Assembly: GCA_023382675.1 (NCBI GenBank) | Contig: JAHDWN010000010.1 | Coordinates: 1-41,107 of the forward strand | Direction of reading: 5' to 3' | Length of the DNA stretch: 41,107 bases | From: Anaerolineae bacterium | Lineage (GTDB): Bacteria > Chloroflexota > Anaerolineae > Aggregatilineales > Phototrophicaceae | Position numbers and translations under genes: made by a program | Shown: positions 1-41,107 of the stretch, piece after piece | Position numbering within the stretch: position 1 is the stretch's first letter | Layout of the letters: every line of letters begins with the position of its first letter | Notes under the pieces: generated by a model | Seen by the model: the letters and a program-made list of their open reading frames with translations, nothing else | Told to the model about the DNA's origin: nothing | The model's database searches: none

Positions 1-298
1 GCTCGATTTGCCCCAACCGCCCAGCGCCGTCTTCACCTTTCACGATCTGATGGCGGTCGATGCACTGCGCGCAGCGAGCGACCGCCATCTGTCGGTGCCG
101 GGCGACATCGCGCTTGTCGGATTTGATGGGCTGCGCTCGTCCGAAATCACCAATCCACGCCTGACGACCGTGAAGCAGCCCCTGGCAGCGATGGGGCAGC
201 GAGCCGTCGAGATTCTGCTGACCCAGATCAAGAATCCAGACCTGCCCCCTCAGCAGCCCGTTTTCCCCGTTGAGTTGATGATTCGCGAATCTTCCTGA
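1..298 (+). CDS. LacI/GalR-family transcriptional regulator, C-terminal part (5' end outside window)
   Basis: The frame is open from the left edge to a TGA at 296-298, so only about the last 98 residues are visible. They match the end of the periplasmic-binding-protein-like effector domain of LacI regulators: an FTFHDLMAVDALRAA stretch, then VPGDIALVGFDG, then the TTVKQPLAAMGQRAVEILL signature. The DNA-binding HTH lies outside the window. Members of this family bind palindromic operators and release them on binding a sugar or similar effector. The gene lies just upstream of, and in line with, an ABC sugar-transport operon, and a LacI-like palindrome sits in the gap, so it is the likely local regulator (inference). 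Family assignment is firm; the effector is unknown. Confidence 0.9.
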   Translation, partial: LDLPQPPSAVFTFHDLMAVDALRAASDRHLSVPGDIALVGFDGLRSSEITNPRLTTVKQPLAAMGQRAVEILLTQIKNPDLPPQQPVFPVELMIRESS

Positions 299-351
299 CC
301 AACAAACAAGTGCCCGATCCACAGCCACAGCGTGCCTGACTACGGCGTAGG

Positions 352-401
352 TTGCACCACTTCAGAAATTGTAATACAATTACCTAAATCGTTTTCGAAA
401 A
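352..401 (+). promoter_or_regulatory. Putative promoter and operators of the SnoaL/ABC operon
   Basis: TACAAT at 375-380 is a good -10 box, with a weak -35 (TTGCAC, 352-357) 17 bp upstream. A perfect 6+1+6 inverted repeat, ATTGTAATACAAT (368-380), covers the -10. A second palindrome with a central CG, TTTTCGAAAA (392-401), lies just after the expected start of transcription; central-CG symmetry is typical of LacI-family operators. The adjacent LacI gene is the obvious candidate repressor. The palindromes are seen directly; the regulatory reading is inference. Confidence 0.5.
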
Positions 402-480
402 ACAAAGTAAACAGAGAATCCGGGTCACATTATGGTCTGGTTGTGCCTGTCGGGGTTCTTGATCAGGCTTAAAGACGATT

Positions 481-1578
481 ATGGGAAAGAAGCAGATTGA
501 TTTGGATCAGGAAGACGGCGTTGAGCGCCCAACGCTGGCTTCAAAAGGCGATATTGCCCGCATCCTCCATGAGACGAACACCCATGTGGGCGGGATGACA
601 GGCTTCGACGCTGAGTTCAAAGACATCGTTGATTACATCATCAAAATCACCCATCGCATCTGGGAAGAAAAAGCCATTGGCGATATTTATCGCTACTACC
701 TGCACAACGCCATCATCCACACCAACAGCGGGGATATCTACGGGCGGGAGCAGGTGGTTGTTAGCACCATCCAATCGCTGGCCGCCTTCCCGGATCGCCG
801 CCTGTATGGCGACGACGTCATCTGGATGCGGCAGGATGACGAAACCTACTTCTCGTCGCACAGGATCACACACGAAGGCAGTAATCTAGGCCATACGATC
901 TACGGTGATCCGACCGGGCGCAAAGTTCGCTATCGTGCCATCGCCGACTGTATCATGCGGGAAAATCGCATCGTCGAAGAGTGGCTGGTACGGGATGAAC
1001 TTCTGCTCATCACGCAGCTTGGATTAGACCCGCATCTGTTGGCACGACAATTCGCCGAGATGGAATCGCTCGGCGCGAACCGCAGCGGCGCACTGGGCGA
1101 AGTCAATCGCCTGCGTGGGCAACTCCCCCCAAGAGACATTGAACCTTCCGACCCTGCCGAAAATCTGGAGGCCTGGCTGCACAACCTCTTCCACGAGATC
1201 TGGAACTGGCGGATGCTCAACCGGGTCGATGCGTACTTCGATGAGCGCATCCTGGCGGAATCGGCCTCTGGCCGTTCGCTGCACGGCTGGGGCGATTACA
1301 AAGCCTACATCCTGTCTCTGCTGGCACCGCTGCCTGATCTGGCAATTCAGGTGCAGCACTGCTGTGTGATGGCGGACGGCGAAAACACCTTTCGTGCAGC
1401 CACACGCTGGGAGATGCAGGGGACACACACCGGGCCGGGCATCTATGGCAAGCCCACGGGTAAACGCATCAACGTCTTTGGCATTTCCCACCATTTGATT
1501 CAGAACGGCAAGATTGTTCGCGAGTGGACTCTCTTTGACGAGTTCGCTGTCTTGAAGCAGCTATACGCGCCCGGCTGA
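481..1578 (+). CDS. Tandem-domain SnoaL-like (NTF2-fold) protein
   Basis: The 365-residue protein has two SnoaL-like halves. The first (about 45-185) contains the FPDRRLYGDDVIW element, a GDPTGRKVRYRAIADC strand and a RIVEEWLVRDELLL ending. The second (about 225-362) contains LPDLAIQVQHCCVMADG, YGKPTGKRINVFG and KIVREWTLFDEFAVL. SnoaL proteins are small cone-shaped alpha+beta barrels; known members are polyketide cyclases, but most ester-cyclase-like homologues have no proven reaction. There is no signal peptide, so it should be cytoplasmic. It is the first gene after the promoter region, 93 bp ahead of an ABC sugar-binding protein, and three related genes close the same operon. That suggests it modifies the imported compound or its product (inference). 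Confidence 0.8.
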   Translation: MGKKQIDLDQEDGVERPTLASKGDIARILHETNTHVGGMTGFDAEFKDIVDYIIKITHRIWEEKAIGDIYRYYLHNAIIHTNSGDIYGREQVVVSTIQSLAAFPDRRLYGDDVIWMRQDDETYFSSHRITHEGSNLGHTIYGDPTGRKVRYRAIADCIMRENRIVEEWLVRDELLLITQLGLDPHLLARQFAEMESLGANRSGALGEVNRLRGQLPPRDIEPSDPAENLEAWLHNLFHEIWNWRMLNRVDAYFDERILAESASGRSLHGWGDYKAYILSLLAPLPDLAIQVQHCCVMADGENTFRAATRWEMQGTHTGPGIYGKPTGKRINVFGISHHLIQNGKIVREWTLFDEFAVLKQLYAPG

Positions 1579-1591
1579 GGGGTGATATAGA

Positions 1592-1613
1592 CCGTGCATG
1601 ACTCCGCGCACGG
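1592..1613 (+). other. Small hairpin between the first SnoaL gene and the binding-protein gene
   Basis: CCGTGC (1592-1597) and GCACGG (1608-1613) form a 6-bp stem with a 10-nt loop. There is no T-tract, so it is not a classical terminator. It may protect or separate the highly expressed binding-protein message. Weak evidence. Confidence 0.3.
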
Positions 1614-1671
1614 GGCAGAGTGTAGGCAAAGTGAGGCGTTTCTAACAGATTGACCGAAGGAGAGCTTCAAA

Positions 1672-2967
1672 ATGCGCAAACTAGTTTTCTCATTGTTGGT
1701 ATTCGCCATCATCACGAGCATGGGCATCGTGGCGATGGCGCAGGACGCGGGTGCCTGCAACGTCGCAGCGCCAGCGGAATCCACCACCGTCACGATGATT
1801 GGCTGGACATTCCCAATTCTCGACTTCTACGCCGCAGAGCTTGAGAAATGCAATCAGGTCGATAATCTCACGGTGAATACGCAGCTCTTGCAGAGCGCAG
1901 ACGCCCAATCAGAAATGCGCCTGGCTGCATCCAGCGCTGGCGACTCGCCCTACGACATTATTCACGGCAGCAACAACTTCATTGGCGAGCTGATCGCTCA
2001 GGACTGGCTGATGCCGCTGAATGATCTGATTGACAAGTACAGTGAAGAATACAACCTGGGAGATATTGACCCCAGCCTCTTCAATGCGGCGACTGTCGAC
2101 GGCAACATTTACGGCATCCCGATTGTCGTCAACACTCAGATCTTCATGTACAACAAGGATATTCTGGCTGAAGCTGGTGTTGAACCGCCGCAAACCTACG
2201 ACGACGTTATTGGCATGTGCCAGTCGATGGATACCGATGCACTCGGCATTGACTTCCCGTTTGCGATCGTCGTCTCCGCGGGTTGGGCCTGGCGCGGCGA
2301 GTTCTACAACATGCTGGGCGGCTATGATGGCAACATCCTCGACGAAAACAACATGCCCATCTTCAATGGGCCGGAAGGTGTCGCCGCTCTAGAAAAGCTG
2401 ATGGAAGTGGTCAACGGCTGTCTGGGTGAAGAAGGCATTCTCCTGTCAACCGATGACGTGCAGGCGGGTCTGGCCAATGGCAGTATTGCGATGGCGCATC
2501 TGTGGGCGAGCCGTGCCGCCGCGATGGATGATCCGGAAATCTCCAGCGTCGTCGGCTCAATCGAATTCGCACCGGCACTCTACCCGACTGCTGATGCGCC
2601 CAAGCGTGGTGGTATGCCGTGGGCGGATTATCTGGCGATGCCGGCGGGCAGTTCGGTCGATCATGACTTGGTCTTCCAGATTCTCATGCAGGCTGCCGAC
2701 CTCGAGTCGCAGACCGGCGCGGTCGAGTTCGGGTTGGTATCCCGCAATGCCGCGGGTGAGTTTGCACCGCGCTATTCGGCGGCTTCGCTCCAGACCATCG
2801 CCGAGGGTGGCTTTGGCATCAATAACCCCGCCGTCGGCCTGGTCAACGCTGCGGTCGAGCAGTACATCCCGATGGTGGCCACGGGCGAAATGACCGCCCA
2901 GGAAGCTCTGGACGCAGCGGCGGCGCTCTACATCGACGAGGCGACCGCGCAAGGGTACATCGACTGA
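1672..2967 (+). CDS. ABC transporter extracellular solute-binding protein (family 1, sugar type)
   Basis: The 431-residue protein begins with a positively charged, hydrophobic signal peptide and a likely signal-peptidase I site at AMA-Q. The body has the family 1 layout: an early ADAQSEMRLAASSA element, GNIYGIPIVVNTQIFMYNKD (the hallmark YGIP...YNKD region), and a C-terminal AGSSVDHDLVFQILM helix region. It would capture a carbohydrate-like ligand outside the membrane and deliver it to the two permeases downstream. No canonical lipobox is visible: the first Cys after the signal sits in DAGAC. A strong ribosome site, AAGGAGAG (1657-1664), precedes the ATG. A hairpin with a T-rich tail follows the gene, which would favour its expression over the permeases. 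The ligand cannot be told from sequence. Confidence 0.92.
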   Translation: MRKLVFSLLVFAIITSMGIVAMAQDAGACNVAAPAESTTVTMIGWTFPILDFYAAELEKCNQVDNLTVNTQLLQSADAQSEMRLAASSAGDSPYDIIHGSNNFIGELIAQDWLMPLNDLIDKYSEEYNLGDIDPSLFNAATVDGNIYGIPIVVNTQIFMYNKDILAEAGVEPPQTYDDVIGMCQSMDTDALGIDFPFAIVVSAGWAWRGEFYNMLGGYDGNILDENNMPIFNGPEGVAALEKLMEVVNGCLGEEGILLSTDDVQAGLANGSIAMAHLWASRAAAMDDPEISSVVGSIEFAPALYPTADAPKRGGMPWADYLAMPAGSSVDHDLVFQILMQAADLESQTGAVEFGLVSRNAAGEFAPRYSAASLQTIAEGGFGINNPAVGLVNAAVEQYIPMVATGEMTAQEALDAAAALYIDEATAQGYID

Positions 2968-2987
2968 TTTCACGACATTTCCGTTCA

Positions 2988-3019
2988 GGGTGGGCTGCTC
3001 CAACAGCCCACTCTTGTTT
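2988..3019 (+). terminator. Partial intra-operon terminator after the binding-protein gene
   Basis: GTGGGCTG (2990-2997) pairs perfectly with CAGCCCAC (3004-3011) across a 6-nt loop, extendable by two more pairs, and is followed by the T-rich TCTTGTTTG. Leaky terminators in this position are common and set the binding-protein-to-permease ratio. Confidence 0.55.
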
Positions 3020-3086
3020 GCTGATTGAACCGTGCTCGCCGGAGTGCTGTCTCCAACCAAATCCGCTGAGTAGATAGTGATCGCTC

Positions 3087-3953
3087 ATGGAAAGAAGGAC
3101 GTTCTTTTATTTCGTCGGCCCCAGCGTTGTGATCATGCTTTTGTTGATGGTCGCGCCATTGATCGCGGCGATCATCCTGGGTTTCCACTTTATAACCCTG
3201 CGCAACGTCACGGAACCATCGTGGGTGGGGTTTGAAAATTACGCCTATATGCTCACTGATCCCGGGTTCTGGAAAGCGCTTCAGTTCACGTTGATTTATA
3301 TTGCCGTCACCGTGCCGATCCAGATCGTGCTGGGGCTGTTTGTCGCGCTGCTCCTGGATCAGGTGCGCTCTTTCCGCGGCATCTACATCGCAGCGACACT
3401 GTTGCCGTTTATCGTCACGCCGATTGTCGGCACGCTAGTCTTCCGCCAGACGTTTGATCGCTATGGCATTTATCCGTATTTCCTGGATCAGGTTCTTGGC
3501 CTCGACATCAATTTCTTCACCAAAGGCAATATTCCCTTTCTTGTCTTTTTGCACGCGATCTGGTATGTGACACCGTTTGCGGTCGTCACCTTTTTTGCAG
3601 GCCTGCAAACCATTGCCGAAGAACCGCTCGAGGCAGCGCTGGTCGACGGCGCAAACTGGTTCCAGCGCCTCTGGTACGTTGTTATCCCCGGTCTGCGCAG
3701 TTTGTTTGTGTTCGTTGCCCTGATCAACATCATGGACGCCTACCGCGTCTTCGACAGTATTTTTGTGATCACGAAACAGAACCCGATTTACGACAACATC
3801 GAGACGCTGATGTACTACAACTACAAAGTCGCCGTCTCGTTTCAGCAGTTAGGACGCGCCAACGCCATGAGCGTCCTGACCGTGATCGGGATTTTCCTCA
3901 TCCTCATCCCGTTTCTGTACATGACCTATAAACAGCAGAGGGAGAGCCGCTGA
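3087..3953 (+). CDS. ABC sugar transporter permease (MalF/UgpA type)
   Basis: The 288-residue inner-membrane protein has six predicted hydrophobic segments, the usual size for this family. The N-terminal segment is followed by the WVGFENYAYMLTDP element typical of MalF/UgpA permeases. The EAA loop, EEPLEAALVDGANWFQRLWY at about residues 178-197, is intact; it is where the transporter ATPase docks. The gene lies 119 bp after the binding-protein gene and overlaps the second permease by one base (TGATG), so the two are translationally coupled. No ATPase is encoded in the operon, so a shared MsmK/UgpC-like ATPase must be supplied from elsewhere (inference). Confidence 0.93.
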   Translation: MERRTFFYFVGPSVVIMLLLMVAPLIAAIILGFHFITLRNVTEPSWVGFENYAYMLTDPGFWKALQFTLIYIAVTVPIQIVLGLFVALLLDQVRSFRGIYIAATLLPFIVTPIVGTLVFRQTFDRYGIYPYFLDQVLGLDINFFTKGNIPFLVFLHAIWYVTPFAVVTFFAGLQTIAEEPLEAALVDGANWFQRLWYVVIPGLRSLFVFVALINIMDAYRVFDSIFVITKQNPIYDNIETLMYYNYKVAVSFQQLGRANAMSVLTVIGIFLILIPFLYMTYKQQRESR

Positions 3954-5152
3954 TGCAGCAGATTAGAAGTCCTTACATCCGCGTCGGGATCCATCTGCTG
4001 CTGATCGGCTGGGTGCTCTACAGTGTGACGCCGTTCGTATGGGCGATCATTGGCTCGTTTCAGCGCACGGTCGACGCGGTGGCGCGCGAACCTCGCTTTC
4101 TGCCCCAGGTCGTGGTCGATAACAACGTCGCTATCGCCGTTTTTCTGGCCGTCGCTGTGCTGACCGCTTACCTGGCAACGGCGCGTTCGAACGCCGTTGC
4201 GCTGACGACGCGCAATAATCTGCTTACCGGTCTGGTGGCGGTCATTCTCGCTGGCGGATTCCTCTACGTCACTGCCAGTGCTACTGAGGATCAAATCTTC
4301 CCCGGACGCTGGGAAAACTACCGGGAATTGTGGCTGAACATCAGCGCCGAAGAATTCGCCCCGGTGGCTATCGGACTGATCGCCTTGATTGTGGTGCTGA
4401 TCATCATCGGGATTGCTGCTCGTCGTTTGCCAAAATACAAGACCTATATTTACCTTGGCATCGCGGTGACCATCGTCGGTGTGATTCTCTGGCTGCCGAA
4501 CGTCGTGAACTTCGCCGAGTTCTACGGCTTCTTTCTCAACAGCGTCATTGTCACGGTCGGCACCGTCGTCATTTCCATCAGCATTGGCTGCCTTGCCGGG
4601 TACGGATTGTCGCGTTATTCGGGCATCGCGGGCGTGATTATCCTGTTTGCGGCGCTGGCTTTTCGTGCCTTGCCGCGTATGGCGTTCATTTTGCCTTACT
4701 ACTATTTTGCCCAGGTATCTGGGCTATATGACACCTATCCACTCCTGATCATCACGTTCGTTGCCATCAATCAGCCTTTCACGATCTGGATGCTGCGCAG
4801 CTTTTTCATGGAGATTCCCCGCGAATTGGAAGAGGCGGCAATGATCGACGGCTGTAATCGTCTTACGGCGTTTGTCCGTGTCATCGTCCCGATTGTCTGG
4901 CCGGGAATCATCACGACATCGCTGTTTACAATGCTGCTGGCGTATAACGAATTTCTGCTTGTCCGCCTGCTCACCTCAACCCTGTGGACGCTGCCGGTCG
5001 GTATCTCGCGCTTCACCAGCGGCGAAGACACGCGCTTGATCCCGCTCTCAAACGCGAGCGCGGTGTCAATCACGATTCCGCTCGTCCTGGTCATCATCTT
5101 CTTCCAGCGCTACCTGATCAAAGGGTTGGCAGGCGGCGCAGTGAAGGGCTAA
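3953..5152 (+). CDS. ABC sugar transporter permease (MalG type) with two extra membrane-spanning insertions
   Basis: The C-terminal half is an ordinary MalG/UgpE permease: NSVIVTVGTVV, LAGYGLSRYSG, and an intact EAA loop (ELEEAAMIDGCNRLTAFVRV, about residues 292-311). The length is 399 residues against about 270-290 for the family. The excess lies between the first helix (about 11-35) and the NSVIV helix. An insertion at about 52-116 holds two hydrophobic segments, the normal PGRWENYRELW element follows at 117-127, and a second insertion at about 134-184 holds two more. Four additional helices are therefore predicted. The frame is unbroken and shows no codon shift, so this looks like a genuine variant. 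It starts on the stop codon of the first permease. Confidence 0.9.
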   Translation: MQQIRSPYIRVGIHLLLIGWVLYSVTPFVWAIIGSFQRTVDAVAREPRFLPQVVVDNNVAIAVFLAVAVLTAYLATARSNAVALTTRNNLLTGLVAVILAGGFLYVTASATEDQIFPGRWENYRELWLNISAEEFAPVAIGLIALIVVLIIIGIAARRLPKYKTYIYLGIAVTIVGVILWLPNVVNFAEFYGFFLNSVIVTVGTVVISISIGCLAGYGLSRYSGIAGVIILFAALAFRALPRMAFILPYYYFAQVSGLYDTYPLLIITFVAINQPFTIWMLRSFFMEIPRELEEAAMIDGCNRLTAFVRVIVPIVWPGIITTSLFTMLLAYNEFLLVRLLTSTLWTLPVGISRFTSGEDTRLIPLSNASAVSITIPLVLVIIFFQRYLIKGLAGGAVKG

Positions 5153-5208
5153 ACGCAAAATTCGCGGCGTTTTCGGATCACCGGCAAGTGTGACAAAGGG
5201 TACAGATT

Positions 5209-5703
5209 GTGAGCGACGAATCCGACAAGAACAAGCAGCTTGTAGATGACATGTACGCAGCCTTGAACAAGAACGTGTTGGGGCTGATGCAGCAGTACTG
5301 GTTCGAGGATATGGTCTGGCAGGGGCCGGCTGGCGTCGGCACGATGAACGGGTTGGAAGAATTCGAATACACCTATCGCCAGCCGTTCATCAATGCGTTC
5401 CCGGACAAGAATGCCAAAGACGTCGTGCGCATCGCAGAGGGGGATTGGGTTGCGGGGACGGGCTATCAAACCACAACCTTTGCCGAGGACTGGCTGGGCA
5501 TTCGGGCGACGGGCAAGCCGATCAAGATCCGCTACATGGACTTCTGGCGCATTGAAAAGCGCGACGGCGAACGCAAGCTCGCCGAAAACCTGGTTCTAAT
5601 CGACATCCTGGATGTGCTGGAGCAGGCGGGTTATGACGTGGCGAAGGTGCTGAAGTTCGTCGGCTCTAAGCCGCCGCAGTTTTTCGATGATCAAGAGGTT
5701 TGA
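5209..5703 (+). CDS. Single-domain SnoaL-like protein
   Basis: The 164-residue protein starts at GTG with an AAAGGG element upstream. It is one SnoaL/NTF2-like domain. WQGPAGVGTMNGLEEFEYTY and AFPDKNAKDVVRIAEGDWVA match the second domains of the two downstream genes. Other conserved pieces are GIRATGKPIKIRYMDFWRI and a final LVLIDILDVLEQAGYDV. It is soluble and has no signal peptide. It lies 56 bp after the MalG-type gene and 24 bp before the next SnoaL gene. The GPAGxG loop, FPD and DxW positions are candidate pocket residues. The reaction is unknown. Confidence 0.82.
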   Translation: MSDESDKNKQLVDDMYAALNKNVLGLMQQYWFEDMVWQGPAGVGTMNGLEEFEYTYRQPFINAFPDKNAKDVVRIAEGDWVAGTGYQTTTFAEDWLGIRATGKPIKIRYMDFWRIEKRDGERKLAENLVLIDILDVLEQAGYDVAKVLKFVGSKPPQFFDDQEV

Positions 5704-5727
5704 TCCCATCCGGCAAAGCAAACAGGT

Positions 5728-6741
5728 ATGGTCACTGACGTTCACCAGCACAACAAAGCATTGATCGGCGCATTTCGCCGTGCTCTTTATGACTGTGACG
5801 TGAGCATGTTGAAAGCTCAGCTTCGCAAAGTCTTCGCGCCCGACGCCCAGATTCATCTGGCGACGCCGCTGGAAGACATGATCGGGGCCGATGGGCTGTT
5901 CGAGCAGGCCTACCAGCCGCTGCTGGCCGCCATCCCGGATCTGGAACGGCGCGATTTCATCGTCATGGCGGGCGCGAGCCGTGGCGACAACTGGATCGGC
6001 TGCGCCGGGCACTACATCGGCGTTTTCGAGCAGCCCTGGCTGGATATTCCGCCGACGCAGCACGCGATCGCCATGCGCTACCACGAGTTTTTCCGTATCG
6101 TGGACGATCAGATCGTGGAAATGCAGGCGCTGTGGGATATTCCGCAGGTGATGATGCAGGCACATGCCTGGCCGATGTCGCCGAGTCTGGGCGCAGAATG
6201 GCTCGTGCCGGGGCCTGCGACACAGGGTGGCCTGATCTCCGCGCCTTATGATAACGCGCGATCAGACGCCAGCCTGAAACTCGTCGGCGCTATGCTCGCC
6301 GGGTTGAAACGTTCGCCGGAGGGCATGGAAGCTATGCAGCTTGATCGCTACTGGCATCCCAAGATGCTCTGGTATGGCCCCGCAGGCATCGGCGTTGCGC
6401 GGCGCATCTCCGGCTTTCGTAACTGGCATCAGATTCCGTTTCTGAACGGCATGCCGGATCGTCAGGCGATCCTTGATGCGGGCGCTTTCTTCGCTGATGG
6501 TGATTACGTCGGCTTCACTGCCTGGCCCGGCATGAAGATGACGATCTCCGGCGATGGCTGGTTGGGCATTGCGCCATCGAATCAGGCGATCACCATGCGC
6601 AGCCTGGATTTCTGGCGCTGTGAGAACGGCCTGATCCGTGAAAATTGGGTGCTGGTCGATCTGCTGCATGCCTATCGTCAGATCGGCGTGGATGTGTTCG
6701 CCCGTATGCGTGAGTTGACGTATGCGCGACAACCGCGCTGA
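5728..6741 (+). CDS. Tandem-domain SnoaL-like protein
   Basis: The 337-residue protein has two SnoaL-like domains. The N-terminal one (about 10-150) has FAPDAQIHLATP, IPDLERRDFIVMAG, WIGCAGHYIGVF and a REVDD-like region ending in helices. The C-terminal one (about 190-335) has YWHPKMLWYGPAGIGVARR, HQIPFLNGMPDR and DFWRCENGLIRENWVLVDLL. The second domain is clearly related to the single-domain protein upstream and to the second domain of the next gene, so the set arose by duplication. It is cytoplasmic by sequence. The ATG has only a weak ribosome site and is probably coupled to the preceding gene. Function is unknown beyond the fold. Confidence 0.82.
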   Translation: MVTDVHQHNKALIGAFRRALYDCDVSMLKAQLRKVFAPDAQIHLATPLEDMIGADGLFEQAYQPLLAAIPDLERRDFIVMAGASRGDNWIGCAGHYIGVFEQPWLDIPPTQHAIAMRYHEFFRIVDDQIVEMQALWDIPQVMMQAHAWPMSPSLGAEWLVPGPATQGGLISAPYDNARSDASLKLVGAMLAGLKRSPEGMEAMQLDRYWHPKMLWYGPAGIGVARRISGFRNWHQIPFLNGMPDRQAILDAGAFFADGDYVGFTAWPGMKMTISGDGWLGIAPSNQAITMRSLDFWRCENGLIRENWVLVDLLHAYRQIGVDVFARMRELTYARQPR

Positions 6742-6798
6742 CGTTCTGGTCGTGGGGATTTTATCCGGCACAGTCATGTGCGTGGGAGACAACTTAAG

Positions 6799-7914
6799 AT
6801 GAGTGACGCCCAAGACAAATATCGCACCTCAACGTTTCAATATGCGCCTATCGACCAGGCGCTGAATATCGCCAACAAGCGGTGTGTTATTGCGATTATG
6901 AACTCGTTGGTGAGCGCGCCGCTTGCCGCCCTCGACGACGCCGTGCGCGCTGGCTACCACGCCGACGCACAGGTGAATGTGACCCACCCGATCAACCAAC
7001 TCAGCGGTGTGGAGGCGATTGCTCAACAGGTGTGGCAGCCGCTGCGCCACGCTATGCCGGATGTGGAACGGCGTGACGACATCGTGGCCGGAGGGCGCTA
7101 TCGTGACGCCAACTGGATCGGCTGCACCGGCCATTACGTCGGCACTTTTGAGCGCGACTGGCTCGGCATCCCAGCGACACGAGGCGTCGTGGCTGTGCGC
7201 TATGCCGAAGGGCACGAACTCCGTGACGGCAAAATCGCCGTCAGCTACCTGTTCATCGACTTTCTCGACCTGATGCGGCAGGCGGGCTACTGGCCGATTG
7301 CCCCCAGCCTGGGCAGCGAAATGCGCTGGCTGCCGCCCGCCACGCACGATGGCGTCGTTCTCAGGCCGCAAGATGAGGCGGTTTCCCGGCGCACGATTGA
7401 GTCAATCCTCAGAATGCACGCGGCGCTCGGCTACTACAATGGCAAGCTGCCCACGCGCGCCGTCCTGGATCAGATGGAGATGATCAAGCACTGGCATCCG
7501 AATTTCATGTGGTACGGGCCGGCGGGCATTGGCACGACGCGCGGGCTGAAGGGATTTGAGGATTATCACCAGATCCCGTTCCTGGTGGCCTTTCCAGATC
7601 GCGGCGGCACGGACATCGGCCATTTCATCCGCATCGGTGACGGCTACTATGCAGTCACGGGCGGCTGGGGCTACTTGCAGGCGACGCACACCGGGCATGA
7701 TTTCCTGGGGATGCCGCCGACGGGCAAGCGCATCAAGATGCGAGTGATGGATTTCTACCGCTGCGACGCTGAGACGATTGTCGAGAACTGGATTCCCATC
7801 GACGTGCCTCACATTCTCATGCAAATGGGCGTGGATATCTTCGGGCGTATGCGCCACCAGTTCCGCCAGCACCAGCCTATCCCGGTCAGCGACTGGTTGG
7901 TGCAAGAACGCTGA
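6799..7914 (+). CDS. Tandem-domain SnoaL-like protein
   Basis: The 371-residue protein is the last of the operon's four SnoaL-like genes. An upstream GTG at 6778 is in frame, but the ATG at 6799 is preferred because GGGAG (6784-6788) lies 10 bp before it. The N-terminal domain (about 20-175) shares MPDVERRDDIV and WIGCTGHYVGTFERDWLGIP with the preceding protein. The C-terminal domain (about 215-360) has WHPNFMWYGPAGIGTTRG, YHQIPFLVAFPDRGG, MPPTGKRIKMRVMDFYRCD and ENWIPIDVPHILMQMGVD. It is soluble. Shared motifs in the same order with the upstream gene indicate tandem duplication. The substrate is unknown. Confidence 0.82.
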   Translation: MSDAQDKYRTSTFQYAPIDQALNIANKRCVIAIMNSLVSAPLAALDDAVRAGYHADAQVNVTHPINQLSGVEAIAQQVWQPLRHAMPDVERRDDIVAGGRYRDANWIGCTGHYVGTFERDWLGIPATRGVVAVRYAEGHELRDGKIAVSYLFIDFLDLMRQAGYWPIAPSLGSEMRWLPPATHDGVVLRPQDEAVSRRTIESILRMHAALGYYNGKLPTRAVLDQMEMIKHWHPNFMWYGPAGIGTTRGLKGFEDYHQIPFLVAFPDRGGTDIGHFIRIGDGYYAVTGGWGYLQATHTGHDFLGMPPTGKRIKMRVMDFYRCDAETIVENWIPIDVPHILMQMGVDIFGRMRHQFRQHQPIPVSDWLVQER

Positions 7915-7956
7915 ATCTCAGCGCTGAGCAGTCTGCCGGTGTCCACCAAGAGAAAT

Positions 7957-7972
7957 GCCCGCAGTTGCGGGC
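7957..7972 (+). terminator. Possible end-of-operon hairpin
   Basis: GCCCGC and GCGGGC form a 6-bp GC stem around AGTT, 42 bp after the last SnoaL stop. There is no T-run after it, so if it terminates transcription it is not a standard intrinsic terminator. Confidence 0.3.
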
Positions 7973-8020
7973 CGAATGTTCGAGTTGAGACCTATATATC
8001 CCTAAAATAGGTCAAATTAC

Positions 8021-8031
8021 GGACCTGTGGG
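8021..8031 (+). repeat. Candidate attachment-site copy (left end of island)
   Basis: GGACCTGTGGG matches the tRNA-Ala 3' end region at 12430-12440 (GGACCTGAGGG) in direct orientation, 10 of 11 bases. It sits in the non-coding gap where the operon ends and a more AT-rich region begins, which is where the distal end of a tRNA-integrated element would be. Confidence 0.4.
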
Positions 8032-8138
8032 TCTCAGGTACGTTAGCTAGAGATTGCACGAGTGGTCGGTCTGCACTGGAAGCGAGTACAGCAGATTGTC
8101 AAAAGTGCGGAATAAGTTCTGGGTTTACCCCGCTGAAG

Positions 8139-8159
8139 TGATATGCTGTAAACAGTTAC
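8139..8159 (+). promoter_or_regulatory. Possible extended -10 promoter of the Crp/Fnr gene with overlapping palindrome
   Basis: TGATATGCT (8139-8147) has the TGn-extended -10 form without a recognisable -35 box. GTAA-N4-TTAC (8148-8159) overlaps the expected transcription start and could be an autoregulatory site. Weak. Confidence 0.3.
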
Positions 8160-8228
8160 GCACTGTGTGAGTCTGCCAAAGAAGTTGTGTAACGCATTCA
8201 AACAAGTGATTCTGGAAGATACCTTACG

Positions 8229-8975
8229 ATGACCAAGCGAAGGAAAACACCGATTGAATTAACTGAAATCGAACCTCAAATCTGTACCATCCATGTGAGG
8301 CTAAAAATACTCCGTCAGCTTCCATTTTTCAAAGGGCTGACAGATGAAGCAATCAGCGAGATCAACACGCGCTTCCGAGCGGAAGGATACACGGCGGATG
8401 AATTCATTTACTTCGCGGGTGAGTCTTCGACAAAATTGTATGTGGTAGCAGAAGGCAAAGTGAAGCTTTTGCGCCATGCCCCCACCGGGCAGGAAGTCAT
8501 CCTGGATGTATTGCTCCCTGGTGAGTTCTTCGGCGGTTTGCCTATATTGGGCGAAAACACACACACAGACACTGCACAGGCGTATACACCAGGGTGCGTG
8601 TTAACCATTACTGGCAACGAATTTCAGAAAATCCTGGAGCAGTACCCCAGTGTCAGCCTGACCCTGCTGGAAATCGTCAGCGCCCGACTACTGGAAGCAC
8701 GCGAAGCAATTCATCAGCTTAGTGCCTCCCCTGTCGAGAGCCGTCTGGCGATCACATTGCTGAAACTTGCAGACAAACTAGGCAAAGAACAGGACAACGC
8801 ACTCCTGATCCAGCTTCCCCTATCACGGCGGGACCTGGCTGACATGACCGGCGCAACCGTCGAAACCATCAGCCGTTTGATGAGCCAGTTCCGAAAACAA
8901 AAGCTCCTTGACTCCGGGCGGCGCTGGGTTGCCATTACAGATCGTGACCGCCTCAAAGAAATTGCAGCGCTATAA
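8229..8975 (+). CDS. Crp/Fnr-family transcriptional regulator
   Basis: The 248-residue protein has a cyclic-nucleotide-binding-like beta roll (about 30-145: LPFFKGLTDEAI, LYVVAEGKVKLL, LLPGEFFGG), a dimer helix (about 148-170) and a C-terminal winged HTH (about 200-245) with SRRDLADMTGATVETISRLM as its recognition region. The N-terminus CTIHVRLKILRQLPFF resembles the Cys-rich start of FNR-like proteins but keeps only one Cys there, so no iron-sulfur cluster can be claimed. A hairpin terminator follows, after which come a metal chaperone and a metal ATPase. It may control them, since an 8-bp TTGATCAA palindrome lies at 9090-9097 upstream of the chaperone (inference). Confidence 0.9.
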   Translation: MTKRRKTPIELTEIEPQICTIHVRLKILRQLPFFKGLTDEAISEINTRFRAEGYTADEFIYFAGESSTKLYVVAEGKVKLLRHAPTGQEVILDVLLPGEFFGGLPILGENTHTDTAQAYTPGCVLTITGNEFQKILEQYPSVSLTLLEIVSARLLEAREAIHQLSASPVESRLAITLLKLADKLGKEQDNALLIQLPLSRRDLADMTGATVETISRLMSQFRKQKLLDSGRRWVAITDRDRLKEIAAL

Positions 8976-9036
8976 GGCTGTAAAACACAGTTATCCTTCC
9001 TGCTATTCTATCAAAATCAGGCAAATGCAGTAAATT

Positions 9037-9068
9037 GCGCCAGATCATTCAAGTGTTCTGGCGCTTTT
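9037..9068 (+). terminator. Intrinsic terminator of the Crp/Fnr gene
   Basis: GCGCCAGA (9037-9044) pairs perfectly with TCTGGCGC (9057-9064) over a 12-nt loop and is followed by TTTT. It lies 62 bp after the stop codon. Confidence 0.8.
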
Positions 9069-9121
9069 GCTATTGTGAGTACATAGCAATTGATCAAACA
9101 GACAGACGTGAGGAGAACATC

Positions 9122-9340
9122 ATGACAAAAACTACACTAAGAAGCAATGAACTATCGTGCCCATCGTGTATTGCGAAGATCGAAAAATCCCTGAAGGGGG
9201 TCGATGGGGTCGAAGCGGCAAAGGTACATTTCACCACTGGACGGATTGAAGTTCGCCACGACGAAAGTCGTGTCAGTGTCAGTGATCTGGTAGAAACGGT
9301 TCGCTCTGCTGGCTACGAAGCGAAACCATCAGCTTTTTAG
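9122..9340 (+). CDS. Heavy-metal-associated (HMA) domain protein, CopZ-like metal chaperone
   Basis: The 72-residue soluble protein is a single ferredoxin-like HMA domain. The metal-binding loop is LSCPSCIAKIEKSL with the CxxC pair at Cys13 and Cys16, followed by the usual VEAAKVHFTTGRIEV strand and VRSAGYEA ending. The ATG at 9122 was chosen over an upstream in-frame ATG because GAGGAG (9109-9114) lies just before it and the extra residues would overlap the terminator. HMA chaperones carry soft metals such as Cu+, Zn2+ or Cd2+ to P1B ATPases. The next gene is such an ATPase that lacks its own HMA domain, so this protein probably supplies it in trans. Which metal is uncertain. Confidence 0.88.
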   Translation: MTKTTLRSNELSCPSCIAKIEKSLKGVDGVEAAKVHFTTGRIEVRHDESRVSVSDLVETVRSAGYEAKPSAF

Positions 9341-9360
9341 CTCAACCATAAACACACGAG

Positions 9361-9398
9361 TTAGAGAGGTGGCATCTGACACGATGCTACCTCTCTAA
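9361..9398 (+). other. Strong 16-bp hairpin between chaperone and ATPase genes
   Basis: Bases 9361-9376 pair with 9383-9398 over the full 16 bp, with one G-U pair and a 6-nt loop. No T-run follows; the ATPase ribosome site (GGAGGA) starts 6 bp later. It could stabilise the chaperone message, partially stop transcription, or tune ATPase translation. Confidence 0.7.
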
Positions 9399-9416
9399 GT
9401 AAATGGAGGAATGAAG

Positions 9417-11363
9417 ATGAAACAGTTCAGAACATGGATTGAACAACCCGCCCAGCGCCGGAAGATAATCACCCTCGTGAGCGGTAGTCTGATTGCCCTG
9501 TCTCTGATTTTAGGGGAACTGTTCGGGCAAACCGGATTGCGTCACATCCTGATGATTATCGCCGCACTGAACGCTGGGAGTGACATCGCATGGCGGGCGT
9601 GGCAGGCACTGAGAAATCGCCATATCAGCATTGAGCTGCTGGTGACCATTGCGACAGTCGGCGCGCTATTGATTGGCGAATACTGGGAAGCGGCAGCAGT
9701 GACGTTCCTGTTTATGCTGGGCGCTTATCTCGAAGCGCGTACCCTCAATCAAACCCGGCAGGCGCTTCAGGACCTACTTGATCTCGCACCAGTCAACGCC
9801 ATTGTGTTGCGCGATGGACAGCAGATCGAAGTGCTGGCGCATGAAGTCAAACAGAGCGAGCTTGTGCTGGTCAAGCCGGGGGCGAAAGTTCCGGTTGACG
9901 GTGAGGTTGTGGGCGGATACGGTGCCATAGACGAAAGTGCAATTACTGGCGAATCGATTCCGATGGAAAAAACCACTGGCGATAACGTGTTTGCCGGTAC
10001 GATCAATCAGGATGGACTGCTACAGGTCAAGGCGCTCGGTATCGGTGCGGATACGACATTAGCGCGGATAATCCGCCGCGTGGAGGAAGCGCAGGAAGAA
10101 AAAGCGCCAACCCAACGATTCATTGAATGGTTTGGGAGCTGGTATACACCGGCGATTATCGTGCTGAGTGCGGTTGCGTGGATACTTTCACGCGACATCC
10201 ATCTTGCCCTCACGCTGCTGGTGATTGGCTGTCCCGGAGCGCTGGTCATTTCCACACCGGTATCTATCGTAGCGGGTATCGGTCAGGCCGCAAAACGCGG
10301 TATTCTGATCAAAGGTGGCGAATACCTGGAAAATGCAGGCAAAATCTCGGCGCTTGCCCTTGATAAGACAGGAACCATCACACAGGGGAGACCGCAGCTC
10401 ACCGATATTATTGCTCTGATTCCAGCGATGGCGGGACCAGCGGAAAAGTCCCAAGTTTCCGGCGCAGATACCGCGATAACGAGCCGGTGGACTGCTGCGC
10501 AACAGGATGTGCTGTACTGGGCGGCCATCGCAGAATCGGGGTCTGGTCATCCGCTGGCAAGGCCGATTATGGCGGAGGCCAGTGCCCTGCGCGAAACGCC
10601 CATCGCTGATGACTTTGTGAACCATACAGGCAGAGGGATTCAGGTCAGCTATCAGGGGCACGATATCCGGGTTGGCTCGCGTGATCTGATGCAAAGCGCT
10701 GGCATAGAAGCACATCCTGATACAAATAATCATTTTGAACGGCTGAGCAGGGATGGTAAAACGGCGGTTATTGTGGCTGTGGATGGAATCGAACTGGGCA
10801 TTCTCGGCATTGCTGATCCACCCCGATCAACGGCAACCGTGATGCTCGACCGCCTGAAAGCTAATGGCATCGACCGGGTTGTGATGCTCACCGGGGATGC
10901 TCACCGCACTGCGCACGCAGTAGCAAACACGGTAGGAATCTCCGAGGTGCGTGCCGGGTTACTGCCCGAAGACAAGCTGGAACACATCCGCCAGCTTCAG
11001 CGTGAAGGTTATGTCGTTGCGATGGTCGGTGATGGAATCAACGATGCTCCGGCGCTCGCTACTGCAAATATTGGGATAGCGATGGGAGCGGCTGGCACGG
11101 ACGTAGCAATTGAAACCGCAGACATTGCGCTTATGGCGGATGATCTACTCAAAATCCCGGAAGCAATCGGGTTGTCGAAAGCGACGTTGCGCAACATCCG
11201 GCAGAATGTTCTTATCGCGCTGCTCACCGTCACCGGTTTATTGATCGGTGTGCTGTTGGGCAAGGTCCATATGGCGGGCGGCATGTTTATCCATGAGCTA
11301 TCCGTGCTGGTGGTCGTCTTCAACGGAATGCGTTTGCTGCGCATCAATCCAGCTCCACGGTAA
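9417..11363 (+). CDS. P1B-type heavy-metal-transporting ATPase with CPG metal motif
   Basis: The 648-residue membrane pump has no N-terminal metal-binding domain. There are four hydrophobic segments in the first 115 residues, then the actuator domain with DESAITGESIP. The membrane metal motif is Cys272-Pro-Gly274 rather than the common CPC or SPC. The phosphorylation loop DKTGT has Asp316, the P1B His-Pro pair is at 378-379 (SGHPLA), and the GDGINDAP hinge starts at 538. The last helix carries His626-Glu627 (HELSV), reminiscent of the HEGxT of P1B-4 pumps. The substrate is probably a divalent transition metal but is not settled. The ATG at 9417 was preferred to 9411 because GGAGGA directly abuts 9411. 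Confidence 0.93.
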   Translation: MKQFRTWIEQPAQRRKIITLVSGSLIALSLILGELFGQTGLRHILMIIAALNAGSDIAWRAWQALRNRHISIELLVTIATVGALLIGEYWEAAAVTFLFMLGAYLEARTLNQTRQALQDLLDLAPVNAIVLRDGQQIEVLAHEVKQSELVLVKPGAKVPVDGEVVGGYGAIDESAITGESIPMEKTTGDNVFAGTINQDGLLQVKALGIGADTTLARIIRRVEEAQEEKAPTQRFIEWFGSWYTPAIIVLSAVAWILSRDIHLALTLLVIGCPGALVISTPVSIVAGIGQAAKRGILIKGGEYLENAGKISALALDKTGTITQGRPQLTDIIALIPAMAGPAEKSQVSGADTAITSRWTAAQQDVLYWAAIAESGSGHPLARPIMAEASALRETPIADDFVNHTGRGIQVSYQGHDIRVGSRDLMQSAGIEAHPDTNNHFERLSRDGKTAVIVAVDGIELGILGIADPPRSTATVMLDRLKANGIDRVVMLTGDAHRTAHAVANTVGISEVRAGLLPEDKLEHIRQLQREGYVVAMVGDGINDAPALATANIGIAMGAAGTDVAIETADIALMADDLLKIPEAIGLSKATLRNIRQNVLIALLTVTGLLIGVLLGKVHMAGGMFIHELSVLVVVFNGMRLLRINPAPR

Positions 11364-11568
11364 CGAGAAGAAACAACCCATTAATTGATATGGAGTGGGG
11401 TGGTCCAGGTGATGACCCCGCCCTCATGCCTATTGTTTTGGAAGTTAGTTGCGCTGTTCTGGTTCAATCACCCTAAACGCGAAATATTCCGTCGGAAACC
11501 AAGAATCTTCGTCTTTTCCAAAGTTTTCGGGCTTTACGTGCTAAAGTACTGGATGATGTGTCCCTGAG

Positions 11569-11929
11569 ATGAATGAGGTTTACCGGATGATCCCTGATGT
11601 ACCAACAATGGTTGTCCCTCTGCGAACCGATGAGCATGGTACGATTCGCATCGGTAAAACGCGCGTCCTGCTCGAACTGGTTAGTCATGCCACTATATGG
11701 GTGAGACGCCTGAAGGTATTGTCGATAGCTATCCCAGTCTAACGACTGCCGATGTGTATGCCGTGATCGGCTACTACCTGGCGAACCGTGAAGAAATCGA
11801 CCCATATGTGCGCCAGCGCGACCAGCAGGCAGAGCAGATTCTGCGCGACATGGAAGCGAACCTGACCCCAGAAGCTCGCGCTCTGCGAACCCGTTTGCGT
11901 GCCTATCAGGAACAGCAGCAAGCACAAAG

Positions 11930-11933
<4 letters not shown>
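11569..11933 (+). pseudogene. DUF433 antitoxin-like gene, broken by a frameshift
   Basis: Reading from ATG 11569 (or 11587, which has GAGG upstream) gives the DUF433 N-terminus: VVPLRTDEHGTIRIGKTRVLLELVSHA. The frame then runs into noise and a TAA at 11740. The rest of the family pattern, MGETPEGIVDSYPSLTTADV followed by YAVIGYYLANREEID, continues in another frame from about 11694 to the TGA at 11931. A net loss of one base near 11691-11693 explains this. DUF433 proteins are usually the antitoxin-like partner of DUF5615 PIN-like proteins, and the next gene begins with exactly that domain, overlapping by ATGA. Either a true inactivation or a sequencing error is possible. Confidence 0.75.
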
Positions 11934-12501
<568 letters not shown>

Positions 12502-12547
12502 GTTGACCAGCATTGTAGCGGCAGCCATGACAGACTTCAAGACACAA

Positions 12548-13435
12548 TTATCCGTTGGTCTGAAGCGGCCTGCGTACAAGCTGCCACGCATACCCCTGAC
12601 GCGGCGAGAACAGAAACGCAATGGCAAACAGGATGACGAGCACCAGGACGATGGCGGCACTGGGGGCCACGTTCAGATAGAAGGACGCGTAGATGCCCAG
12701 GACACCGCCGACTGCGCCGATAATAGCGCCTGCAACCATCAGATGATGTAGTCGTTTGACGAAATAGCGCGCGGTGGCGGCAGGGATAACGATCATGCCG
12801 GCGACGAGCGCAATGCCGACCGCCTGGAGCGCGATGACGACTGTCAGCGCCATCAAGATGAGCAGGGTGATATTGAGCCTGCCCGTTGGCATGTGCAGCG
12901 CTTCCGCCAGAGTTGGGTCGAATGAAATTGCCAGAAATTCCTTGTAGAATGCGATTGTCCCCAGGATCACCACCCCGCCGATGACAAGCATGAGCAACAG
13001 GTCTTCGTTGCTGACGCCCAGGATATTGCCCATGAACAGATGGGTGAAATCGGTGGTGAAGGCACGGCTCGATGAGATGATGCCAATCCCTAGGGCGAGC
13101 GCGCCCGCAAACACGATCCCGATGGCAGTGTCTTCGCTAAGATGGCTGATGCGCCCCAGGACACTGATGATCACGGCGCTAATCACACCGGCGATGATGC
13201 CGCCAATGAGAACCGCCTGTGTGCTGCCGCCGCCAGCCATGTAGGCGATGGCGACACCGGGCAGAATCGTATGCGCCAGAGCATCGCCCAGGAAGGCCAT
13301 GCCCCGGGTGACGACGTAAGCGCCGACAACGCCGCTGACAACGCCAATGACCAGGACTGCTAGCATGACACGTTGCATGATAGGTTGGCTGATGGGATCG
13401 ATCAGCGCTTGCAGCAGCGTCTGCAGAATATCCAT
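12548..13435 (-). CDS. Zinc/manganese ABC transporter permease (ABC-3 family, ZnuB-like)
   Basis: The 295-residue protein is almost entirely hydrophobic, with about eight to nine predicted membrane segments. Family landmarks are GAYVVTRGMAFLGDALAHT near residue 38, with the conserved GD-ALAH, then AIGIVFAGALALGI, and the C-terminal ALQAVGIALVAGMIVIPAATA signature of metal-type ABC-3 permeases. It would carry Zn2+ or Mn2+ inward together with an ATPase and a binding protein, neither of which is adjacent, so it is an orphan here. It is separated from the upstream ferredoxin gene by a terminator, implying its own promoter; an inverted repeat at 13464-13478 may be a metal-regulator site. Confidence 0.9.
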   Translation of the reverse strand: MDILQTLLQALIDPISQPIMQRVMLAVLVIGVVSGVVGAYVVTRGMAFLGDALAHTILPGVAIAYMAGGGSTQAVLIGGIIAGVISAVIISVLGRISHLSEDTAIGIVFAGALALGIGIISSSRAFTTDFTHLFMGNILGVSNEDLLLMLVIGGVVILGTIAFYKEFLAISFDPTLAEALHMPTGRLNITLLILMALTVVIALQAVGIALVAGMIVIPAATARYFVKRLHHLMVAGAIIGAVGGVLGIYASFYLNVAPSAAIVLVLVILFAIAFLFSPRQGYAWQLVRRPLQTNG

Positions 13436-13463
13436 GACATCACTCGACGGCTATTGAGACGTG

Positions 13464-13478
13464 GTATCGAAATGATAC
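13464..13478 (-). promoter_or_regulatory. Possible metal-responsive operator upstream of the ABC-3 permease
   Basis: GTATC-N5-GATAC is an inverted repeat 29 bp before the start codon. On the - strand it overlaps a TATCAT that could serve as -10. Fur/Zur-type regulators bind AT-rich inverted repeats of this general form, but the match is not specific. Confidence 0.3.
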
Positions 13479-13510
13479 ACCGGCCCGGAAAGGGGGCGAA
13501 GGGGGAATGC

Positions 13511-13539
13511 AAAAATCCCCCGGATTAGCCGGGGGATTT
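13511..13539 (-). terminator. Intrinsic terminator of the ferredoxin gene
   Basis: An 11-bp perfect stem (13513-13523 with 13529-13539, five consecutive G-C pairs) encloses a 5-nt loop. Read on the - strand it ends in TTTTT, 22 bp after the ferredoxin stop. This is a textbook intrinsic terminator. Confidence 0.88.
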
Positions 13540-13560
13540 GCGTATCAGCCAGTATGCCGT

Positions 13561-13911
13561 TTAGCCGAGCGCGTCGTAGCCGGGGCCTTTGCTGAAGAAG
13601 TCGTAATTCGGCTGGATGTCAGCCGTCAGATCGACCACTTCTCCGCCCGCTGCTTCAACCTCCTTCTTGGTGTCGAACGGAAGCCGCTTCTGACCAGCCG
13701 CCATCGTGTACGAGGAAGGCACTTCTTCTTCGATGAAGATTGCTTCGTAGGGGCACTCGGGCACGCAAGCGCCGCAGTCAATGCACGTGTCGGGGTCGAT
13801 AAAGTACCAGGGCCATTCGTTTTCCGGCTGGCCCGGCACGATACACTCGACAGGGCAGACTTCGACACATGCGCCATCGCGCAGGCACAGGCTGGTGATA
13901 ATGTGGGTCAT
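13561..13911 (-). CDS. Two-cluster ferredoxin (FdxA-like, 4Fe-4S/3Fe-4S)
   Basis: The 116-residue soluble electron carrier has two cysteine clusters: Cys9, 15, 19 and 23 (CLRDGACVEVCPVEC) and Cys43, 46, 49 and 53 (CIDCGACVPECP). The second is a canonical 4Fe-4S motif. The first resembles the N-terminal cluster of 7Fe ferredoxins but has a shorter gap (five residues between the first two Cys), so a 3Fe or 4Fe cluster cannot be told apart by eye. WPWYFIDPDTC between them is typical of FdxA-type proteins. A C-terminal extension of about 50 residues has no Cys. GAGGA precedes the ATG, and the gene ends at a strong terminator, so it is probably monocistronic. Confidence 0.92.
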   Translation of the reverse strand: MTHIITSLCLRDGACVEVCPVECIVPGQPENEWPWYFIDPDTCIDCGACVPECPYEAIFIEEEVPSSYTMAAGQKRLPFDTKKEVEAAGGEVVDLTADIQPNYDFFSKGPGYDALG

Positions 13912-14097
13912 GGAAGGTTCCTCGTGGTAGGCTTGATTTCAGACTCTCATCATCACTATAGCGCGATTCAACGCTTCGATCTGGAACTTTTGTTGGATTT
14001 ATATATGTGAATTTACCCGGCGAAGGCAGGAGAATTCAGAAGCGTTGACTGAAGTTTTCGGCTGGTTAAATTTTGCCGCCGATGTGTACTATGTCGC

Positions 14098-14796
14098 CTA
14101 TGGGCTTGATTTCACTTTTTCCGGGATGCAATTAGTATCGGCCAATGCTTGCAAGCCTTCCCGGTCGGCAATAAACACGCCGCGCCCCCGTTTCTTGAGC
14201 AATCCAGCATTCATCAACTGGCGCATGGCACGACCGACGACCTCCCGTGTCGTGCCCAGGATCGCGGCGATTTCTTCTTGTGTCAGTTGCGAGGGTGTTT
14301 CGGCGATCTGATCGGCATAGCCCGCCTGATGTAAGAAAAGCTTGGCGAGGCGGGAGGGAATCGTCCGGAACGTCATATCTTCCAGGCGCTCGATGTACTC
14401 TCGATTGAGTCGTGCCAGCGCCTGGATCGTATTGTTGAGCATGACGCTCTCGCTGGACATGACATCGAGCAGATGGCTGTGCGAGATGATCATGGCCTCG
14501 ATGGCCGTCACTGCCGTAGCGTTGAAAGGATTTGGCCCGCCGTCCACCGCTGCGACTTCATTGAATGCAGAAATCGGTCGCAGCAGACTGAGCGTATGCA
14601 GTCTGCCTTCGGCATTTACACGGTAAATACGCACCATGCCATCGATCAGCACATGAAGACCGGCGCAGGCATCGTCTTCTGCAAAGATGAGTGCGCCTGG
14701 CGGAAAAATGCGTCGAATTGCGCCCGTTTCCAATGCACGCAGCCCGTAGGCATCCATTCCGGCAAAATATGGGATCGAAGCCCAATCAATGTGCAT
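14098..14796 (-). CDS. Crp/Fnr-family transcriptional regulator
   Basis: The 232-residue protein begins with an N-terminal effector beta roll (about 10-115: FPPGALIFAEDDACAGLHVLIDGMVRIYR) and a long dimerisation helix (about 118-145). The C-terminal winged HTH (about 150-215) contains LTQEEIAAILGTTREVVGRAMRQLMNAGLL. The nucleotide-pocket arginine typical of CRP is not obvious, and there is no FNR-type cysteine cluster, so the signal is unknown. It is unlike the regulator at 8229-8975 outside the fold. The upstream - strand gene is a small membrane protein; the downstream ferredoxin gene is 186 bp away and could be a target, though no site is evident. Confidence 0.9.
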   Translation of the reverse strand: MHIDWASIPYFAGMDAYGLRALETGAIRRIFPPGALIFAEDDACAGLHVLIDGMVRIYRVNAEGRLHTLSLLRPISAFNEVAAVDGGPNPFNATAVTAIEAMIISHSHLLDVMSSESVMLNNTIQALARLNREYIERLEDMTFRTIPSRLAKLFLHQAGYADQIAETPSQLTQEEIAAILGTTREVVGRAMRQLMNAGLLKKRGRGVFIADREGLQALADTNCIPEKVKSSP

Positions 14797-14883
14797 GGCG
14801 AATAGCGTGCTTTCTCCTCAGATGTCTGCGCCGGCGCGAGCGTCGAATAGCACGGCAGGCGATCTTCGCGCACTTACCCCCAC

Positions 14884-15207
14884 TCAGTGAGGAAGAACCG
14901 CTGCCAGCACGACCAGCAGGACGATTAATCCAAGGGCGAGCAAGAACATATTCCGAATATCGGCCATAACATAGCCGTATTCGGTGCGTAGTTGATCCTC
15001 GGTGACAACCTTGGTTGGGTTGTGCAGCATCTCGTTCACAATGTCTTGCGGTATAACTTCCTGCGCTGCACCACCCGCAGGCGCTGCCGCTGCCGCCGCG
15101 CGGTTCTTGCCTTCACGTGCCTGGCGGCGCGCGCGGCGTTCACTGGCCGTTACGGTACGATAGGGATTGGCTGCGCCTGAACGGCTGCGGCGTTTATTTT
15201 CCGCCAT
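14884..15207 (-). CDS. Small tail-anchored membrane protein of unknown function
   Basis: The 107-residue protein has three parts. The first 40 residues are strongly basic (SERRARRQAREGKNR). A short Ala-rich linker leads to a segment with predicted helices (VNEMLHNPTKVVTEDQLRTEY). A single hydrophobic helix (about 87-105) lies at the very C-terminus. The N-terminus is therefore expected to face the cytoplasm and could bind nucleic acid or acidic lipids (inference). I do not recognise a named family. The gene sits between the sortase gene and the Crp-type gene on the same strand with short gaps. Confidence 0.7.
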   Translation of the reverse strand: MAENKRRSRSGAANPYRTVTASERRARRQAREGKNRAAAAAAPAGGAAQEVIPQDIVNEMLHNPTKVVTEDQLRTEYGYVMADIRNMFLLALGLIVLLVVLAAVLPH

Positions 15208-15275
15208 GAGCGCTTGATCTCCATGACTGGGTATATGTGTCGAAACGCGACGACATGCGTATCATCCACGCTATT

Positions 15276-16361
15276 CTAATTGATACGGTCGGCAAATACG
15301 ACGATGCGTTCGTAGTTTTGCTGGTAGGGATAGCAGGAGATTAAAGTCGCCATCGCGCGCCCGGCCTGATTATCCATGACCCAAACGTCGTTCGGTTCTA
15401 CCCGCTCAATTGAAGACACTACGTAGTCATGCGCCTGGATCTGCGTGTAGACTGTGAACTGGTCGCCCGGTTCGAGTCGGTCAAGATAGCGGAAAATCTG
15501 GCCGTAGATGTCATTATGAGCGGCCAGGACGAGATTGCCTTCGCGGGCGCCGGGATCGATGCCGTTGATAAGCTGCCCCACGCCGAGCCGGAGCGCTCCC
15601 GGATCGGTTCCGGGCACAATCACTTCGTCAATGTCGATCTTCGGGATGACGAGGCGCATAGCCGTCTCTTCGGTTGGTGCGGGACGGCTGAGTACCGGCT
15701 GGAGCAGTTGGCTTTGCACGACCGGGCGCAGATGCTCCGGAATCTCGTTGATGTTGAATTCGACAATGCCAGACTCGCTGTAAATATGCCCGGTCGGCAG
15801 GACGATGTTGTCCAGGCGAATGGTCGGCGTTGGCTCGATGGTGGGGATGCCGAGGCGGCGCTGTTCTTCCGCAAGCGCCTGTGCCTGCTCTGTCTCTCGT
15901 TCCAGTGTGCCGATTGCCGTAAATAGATTGACACCGATCAGCGCGATCCCAATCACTGCCGCAATCTCGACCAGCATGAGCAGTCGATCCATAAGCCGGC
16001 GATTTTGCTTTTTGCTGCGTGGTGCTGCTGGCGACTTTTGTTCAGTGCGCGCCTCGTCTTCAAAGCGAGGCTGGTTGTCATCGACGGGTAGTTCCACCTG
16101 AGCCGGGGCAGCCACCATTTCCGGTTCATCCAGCAGGTCCGTTTCCTCCGCCACGGGCTGCGGAGGCGCGACTGTGAATGTGGGTTGTGGCTGGACCGGC
16201 GGGAGCTTGGGCTGCGCACCTGTCACGACGCGTCCGTCGCGCTTCATGCGCTGTCTCTGCTGCATCCGTGCCTCGCGTTTGCGAATTACGAGGATGCGTT
16301 CGAGTTCTTCGATAGAGAGTTCGTCAACCGGGCGTTTATCGCGCATAGCGGTCTTGGGCAA
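15276..16361 (-). CDS. Sortase-family transpeptidase with long N-terminal cytoplasmic region
   Basis: The 361-residue membrane protein has a charged, Pro/Gln-rich N-terminus (1-125), then one membrane helix (about 128-150), a linker, and a C-terminal sortase barrel (about 235-361). The catalytic triad is visible: His282 in LAAHNDIYG, Cys343 in TLISCYPY, Arg352 in YERIVVFAD. The TLxxC form is standard. Sortases cut a C-terminal sorting motif and attach proteins to the envelope; no sorting substrate is evident in this window. An in-frame stop just upstream leaves TTG 16361, with GAGG 4 bp before it, or ATG 16346 as start. The N-terminal extension is much longer than in most sortases. Confidence 0.9.
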   Translation of the reverse strand: MPKTAMRDKRPVDELSIEELERILVIRKREARMQQRQRMKRDGRVVTGAQPKLPPVQPQPTFTVAPPQPVAEETDLLDEPEMVAAPAQVELPVDDNQPRFEDEARTEQKSPAAPRSKKQNRRLMDRLLMLVEIAAVIGIALIGVNLFTAIGTLERETEQAQALAEEQRRLGIPTIEPTPTIRLDNIVLPTGHIYSESGIVEFNINEIPEHLRPVVQSQLLQPVLSRPAPTEETAMRLVIPKIDIDEVIVPGTDPGALRLGVGQLINGIDPGAREGNLVLAAHNDIYGQIFRYLDRLEPGDQFTVYTQIQAHDYVVSSIERVEPNDVWVMDNQAGRAMATLISCYPYQQNYERIVVFADRIN

Positions 16362-16376
16362 TTCACCTCAACTGTA

Positions 16377-16393
16377 CAGGATTTATTATCCTG
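16377..16393 (-). promoter_or_regulatory. Inverted repeat in the sortase promoter region
   Basis: CAGGAT (16377-16382) and ATCCTG (16388-16393) form a perfect 6-bp inverted repeat around an AT-rich centre. On the - strand this contains GATAAT, a plausible -10 box, 16 bp before the sortase start. It may be a repressor site or a short hairpin. Confidence 0.35.
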
Positions 16394-16441
16394 GAATGTG
16401 TGCCGATTGAAGCTTAGAGTTCTTCCACGCTCTCCATTGCG

Positions 16442-17248
16442 CTAGCTTTTGGCAGCGATGGCGAACACCTCGCGTTGGAAGAACCAGCGGAAGGGCGGTG
16501 TCGTGAATACGAAGCGACGCATCACGTCTAATGGCGAACGCCCCCACGCCTGCGGCGGGCTTTCCAACCAGACTTTGCCCTTGAAACCGGCATTCCGCAG
16601 AGTCTTTTGCATACTCCACAACGATTGTTCATTCACATGCACGTGCTCGTTGATCGAGACGAGAAACTGGCGTGGGTCTTTGGGATAAAGTTCGCCCTGA
16701 CCCATCGCGCCGCGCAACCGCCGCACCACCGGGTAGGCGAAGCGGTCATACCAGATGTTGGGCGCGGTATGGACGATAAAGCGACCGTCATCTTTGAGCA
16801 CGCGCCGGACTTCCAGAAGTGCCTCATGCAGCTCCCAGGGATGAAGGTGTTCGACCACGTCAAACATCAGCACCCGGTCGAATACCCTGTCCGGAAATGG
16901 CAGCTTCTTGGCATCGGCCTGAGAAACGCCCATATGACCTGGCGTGACGCCGTCAACGTCACTGATCACCTGACGCGACATCGATACAGCGACGGCAGCG
17001 TAGTCGATGCCATAGGCATCCGCGCCCAGGTTGGCCGCGTGGCGCAAAATCTCGCCGCGTCCACAACCTACGTCAAGAATGCGCATTCCGGGGCCGACCT
17101 GCGCTAAAGAGAAGGCCGAATTCAGGCGCCGTGAAAGTTGTTCGCCCTCGCTGCTGTTGAATTCATCGAAGCCCTCACATGCAGTTCGGAAATACTCTTC
17201 CGTGTATAGGCTCGATGGCAGCGGGCTTTTTTCCCGTTCGTGTTCCAA
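16442..17248 (-). CDS. Class I SAM-dependent methyltransferase
   Basis: The 268-residue soluble protein has motif I ILDVGCGRGEIL (about 57-68), an acidic residue for SAM in GIDYAAVAVSM, motif II-like DRVLMFDVVEHLHPWEL, and a post-core region VRRVLKDDGRFIVHTAPN. This is the Methyltransf_11 type of fold found in UbiE/glycolipid methyltransferases and in envelope gene clusters. The C-terminal part, with VHVNEQSLWSMQKTLRNAGF, is typical of sugar/lipid-type members, but the substrate is not known. The start is TTG 17248, since the next in-frame ATG would remove motif I. A clear promoter lies 60 bp upstream (17308-17335). Confidence 0.88.
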   Translation of the reverse strand: MEHEREKSPLPSSLYTEEYFRTACEGFDEFNSSEGEQLSRRLNSAFSLAQVGPGMRILDVGCGRGEILRHAANLGADAYGIDYAAVAVSMSRQVISDVDGVTPGHMGVSQADAKKLPFPDRVFDRVLMFDVVEHLHPWELHEALLEVRRVLKDDGRFIVHTAPNIWYDRFAYPVVRRLRGAMGQGELYPKDPRQFLVSINEHVHVNEQSLWSMQKTLRNAGFKGKVWLESPPQAWGRSPLDVMRRFVFTTPPFRWFFQREVFAIAAKS

Positions 17249-17307
17249 TACTTCGCTCGTTTGTGCCTGCTATGTGCGCAGATGCGCCGAATTGGTTTCA
17301 AATTGCG

Positions 17308-17335
17308 ATTATACTCATGGATACGGGCTGTGCAA
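17308..17335 (-). promoter_or_regulatory. Promoter of the 16442-17248 methyltransferase gene
   Basis: On the - strand, TTGCAC (17330-17335) and a perfect TATAAT (17308-17313) are separated by 16 bp, placing transcription start near 17301, about 50 bp before the start codon. It lies in the gap after the Trm9-like gene. Confidence 0.7.
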
Positions 17336-17348
17336 TGACGCGCTGTGC

Positions 17349-18062
17349 CTAATCTGGATTTTTGCGCAGCAGCGAATACTGGTTGACAGCGCTCGTTTCG
17401 CCATCCGCCCGGTATCGTTCGATCTCGGTCATCTGTGTGGCAGCAGCGAGCGCATCGTGTTCCTGGTCGTTGACATAATGGCAGTAGCGCAGCGCTGGCG
17501 TGCCACGTCGCCAATCGAGCAGGTGGTCGCCTGACTCGACGGCCAGACCTGGCTCCCACGGCACAATTCGCTCGCGAAAGCGCGGATACTCGTAGAAGCG
17601 CCAGCACGCAAAGGCGAGTAGCCCGCCTGGCGCTACTCGTTGGGCTGCACTGCTCATCAGATCGAGTCGCCGCTGCGCGCCCGGCACGTGATGCAGGACG
17701 CCAAACAGAACGACGAGATCGTATTCACCGTGCGGCAAGGTATCGAACACGAAATCATTTACTTCCAGAGCGAGTGACACCCCGGCGGTATCCGCCAGTG
17801 CTTTACGCGCGTAATCTAATAGGGCACTGGAATTATCGATGCCATGATATATCAGCGGGGTAAGCGCATGTTCTGTCAGGAAAGCGCCGAAGCGCCCATT
17901 GCCACAGCCAATGTCCAGCACGCGTAGCGGGGCAGTCAGATGAGGTAGCAGCCGCCGCCAGCCCGGCCAGGCGCGGCCACGTGTCGCATGAAAATCCTCC
18001 GAGGTGCGCGCATAAAAGCTGCGGTTGATCTCGTTCAGATGGCGGGCGGTATTTTCGTCCAC
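17349..18062 (-). CDS. Trm9/ALKBH8-like SAM-dependent methyltransferase (probable tRNA wobble-uridine methylase)
   Basis: The 237-residue protein opens with LNEINRSFYARTSEDFHATR, the start typical of Trm9/ALKBH8-like methyltransferases. RVLDIGCGNGRFGAFL (motif I, about 47-62) and YHGIDNSSALLDYA (motif II) bind SAM. FGVLHHVPGAQRRLDLM and the late HLLDWRRG...RYCHYVND region match the same group. In yeast, Trm9 with Trm112 methylates 5-carboxymethyluridine at tRNA position 34, made by the Elp3-containing Elongator. An elp3 gene lies 918 bp away on the opposite strand and a trm112-like gene about 11.5 kb away, so a shared pathway is plausible (inference). GTG start. Substrate specificity is unproven. 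Confidence 0.75.
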   Translation of the reverse strand: MDENTARHLNEINRSFYARTSEDFHATRGRAWPGWRRLLPHLTAPLRVLDIGCGNGRFGAFLTEHALTPLIYHGIDNSSALLDYARKALADTAGVSLALEVNDFVFDTLPHGEYDLVVLFGVLHHVPGAQRRLDLMSSAAQRVAPGGLLAFACWRFYEYPRFRERIVPWEPGLAVESGDHLLDWRRGTPALRYCHYVNDQEHDALAAATQMTEIERYRADGETSAVNQYSLLRKNPD

Positions 18063-18511
18063 GGTATTCTTTTGCGCAGTTTGTCGCTTGTGATCGTACA
18101 GTGTGACACTCTACAGCGGATCAATCCGCGTAGCTTCTGGCGCACGCTTGCCCTTACCTTCGCTTTGTAGCATCAGCAGCGGGGCTGCGTTAGGCGACAT
18201 GGGCGTGTCCCGCCCAGAAAAGGTTTCTCTCTTGAGCGTTGAACGTTTTACGGGATGGACTGCCCATCCCAACCGCCTCCATTCAGTTCTTAAAGAGCCG
18301 CGTCCGACCAACATGGCGGCTTTTCGCGCTTGCTCACGTTTGACGTCGAACCGTATTGAGTGAGATGATAGCGCATGATCTCCAGCTGCGCGAGTTCTAT
18401 TCGGCTGAAGCCGAAATCGCTTTCAGCCACTGCTGCTTCAGCGGCGTGGCTTTCTCGCGGGCTAAAGCCCAGTTCTGTAAGCGGGTGAATTGACAGGGGA
18501 AGGTCACATAC
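18063..18511. other. 449-bp hairpin-rich spacer between the Trm9-like and DUF3566-like genes
   Basis: No convincing coding frame is present. Short inverted repeats stand in series: AGTGT-G-ACACT (18100-18110), GCGGAT-CA-ATCCGC (18116-18129), TGGGCG/CGCCCA (18200-18216), GGGATGG/CCATCCC (18252-18270), TTCGGC-TGAA-GCCGAA (18400-18415) and GGGC-TAAA-GCCC (18459-18470). The last two have the same GGCTNAAGCC core and look like members of an interspersed small repeat. The region must also hold the divergent promoters of both neighbours, which I could not place with confidence. Confidence 0.6.
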
Positions 18512-18916
18512 ATGATCGCAATCAAGCGCATCGACATTGCATCGGCATTTCGCGTTGGGGCATTAGTATCGGGGTTGTTGGCACTGGTGATGCTCGCCAT
18601 CTTTGCGCTGTTCCAGGCGACCATTATCTCCAGCCTGGTCTCGTTTTCGACAAGCATGGGCGGGCAGCCGATGCCGTCATCAGCGTCATCATTTCTGAAT
18701 GCCGCCAGTGTGGCGAGCCTGTGTGTCTTTTATGGCTGTGGCGTGATCATCCAGACGATTATCGGCGGCATTGTGGCGGCGTTGGCTGCGTTCTTTTACA
18801 ACATCGTTGCCAATCAATTCGGCGGTCTGCAAGTGGAGTTGGACGGGCCGATGTTCGAGCGGATCGAACAGCCCAAGCAGAAAAACACGTTTTTTGACCC
18901 TGATTTCGAAGGTTGA
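18512..18916 (+). CDS. DUF3566-like small membrane protein
   Basis: The 134-residue protein has two hydrophobic segments (about 17-41 and 68-95) and a short soluble tail. The stretch AAFFYNIVANQFGGLQVELDG matches the end of the DUF3566 transmembrane family, whose members share a YNxxAxxxGGxxVxL ending; function is unknown. GGGGAAGG (18496-18503) precedes the ATG at good spacing. It lies 64 bp before elp3 in the same direction, but elp3 seems to have its own extended -10 promoter, so co-transcription is possible but not required. The family call is moderate. Confidence 0.72.
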   Translation: MIAIKRIDIASAFRVGALVSGLLALVMLAIFALFQATIISSLVSFSTSMGGQPMPSSASSFLNAASVASLCVFYGCGVIIQTIIGGIVAALAAFFYNIVANQFGGLQVELDGPMFERIEQPKQKNTFFDPDFEG

Positions 18917-18941
18917 TGTCCTCCTCGCCTGTGACGCAATC

Positions 18942-18950
18942 TGCTACAAT
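18942..18950 (+). promoter_or_regulatory. Extended -10 promoter of elp3
   Basis: TGCTACAAT has the TGn-extended -10 form and lies 30 bp before the GTG start of elp3. No good -35 box is visible. The same TGCTANNAT pattern occurs before the SRP RNA and the 20885 gene. Confidence 0.5.
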
Positions 18951-18980
18951 GCCGGGGCGGTTTGACGGGAGCAGAGCGTC

Positions 18981-20801
18981 GTGGGACATAAGAGTACACT
19001 CGATCTGGAAAAGCATCGCGCGCCGTTGACCGATCTGCTACAGCGGATCGTCGCCATGCCACAGCCGGATCGCGCCGAGATTGACCGCCTGGTTCGTGCA
19101 CAGGCCAAAGGTGGCGGCCGGCAATACAGCCGTGACGAACTCTTACTGGCCTATCGCACCTTTGCTGGCAGCGATGGCTTGCCGCCCTACGATCAAGCAG
19201 TGGTTGAACGGCTGCGTCTCAAGCCTGTCCGCACGAGTTCCGGCGTCACGCCAGTCACTGTTCTGACCAAGCCATTTCCATGCCCCGGCGAATGCATCTT
19301 CTGCCCAAATGACGTGCGAATGCCCAAAAGCTATCTTTCGGAAGAGCCGGGCGCACAGCGCGCAGAGCAGAACAGCTTCGATCCTTATCTTCAAACCTAT
19401 TCGCGCCTCAGCACGTATTACGCAACCGGGCATCCCACCGACAAAATCGAAGTCATCATTCTGGGCGGCACGTGGTCGTTTTATCCGGAAAGCTACCAGA
19501 TCTGGTTTGTGAAGCGCATTTTTGACGCCCTGCACGACTTCGGAGCGGGGATCGACCGCACGTCTGACGTGGAAGTGGCGCTGCGCGAAGTCTCGCAGTT
19601 ACACCCTGAACGCAACACGATCACCGATCGCGTCGATGGGACAGCATTTGAGCGCACCTACAATCAGGTGGTGCAGGCCGTCTATAAAGACGAAATGCGC
19701 CGCTCGCGCGAACTGGCCGGTGAAATCGCGGCCAGCTTACGCCCACGTTCGCCGGTTGATGAGTACGCCACCTGGGATGAGTTGGAGACTGCCCATCGCC
19801 AGAATGAGCAGTCACCCTGCCGGTGCGTGGGACTGGTGATCGAAACGCGCCCGGATCACATCAGTATCGAAGAAGTGATCCGTATCCGACGTTTGGGCTG
19901 CACCAAAGTGCAAATCGGCTTTCAGAGCCTCAACGATGATGTTCTGCGCAAGAACCGCCGCGGGCACACGGTGGCTGCGACGCGGCACGCGGTCAAGCTC
20001 TTGCGTCAAATGGGGTTCAAAATCCATGCGCATTGGATGCCCAATCTCTACGGCTCATCGCCCGAACGCGACATCGAAGACTACCGGCGCATGTTCAGCG
20101 AGCCGGATTTTCGCCCGGACGAGCTGAAAGTCTATCCCTGCTCGCTGATCGAAAGCGCCGAGCTGATGCGCTACTACAGCAACGGTCTCTGGCAGCCTTA
20201 TACCCACGATGAACTGCTGCATGTGCTGGTCGAGTGTTTCAAACAGACGCCCGAATACTGCCGTCTGACGCGTGTTATCCGCGATATTCCGTCGACCGAT
20301 ATAGTCGAGGGCAACAAGCTGACGAACTTCCGCCAGATTGTCGATGATGAACTCAAACGGCGCGGCGAACGCTGCCTGGACATCCGCGCGCGTGAAGTGC
20401 GGCATACACAGGTGGAAGCTGAAGCGCTCCATCTCGACGAGCAATGGTATGAAACGTCATCCAGTGATGAGGTTTTCCTACAATACATCACGGGCGACCG
20501 GCAAATCGCCGGGTTTCTAAGGTTATCGCTGCCGAAAGACGCGCCGCTGACGGATGAACTCGCAGGGGCAGCCATGATTCGCGAAGTCCACGTCTACGGG
20601 CAGTCTGTCGAGATCGGCGATAGTGCCGAGGGGCGAGCACAGCACGCCGGTCTCGGCACGCAGTTGATTGAACGTGCCGCAGACATCGCGCGCGCGCACG
20701 GCTATGCCAGCCTGGCGGTGATTTCGGCGGTGGGAACGCGAGCTTACTATCGTAAACGCGGCTTTGACGACGGACAGCTTTATCAGTTTCGGGCGCTCTA
20801 A
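18981..20801 (+). CDS. elp3: Elp3-family radical-SAM/GNAT enzyme (tRNA U34 carboxymethylation)
   Basis: The 606-residue protein has the two-domain Elp3 layout. The radical-SAM core starts at the CxxxCxxC motif Cys101-Cys105-Cys108 (CPGECIFCPNDVRMPKSYLS), continues with DKIEVIILGGTWSFYP, and has the IETRPDHI and KVQIGFQSLNDDVL elements. The C-terminal GNAT acetyltransferase domain (about 465-606) contains REVHVYGQSVEIG and HAGLGTQLIERAADIAR. In eukaryotes Elp3 attaches a carboxymethyl group to uridine 34 of tRNAs using acetyl-CoA; bacterial homologues, including one from Dehalococcoides, act alone on tRNA. GTG start with GGGAG 9 bp upstream. A hairpin follows the gene. The nearby Trm9-like and Trm112-like genes fit the next step. 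Confidence 0.95.
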   Translation: MGHKSTLDLEKHRAPLTDLLQRIVAMPQPDRAEIDRLVRAQAKGGGRQYSRDELLLAYRTFAGSDGLPPYDQAVVERLRLKPVRTSSGVTPVTVLTKPFPCPGECIFCPNDVRMPKSYLSEEPGAQRAEQNSFDPYLQTYSRLSTYYATGHPTDKIEVIILGGTWSFYPESYQIWFVKRIFDALHDFGAGIDRTSDVEVALREVSQLHPERNTITDRVDGTAFERTYNQVVQAVYKDEMRRSRELAGEIAASLRPRSPVDEYATWDELETAHRQNEQSPCRCVGLVIETRPDHISIEEVIRIRRLGCTKVQIGFQSLNDDVLRKNRRGHTVAATRHAVKLLRQMGFKIHAHWMPNLYGSSPERDIEDYRRMFSEPDFRPDELKVYPCSLIESAELMRYYSNGLWQPYTHDELLHVLVECFKQTPEYCRLTRVIRDIPSTDIVEGNKLTNFRQIVDDELKRRGERCLDIRAREVRHTQVEAEALHLDEQWYETSSSDEVFLQYITGDRQIAGFLRLSLPKDAPLTDELAGAAMIREVHVYGQSVEIGDSAEGRAQHAGLGTQLIERAADIARAHGYASLAVISAVGTRAYYRKRGFDDGQLYQFRAL

Positions 20802-20804
20802 GCG

Positions 20805-20832
20805 CCGTGAATGATACGTGTTCCATTCACGG
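20805..20832 (+). terminator. Hairpin after elp3
   Basis: CCGTGAATG (20805-20813) pairs perfectly with CATTCACGG (20824-20832) over a 10-nt loop, starting 4 bp after the stop. There is no T-run, so termination would be inefficient or factor-assisted. Confidence 0.45.
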
Positions 20833-20837
20833 ATCGG

Positions 20838-20846
20838 TGCTATGAT
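20838..20846 (+). promoter_or_regulatory. Extended -10 promoter before the Pro/Thr-rich protein gene
   Basis: TGCTATGAT (TGn plus TATGAT) lies 38 bp before the ATG at 20885, directly after the elp3 hairpin. No clear -35 box. Confidence 0.4.
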
Positions 20847-20884
20847 CGGCAAACGTAACGGGATTGTAAGGGTGGGATAATCAG

Positions 20885-21400
20885 ATGGATCAGGTGCTGG
20901 CGCAGGAAAAAAAGCGGCAAAGGCTGCGTGTCGTCTTGTTTGCCATCATTATGGCAACCTTGCCCTGCTACTGTGCTGGTTTCCTGCTCTGGGTGACGGC
21001 TCCGCAGCAGGGCGCGGGTTCTCAGCAGTCGCTCAACACCGCGACGGCAACGTTCACGCCATTTGTCTTGAACACTTCTACCAGTGGCGCGCCACTCGTC
21101 ATCACGCCTCTGCCGTTGACTGGCACGCCATTCAGCCCGTTGCAGCCGACGCCCGGCCAGTTCTTCCCGCCGGCGGTGACACGTTACCTCTCACCGACGC
21201 CGTTCATTTTCCCGACATTGACGCAAGCGCCGACGCTGACGCCATTTCCGACGTTTGCGCCGCCGACGGAGACGCCGTTCGTGGCGCCGACAGCGGCTCC
21301 GCCGCTGCCAACGGAGACGCCGATTGAGGTTCTGCCGTTCCCAAGCGATACACCGCTCCCGCCAATGGAGATTCCAACCGAAACCCCACTTGGGCAGTAA
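20885..21400 (+). CDS. Membrane-anchored Pro/Thr-rich protein
   Basis: The 171-residue protein has a basic N-terminus, one hydrophobic helix (about 16-38, including CYC) and an extracytoplasmic tail dominated by Pro, Thr and Phe in loose TPxP / PTxTPF repeats. The tail has no recognisable domain and is probably extended, perhaps O-glycosylated or a wall spacer (inference). Such Pro/Thr-rich tails are common in Chloroflexota surface proteins. AAGGG precedes the ATG. It may be the first gene of the run containing the three M42 peptidases, with a 92-bp gap to the first. Codon choice in the tail is repetitive (ACG CC-rich). Confidence 0.75.
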   Translation: MDQVLAQEKKRQRLRVVLFAIIMATLPCYCAGFLLWVTAPQQGAGSQQSLNTATATFTPFVLNTSTSGAPLVITPLPLTGTPFSPLQPTPGQFFPPAVTRYLSPTPFIFPTLTQAPTLTPFPTFAPPTETPFVAPTAAPPLPTETPIEVLPFPSDTPLPPMEIPTETPLGQ

Positions 21401-21492
21401 TAAGTTGCGAGAAGCGTCGGGTTGGTTGCGGATTGTCGCGCAGCCTGTAAACTCGACCGGACATACGTGGATATTCGGGGAAGCGGGGATCT

Positions 21493-22581
21493 GTGTTTGA
21501 CCTGAAAGCTCATCTCAAGACGCTGGTTGAGGCGCATGGGCCGTCCGGCCACGAAGGCCCTGTGCGCGATCTGGTACGCGCCGCATGGACAGATGTCGTC
21601 GATGAATTCGAGCAGGATCGGCTGGGCAGCCTGATTGGCATCAAACGCGCGACACAGCCGCTGCCAGGGCCGCGCACGATCATGCTGGCCGCGCACATAG
21701 ATGAGATCGCTATGATGGTGCGCGATGTCGTTGGCAGTTTCATCTTTGTGCAAAAGGTGAGCGGTGTCGATAACCGCATCATGCTTGCGCAGCCGGTGCT
21801 TGTTCACGGGCGGCGTCCGCTGTCCGGTATTGTCGCTTCCGTGCCGCCACATTTGCTTAAAGGCAGCAACAATAACAATCGTTATCCGGAGTTCGATGCC
21901 CTGGTGATCGATGTCGGCCTGCCTGCGGACGAGGTTGCGCATTTGGTTCGCATCGGCGACCTGATCACCGTTGACGTACCGCTGATCGAATTGGGGGCGA
22001 ACCGCGTTGCTGCCAAAGCGCTGGATGACCGCATCTGCGTGGCCGCCGTCACGGCCTGTTTGCATCATCTCAAGCGGCTGCAACATGTTTGGGATGTCTA
22101 TGCCGTCGCTACTGTTCAGGAAGAAAGCGGACTGCTCGGTGCCAGAACCGCAGCTTACAAGGTGAAACCTGACATCGCCATCGCGCTCGACGTGGGGTTT
22201 GCCAAGCAGCCAGGTGTCAACGATGACAAGGCCATCGACATTGGCGGCGGTCCTGGGATCGGCATTGGTCCGAATTTCCACCCCAAGCTCAACGAAAAGA
22301 TCAAAGACACCGCGCGCAGCCTGGAGATCAAGCTTCAGGACGATCTCATCCCTGGCGCCAGCGGCACCGATGCCTGGGCGATCCAGGTTTCGCGCGAAGG
22401 TATCCCCTCGGCGCTGCTGGAAATCGCGATTCGCAACATGCATTCGCCCGTCGAAACCGCCGACATGCGCGATCTGGAACGCACGGGGCGCTTGCTGGCA
22501 GAGTTCATCGCCGCGCTTGACGCTGATTTCTTGTCGGCTCTGAGCTGGGACGAGCTAAAGACGCAGGAGGCAGTGAGCTAA
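21493..22581 (+). CDS. M42-family metallo-aminopeptidase (paralogue 1)
   Basis: The 362-residue protein has the two-metal M42 set: His68 and Asp70 in LAAHIDEIAMM, the bridging Asp in AAKALDDRICV, the catalytic Glu pair in VQEESGLLGAR, the Asp in ALDVGF, and the C-terminal His in NMHSPVE. Members (TET, FrvX, glutamyl aminopeptidase) are cytosolic and form hollow dodecamers that trim peptides from the N-terminus. The start is GTG 21493. It is followed after 2 bp by a second M42 gene, a DUF4268 gene and then a third. The three differ widely outside the motifs, so they are old duplicates with different preferences or mixed complexes (inference). Confidence 0.92.
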   Translation: MFDLKAHLKTLVEAHGPSGHEGPVRDLVRAAWTDVVDEFEQDRLGSLIGIKRATQPLPGPRTIMLAAHIDEIAMMVRDVVGSFIFVQKVSGVDNRIMLAQPVLVHGRRPLSGIVASVPPHLLKGSNNNNRYPEFDALVIDVGLPADEVAHLVRIGDLITVDVPLIELGANRVAAKALDDRICVAAVTACLHHLKRLQHVWDVYAVATVQEESGLLGARTAAYKVKPDIAIALDVGFAKQPGVNDDKAIDIGGGPGIGIGPNFHPKLNEKIKDTARSLEIKLQDDLIPGASGTDAWAIQVSREGIPSALLEIAIRNMHSPVETADMRDLERTGRLLAEFIAALDADFLSALSWDELKTQEAVS

Positions 22582-22583
22582 TC

Positions 22584-23636
22584 ATGGATGTGCAACTGCT
22601 TAAGTCCCTCTCAGAAGCGCGCGGCATCTCCGGCCAGGAAAGCGCAGTGCGTCAGGTGGTGTTGAACGCCATCGACGGCCATGGAGAACAGATTCGCATC
22701 GATCCGCTCGGCAGCATCACGGCGGTCAAACCCGGCACAGGCCAACGCCGTTTGCGCGTCATGATCGCTGCGCACATGGACGAGATCGGTTTCATGGTCG
22801 CCGGCGTCGATGGCGATGGCCTGGTACGTTTCACCAACGTCGGCGGCGTGGATGATCGCATTTTGCCCGGCCTGCGCGTCAAGATCGGCACGAATGGGAT
22901 CAGCGGAGTAGTTGTATGGACGCCGATCCATCTCAACCGCGATCAGGCTGTCGTTAAGATGAGCAGTCTGCGCATCGACATTGGTGCGTCGAGCAAAGAC
23001 GATGCCAATGGCAAAGTCAAACTCGGCGACATGATCGTTTTCGATACGCGTTTCGCCGAACTCGGCGATCAGATGGTGCGCGGCAAGGCCTTCGACGACC
23101 GTGCGGGCTGCTCCCTGCTGATCGACGTGCTGCGCGGCGGCCCTTATCCGGTCGATGTACTGGCCGCATTCACCGTGCAGGAGGAGATCGGCTTGCGCGG
23201 CGCACAAGTGGCGGCGCAGTTCTTCCAGCCCGATGTCGCTTTCGTGCTTGAGGGCACGACGGCGAACGACATCCCCAATCCGTTGCGAGAAGTGGACGAT
23301 CAAAGCGCGCTGAACCCGACCTGTCATGTGCTCGGCGGGCCGGTAATCAGCATCATGGATCGCAGCCTGATTGTCGATCCGCGCATGTTCAATTTCCTCA
23401 AGGCGACTGCCACGAAACATGAGATTCCTTACCAACTCAAGACGCAGTTGGGTGGTGGCACGGATGGTGGCTCGATTCATACGGCCAACAGCGGCGTGAT
23501 GACTGGCGTTATCTCGCTGCCGTGCCGCTACATTCACAGCCCGGCGGCATTGCTGCATCGTGCGGATTATGACCATGCGCTCCGTTTGATCCAGGCCGTT
23601 CTTCAAGATATTGATGACGCGGTGGTTCGGCGGTGA
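22584..23636 (+). CDS. M42-family metallo-aminopeptidase (paralogue 2)
   Basis: The 350-residue protein has all metal and catalytic residues in place: IAAHMDEIGFMV, RGKAFDDRAGC, FTVQEEIGLRGAQ, the Glu of FVLEGTTAND (Glu replaces the Asp seen in the neighbours at the second-metal ligand), and PCRYIHSPAALLHR at the end. NPTCHVLGGPVISIMDRS and QLGGGTDGGSIHTANSGV are the usual substrate-loop elements. It is the closest of the three to the FrvX/YsdC type. ATG 22584 follows the preceding stop by 2 bp, so the pair is co-transcribed and probably translationally coupled. Confidence 0.93.
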   Translation: MDVQLLKSLSEARGISGQESAVRQVVLNAIDGHGEQIRIDPLGSITAVKPGTGQRRLRVMIAAHMDEIGFMVAGVDGDGLVRFTNVGGVDDRILPGLRVKIGTNGISGVVVWTPIHLNRDQAVVKMSSLRIDIGASSKDDANGKVKLGDMIVFDTRFAELGDQMVRGKAFDDRAGCSLLIDVLRGGPYPVDVLAAFTVQEEIGLRGAQVAAQFFQPDVAFVLEGTTANDIPNPLREVDDQSALNPTCHVLGGPVISIMDRSLIVDPRMFNFLKATATKHEIPYQLKTQLGGGTDGGSIHTANSGVMTGVISLPCRYIHSPAALLHRADYDHALRLIQAVLQDIDDAVVRR

Positions 23637-23639
23637 GTC

Positions 23640-24149
23640 ATGCGCAATGGCTTCCGTAGTCAGGGACAATCCGGCGGCGCTTCAGCTATGTCCGCCGATT
23701 GGCGCACGCGGGGCGAGGTCTATTTGCGTTTCTGGACACAATTGCTGGAGCGAAGTCGGCAACGGACACCACTATTTGCGAATAAACCGCCGGTCCCTGA
23801 ATATCATCTGCACACACATGCGGGGCGGTCGGGGTTCTCGTTGGGTTACATCATCTCGGTGCATGGTTGGGCAGCCGTCGATCTTTTCATCGACACCGGG
23901 GATAAAGCGCGTAACAAGTGCGCATTCGATGCTTTGCTCGCTGCGCGCGAGTCGATTGAAAGAGCATTCGGAGCGCCGCTGGATTGGCAGCGTCTGGAGA
24001 ACAAGCGCGCTGCCAGCATCAGTTATCGCATCGAAGAAGGGCACTTCGACCGCGAGAGTGACTGGGCGCCGCTTCAGGAGCGGTTGATCGACGCGATGAT
24101 CCGGTTGAACCAGGCTATGCAGCCCTATATTGCTGCGCTGGATGTCTAG
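23640..24149 (+). CDS. DUF4268-domain protein
   Basis: The 169-residue soluble protein contains RGEVYLRFWTQLLERS near residue 24 and GFSLGYIISVHGWAAVDLFID. The C-terminal stretch FGAPLDWQRLENKRAASISY, followed by SDWAPLQERLIDAMIRL, is the pattern of DUF4268, often found as the C-terminal part of restriction- or nuclease-associated proteins and also alone. No nuclease motif is visible here. It lies between the second and third M42 genes with a 3-bp gap upstream and 22 bp downstream, so it belongs to their operon. Its role there is unknown. Confidence 0.75.
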   Translation: MRNGFRSQGQSGGASAMSADWRTRGEVYLRFWTQLLERSRQRTPLFANKPPVPEYHLHTHAGRSGFSLGYIISVHGWAAVDLFIDTGDKARNKCAFDALLAARESIERAFGAPLDWQRLENKRAASISYRIEEGHFDRESDWAPLQERLIDAMIRLNQAMQPYIAALDV

Positions 24150-24171
24150 CATCATAGAGGGAGCTATCGTC

Positions 24172-25167
24172 GTGAAGGACTTGATACAGAAGCTGGTTGA
24201 AGTCTGGGGGCCGTCGGGTTATGAGCACCACGTGCGCGCGCTCATTCAGGCAGAGGTGCAGGCATTTGTTGATGAGATGACGGTCGACGCACTCGGCAAT
24301 TTGATTTGCCGCGTTGGCTCTGGCCCGAAAAAGATCATGGTGGCTGCGCACATGGACGAGATCGGCATCATGGTCACGTTCCGCGAGCCTAAGACTGGTT
24401 ATCTGCGTTTTGCCAACCTCGGTGGCTTGATCCAGACAACCCTGCATGGCAGTCGCGTCCGGTTCGAGGATGGGACGGTCGGGGTCGTCGCGGCTCCAGA
24501 TGCGTTTGGCGCCAGCCGGACAACTGCCCCCGATCTTGACAGCTTCTATGTCGATGTTAGCGACGGCACTGACGCCGATTCGATTACGCCTGGCTCCCCG
24601 GCAGCCTTCTGGCGACCGATGGAAAGCCGTGGCAGCCGCTTGATCAGCAAGAGCATGGACGACCGTGTCGGCTGTGCCGTCGCCATCGAGACCATGCGTC
24701 GTCTGCAAAAGCAAACCCCGCACAGCCTCTATTTTGTCTTCACCGTTCAGGAAGAAGTTGGCATCCGGGGCGCGCGCCCCGCGGCCTTTAGCGTCGAACC
24801 GGATCTCGCTATTGCGCTCGATGTCTGTCCCACAGGCGATGAGATCCAGGGCGAGCGAAACGTGGTAAAACTCGGTGGTGGTGCGGCGATCAAACTTCAG
24901 GATACCGGTCTGATTGTTCCGCCAGCCGTTCGTGACTGGATGGTAGACCGCGCGGAGGCAGACAAGATTCCCTACCAGTTCGAACTCATCAAAGCTGGAA
25001 CAACCGATGCTGCCGGTATCCAGATCGCACGGGCGGGCGTGCCGAGTGGCTGCATCTCTATCCCGTGTCGCTATGTACATACCACCAGCGAGATGGTCGA
25101 TCTGGGTGATGTAGAGGCCTGTGTCGGCTTATTGACAGGGTTGCTCAGTCACGACGTGACGATCTGA
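24172..25167 (+). CDS. M42-family metallo-aminopeptidase (paralogue 3)
   Basis: The 331-residue protein starts at GTG 24172, chosen because AGAGGGAG (24156-24163) lies 8 bp upstream; an upstream frame would overlap the DUF4268 gene. Metal and catalytic residues are all present: VAAHMDEIGIMV, ISKSMDDRVGCA, FTVQEEVGIRGAR, ALDVCP, and PCRYVHTTSEMVD. KAGTTDAAGIQIARAGVPSG is the typical late loop. It is nearer to paralogue 2 than to paralogue 1 in its metal motifs. It should be a cytosolic peptidase of the TET type. Confidence 0.93.
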   Translation: MKDLIQKLVEVWGPSGYEHHVRALIQAEVQAFVDEMTVDALGNLICRVGSGPKKIMVAAHMDEIGIMVTFREPKTGYLRFANLGGLIQTTLHGSRVRFEDGTVGVVAAPDAFGASRTTAPDLDSFYVDVSDGTDADSITPGSPAAFWRPMESRGSRLISKSMDDRVGCAVAIETMRRLQKQTPHSLYFVFTVQEEVGIRGARPAAFSVEPDLAIALDVCPTGDEIQGERNVVKLGGGAAIKLQDTGLIVPPAVRDWMVDRAEADKIPYQFELIKAGTTDAAGIQIARAGVPSGCISIPCRYVHTTSEMVDLGDVEACVGLLTGLLSHDVTI

Positions 25168-25171
25168 AGTC

Positions 25172-25239
25172 GACGTTCATGCAATAGGCTGCACGATTCA
25201 AACCTAGTGTAAGAAATCGAAACGTCAACTTGCCTATTG
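25172..25239 (+). repeat. Two crossing inverted repeats (possible RNA pseudoknot or alternative hairpins)
   Basis: GACGTT (25172-25177) is complementary to AACGTC (25221-25226), and CAATAGGC (25182-25189) to GCCTATTG (25232-25239). The order a-b-a'-b' means both cannot be simple nested hairpins. They lie just after the third M42 stop and before the kinase gene. A small GGTAA/TTACC hairpin (25262-25276) follows and holds the kinase's AAGGA. Confidence 0.45.
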
Positions 25240-25283
25240 TCTGAGGATGTGTTTCACTAAGGGTAAGGATTTTACCTGCTGAT

Positions 25284-26891
25284 TTGAATTATTCCGCGAT
25301 GCAACCCACCATGCCTGGTTCTACCATGAGAGAGCTTGATCTTCTCAGTCAAGTTTCGACGATGTTGACGAGCTTCGATAAAGATCGCGTGCTCAAGAAT
25401 GTCATTGATTTCTTGATGCGCGCGTTTGACGTTGAACAGGCTTCTCTGCTAATGCTGTCGGACATTGGCGACACCAATCGCTGGCAGTTGTTCAGTTTGC
25501 GCCCGAAATTTCAAACCGCCATCTTGCGCGCGCCAGTGAGCGCAGATGCGTTCAGACAGGCCCATCGCCTTACCAATGACGGATTGGCGCGGTGGGTGAT
25601 TCAACACAAGCAAGGTGCGATTGTCGCCGACACCCACGATGACGCGCGTTGGTTAGAGATTCCGGATATGCCATCCGGTGCTCGTTCTGTATTGTGTGTG
25701 CCATTCATTCTCGATGATCAGGTCGTTGGCGTCTTCACACTCCAACACTCTGAACCTGCTCATTTCAGCACGCTTGATCTACAGATCATGATGATCGTCG
25801 CCAATCAGGTGGCGGTCGCCATGCGCAATGCAGAGCTTTTCACCCAGATGCGGGCGCAGCAAACTCAGCTTGAGGCGGTTTTGCGTGCTATGCCGGACGT
25901 GCTCCTGGTACTCGACGCGGACGGCAAACTGCTGATGATCAATGAAGCTGGCGTCGAATTGATGGACGCGCCAGACGAGCATTCTGTGCTGGGGCATAAC
26001 CTCAACGACTTGCAAGGGCAGGATAGTGCCCTCTCATTGGTGGTCGATATTGTAGGAAGCCCGTTACAGAGTGGGCAGCGCTGGTCTTTCGAGGCACATT
26101 CTGATCAGCACAAGCGGGATTTCGTCGTCAACATTTCCGTTTGGGAACAGGAACCCGGTGGCAAAGCTGGCTACGTGGTCGTGATGCGCGACATCACGCA
26201 AATGCGCGATCTCAACCGCTTCAAAGACGAAATGCTTCAGATGGCGTCGCACGATTTGCGCAGCCCGCTGGCGCTCATCGTTGGCTATTGCAGTTTGATG
26301 CAAATGGATGTCGAGCCTGAATCTCAGGTGGCAAGCTATCTGGGGATTGTGCAGCAGCAAACTGAGCGGATGACTGGGCTGCTTGACGATCTGCTGCGGG
26401 TGGAGAAGATCCGCAATTCGCCGCTGGAGTTCTATGAGCGGGTCGATTTTGAGGATGTGGTCAACAGTGCGCTGAATAATGTGCGCGCTTCCGTGGATGC
26501 TAAGAAACAGCGCATCTCAGCCAGTCTGCGGCTTGAAGATACCCCGCCGATGCTGCTCAGCCCACCTCTTGTCCGCGAAGCTATGAGCAATCTCTTGGGA
26601 AACGCTGTGAAATATACCCCGAAGGGCGGTCGCATCACGGTAACTTCCTACAAGGAAGATCAGCGGGTCTACTTCATCGTGGAAGATACCGGCATCGGCA
26701 TTCCGCCGGAGAATTTGCCGCGCCTGTTCACATCGTTCTATCGTGTGCGCCAGCCCGGTACCGAGGATGTCGAAGGTCGTGGCCTGGGGCTGAGCCTGGT
26801 CAAGACTATCATCGAACGCCACAACGGGGAAGTTTGGGTCGAGAGCACCCCTGGCGTAGGCAGTCGTTTCGGTTTCTGGCTGCCCCTTTAG
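25284..26891 (+). CDS. Soluble sensor histidine kinase (GAF-PAS-HisKA-HATPase)
   Basis: The 535-residue protein has no membrane segment. Domains in order are GAF (about 20-185: RSVLCVPFILDDQVVGVFTLQH), PAS (about 192-305: AMPDVLLVLDADGKLLMINEAG), HisKA with phosphoacceptor His323 in MASHDLRSPLALIVGY, and HATPase (about 425-535) with NLLGNAVKYTPKGG (N box), DTGIGIPPENL (G1), SFYRV (F box) and GRGLGLSLVKTI (G2). It senses an intracellular signal and would phosphorylate a response regulator; none is adjacent, so it is an orphan kinase. The start is uncertain: TTG 25284 fits the upstream AAGGA loosely, while ATGs at 25299 and 25329 are alternatives that do not affect the domains. Confidence 0.92.
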   Translation: MNYSAMQPTMPGSTMRELDLLSQVSTMLTSFDKDRVLKNVIDFLMRAFDVEQASLLMLSDIGDTNRWQLFSLRPKFQTAILRAPVSADAFRQAHRLTNDGLARWVIQHKQGAIVADTHDDARWLEIPDMPSGARSVLCVPFILDDQVVGVFTLQHSEPAHFSTLDLQIMMIVANQVAVAMRNAELFTQMRAQQTQLEAVLRAMPDVLLVLDADGKLLMINEAGVELMDAPDEHSVLGHNLNDLQGQDSALSLVVDIVGSPLQSGQRWSFEAHSDQHKRDFVVNISVWEQEPGGKAGYVVVMRDITQMRDLNRFKDEMLQMASHDLRSPLALIVGYCSLMQMDVEPESQVASYLGIVQQQTERMTGLLDDLLRVEKIRNSPLEFYERVDFEDVVNSALNNVRASVDAKKQRISASLRLEDTPPMLLSPPLVREAMSNLLGNAVKYTPKGGRITVTSYKEDQRVYFIVEDTGIGIPPENLPRLFTSFYRVRQPGTEDVEGRGLGLSLVKTIIERHNGEVWVESTPGVGSRFGFWLPL

Positions 26892-26930
26892 ACAACATTC
26901 AATTAGACGCTTAGCACAACCGCAATCGGC

Positions 26931-29468
26931 CTATGCCTCATCGAGCAAGGTATAGGCATTTTCCGCATATTGGTGTGCTGTGCCTTCGACGGGGATGAAG
27001 TTTACGTTGCGCGCTTCAGCATCGATTTTTTCAGTCGTCACCCGTTCCTTGAGTTTGCGCAGATCGCGGTCATTCGGGTCTTGCTTCAGCGCTTCGTCCA
27101 CCAGCAGTTCTGTCACCAGCAGGTGACGAGGGCTTTGAACCAGCACGTTGGCGAGTTCAACCGTCGTGCTCACGATGTCTTCGCGATCTCCGGCCAGATA
27201 TGCGAGATGCAGTGCCTGCCGGTAGCGTAGAACTGCTTGCCCAAGCTGATTCGCTTGCACAAAAGCAAATCCCAGGCTGTTCAACTGCATCGCTTCCTCT
27301 TGTTTATCATGAACCTCGCGAGCGATGTAAAGCGAAGAAGTATGGAAGTTGGTGGCTTCCGTCCAACGCCCCAGTTCACCGTAGGCCGCACCCAGCGCGC
27401 CGAGCACGCGGCCTTCATAGTCGCGCCGTTCCTGGGTTTTGAACATCTTCAACGCAGTTTCCCAAATTTCACTGGCCTTTTCCGGGTTATTGTTGTCAAG
27501 CTGGGCATAACCGAGCTTGAATAACAGGACGGCCTCTGTACGCGCATTGTTGGCGCTGCGCACCAGACCGAGGGCTTCTTCATACGTATCAATTGCTGCG
27601 TCGCTTTCGCCCAATTGCTGCTGAACGTCGCCGAGCGTTGTCACCAGGTGAATCTGCTTGCCCATTTCGCCCAATTGATCGGCCAGACTTATCCCGCGGG
27701 CAGCATGGAGCGCTGCCGCATCCAGATTCTCTGTTTTTGCCTCAAGGGTTGACAGCGCCTCCAGCACATTAAGCACCTCACCCCGATCATTCACGGCTTC
27801 GAACAGCGTCAGCGCTTCGGCATAATTCGAAATGGCTTCATTCTCGTTGCCATCGCGAACATACACAGAGGCAATGGTCTTCAGCACCTCTGCCTGCCGT
27901 CGCTGGTCGTTCAATTGGCGTGCTTGCACCAGGGAGGCGCGCAGGCGTGCCATTTCGCCCAGCGCTTCTGGCGGTGTCGGCTCTATCTCCTGCGGCGGCA
28001 GCGGTATATCATCCTCTTCGTCTTCGAAGTCTTCTTCGTCGAGAAGCTCATCTTCGATTTCATCGTCGAAGACCTCGTCCTCTTCATACAATTCGTCGTC
28101 GAAGGGGGGTTCTTCGAATTCTTCGGCTTCGATGTCTTCGTCGAATTCCTCATCAAGAACGTCTTCTTGCGGCAGCACTGTAGGCGCGGAGGGAGATGCA
28201 TATGCCGGAAATGGTGTGCTGGAACTTGCAGCAGCCCGGCGGATTTGCAGGAGTTCGTGTAGATAACCGCGCGCATTCACAAAATCGCCGGCCTGCATGA
28301 GCGACACGGCAAGTTGATTCGGTGTGTCCCGATCATTCTTGTCGGCGGCCCATTGCGCCGCCGCGACGAAGCTTTCGGCTTCGGCAGCGAGCCGGTCGTT
28401 GTTGTTGCTGAAGCGGCTTGCGTAGGCAATGATCGCGTCGCGGACTTTGTTCTCTAGCCCGGCCAGACGCTGCGAGCCGCGCAGCCAGCTCTTGCCGAAA
28501 TCCTTGACCAGTGGATGCAGGCGATAATAAGACGAGCCATAGCGGGTGAAGCGCTCGACCAGATGCCGGTTGACCAGCATCTCCATCGCTTGATTGACCC
28601 CTTCGACAGGCGCGCCGCTGATCATGCTCAACAAATCGCCAGATCCCTGCCCTTTGAATGTTGCGGCCAGCATCAGCATCAGGCCTTGCAGGGCGTTTGG
28701 CAGCCCGCGGAAGGCCGTGGTCAGCGCAAGTAAGGCTTCCGGTGCTGCGCCGCCGGCGCTCTGGGGCAGCGAGTTGAGAAATGCGTCCGGCGTCTGGTTG
28801 TTGAGCTTGACTGATGCGGCTGAGATCGAGATCGCCAGTGGATTGCCGCCAAGCGCAGCAACCAGCGCTGACGGATCGTTTGCGTTGTCCTCGTCCACAT
28901 CGGCGATATGGTTGAAGAGCGCCCTGGCTTGTTCGGGTTGTAAGCTCGTCAACTCGACGCTTGACCATGGCCCATCCATATCCTGTGGCGCGGTCAGCAA
29001 GACGGGCACCATGTCTGCACACTGATCGATGAAATCGGCCACCGCTTCCTCATCTGGATCGCCGTCGAACACGATCAGCGGCTTGTGCTGCTGAATCGCA
29101 GCCGTTAAAGCCCCGATCATTGCCAATGGCGTGTCACTGTTAGCGACATCGATCATTTCAAAGGCGCGTGCGACGCGAACGATCAAATCGTCCAGTGTCT
29201 CATTCTCGACCGACAGCCAGATGACGCCGCCCGGCAGCTCGCTGTAGGCGCTGGCGAGCGTCGCGGCTAACGCTGTCTTGCCAATGCCGCTGTCGCCATA
29301 AACCAGCACCGCGTCGTTGTTTTTCAAATCGCCATAAATCTTCGCGAGCAAGACATCACGCCCAACCAGCTTAGTTGGCAGCATAACGGGGAGCGCCTGA
29401 GGATTATGCACGGGAGCTTCATGAGGCGTATATTCTGCCATCGGATCGTCTCGCTTTGTCTGCGCCAC
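26931..29468 (-). CDS. STAND-type NTPase with acidic linker and TPR repeats
   Basis: The 845-residue protein opens with an AAA/NB-ARC-like ATPase module: Walker A GDSGIGKTAL at 58-67, Walker B-like KPLIVFDGDPDEEA, and a winged-helix-like LLSMISGAPVEGVNQAMEML region to about 320. An extremely acidic stretch (about 430-490, mostly Glu, Asp and Phe) separates it from eight or so TPR-like repeats (about 510-800: NEAISNYAEALTLFEAVND, LGDVQQQLGESDAAIDTYEE). STAND proteins are switches that oligomerise on ligand binding and signal through an effector; no effector domain is evident. It is transcribed toward the kinase gene, and a promoter with a palindromic operator precedes it. The start is GTG 29468 or ATG 29441. 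Confidence 0.88.
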   Translation of the reverse strand: MAQTKRDDPMAEYTPHEAPVHNPQALPVMLPTKLVGRDVLLAKIYGDLKNNDAVLVYGDSGIGKTALAATLASAYSELPGGVIWLSVENETLDDLIVRVARAFEMIDVANSDTPLAMIGALTAAIQQHKPLIVFDGDPDEEAVADFIDQCADMVPVLLTAPQDMDGPWSSVELTSLQPEQARALFNHIADVDEDNANDPSALVAALGGNPLAISISAASVKLNNQTPDAFLNSLPQSAGGAAPEALLALTTAFRGLPNALQGLMLMLAATFKGQGSGDLLSMISGAPVEGVNQAMEMLVNRHLVERFTRYGSSYYRLHPLVKDFGKSWLRGSQRLAGLENKVRDAIIAYASRFSNNNDRLAAEAESFVAAAQWAADKNDRDTPNQLAVSLMQAGDFVNARGYLHELLQIRRAAASSSTPFPAYASPSAPTVLPQEDVLDEEFDEDIEAEEFEEPPFDDELYEEDEVFDDEIEDELLDEEDFEDEEDDIPLPPQEIEPTPPEALGEMARLRASLVQARQLNDQRRQAEVLKTIASVYVRDGNENEAISNYAEALTLFEAVNDRGEVLNVLEALSTLEAKTENLDAAALHAARGISLADQLGEMGKQIHLVTTLGDVQQQLGESDAAIDTYEEALGLVRSANNARTEAVLLFKLGYAQLDNNNPEKASEIWETALKMFKTQERRDYEGRVLGALGAAYGELGRWTEATNFHTSSLYIAREVHDKQEEAMQLNSLGFAFVQANQLGQAVLRYRQALHLAYLAGDREDIVSTTVELANVLVQSPRHLLVTELLVDEALKQDPNDRDLRKLKERVTTEKIDAEARNVNFIPVEGTAHQYAENAYTLLDEA

Positions 29469-29485
29469 GTAAAATCAAGAATTGA

Positions 29486-29536
29486 CCTTATGTTGTCATC
29501 ATAAGGCAGTATATCTTTTTCAAAGTTTAAGAGCAA
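29486..29536 (-). promoter_or_regulatory. Promoter and palindromic operator of the STAND ATPase gene
   Basis: On the - strand TTGCTC (29531-29536) and TATACT (29508-29513) are 17 bp apart. A perfect palindrome, CCTTATG-N7-CATAAGG (29486-29506), covers the expected start of transcription, the usual place for a repressor. The repressor is unknown. Confidence 0.65.
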
Positions 29537-29550
29537 TTATGCAAGTGAAA

Positions 29551-29580
29551 ATAAAACGCGCACGGGCTGAGCCGCGCGCG
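29551..29580 (-). terminator. Intrinsic terminator of the Trm112-like gene
   Basis: A 9-bp stem with one G-U pair (29557-29565 with 29572-29580, nearly all G-C) and a 6-nt loop. Read on the - strand it is followed by TTTTAT, 13 bp after the Trm112-like stop. Confidence 0.75.
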
Positions 29581-29592
29581 TCCATACTACTG

Positions 29593-29844
29593 CTATTTGT
29601 CCGGCGGAGGGACGGGAAGATCTTCGACGGCTGTCTCTTTCCACTTTTCCCCTTCCTCGACGAGCATAACCGGAATACCGTCGCGGATCGGATACTTATT
29701 GCCGCTATCGGCGCACACCAACCAGTAGTCTTTCACCAACTCCAGCTTGCCGGGATCATCGCCCTTGTCCTTGTAATGCACCGCGACCGGGCAGCGCAGG
29801 ATCTTGAGCATTTCGGGATCGATTTGTGGAGGTTTTTCCGTCAT
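29593..29844 (-). CDS. Trm112-like (UPF0434/YcaR-type) small protein
   Basis: The 83-residue protein has MLKILRCPV at the start and the hallmark NKYPIRDGIPVMLVEE in the middle, as in Trm112/YcaR proteins. Eukaryotic Trm112 is the activating partner of several methyltransferases, including Trm9. The zinc site is degenerate: Cys18 is followed by PVAV instead of PxC, and the second pair is CADSGN, so at most two of four ligands remain. A region of about 20 charged residues is inserted between the two. It is monocistronic, with a good promoter upstream and a terminator downstream. A link with the methyltransferases of this window is inferred, not shown. Confidence 0.85.
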   Translation of the reverse strand: MTEKPPQIDPEMLKILRCPVAVHYKDKGDDPGKLELVKDYWLVCADSGNKYPIRDGIPVMLVEEGEKWKETAVEDLPVPPPDK

Positions 29845-29880
29845 AACATTGGTCTCGTGCTGATATTCGTCAATATGGCA

Positions 29881-29908
29881 AGTATAGCCCGCCCGGAAAG
29901 GGCGTCAA
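29881..29908 (-). promoter_or_regulatory. Promoter of the Trm112-like gene
   Basis: On the - strand TTGACG (29903-29908) and TATACT (29881-29886) are 16 bp apart, each matching consensus at 5 of 6 bases. The predicted leader is about 30 nt. It stands back to back with the + strand promoter at 29920-29948. Confidence 0.75.
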
Positions 29909-29919
29909 CGTCGGGATTT

Positions 29920-29948
29920 TTGCGACAAAAATCGGCTTTCACTATACT
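29920..29948 (+). promoter_or_regulatory. Promoter of the membrane TPR protein gene
   Basis: TTGCGA (29920-29925) and TATACT (29943-29948) are exactly 17 bp apart, placing the start of transcription near 29955 and a leader of about 45 nt before the ATG. Confidence 0.7.
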
Positions 29949-30001
29949 AACAAAAGCTGTTTGCCCTTCCTGCGTGACCGATATTCCCATCGAGGATGTT
30001 T

Positions 30002-31312
30002 ATGACTACTTCCCCAAAAGCCACTTCAGCTATCACGCGCCGATGGATGTGGGCATTGGTCATCATCGGCATTCTCCTGATCGTTCTGGTGATTTTGTGG
30101 ACACGGACGTCAACACTCAGCACCACCCTGAGCAGCCTTCAAGCACAGGTCGCGGCCGTTCTCGAACGCGATACCCTCAGCAGTCCTACCGACATTGCGC
30201 TGGAGCTGCGCTTGCTTGAGGGGAAAGCTATCTATTTGCAGGAGCAGGCTGATCAAGCCTTCACCTCGATCAATACGATCTTGACCTGGACGCAGGCGCT
30301 CGGTATCGCTGTTGCAGTGGTTGCGGGGATTGTCACCTTGGTGGGCTTTGCCGACAACCGCGAGGAGAAACAGCGTTTGGATGCTGATCATGCGCTTCTG
30401 GCTGAAGAACTGAGCAAAGTGCAGCGGCTGTATGGAGATGTGACGGCGCTCAAGGACGAACTCGAAACTCTGCCGCAGCGCAGCGCCCAGGCCATCCAGG
30501 CACTCTCACTGGCACAGGTTGCTCAGCAGCAAATTCAACTCAAGAACCTGAACGAGGCGATTTTGCGCCTGGAGGTAGCTCACAAACTTGACCCCAACAA
30601 TGCCATCATTCTTTATTTCCTGGGTGATGTCTGTGTGCGCTCCGGTCGCAAGCAAGAGGGCCTCGCCTACCTCAAGCAGGTGGTGGACAGCGATGATCCA
30701 TTTCCATCGGCGCGCGCTTCTTATGCCTATGCGCTGCGTTTGATCGGCGACGATTTCTATGAGGCGGGAGAGGCGGAAAAAGGCAAAGAGCACTATCAGG
30801 AAGCCGAAAAGCTCTATCTCCATCTCAACATCGATCATCCAGAATTGCTGGACATCTTCGGTGAATCGGTCTATGGGGCACTTGCCGGGCTTTACCGCCG
30901 TTGGGGTGATGTCGAAAACGCGCTCAAGTATTACCGGCAGTCTCTCAAGACGACGCCGCTCAGTTCCTATCTGTTGAACAATATCGCCGCTCTCGAATTC
31001 TGTCGCGACCGCACCGTCGGCGAGGCCGCCTTTCGCGATGCTATGAACTACGCGAACGAAAAACTACGCATCGACAACACGGATTACTGGTCACTATTCG
31101 ATAGGATTACGGCGCAAATTGCCCTGGGCGAGGCGTTTGACGTGGTGCGCCGGGATCTGACTACAGCTTTCGCCATGACCGCCAGAGACACATCCGCGCT
31201 CAAGAAATTTCACTCTGGCCTGAAAGAACTTCTGTGTGCTGATCCGCTGCCGCCCGGTCTGCTGCCGGCGCTTGCAGCCGTCGAGAACGAAATCAAGAAT
31301 CGCCCTGACTAA
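30002..31312 (+). CDS. Membrane-anchored TPR protein
   Basis: The 436-residue protein has two membrane helices (about 13-33 and 95-116). Between them is an extracytoplasmic or periplasmic helical segment (SLQAQVAAVLERDTLSS). After the second helix come a coiled coil (HALLAEELSKVQRLYGDVTA) and TPR-like repeats to the end (NNAIILYFLGDVCVRSGRKQEGL, YGALAGLYRRWGDVENALKYY). The TPR part is probably cytoplasmic and serves as a scaffold; the partner is unknown. ATG 30002 was preferred to 29996 because GAGG (29992-29995) is 6 bp before it and abuts the other. A strong promoter lies upstream, divergent from the Trm112-like gene. Confidence 0.85.
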   Translation: MTTSPKATSAITRRWMWALVIIGILLIVLVILWTRTSTLSTTLSSLQAQVAAVLERDTLSSPTDIALELRLLEGKAIYLQEQADQAFTSINTILTWTQALGIAVAVVAGIVTLVGFADNREEKQRLDADHALLAEELSKVQRLYGDVTALKDELETLPQRSAQAIQALSLAQVAQQQIQLKNLNEAILRLEVAHKLDPNNAIILYFLGDVCVRSGRKQEGLAYLKQVVDSDDPFPSARASYAYALRLIGDDFYEAGEAEKGKEHYQEAEKLYLHLNIDHPELLDIFGESVYGALAGLYRRWGDVENALKYYRQSLKTTPLSSYLLNNIAALEFCRDRTVGEAAFRDAMNYANEKLRIDNTDYWSLFDRITAQIALGEAFDVVRRDLTTAFAMTARDTSALKKFHSGLKELLCADPLPPGLLPALAAVENEIKNRPD

Positions 31313-31354
31313 GGTGATGGCCTATGTATTACGTGTCAATTTGCGTTCCGGGCG

Positions 31355-31360
31355 TATAAT
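31355..31360 (+). promoter_or_regulatory. Candidate promoter of the penicillin-binding protein gene
   Basis: A perfect TATAAT -10 box lies 21 bp before the ATG. No convincing -35 box is seen at the normal distance (GTGTCA at 31333-31338 is the nearest). Confidence 0.45.
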
Positions 31361-31381
31361 GCCTGTGAGGCTTATCGCCAT

Positions 31382-33595
31382 ATGCACGCACGGTTTGACT
31401 TAATGCGACGTTTCTTCTGGATTGCCTTGCTGATTCTGATCGCTCTCTCCGCCTGCCAACCGGCGGCTGAAAGCGCTGAGCCGATTCCTACGCTCGCACG
31501 ACTGCCGTCTGCATACCAGATGGAAGATGCTGAACGGGTTGCGCTCAACTATCTGGACGCCTGGCAGGCCGGTGATTACGAAGGTATGTATGCGCTGGTG
31601 GCGGCAGCCAATCTTGAGGCCACGCCATTCGATGAGTTCAAATCTCTCTACGATGTTACCTACGAGGAAATGACCTTTGAGCGCGTAGAAACCAATGTCA
31701 GCTCGCTCCTGCGCGAGGCGGATGAGGTTGTCGTGCTCGGTTACGACGCACATTTTTCCACGCGGTTGATGGGGGAGTTTGATGACGTTGGCCGCGAACT
31801 GCGATTGGTTGTAGATCGCACAGCTGGCGAATGGCGCGTCGCCTGGACGCCTGCCGATATTTTCCGTGAGATGGTAGGCGGGTCGCGCGTTCGTTTCGAC
31901 CCGGTGATCCCAAACCGCGCAAACATCTATGCCCGCGACCGCACGACGACTCTGGCTGACCAATTGGGGCGGGTGGCTATCGTTCGTGTCATTCGCCAGT
32001 CGATCCCAGATTACGAAGCCTGTCTGGGCCTGCTGTCGGCGACACTCAACCGCCCGGTCGAAGAAATCCGCAGCCGCCTTGAGGCGCGCCCGCCTTTCTG
32101 GCTGGTCGATGTTGGCATCATCGAGGCGCAGCGCTACGTCGAAACGCACGACGTACTCGAAGCCACCTGTGGCGCGTCTTTTGGCGATCAGCCCTCGCGC
32201 CGTTACAACACCGATGCACGCATGGCGCACATCCTCGGCTACGTTGGCTACCCGGACGAAGCCGACATTCCGGCTATCGAAGCCTCCGGGTTCCCGCAAG
32301 ATGCGATTATCGGGCGCAGCGGTGTCGAGGCCAGTTGGGATGAGACTTTGCGCGGTCGCCCCGGCGGACGCCTTGTGATCGTCACGCCTGATGGCGAGGT
32401 CGTGCGCCAGCTTGCCAGTGTCACCGCGCAGCCGGGACTGAGCATCTATCTGACCATCGATCCGGTGCTGCAAGTCAACGTGGCCCAGATCGTCGCTGAT
32501 GCTTACACGCAGGCGAAAGATACCTGGGCACCGGGGTCACGTGGGGCGGCAGCGATTGTCATGGATGTCAACACTGGCGAAATCCTGGCGATGGTGAGTT
32601 ATCCCGCATTCGATAACAGCGCCTACAGCCCATTTCCGACCATGGGGCGCGAAAACGCCCAGCAAATCATCCTTGCCAACAGCGAGGACCCGCGAAGACC
32701 TGAACTGAACCGCGCGACGCAGGGGACTTATCCTCTCGGCTCGGTCATGAAGACGATTACCGCTTATGCCGCGGCCAATGCGGGCGTCTACGATCTCGAC
32801 TTTCGTTACACCTGCACGGGCGTCTGGAATCGCGACATCATTCGCACCGACTGGCTGGCAGGCGGCCACGGCGTGGTGACGCTCTCCAGCGCTTTGACGC
32901 AAAGCTGCAATCCGTTCTTCTATGAGACCGGGTTCAATCTCAACAATGCCGATCCCTGGCTGCTGCCCAACTATGCTCACCGGGTCGGGCTGGGAGAAGC
33001 GACCGGACTGGAAGATTTGCCCGAACAGACCGGCAGTATCCAGGACCCAGATTGGAAACGTATCACCTTTGGCACCGACTGGACTTTCTCGGATGCGGTC
33101 AATCTTGCTATCGGGCAGGGCGAAATGCTGGTCACGCCGTTGCAGATTGTTCGCTGGTTTTCAGCGCTGGCAAATGGTGGGGCGCTCTATCGTCCGCAGT
33201 TGGTGCATGAAGTCGGCTTGCTGGGCGATACCCTGCGCCCGGTGTCCGAACCTGAGGTCATGTCCACGCTCGACTTTGAGCCGGGCGTCTTGGACATGCT
33301 CCGCCAGGGGCTTTGCGACGTTACGACGCAGAGTTTTGGCACGGCGGAATATGTGTTCCGGAATTCACCGCTTCAGGCGCTTGGCGTCTGTGGCAAGACC
33401 GGCACAGCTCAGGCCGGTGGTGATGGCACCCTGCTGCCGTTCGCCTGGTTTGCATCCTGGGCACCGCGCGAAACACCGCAGATTGCCGTAGTTGTGGTGG
33501 TCGAGAATGCCGGAGAAGGCTCGGCTGTGGCTGCGCCAATTGCACGGCAAATCCTCGAAGCCTATTTCTTCGCGGAGTCACGGATACAGAATTGA
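31382..33595 (+). CDS. Penicillin-binding protein, transpeptidase, MecA-type N-terminal domain, lipoprotein
   Basis: The 737-residue protein starts with a lipoprotein signal ending in LSAC (Cys25). A MecA_N/NTF2-like domain (about 45-170) is followed by a linker with the PBP dimer-domain pattern (RAHILGYVGYP-like, IIGRSGVEASWDETLRG). The transpeptidase domain (about 390-735) has all three active-site motifs: Ser454-Val-Met-Lys457, Ser508-Cys-Asn510 and Lys672-Thr-Gly674. It cross-links peptidoglycan outside the membrane. It resembles class B PBPs of the PBP2a/PbpA type rather than divisome FtsI. Most PBPs are anchored by a helix; a lipid anchor is unusual but known in Gram-positive relatives. 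The hydrolase gene follows closely. Confidence 0.93.
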   Translation: MHARFDLMRRFFWIALLILIALSACQPAAESAEPIPTLARLPSAYQMEDAERVALNYLDAWQAGDYEGMYALVAAANLEATPFDEFKSLYDVTYEEMTFERVETNVSSLLREADEVVVLGYDAHFSTRLMGEFDDVGRELRLVVDRTAGEWRVAWTPADIFREMVGGSRVRFDPVIPNRANIYARDRTTTLADQLGRVAIVRVIRQSIPDYEACLGLLSATLNRPVEEIRSRLEARPPFWLVDVGIIEAQRYVETHDVLEATCGASFGDQPSRRYNTDARMAHILGYVGYPDEADIPAIEASGFPQDAIIGRSGVEASWDETLRGRPGGRLVIVTPDGEVVRQLASVTAQPGLSIYLTIDPVLQVNVAQIVADAYTQAKDTWAPGSRGAAAIVMDVNTGEILAMVSYPAFDNSAYSPFPTMGRENAQQIILANSEDPRRPELNRATQGTYPLGSVMKTITAYAAANAGVYDLDFRYTCTGVWNRDIIRTDWLAGGHGVVTLSSALTQSCNPFFYETGFNLNNADPWLLPNYAHRVGLGEATGLEDLPEQTGSIQDPDWKRITFGTDWTFSDAVNLAIGQGEMLVTPLQIVRWFSALANGGALYRPQLVHEVGLLGDTLRPVSEPEVMSTLDFEPGVLDMLRQGLCDVTTQSFGTAEYVFRNSPLQALGVCGKTGTAQAGGDGTLLPFAWFASWAPRETPQIAVVVVVENAGEGSAVAAPIARQILEAYFFAESRIQN

Positions 33596-33597
33596 CG

Positions 33598-34254
33598 ATG
33601 GCACATTTCTTCTATCTGCATGGTTTTGCTTCTTCGCCCAGTTCGAACAAGGCGCGTGATTTTGCCCGACGTTTTGCTGAGCGCGATATCACCCTGCATG
33701 TGCCTGATCTGAATGTGCCCGACTTCGAGCATTTGACGCTGACGGCGATGCTGGCGAAAGTCGCCGAAGAGGTGCGCGCCTGTCCTCCCGGTGATGTCTA
33801 CCTGATGGGATCGAGCATGGGGGGCGCCGTGGCTCTGCATTTCGTTGAGCGCTATCGACAGGCAGAAGCCGCCCGCGTCGCCAAGCTCTTTTTGATGGCT
33901 CCCGCCTTCGATTTCGCTGGCAACCGCTGGCATGATCTGGGCGAGGTGGGGATCACGGCCTGGCGTGAGACCGGTGGCTACGAGTTCTTCAATTATGCCG
34001 CTGGCGGATTGCGCCGGGTTCATTACGGCCTGTTCGAAGATTTGCAGCGCTATGACTCCGATAGCCTTCACCTTGACCTGCCGATCATGATTTTTCATGG
34101 GCAGCACGACGAAAGCGTTGACGTCGAGCAGAGCCAACGCTTTGCCAGCACACGCCCCAATGTCGATCTTCACGTCGTCGACTCGGATCATCAACTGCTC
34201 GATCAGGTCGATGTGATGTGGGCGGCCTTGCAGACGTTCTTCGGCCTGACCTGA
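33598..34254 (+). CDS. YqiA/UPF0227-like alpha/beta hydrolase
   Basis: The 218-residue soluble protein begins with FFYLHGFASSPSSNKA (oxyanion-side HG motif typical of YqiA). The nucleophile elbow is GSSMGG with Ser73. The acid is the Asp of GQHDESV and the base the His of DSDHQLLD near the C-terminus. YqiA-type enzymes hydrolyse short acyl esters and CoA thioesters; the natural substrate is not known. ATG 33598 follows the PBP stop by 2 bp, so the two are probably translated from one mRNA. A complete SRP RNA promoter begins 40 bp later. Confidence 0.88.
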   Translation: MAHFFYLHGFASSPSSNKARDFARRFAERDITLHVPDLNVPDFEHLTLTAMLAKVAEEVRACPPGDVYLMGSSMGGAVALHFVERYRQAEAARVAKLFLMAPAFDFAGNRWHDLGEVGITAWRETGGYEFFNYAAGGLRRVHYGLFEDLQRYDSDSLHLDLPIMIFHGQHDESVDVEQSQRFASTRPNVDLHVVDSDHQLLDQVDVMWAALQTFFGLT

Positions 34255-34294
34255 GCCTTCGCCAGATGTCTTGTCTCGTGGCTGCCGGGCACAA

Positions 34295-34323
34295 TTGACA
34301 GCCCCAATGCCCTTTGCTAGAAT
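34295..34323 (+). promoter_or_regulatory. Promoter of the SRP RNA gene
   Basis: Consensus TTGACA (34295-34300), a 17-bp spacer and TAGAAT (34318-34323), with an extended TGC just before the -10. This is the best promoter in the window, as expected for a highly expressed stable RNA. Predicted start near 34330. Confidence 0.88.
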
Positions 34324-34347
34324 GCCAATCACACTGCAAAAGTGATT

Positions 34348-34477
34348 TATCACCAGTCTGCACTGGCTGGGTCCTGCGCGGCAGACCCTCCGAACCGTGT
34401 CAGGTCCGTGAGGAAGCAGCACTAAGGGGTAAAGTCTGGGTGCCGTGGGTTTACCTGGCCAGTGCAGACTGGTGATA
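34348..34477 (+). ncRNA. ffs: Signal recognition particle RNA (bacterial small 4.5S type)
   Basis: The conserved core of SRP RNA is present: the GTCAGGTCCG and GGAAGCAGC elements (about 34400-34420) that bind Ffh in the apical loop, preceded by GGGTCCTGCGCGGCAGACCC. The two ends, 34348-34367 and 34458-34477, are perfectly complementary over 20 bp and close the rod. There is no Alu domain. Together with Ffh the RNA targets nascent membrane proteins to the translocon. The transcript probably starts about 18 nt upstream and is trimmed; exact mature ends are not visible. Confidence 0.93.
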
Positions 34478-34478
34478 A

Positions 34479-34498
34479 CTTGCGAAGCATAGCGCAAG
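34479..34498 (+). terminator. Hairpin just after the SRP RNA
   Basis: CTTGCG (34479-34484) pairs with CGCAAG (34493-34498) over an 8-nt loop, directly after the SRP terminal stem. There is no T-run, so it may mark 3' processing or weak termination. Confidence 0.4.
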
Positions 34499-34581
34499 AC
34501 TGATCGACACCCTTGCATTCTGCCGCTTCCGATCCACCACCTCTGCAAAACACACAGCCGATAGATCGGACTAAATCGCCT

Positions 34582-35970
34582 ATGCTGCGTTGGCGTTCGT
34601 TATTGCTGGCATTCGTAGCTGTGATGGTGTTGGCTGCATGTGCAGGCATCGTTCTGCTCCTGACGCTGCGCCCAAACCCGGTCACGCTCGTCGTTGGCGG
34701 TGAGGCCACATTGGTGCAAACGCACGCACAGACCGTGCGCGAACTTCTTCGCGAGCGCGGGATCACCTTGAATGAGGGCGATCAGGTGCAGCCGCCGCTG
34801 GAAGCACCTATCACCACCAATCTGGTCGTGCAGGTTGCTCGTGCGCGTACGGTCACACTCATGGTCGATGGGCAGCTCCAGATACTCAAAACGATGCAGA
34901 CGAACCCGGCGGAAATTCTCGCCGCTGCCAGTGTGGATGTGAATGAGGATGATCGTATTATCGTTGACGGTACACCCGCGACGCCGGAACAACTACTTCA
35001 CTGGCCGGTACCGGTCAACAGCCTGACTGTGCGACGTGCAGCGCCGATGCAGGTCGATGATGATGGAACCCTGCTCGATCTCCGCACGACTGCTGATACG
35101 GTCGGTGAGGCGCTGTATGAGGCTGGCATAACGCTCTATCTGGCCGATCATGTTTCCCCAGGTTCGGATGAACCGGTGCACCCAAATCTTCAAGTCGTGA
35201 TTCGGCGCGCGCGGCCAATCACAATTCTCAGCGATGGCGAGTCAATACAGACACGCGTCCAGGGTTCCACAGTCAGTGATGCGCTGGCGAATGCGGGTGT
35301 CGTCCTCGTGGGCCTGGATTACACCATCCCGAATGAACAGGCACGGCTTGTCCAGGGGATGACGATTCGCGTTATTCGTGTTGAAGAGACCGTCTTGACC
35401 GCTGAACAGGAACTGCCTTACGAGACGATCTACCAAGGCGATCCGGCGCTCGAACTCGATCAACAGCGGGTCGTGCAGGTTGGGCAGCCAGGCTTGCAGC
35501 ACACTATGACGCGCGTGCGCTACGAAAACGAGATCGAGGTCGCGCGACAAATCGAAGAAACGATCATAGTCACCAGCCCCGTGAATCACATCATCGCTTA
35601 TGGCACGAATGTGGTCATCCGCACTATCGATACGCCGGAGGGACCGCGCCAGTATTGGCGGCGGCTGCGCATGTATGCCACCAGTTATCATCCGGCGGCG
35701 CTCGGCGGCGATGATGTAACCGCCACCGGGCAGAAACTGACGACCGGGATCATCGCCAGTAATCCGCAAATCTTGCCCTACGGGACCGAAGTCTATGTAG
35801 AAAACTATGGTGTTGGCTTGATGGCCGATACAGGTGGCCCGCGCCGGTTTCCGCTCTGGATCGATCTTGGTTACAGCGACGAGGATTTCCGTTCGTGGTC
35901 GCGATATGTCGATGTCTACGTGCTGACCCCGGTACCCGATCAGATCGACTATACCTTGCCGGGATCATGA
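34582..35970 (+). CDS. DUF348/G5/3D-domain protein (YabE/Rpf-like wall-associated protein)
   Basis: The 462-residue exported protein begins with a hydrophobic N-terminus (about 6-29, with LAAC inside). Three DUF348-like repeats follow (VTLVVGGEATLVQTHAQTV, TADTVGEALYEAGITLYLAD, GSTVSDALANAGVVLVGLDY), then a G5 domain (YENEIEVARQIEETIIVTSP) and a C-terminal 3D domain (RMYATSYHP, VTATGQKLTTGIIAS, GLMADTGGP, WIDLGYSDEDF). This layout is that of YabE and resuscitation-promoting-factor-like proteins; 3D domains are related to lytic transglycosylases of the MltA type. The first of the three aspartates is replaced by Asn (SNP instead of DP). The ATG at 34582 was chosen because it starts the signal segment. 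Confidence 0.87.
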   Translation: MLRWRSLLLAFVAVMVLAACAGIVLLLTLRPNPVTLVVGGEATLVQTHAQTVRELLRERGITLNEGDQVQPPLEAPITTNLVVQVARARTVTLMVDGQLQILKTMQTNPAEILAAASVDVNEDDRIIVDGTPATPEQLLHWPVPVNSLTVRRAAPMQVDDDGTLLDLRTTADTVGEALYEAGITLYLADHVSPGSDEPVHPNLQVVIRRARPITILSDGESIQTRVQGSTVSDALANAGVVLVGLDYTIPNEQARLVQGMTIRVIRVEETVLTAEQELPYETIYQGDPALELDQQRVVQVGQPGLQHTMTRVRYENEIEVARQIEETIIVTSPVNHIIAYGTNVVIRTIDTPEGPRQYWRRLRMYATSYHPAALGGDDVTATGQKLTTGIIASNPQILPYGTEVYVENYGVGLMADTGGPRRFPLWIDLGYSDEDFRSWSRYVDVYVLTPVPDQIDYTLPGS

Positions 35971-35980
35971 GAGAAACGCG

Positions 35981-36799
35981 ATGAATCCGAAGCGTGTGCT
36001 GGAAGCCCATGGACTCGAACCAAGAAAATCTCTGGGGCAAAACTTTCTACACGATCCCAATGTCCTGGAGAAAATCGCCGCCAGTGCCGAACTTACATCG
36101 CAGACAACGGTGCTTGAAATCGGGGCAGGGACGGGCGCACTCACTGACGTGTTGGCACATCATGCCGGACGCGTAATCGCGCTCGAATTGGACGCACGCC
36201 TGGAACCGATCTTGCGTGAGCGCCTGCACGCTTTTGACAACGTCCAGCTTGTCTTTGCCGATGTGCTGGAAACGGACATCGCTGCCTTAATCGGTGACGA
36301 GGACTATGTCGTCGTCGCTAACGTGCCGTATTACATTACCAGTGCCATCATCCGGCACTTGCTTGAATCTGCCAATCGTCCACGTCGTTTGGTGATGACG
36401 GTGCAGCTTGAGGTCGCCGAACGCATCGTTGCCAAACCTGGCGATATGAGTCTGCTGGCGGTGAGTGTTCAGTACTACATGCGTCCGAAGATCGTCATGC
36501 GCCTGAATCCGGCGGTGTTTTATCCGCGCCCCGATGTCACCAGTGCCGTGATACGCCTGGATGCCCATGCTGAACCCCCGGTACAGGTGCCGGACGAAGC
36601 GAGCTTTTTCGCGATTGTTCGTGCTGGATTCAGCCAGAAGCGCAAGCAGTTGAAAAACACGCTGGCGGCAGGACTTCGTCTTTCCAACGAACAGGCGCTG
36701 ACGCTGCTTGAGCGCGCAGGCATCGACCCACGCCGCCGTGCCGAAACCCTCTCACTCGCTGAATGGGCGGCGCTGACTCGCGCTTATGTATCCGCATGA
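35981..36799 (+). CDS. rsmA: 16S rRNA (adenine1518/1519-N6) dimethyltransferase
   Basis: The 272-residue protein shows KSLGQNFLHDPN at the start, SAM-binding EIGAGTGALTDVL (46-58), the ELD acidic motif near 69-71, the catalytic NVPYY (Asn114-Tyr118) and PAVFYPRPDVTSAVI, all diagnostic of RsmA/KsgA. It dimethylates two adjacent adenines near the 3' end of 16S rRNA during 30S maturation. Loss gives kasugamycin resistance in other bacteria. The length is normal. It begins 10 bp after the preceding stop (GAGAG as ribosome site), an arrangement with a YabE-like gene that is also common in Firmicutes. Confidence 0.96.
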   Translation: MNPKRVLEAHGLEPRKSLGQNFLHDPNVLEKIAASAELTSQTTVLEIGAGTGALTDVLAHHAGRVIALELDARLEPILRERLHAFDNVQLVFADVLETDIAALIGDEDYVVVANVPYYITSAIIRHLLESANRPRRLVMTVQLEVAERIVAKPGDMSLLAVSVQYYMRPKIVMRLNPAVFYPRPDVTSAVIRLDAHAEPPVQVPDEASFFAIVRAGFSQKRKQLKNTLAAGLRLSNEQALTLLERAGIDPRRRAETLSLAEWAALTRAYVSA

Positions 36800-36824
36800 C
36801 TGCAACTCAAGCCTCAAAACGACG

Positions 36825-36830
36825 TATACT
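36825..36830 (+). promoter_or_regulatory. Possible promoter before the paralogous membrane-protein pair
   Basis: TATACT lies 59 bp before the ATG at 36890. The nearest -35-like sequence is poor, so this is only a candidate. Confidence 0.35.
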
Positions 36831-36889
36831 TAGTAGTTACAGCAGCATGTTGAAATGATGCGTTTGCACGCTTATGAGCCGGAGCAACT

Positions 36890-37651
36890 ATGCAAATTAG
36901 GGCAAGGAATCTTGGTTGGCTGGCCGTCATCGGGGCGATGACTGTCCTGGCGGCCTTTGCACCCGGCACCGAAGCGACGATGACTGCTGCACTGCTGGGC
37001 GTATTTGGCCTGGCGACCGCGGCAAGCTTGATCCATTTTGCGCCGGGGCGTCTGATCGAACAGTCGCGTTCATCGTTAACGGCGCTGCGGATGAGCAATG
37101 AGGCGCGTGAAGCCGTCGAGCGCGTGCGGCGGCGCGGCAATAACTTGCACAGCAGCGTCATCCTGCTCGATGTCGGCTTGATCACCGCGCTTTCCGGGCC
37201 TGAAGGCCTGGTCATGCGCCGCGCACGCGATCTATCGAAGGATGATGACGGGGTGCGGCCCTTTGCTGTTCTGCACGTTTCACCGGAGGATGCGGATCGG
37301 CGCAGCATCATCCGTTTTGAGTTCATCGACAGTGACGGTCAGGTCTGTTACGTTCACGAAATGAACACCTATCTCCGCGATGGGGAAATGAACTTGCTCG
37401 CTGATCATCAGATGGCGCTCTATGGTAACGACCGGGTGCGGGCTGGTGAGTGGGACATGCGCGTGTATGTCGATAATCGGCTTGTAGGCGCGCATATGTT
37501 CAGCGTGTCGCCGTCGCTCGAAGATCGCTTTCCGCGTGCTGCGCAAGAGCGCGCGGCGCGCCGTCTGAGCGAGGAAGAGCGCGAACAGGAAACGCCGTTG
37601 CGGCTGGAAGATTTACTGCGGGAGCAGACGCGGCAGCGTCGCGAACGCTAG
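36890..37651 (+). CDS. Membrane protein of unknown family (paralogue A)
   Basis: The 253-residue protein has two hydrophobic segments (about 8-25 and 31-52), a coiled-coil-like basic stretch, then a beta-rich soluble domain (about 85-210) and a highly charged C-terminal tail. The soluble domain has VILLDVGLITALSGPEG, IRFEFIDSDGQVCYVHEMNT and WDMRVYVDNRLVGAHMFSV; the tail has PLRLEDLLREQ. The next gene repeats these features in the same order, so the two form a tandem pair. The domain has the look of an immunoglobulin-like or jelly-roll fold (inference). I do not recognise a named family. Confidence 0.78.
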   Translation: MQIRARNLGWLAVIGAMTVLAAFAPGTEATMTAALLGVFGLATAASLIHFAPGRLIEQSRSSLTALRMSNEAREAVERVRRRGNNLHSSVILLDVGLITALSGPEGLVMRRARDLSKDDDGVRPFAVLHVSPEDADRRSIIRFEFIDSDGQVCYVHEMNTYLRDGEMNLLADHQMALYGNDRVRAGEWDMRVYVDNRLVGAHMFSVSPSLEDRFPRAAQERAARRLSEEEREQETPLRLEDLLREQTRQRRER

Positions 37652-37662
37652 GGAGGCGTCGG

Positions 37663-38481
37663 GTGCGGCGGAATACCAATAACCAACGTTTCGTTGAGAT
37701 CATCTTCGGCATGTTGCTGATCATGTTCGGCTTGTCGCTGCTATCCAATGGCGGTGGTGCGCCATTTGGCTGGTTTATACTGATGGCGGGCGGAATGATG
37801 CTGTTTCGCCATCTCAATCGCACGAATGCTGAGCTAAATCGCGAACGCCCGCAAACGTGGCAGTGGAGCCGTGAAGAACGCGAGCCCCACCTGGTGACTG
37901 ACGCGCCGAGCGGCACCCAAATCTACGCTCATGCCCTGGAGGCTGTCCGGCGCGCGGGTCTCGACCCGGCTGACTCGCCGGTCTTGCCCGTCGATTTGGG
38001 TGTGATGGCTTTTACCAGTGATCGCCCCCCAGCGCTGCACCGTACTCGGCCCATTCTGGACAACGTCGACTATATCCAGCCCTTTGTGCAGCTCAGCTTG
38101 ACGACTCGTGCCGCCGGGAAGATTCGTTTCGAAATTGTGGACAGCGATGGGCAGATACTCTTTGTCCATGAGGAGTTCCTTGATCTCAAACCGGGTATGA
38201 ATCTGATCTCGCCTCCGGCACGCTTGCCGATCCACGATGCACAGGCGATGCACGGTGATTGGTCACTGCGTGTGAGCGCAGATGGGATCGTGCTGGCTGA
38301 GCACAATTTCCAGTGGTTGGAAAGCACTGAAAAGGTGATCCGTCGGCATGTGCAGGTGGATGGCGAACTCAGCGGTGAAATGCGCCAGATGCTCGAAGAC
38401 AATCGCATCGAACGCATGAGCCTGGATGACCTGCTCGCCGATCAGGAGGAGGAAGCTCCGCGCCAACAGGCACGTCACTAA
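37663..38481 (+). CDS. Membrane protein of unknown family (paralogue B)
   Basis: The 272-residue protein starts at GTG with GGGAGG 6 bp upstream. It has two hydrophobic segments (about 9-29 and 32-47), then a soluble domain with VLPVDLGVMAFTSDRPP, IRFEIVDSDGQILFVHEEFL, WSLRVSADGIVLAEHNFQW, and a tail with RMSLDDLLADQEEE. The order and spacing match paralogue A (DxG, RFExxDSDGQxxxVHE, W-x-RV, DDLL), but overall similarity outside these is low, so the duplication is old. The gap between the pair is 11 bp, so they are co-expressed and may form a heteromer. Function unknown. Confidence 0.78.
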   Translation: MRRNTNNQRFVEIIFGMLLIMFGLSLLSNGGGAPFGWFILMAGGMMLFRHLNRTNAELNRERPQTWQWSREEREPHLVTDAPSGTQIYAHALEAVRRAGLDPADSPVLPVDLGVMAFTSDRPPALHRTRPILDNVDYIQPFVQLSLTTRAAGKIRFEIVDSDGQILFVHEEFLDLKPGMNLISPPARLPIHDAQAMHGDWSLRVSADGIVLAEHNFQWLESTEKVIRRHVQVDGELSGEMRQMLEDNRIERMSLDDLLADQEEEAPRQQARH

Positions 38482-38571
38482 TCCTCAATCCAGCGCACAA
38501 TCTCTAAGTCTCCCGGCAGCATTCGCTCGCGCGGCAATAATGCTCGTCTGGTGATCCCTGTCTGATCCGCC

Positions 38572-38577
38572 TATAAT
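38572..38577 (+). promoter_or_regulatory. Promoter of the GT4 gene, implying a leaderless mRNA
   Basis: A perfect TATAAT ends 8 bp before the ATG at 38586, so transcription would begin at or within 3 bp of the start codon. No ribosome site is visible. The -35 region (TGGTGA, 38549-38554) is weak. Confidence 0.5.
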
Positions 38578-38585
38578 TCCCGTTT

Positions 38586-39710
38586 ATGCACGTCACTCTG
38601 AATGCGCATCTACTGGCCGCGCAGGTCGGCTACCGTTCGGCGGGCATCCACCGCTATATCGATCATCTGTTGAGCGAACTTGCGGCAGCCGCGCCAGAAG
38701 ACTGGCGTTTTACGGCGATGGTTGGCGCAAGCAACACGCAGCAGTATCCGGGTGTTCACATGCGCCATGCACGTCTGGACACGCAATCTCCGATACGGCG
38801 GATTGTTTGGGAGCAGTTGATCCAGCCCTGGGCATTGCCGGGTTACGATCTCCATCATGCGCTGGCGTTTGTCGCGCCCTTTGTTTTGCCCATCCCGGCG
38901 GTTGTCACTGTCTACGACTTGAGTTTCATCCATTATCCTGAGCGTCTACCGGGCGCGCGCCGTCTTTATCTGACCCAGGCGAGCCGATACACCTGTCAGC
39001 ACGCGCGTCGCGTGATTGCCATCTCACACAGCACGGCGCAAGACATCGCGGCTTCATTTGACATTCCAGCCGACAAAATCGATGTCGCTCCGCCCGGCTG
39101 CGATCTGGCCCATTTCCGACCCCTGCCATTGGCTGAGATTAGTGCATTTCGGCGCGCACAAGGGCTGCCAGAGCGTTTCTGGCTCTTTGTCGGTACGCTG
39201 GAGCCACGCAAAAACCTGCCGGTGCTCCTGGAGGCATATGCCAAGCTTCCGCGGCGTGAGCGCCTGCCACTTGTCATCGGTGGCGACAAAGGTTGGGACT
39301 ATGATCCCATCTTCGCGGCAGTAGACCGCTTAAGCTTAGCAAACGATGTGCGTTTCCCCGGTTATATCTCGGCGGAACTATTGCCGCTTTGGTACAATGC
39401 TGCCGAAGCCTTCATTTATCCATCCGTATTTGAGGGCTTTGGGATGCCGGTATTGGAAGCGATGGCGTGTGGAACGCCCGTAGTCGTCTCTGATGCCTCA
39501 TCGCTGCCCGAAGTTGCCGGTAACGCAGGGATTTGTATCCCGCCACATGAGGCCGTGGCCTGGTCGGATGCGCTGCGCCGGATCTACACGGATGAGGTCT
39601 GGCGAGCACAAGCACGCGAGATGGGCATGAAACGGGCAGCATTGTTTACCTGGCGTGCGACAGCAGATGTGACGGTTGCCAGTTACCGGCGTGCCTTGAA
39701 CATGGGTTAG
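38586..39710 (+). CDS. Glycosyltransferase family 4 protein
   Basis: The 374-residue protein is a GT-B fold retaining glycosyltransferase. The N-terminal half has the acceptor-side GYRSAGIHRYIDHLL, then HALAFVAPF and the VTVYDLSFIHYPE strand. The C-terminal half has FVGTLEPRKNLPVLLEAYA and the donor-site signature EAFIYPSVFEGFGMPVLEAM, with the E-x7-E pair that binds the nucleotide sugar. It would transfer a mannosyl- or glucosyl-type residue to an envelope glycan precursor in the cytoplasm. The next gene encodes the initiating sugar-phosphate transferase, so the two belong to a surface-polysaccharide cluster continuing past the window. Confidence 0.93.
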   Translation: MHVTLNAHLLAAQVGYRSAGIHRYIDHLLSELAAAAPEDWRFTAMVGASNTQQYPGVHMRHARLDTQSPIRRIVWEQLIQPWALPGYDLHHALAFVAPFVLPIPAVVTVYDLSFIHYPERLPGARRLYLTQASRYTCQHARRVIAISHSTAQDIAASFDIPADKIDVAPPGCDLAHFRPLPLAEISAFRRAQGLPERFWLFVGTLEPRKNLPVLLEAYAKLPRRERLPLVIGGDKGWDYDPIFAAVDRLSLANDVRFPGYISAELLPLWYNAAEAFIYPSVFEGFGMPVLEAMACGTPVVVSDASSLPEVAGNAGICIPPHEAVAWSDALRRIYTDEVWRAQAREMGMKRAALFTWRATADVTVASYRRALNMG

Positions 39711-39722
39711 ACGTGGACTTGT

Positions 39723-41107
39723 ATGGCCGAAAATAACGTGCATTTCCAGCGCACGAAAACACTTGAACCGTCCTGGCTGATGCCACTGATCGACGTGGCG
39801 CTCGCCTTTGCGGCCTTTGGGTTGGCGTATTTTGTCCGCTATGAACTGCAAATTCTGCGCCCGGTTGGCGAGGCATTTCGAGCCACCTTCGAGCCATATC
39901 TGCTGTACGTGGCGGTTTACATCATCTGGTTGCAGCTTCATTATCGCGGCGCAGGTTTGTACCGGCCCATGCGCGGTCGCCCCTACAGCGAGGAGATCTA
40001 CACCATCATCAACGGCGTGACGAATGCCACGGTTGTTTTGATGGCGCTGAGCTTCTTCTTGCAGCCGCTCGTTTTCAGCCGTCTGATGCTGATCTACGTT
40101 GCCATCATATCGGTCATCTTGATGGCGTTTGTCCGTGCGCTCCGCCGCGTCGTATACGCACGCCTGCGCGCACGTGGCATCGGTGTTCAGCGAGTTCTGG
40201 TCATCGGCGGTGGCGACGTGGGACGTGCTGTGCTGCGCAACATGCTTGGGCGTAAAGAGCTTGGGTACTGGCCTGTCGGGTTCATCGACGAAGATGAGAC
40301 GCGTGCTGCGAGCGACATTGGCCGTGTCAAAGCCCTGGGCGGGCTGGATAAACTCCGACCTATCTTGAGCGAACAGCGTGTCGATGCCGTCGTTATCACC
40401 CTGGCCTGGTCGCAACGCGAACGCATCATGCAGGTGATGAAAACCTGCCGCAAGGCCGGCGTCGAGGTCAACCTCGTCCCCGATGTCTTCGAGCTGAACC
40501 TGCGCCAGGTGCAGGTGGATCAATTGGAGGGGATTCCGCTTTTGCGGGTGAATGGCGCGGTGCCGTTCAAGCAGTCTAATCGCCTCGTCAAGCGTGCGCT
40601 CGATCTCACCGTCGTCATTCTGACCGCGCCGGCCTGGTTGCTTGTGACCGGCCTCGTCACACTTGCGATCTTGTTGGAAGGTAAGGGGCCCGTTTTCTAC
40701 AGTCAGACCCGAATCGGTGAGAATGCAAAACCATTCCAGATCATCAAATTTCGCAGCATGATCCCGAACGCAGAGGACATGCACCGCCAGCTCATGCGCG
40801 AAAGCGGCGAAGACTTGCGCCTGCCGAAGATCAAAAATGACCCCCGTGTGACGCCATTGGGACATTTCCTCCGCCGCACCAGTCTGGATGAACTGCCTCA
40901 GTTGATCAACGTTCTGCGCGGACAAATGAGTCTGGTCGGCCCGCGCCCGCCGATGCCCGATGAGGTCGAGCTTTACGAACCCTGGCACATGCAGCGCCTA
41001 CAGGTCAAGCCGGGTATGACCGGTCTGTGGCAGGTGCGGGGTCGCAGCGAAGTGCCGTTCGAGGAAATGTGCCTGCTCGACATTTATTACATCGAAAACT
41101 GGTCAAT
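39723..41107 (+). CDS. Polyprenyl-phosphate sugar-1-phosphate transferase (3' end outside window)
   Basis: The frame is open from ATG 39723 to the right edge (461 codons, no stop). The N-terminus holds four predicted membrane helices and a Rossmann-like domain with VLVIGGGDVGRAVLRNML (about 160-177). A further helix (about 295-325) leads into the bacterial sugar-transferase domain: GPVFYSQTRIG, FQIIKFRSMIPNAED, DPRVTPLGHFLRRTSLDELP, SLVGPRPPMPDE and PGMTGLWQVRGR. WbaP/CpsE-type enzymes start exopolysaccharide or O-antigen synthesis by moving a sugar phosphate from UDP-sugar to undecaprenyl phosphate. Only about 20 more residues should be missing by family length. A long antisense open frame here is a shadow. 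Confidence 0.95.
   Translation, partial: MAENNVHFQRTKTLEPSWLMPLIDVALAFAAFGLAYFVRYELQILRPVGEAFRATFEPYLLYVAVYIIWLQLHYRGAGLYRPMRGRPYSEEIYTIINGVTNATVVLMALSFFLQPLVFSRLMLIYVAIISVILMAFVRALRRVVYARLRARGIGVQRVLVIGGGDVGRAVLRNMLGRKELGYWPVGFIDEDETRAASDIGRVKALGGLDKLRPILSEQRVDAVVITLAWSQRERIMQVMKTCRKAGVEVNLVPDVFELNLRQVQVDQLEGIPLLRVNGAVPFKQSNRLVKRALDLTVVILTAPAWLLVTGLVTLAILLEGKGPVFYSQTRIGENAKPFQIIKFRSMIPNAEDMHRQLMRESGEDLRLPKIKNDPRVTPLGHFLRRTSLDELPQLINVLRGQMSLVGPRPPMPDEVELYEPWHMQRLQVKPGMTGLWQVRGRSEVPFEEMCLLDIYYIENWS

Follow-up and report, generated by a model that had tools for sequence, protein, structure and literature searches.

An elp3 gene and a divergent Trm9-like methyltransferase gene, a probable substitute for the MnmE/MnmG route in much of the Anaerolineae

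Several described systems act on U34, the wobble nucleotide of tRNA. The MnmE/MnmG (MnmC) route, the usual one in bacteria, modifies the C5 side chain of this nucleotide, and CmoM of gammaproteobacteria uses SAM to place a methyl ester on a U34 carboxylate. In eukaryotes, Trm9-Trm112, or the corresponding domain of ALKBH8, acts after Elp3. Genes for Elp3 and Trm9 are also present in archaea, according to the sections of PMC2584109 and PMC5372719 used here, and in Sulfolobus solfataricus the Trm9 gene is clustered with elp3 (PMC2584109, same section). Haloferax Trm112 interacts with Trm9 and activates it, as cited in a passage of PMC8651126. In the part of a 2020 review that lists these nucleosides (PMC7694415), cm5U and mcm5U are placed in archaea and eukaryotes, and the only members of the group given for bacteria are cmnm5U, mnm5U and nm5U. 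The bacterial Elp3 met in print during our literature search is that of Dehalococcoides mccartyi, and the search returned no paper on steps after cm5U in bacteria.

The window analyzed here is a stretch of 41,107 nucleotides from an Anaerolineae genome, in which an earlier note had recognized an elp3 gene. Profile searches bear this out. The gene at positions 18981 to 20801 (plus strand, GTG start) encodes a radical SAM and GNAT protein of 606 residues that scores 477.8 bits against TIGR01211 (curated cut-off, 350), and each of its nine PDB matches bears the name Elp3 or Elongator protein 3. The CxxxCxxC motif for the 4Fe-4S cluster is intact in the translation and in the PDB alignment (C101, C105 and C108; 19281 to 19304, plus strand). 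The acetyl-CoA pocket residues of the D. mccartyi enzyme (DmcElp3) named in the section of PMC6367351 used here, K77, K193, E386 and Y441, correspond to K155, K347, E535 and Y589. The two proteins are the same enzyme with the same active-site residues, and the window Elp3 is a putative tRNA U34 carboxymethylase that would form cm5U34. Relative to DmcElp3 it carries an insert of about 76 residues in the radical SAM domain (residues 191-266; 19551 to 19778, plus strand), recognized from an alignment gap and a lineage comparison. Elp3 sequences split into two groups in a tree of 45 rows (the window and 44 of 59 other loci); because 15 loci, including three that lack the methyltransferase described below, were lost to the filter, the tree was used for the insert and this split alone. 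The type found outside the class, of the D. mccartyi kind, has neither the insert nor the N-terminal extension (11 of 18 carriers examined), and the methyltransferase is absent in all 18 carriers.

That methyltransferase (MT) is encoded by an intact gene at 17349 to 18062 (minus strand, GTG start). It is a Trm9-like class I SAM methyltransferase of 237 residues and a candidate tRNA cm5U34 carboxyl methyltransferase. The earlier note placed it less than 1 kb from Elp3, and the measured spacing is 918 bp. The two genes do not form an operon, since they lie on opposite strands with a gene for a DUF3566 transmembrane protein (PF12089; 18512 to 18916, plus strand) in between. This gene is probably outside the pathway; it occurs at 7 of 80 MT loci (E<=1e-8) and in some loci adjoins MT where Elp3 is missing. 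In a phylum sample of 201 genomes, 16 of the 19 that carry MT show the divergent arrangement of MT and Elp3, with no more than 2.2 kb between the matched stretches. The same arrangement is seen in 13 of the 35 MT carriers in the set made up of the window's own genome and 40 relatives (1.3 kb at most), and at 34 of the 37 Elp3-containing loci out of 80 MT loci fetched from GTDB; these three sets overlap. Elp3 is the commonest retained neighbor of MT (37/80 loci), histidine kinases, a generic family, and M42 peptidases having 13 and 10 loci, respectively. Because the layout recurs across seven families, with the other neighbors changing, it is not due to chance, and the functional link between MT and Elp3 is strong.

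Regarding gene content, Elp3 (over the cut-off) is present in 38, MT (E<=1e-20) in 19 and MnmG (E<=1e-60) in 83 of the 201 genomes, counts that are not independent because the genomes are related. The occurrence is nested: all 19 MT genomes have Elp3, and MT is missing from 19 of the 38 Elp3 genomes. Neither Elp3 nor MT occurs together with MnmG in any of the 201. Among the window's own genome and its 40 relatives, Elp3 is present in 40 of 41 (37 over the cut-off) and MnmG in none at E<=1e-40; five genomes of the window's own order carry Elp3 and lack MT. The earlier note had pointed to a route other than MnmE/MnmG, and neither MnmE nor MnmG was found over the cut-off in the window's own genome, the one genome covered by the MnmE search.

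The same note had called MT Trm9/ALKBH8-like. No named model in the family libraries searched reaches its cut-off for MT, the matches being to generic methyltransferase models or to named ones far below their cut-offs, so the label rests on other evidence. Orthologues were identified in 35 of the 41 genomes, in four of them as two pieces, with a best piece of at least 147 bits against 40.3 bits for the best other protein. With an order-level MT profile, Trm9 (5cm2_Z) is the best of 144 PDB sequences (E 8.5e-13), aligned over 26-214 and so extending past the SAM core. A single MT sequence as query has a best PDB match other than Trm9, and with a wider profile two tandem-domain phosphoethanolamine methyltransferases outscore Trm9 in total. 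Trm9 of Y. lipolytica as query has a single match in the genome of the window at E<=0.001, the window MT itself (E 1.9e-5); across the 41 genomes its best match is an MT orthologue in 18 of the 25 with any match, 16 having none, and it matches no phage record at E<=1e-4. Among 14 matched plasmid records, a haloarchaeal Trm9 alone covers at least 80% of the MT query (E 1e-7).

Five sites are reported to be important in yeast Trm9, and four are shared: R29, H115, R241 and N271 are R28 (17979 to 17981, minus strand), H124, R192 and N227 in the window MT, while Y243 is replaced by C194. Column counts over 37 orthologues are 37 for R28, 36 for H124, 37 for R192 and 20 for N227; the Tyr243 equivalent is retained in 0/37, with Cys, Val, Ala or Thr in its place. 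Natronorubrum bangense Trm9 has four of the five sites in common with MT, all except C194, and 19 comparison methyltransferases match at most two. Residues 179-195 (17478 to 17528, minus strand), with D179, W184, R192, Y193, C194 and H195, form a predicted two-stranded lid according to the 5cm2_Z alignment, the column counts and the AlphaFold strands at 179-184 and 190-195. In the 5cm2 alignment MT shares with the eukaryotic enzymes the class I fold, TRxxxW, HH, the D....W lid and RYxH. It differs from them in its low identity (about 25%; with Trm9, 25% over 122 residues) and in being without RRM or AlkB domains. At columns outside the core that do not vary within the MT family, chosen without regard to Trm9, the two Trm9s agree at 10/17 and 7/10 filled sites, a small margin over the best comparison methyltransferases (8/15 or 5/9).

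Structure and phylogeny are less specific. The predicted MT model (pLDDT 94.9) has a class I SAM methyltransferase fold, all 1000 re-aligned chains scoring Z>=8, a result not specific to Trm9. Foldseek ranks Trm9 14th against the model, and in VIA-align 5cm2 falls outside the best 50 of 1000 chains by Z, which is uninformative; as applied to this model, neither method discriminates among class I methyltransferases. The trees contain 19 long-branched comparison methyltransferases (18 in the second tree; two are near copies) and only two Trm9s, a composition that limits what they can resolve. In the free trees Trm9 is not sister to the MTs and two comparison rows stand beside or inside them, and an MT plus Trm9 clade is not rejected by the AU test (p 0.212). 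As to whether MT belongs with small-molecule or lipid enzymes, the phylogeny does not tell it apart from other class I enzymes. In favor of the Trm9-like label are the four shared residues, the top PDB match of the order-level profile, the matches to Y. lipolytica and haloarchaeal Trm9 and the Elp3 linkage.

We consider it probable that Elp3 makes cm5U34 and MT converts it to mcm5U34, substituting for MnmE/MnmG in much of the Anaerolineae. Elp3, a radical SAM enzyme, would use acetyl-CoA to carboxymethylate U34 at C5 in some of the tRNAs, and the divergently transcribed MT would use SAM to esterify the carboxylate of cm5U34 in the same tRNAs, an order that would match the action of eukaryotic Trm9 after Elp3. 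The pair would thereby take the place of a route with other enzymes and other chemistry.

The linkage and co-occurrence by themselves show just a shared pathway, in which MT might instead act on a further cm5U derivative, target a different atom in the anticodon loop, or serve as a partner of Elp3 and not as a carboxyl methyltransferase. Replacement of Y243 in all 37 orthologues, and of the N271 equivalent in 17, would suit such chemistry, but 36-37 of the 37 retain counterparts of R29, H115 and R241, which reportedly position cm5U34 in Trm9, and we judge it unlikely. An unrelated methyltransferase with a small-molecule, lipid or protein substrate, sharing a divergent promoter region with elp3 by chance, would fit the lack of a named family model at cut-off, the similar structure-comparison scores of many class I enzymes and the trees that do not join MT with Trm9. 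It fits poorly with linkage in seven families amid changing neighbors, with Elp3 in 19/19 MT genomes and with the Trm9-type residues, which makes it a decidedly improbable reading. MT could also be CmoM-like and esterify cmo5U34, the related base on which CmoM performs this reaction; CmoM 8joz is among the best 50 chains by Z (19.5), a value common to many others. CmoM, however, requires the cmo5U pathway, and CmoB (TIGR00452) is in 0/41 genomes at E<=1e-20, E. coli alone being matched among 14 control genomes. As the linkage of MT is moreover to Elp3, a CmoM identity was set aside as scarcely credible.

The Elp3/MT route had been described as eukaryote-like. An Elp3 with a linked Trm9-like MT is indeed found class-wide, but the precedent is archaeal too; because archaea also carry genes for Elp3 and Trm9, as stated in the sections cited above, archaeal/eukaryotic-like is the fitter term. 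Archaeal Elp3 (Haloferax, Sulfolobus) likewise comes without the other Elongator subunits, and the present case differs in the domain of life and in the head-to-head pair in Chloroflexota. The chances seem slightly better than even that this is a class-wide Anaerolineae system, in which MnmE/MnmG is replaced by Elp3 and a dedicated, possibly Trm112-independent Trm9-like MT. If so, mcm5U(s2U)34, 2-thiolated or not, would be a normal bacterial nucleoside there, although in print it is assigned to archaea and eukaryotes. A conserved pair that in 201 genomes never coincides with MnmG puts the question of bacterial mcm5U within reach of a direct test on tRNA from a cultured member of the Anaerolineae, and it could serve as a compact model for the two-step reaction.

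A Trm112-like gene about 11.5 kb away had been counted as the third member of the set. The distance is right: a gene for a small Trm112-like (UPF0434) protein of 83 residues (29593 to 29844, minus strand) lies 11.5 kb from MT. Its membership in the set gains no support. The PF03966 score is borderline, 22.0 bits and exactly at the cut-off of 22, and presence is not tied to MT, since stand-alone small Trm112-like ORFs occur in 17 of the 35 genomes with MT and in 3 of the 6 without it; five MT-bearing genomes have no PF03966 match at E<=0.01. Co-occurrence as first proposed thus extends to MT and Elp3 and stops short of this gene. By eye, the protein lacks the full zinc signature [C/D]PX[C/D]X19-36CX2C, having CPVA followed by just one further Cys, in CADS; the section of PMC5372719 used here gives this signature for one archaeal subfamily, it is not defining for bacterial members, and the function of bacterial Trm112 proteins is there called unknown. 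None of the 80 MT loci has a Trm112-like gene within flanks reaching 10 kb, a zero that is uninformative on the window because such flanks cannot reach a gene 11.5 kb away. Unlike eukaryotic Trm9, the bacterial MT, divergent from elp3, gives no indication of Trm112 dependence. A yeast-like Trm9-Trm112 holoenzyme, with the window's protein as obligate partner, would be a compatible variant of the cm5U34 to mcm5U34 reading and is possible, if doubtful. In its favor, the gene is encoded in the window at all, and four other genomes likewise have a Trm112-like ORF about 9-11 kb from Elp3.

The elp3 gene (18981-20801, forward strand) and the gene for the Trm9-like methyltransferase (MT; 17349-18062, reverse strand) are divergent, with a gap of 918 bp, within the 1 kb proposed in the earlier note; a DUF3566 membrane protein gene (18512-18916) lies between them. 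The window spans bases 1 to 41,107 of its contig, in a genome of 6.4 Mb (110 contigs, completeness 96.5%). The two proteins probably act in sequence: Elp3 would form cm5U34, and MT would then form the methyl ester. The strongest evidence is the genomic association. A sample of 201 genomes, this one and 200 drawn across the phylum, was searched for Elp3 (over the model cut-off), MT (E<=1e-20) and MnmG (E<=1e-60), which were found in 38, 19 and 83 genomes, respectively. Elp3 is present in all 19 MT genomes, and in 16 of them (the exceptions are G136, G184 and G216) the genes are divergent neighbours with 221-2185 bp between matched stretches. One other Anaerolineae genome in the sample (G232) has Elp3 without MT, and MT was not found in any of the 18 genomes from outside the class that have Elp3. 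No genome among the 201 has Elp3 together with MnmG; the chance of such zero overlap is 8e-11 if genomes are independent, which they are not. At the thresholds used, 80 of the 201 have neither.

Among 41 genomes (this one and 40 relatives), an MT orthologue was identified in 35 and not found in G014 (78% complete), G025, G028, G029, G032 and G038. Elp3 is present in 40 at E<=1e-40, of which 37 are over the cut-off. MnmG, a key enzyme of the usual bacterial route for U34, was found in none of the 41 at E<=1e-40; the sole weak match in the genome of the window is a 54.6-bit piece that we infer to be TrmFO. Of the 35 MT-bearing genomes, 13 have MT and Elp3 in divergent orientation no more than 1.3 kb apart, and in G013 and G017 the two lie 5.6 and 8.3 kb apart; in the remaining 20 they are far apart or on separate contigs, several assemblies being fragmented. 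A scan of GTDB contigs with MT provided the best 80 of 397 relatives, several on the same contigs as the relatives sample. The record titles of 78 of these 80 loci name Chloroflexota lineages; the other two (a Bacteroidetes MAG and a Pleurocapsa minor MAG) appear to be misnamed or misbinned. Elp3 occurs in the fetched flanks of 37 loci and is divergent in 34 (exceptions L111, L114 and L119), 27 of these with a gap of 5-153 bp. Other window genes are rarer in the 80 loci: a histidine kinase, which belongs to a generic family, recurs in 13, each M42 peptidase in 10, the short gene at 20885-21400 in nine, DUF3566 in seven, and each gene beyond MT, on the side away from elp3, in at most four. The two M42 aminopeptidase genes follow elp3 in tandem (21493-23636), and every locus in which they were found also has Elp3. 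The DUF3566 gene also adjoins MT in five loci whose fetched flanks hold no Elp3 (L120, L125, L132, L140 and L184).

The Elp3 assignment is genuine, with a TIGR01211 score of 477.8 bits against a cut-off of 350, and nine of nine PDB matches are Elp3 proteins. Residues K77, K193, E386 and Y441, named for Dehalococcoides mccartyi Elp3 in passages of PMC6367351, align with K155, K347, E535 and Y589. In an Elp3 tree of 45 rows, the Anaerolineae group together, and a second group consists of 11 Dehalococcoides-like rows. Before position 81 of the window Elp3, class rows have at least 66 residues and other rows 2-29, which are upper bounds because they were measured on stop-to-stop frames. The radical SAM domain has an insert of about 76 residues (191-266; 19551-19778): the columns of positions 189-266 hold 71-82 residues in the 22 rows of the order outside family f2, 2-39 in other families of the class, where the insert is partial, and two in f2 and the Dehalococcoides-like rows, where it is absent. 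Four members of the same order have Elp3 without MT (L077 in G032, L078 in G029, L079 in G038 and L082 in G025). Three of the four score above 505 bits, higher than the other Elp3 proteins of the order. The insert is missing from the two that were analysed, and together this suggests that these sequences belong to another Elp3 subtype.

No family model names MT. As a single query against PDB, MT retrieved Yarrowia lipolytica Trm9 (5cm2_Z) among 40 matches (E 1.6e-5), not at the top. A profile built from 27 orthologues (A1) placed 5cm2_Z at the top of 144 matches (E 8.5e-13), and the alignment spans 26-214, beyond the SAM core into the lid. With a wider profile of 37 rows (A2) it was third of 93 by total score; both proteins above it have tandem domains, and the one displayed has 22.2 and 35.6 bits per domain versus 57.2 for Trm9. 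In reverse, the window MT is the only match of this Trm9 in its own genome at E<=0.001. Across the 41 genomes, Trm9 has matches in 25, the MT orthologue being the best in 18 (the others are G004, G007, G015, G027, G032, G034 and G036). Among plasmid records, 14 matched MT at E<=1e-5 and one was covered by at least 80%, a haloarchaeal protein of Natronorubrum bangense that itself matches 5cm2 best (E 1.3e-16).

The positions of MT that correspond to yeast Trm9 R29, H115, R241, Y243 and N271 are R28, H124, R192, C194 and N227, the first four mapped by the 5cm2 alignment and N227 by haloarchaeal Trm9, with residue numbers placed from what we take to be the yeast sequence. These five yeast residues are described as required for tRNA affinity and activity in parts of PMC5372719. 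In 37 MT orthologues, R28, R192 and Y193 are conserved in all, H124 in 36, H195 in 35 and N227 in 20, and position 194 holds Cys in 19, the remaining 18 having Val, Ala or Thr there. Nineteen comparison methyltransferases, weaker matches from the same or related genomes, have at most two of the five sites, which were chosen for Trm9. At 18 non-core columns invariant in the MT family and picked without reference to Trm9, two Trm9 proteins agree at 10/17 and 7/10 of filled sites and others at 8/15 or 5/9 at most, a small margin.

Structure and trees do not settle the kinship of MT and Trm9. The AlphaFold model of MT (mean pLDDT 94.9) has strands at 179-184 and 190-195, and the Trm9 lid is two-stranded according to sections of PMC5372719. 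Foldseek ranks 5cm2 14th, amid many other enzymes. On structural re-alignment, Z-values lie close together (19.3-21.4 among the 50 matches listed). MT and Trm9 are not sisters in the trees, and one clade of both is not rejected by the AU test (p 0.212). The long-branch comparison rows L218 and L221 fall beside the MTs in one tree and inside them in the other. The methyltransferase L221, from an Elp3-bearing genome that lacks MT (G032, contig C9), has a TRxxxW-like stretch and 55 bits with A2; its HH and RYxH motifs are missing. MT could possibly be a partner in the pathway with other chemistry, or possibly an unrelated methyltransferase. CmoB was found in none of the 41 genomes, which speaks against CmoM-type chemistry on cmo5U. 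The sequential route from Elp3 to MT is the best-supported reading.

Among open-licence papers, we found none pairing Trm9 with Chloroflexi or Elp3 with Anaerolineae; Elp3 with Chloroflexi returned only papers of unrelated title, and bacterial Trm9 is in no title or abstract start among the matches listed. Passages of PMC5372719 report no detectable Trm9 in bacteria, and PMC7694415, in part, places cm5U and mcm5U in archaea and eukaryotes. An archaeal route was predicted, with a Sulfolobus solfataricus cluster described, in portions of PMC2584109, and Elp3 is conserved in numerous bacteria, as stated in an extract of PMC13315578.

The Trm112-like gene (29593-29844), which the earlier note had joined to the pair, does not track MT: stand-alone ORFs (small frames of 82-142 aa matching the whole or nearly whole PF03966 model) occur in 17 of 35 MT-bearing versus three of six MT-lacking genomes (G014, G028 and G029). 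PF03966 gave no match at E<=0.01 in the MT-bearing G019, G021, G026, G030 and G036, nor in G025. The gene was found in none of the 80 GTDB loci, where at the distance seen in the window it would fall outside the fetched flanks. Its PF03966 score is exactly at the cut-off, the PDB entries it matches best are small proteins from bacteria, 2kpi and 2jny among them (E ~5e-5 to 8e-5), and its protein is without the zinc signature, which is quoted for an archaeal subfamily. We consider a yeast-like Trm9-Trm112 holoenzyme unlikely. In G002, G004, G010 and G018 a small Trm112-like ORF lies ~9-11 kb from Elp3, as in the window, and this gene order is therefore common to close kin. The neighbouring gene (26931-29468) encodes an NB-ARC/TPR (STAND-like) protein that contains a long acidic region. 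Elsewhere in the window, three ORFs in a row (5209-7914) resemble, by eye, related SnoaL-like proteins.
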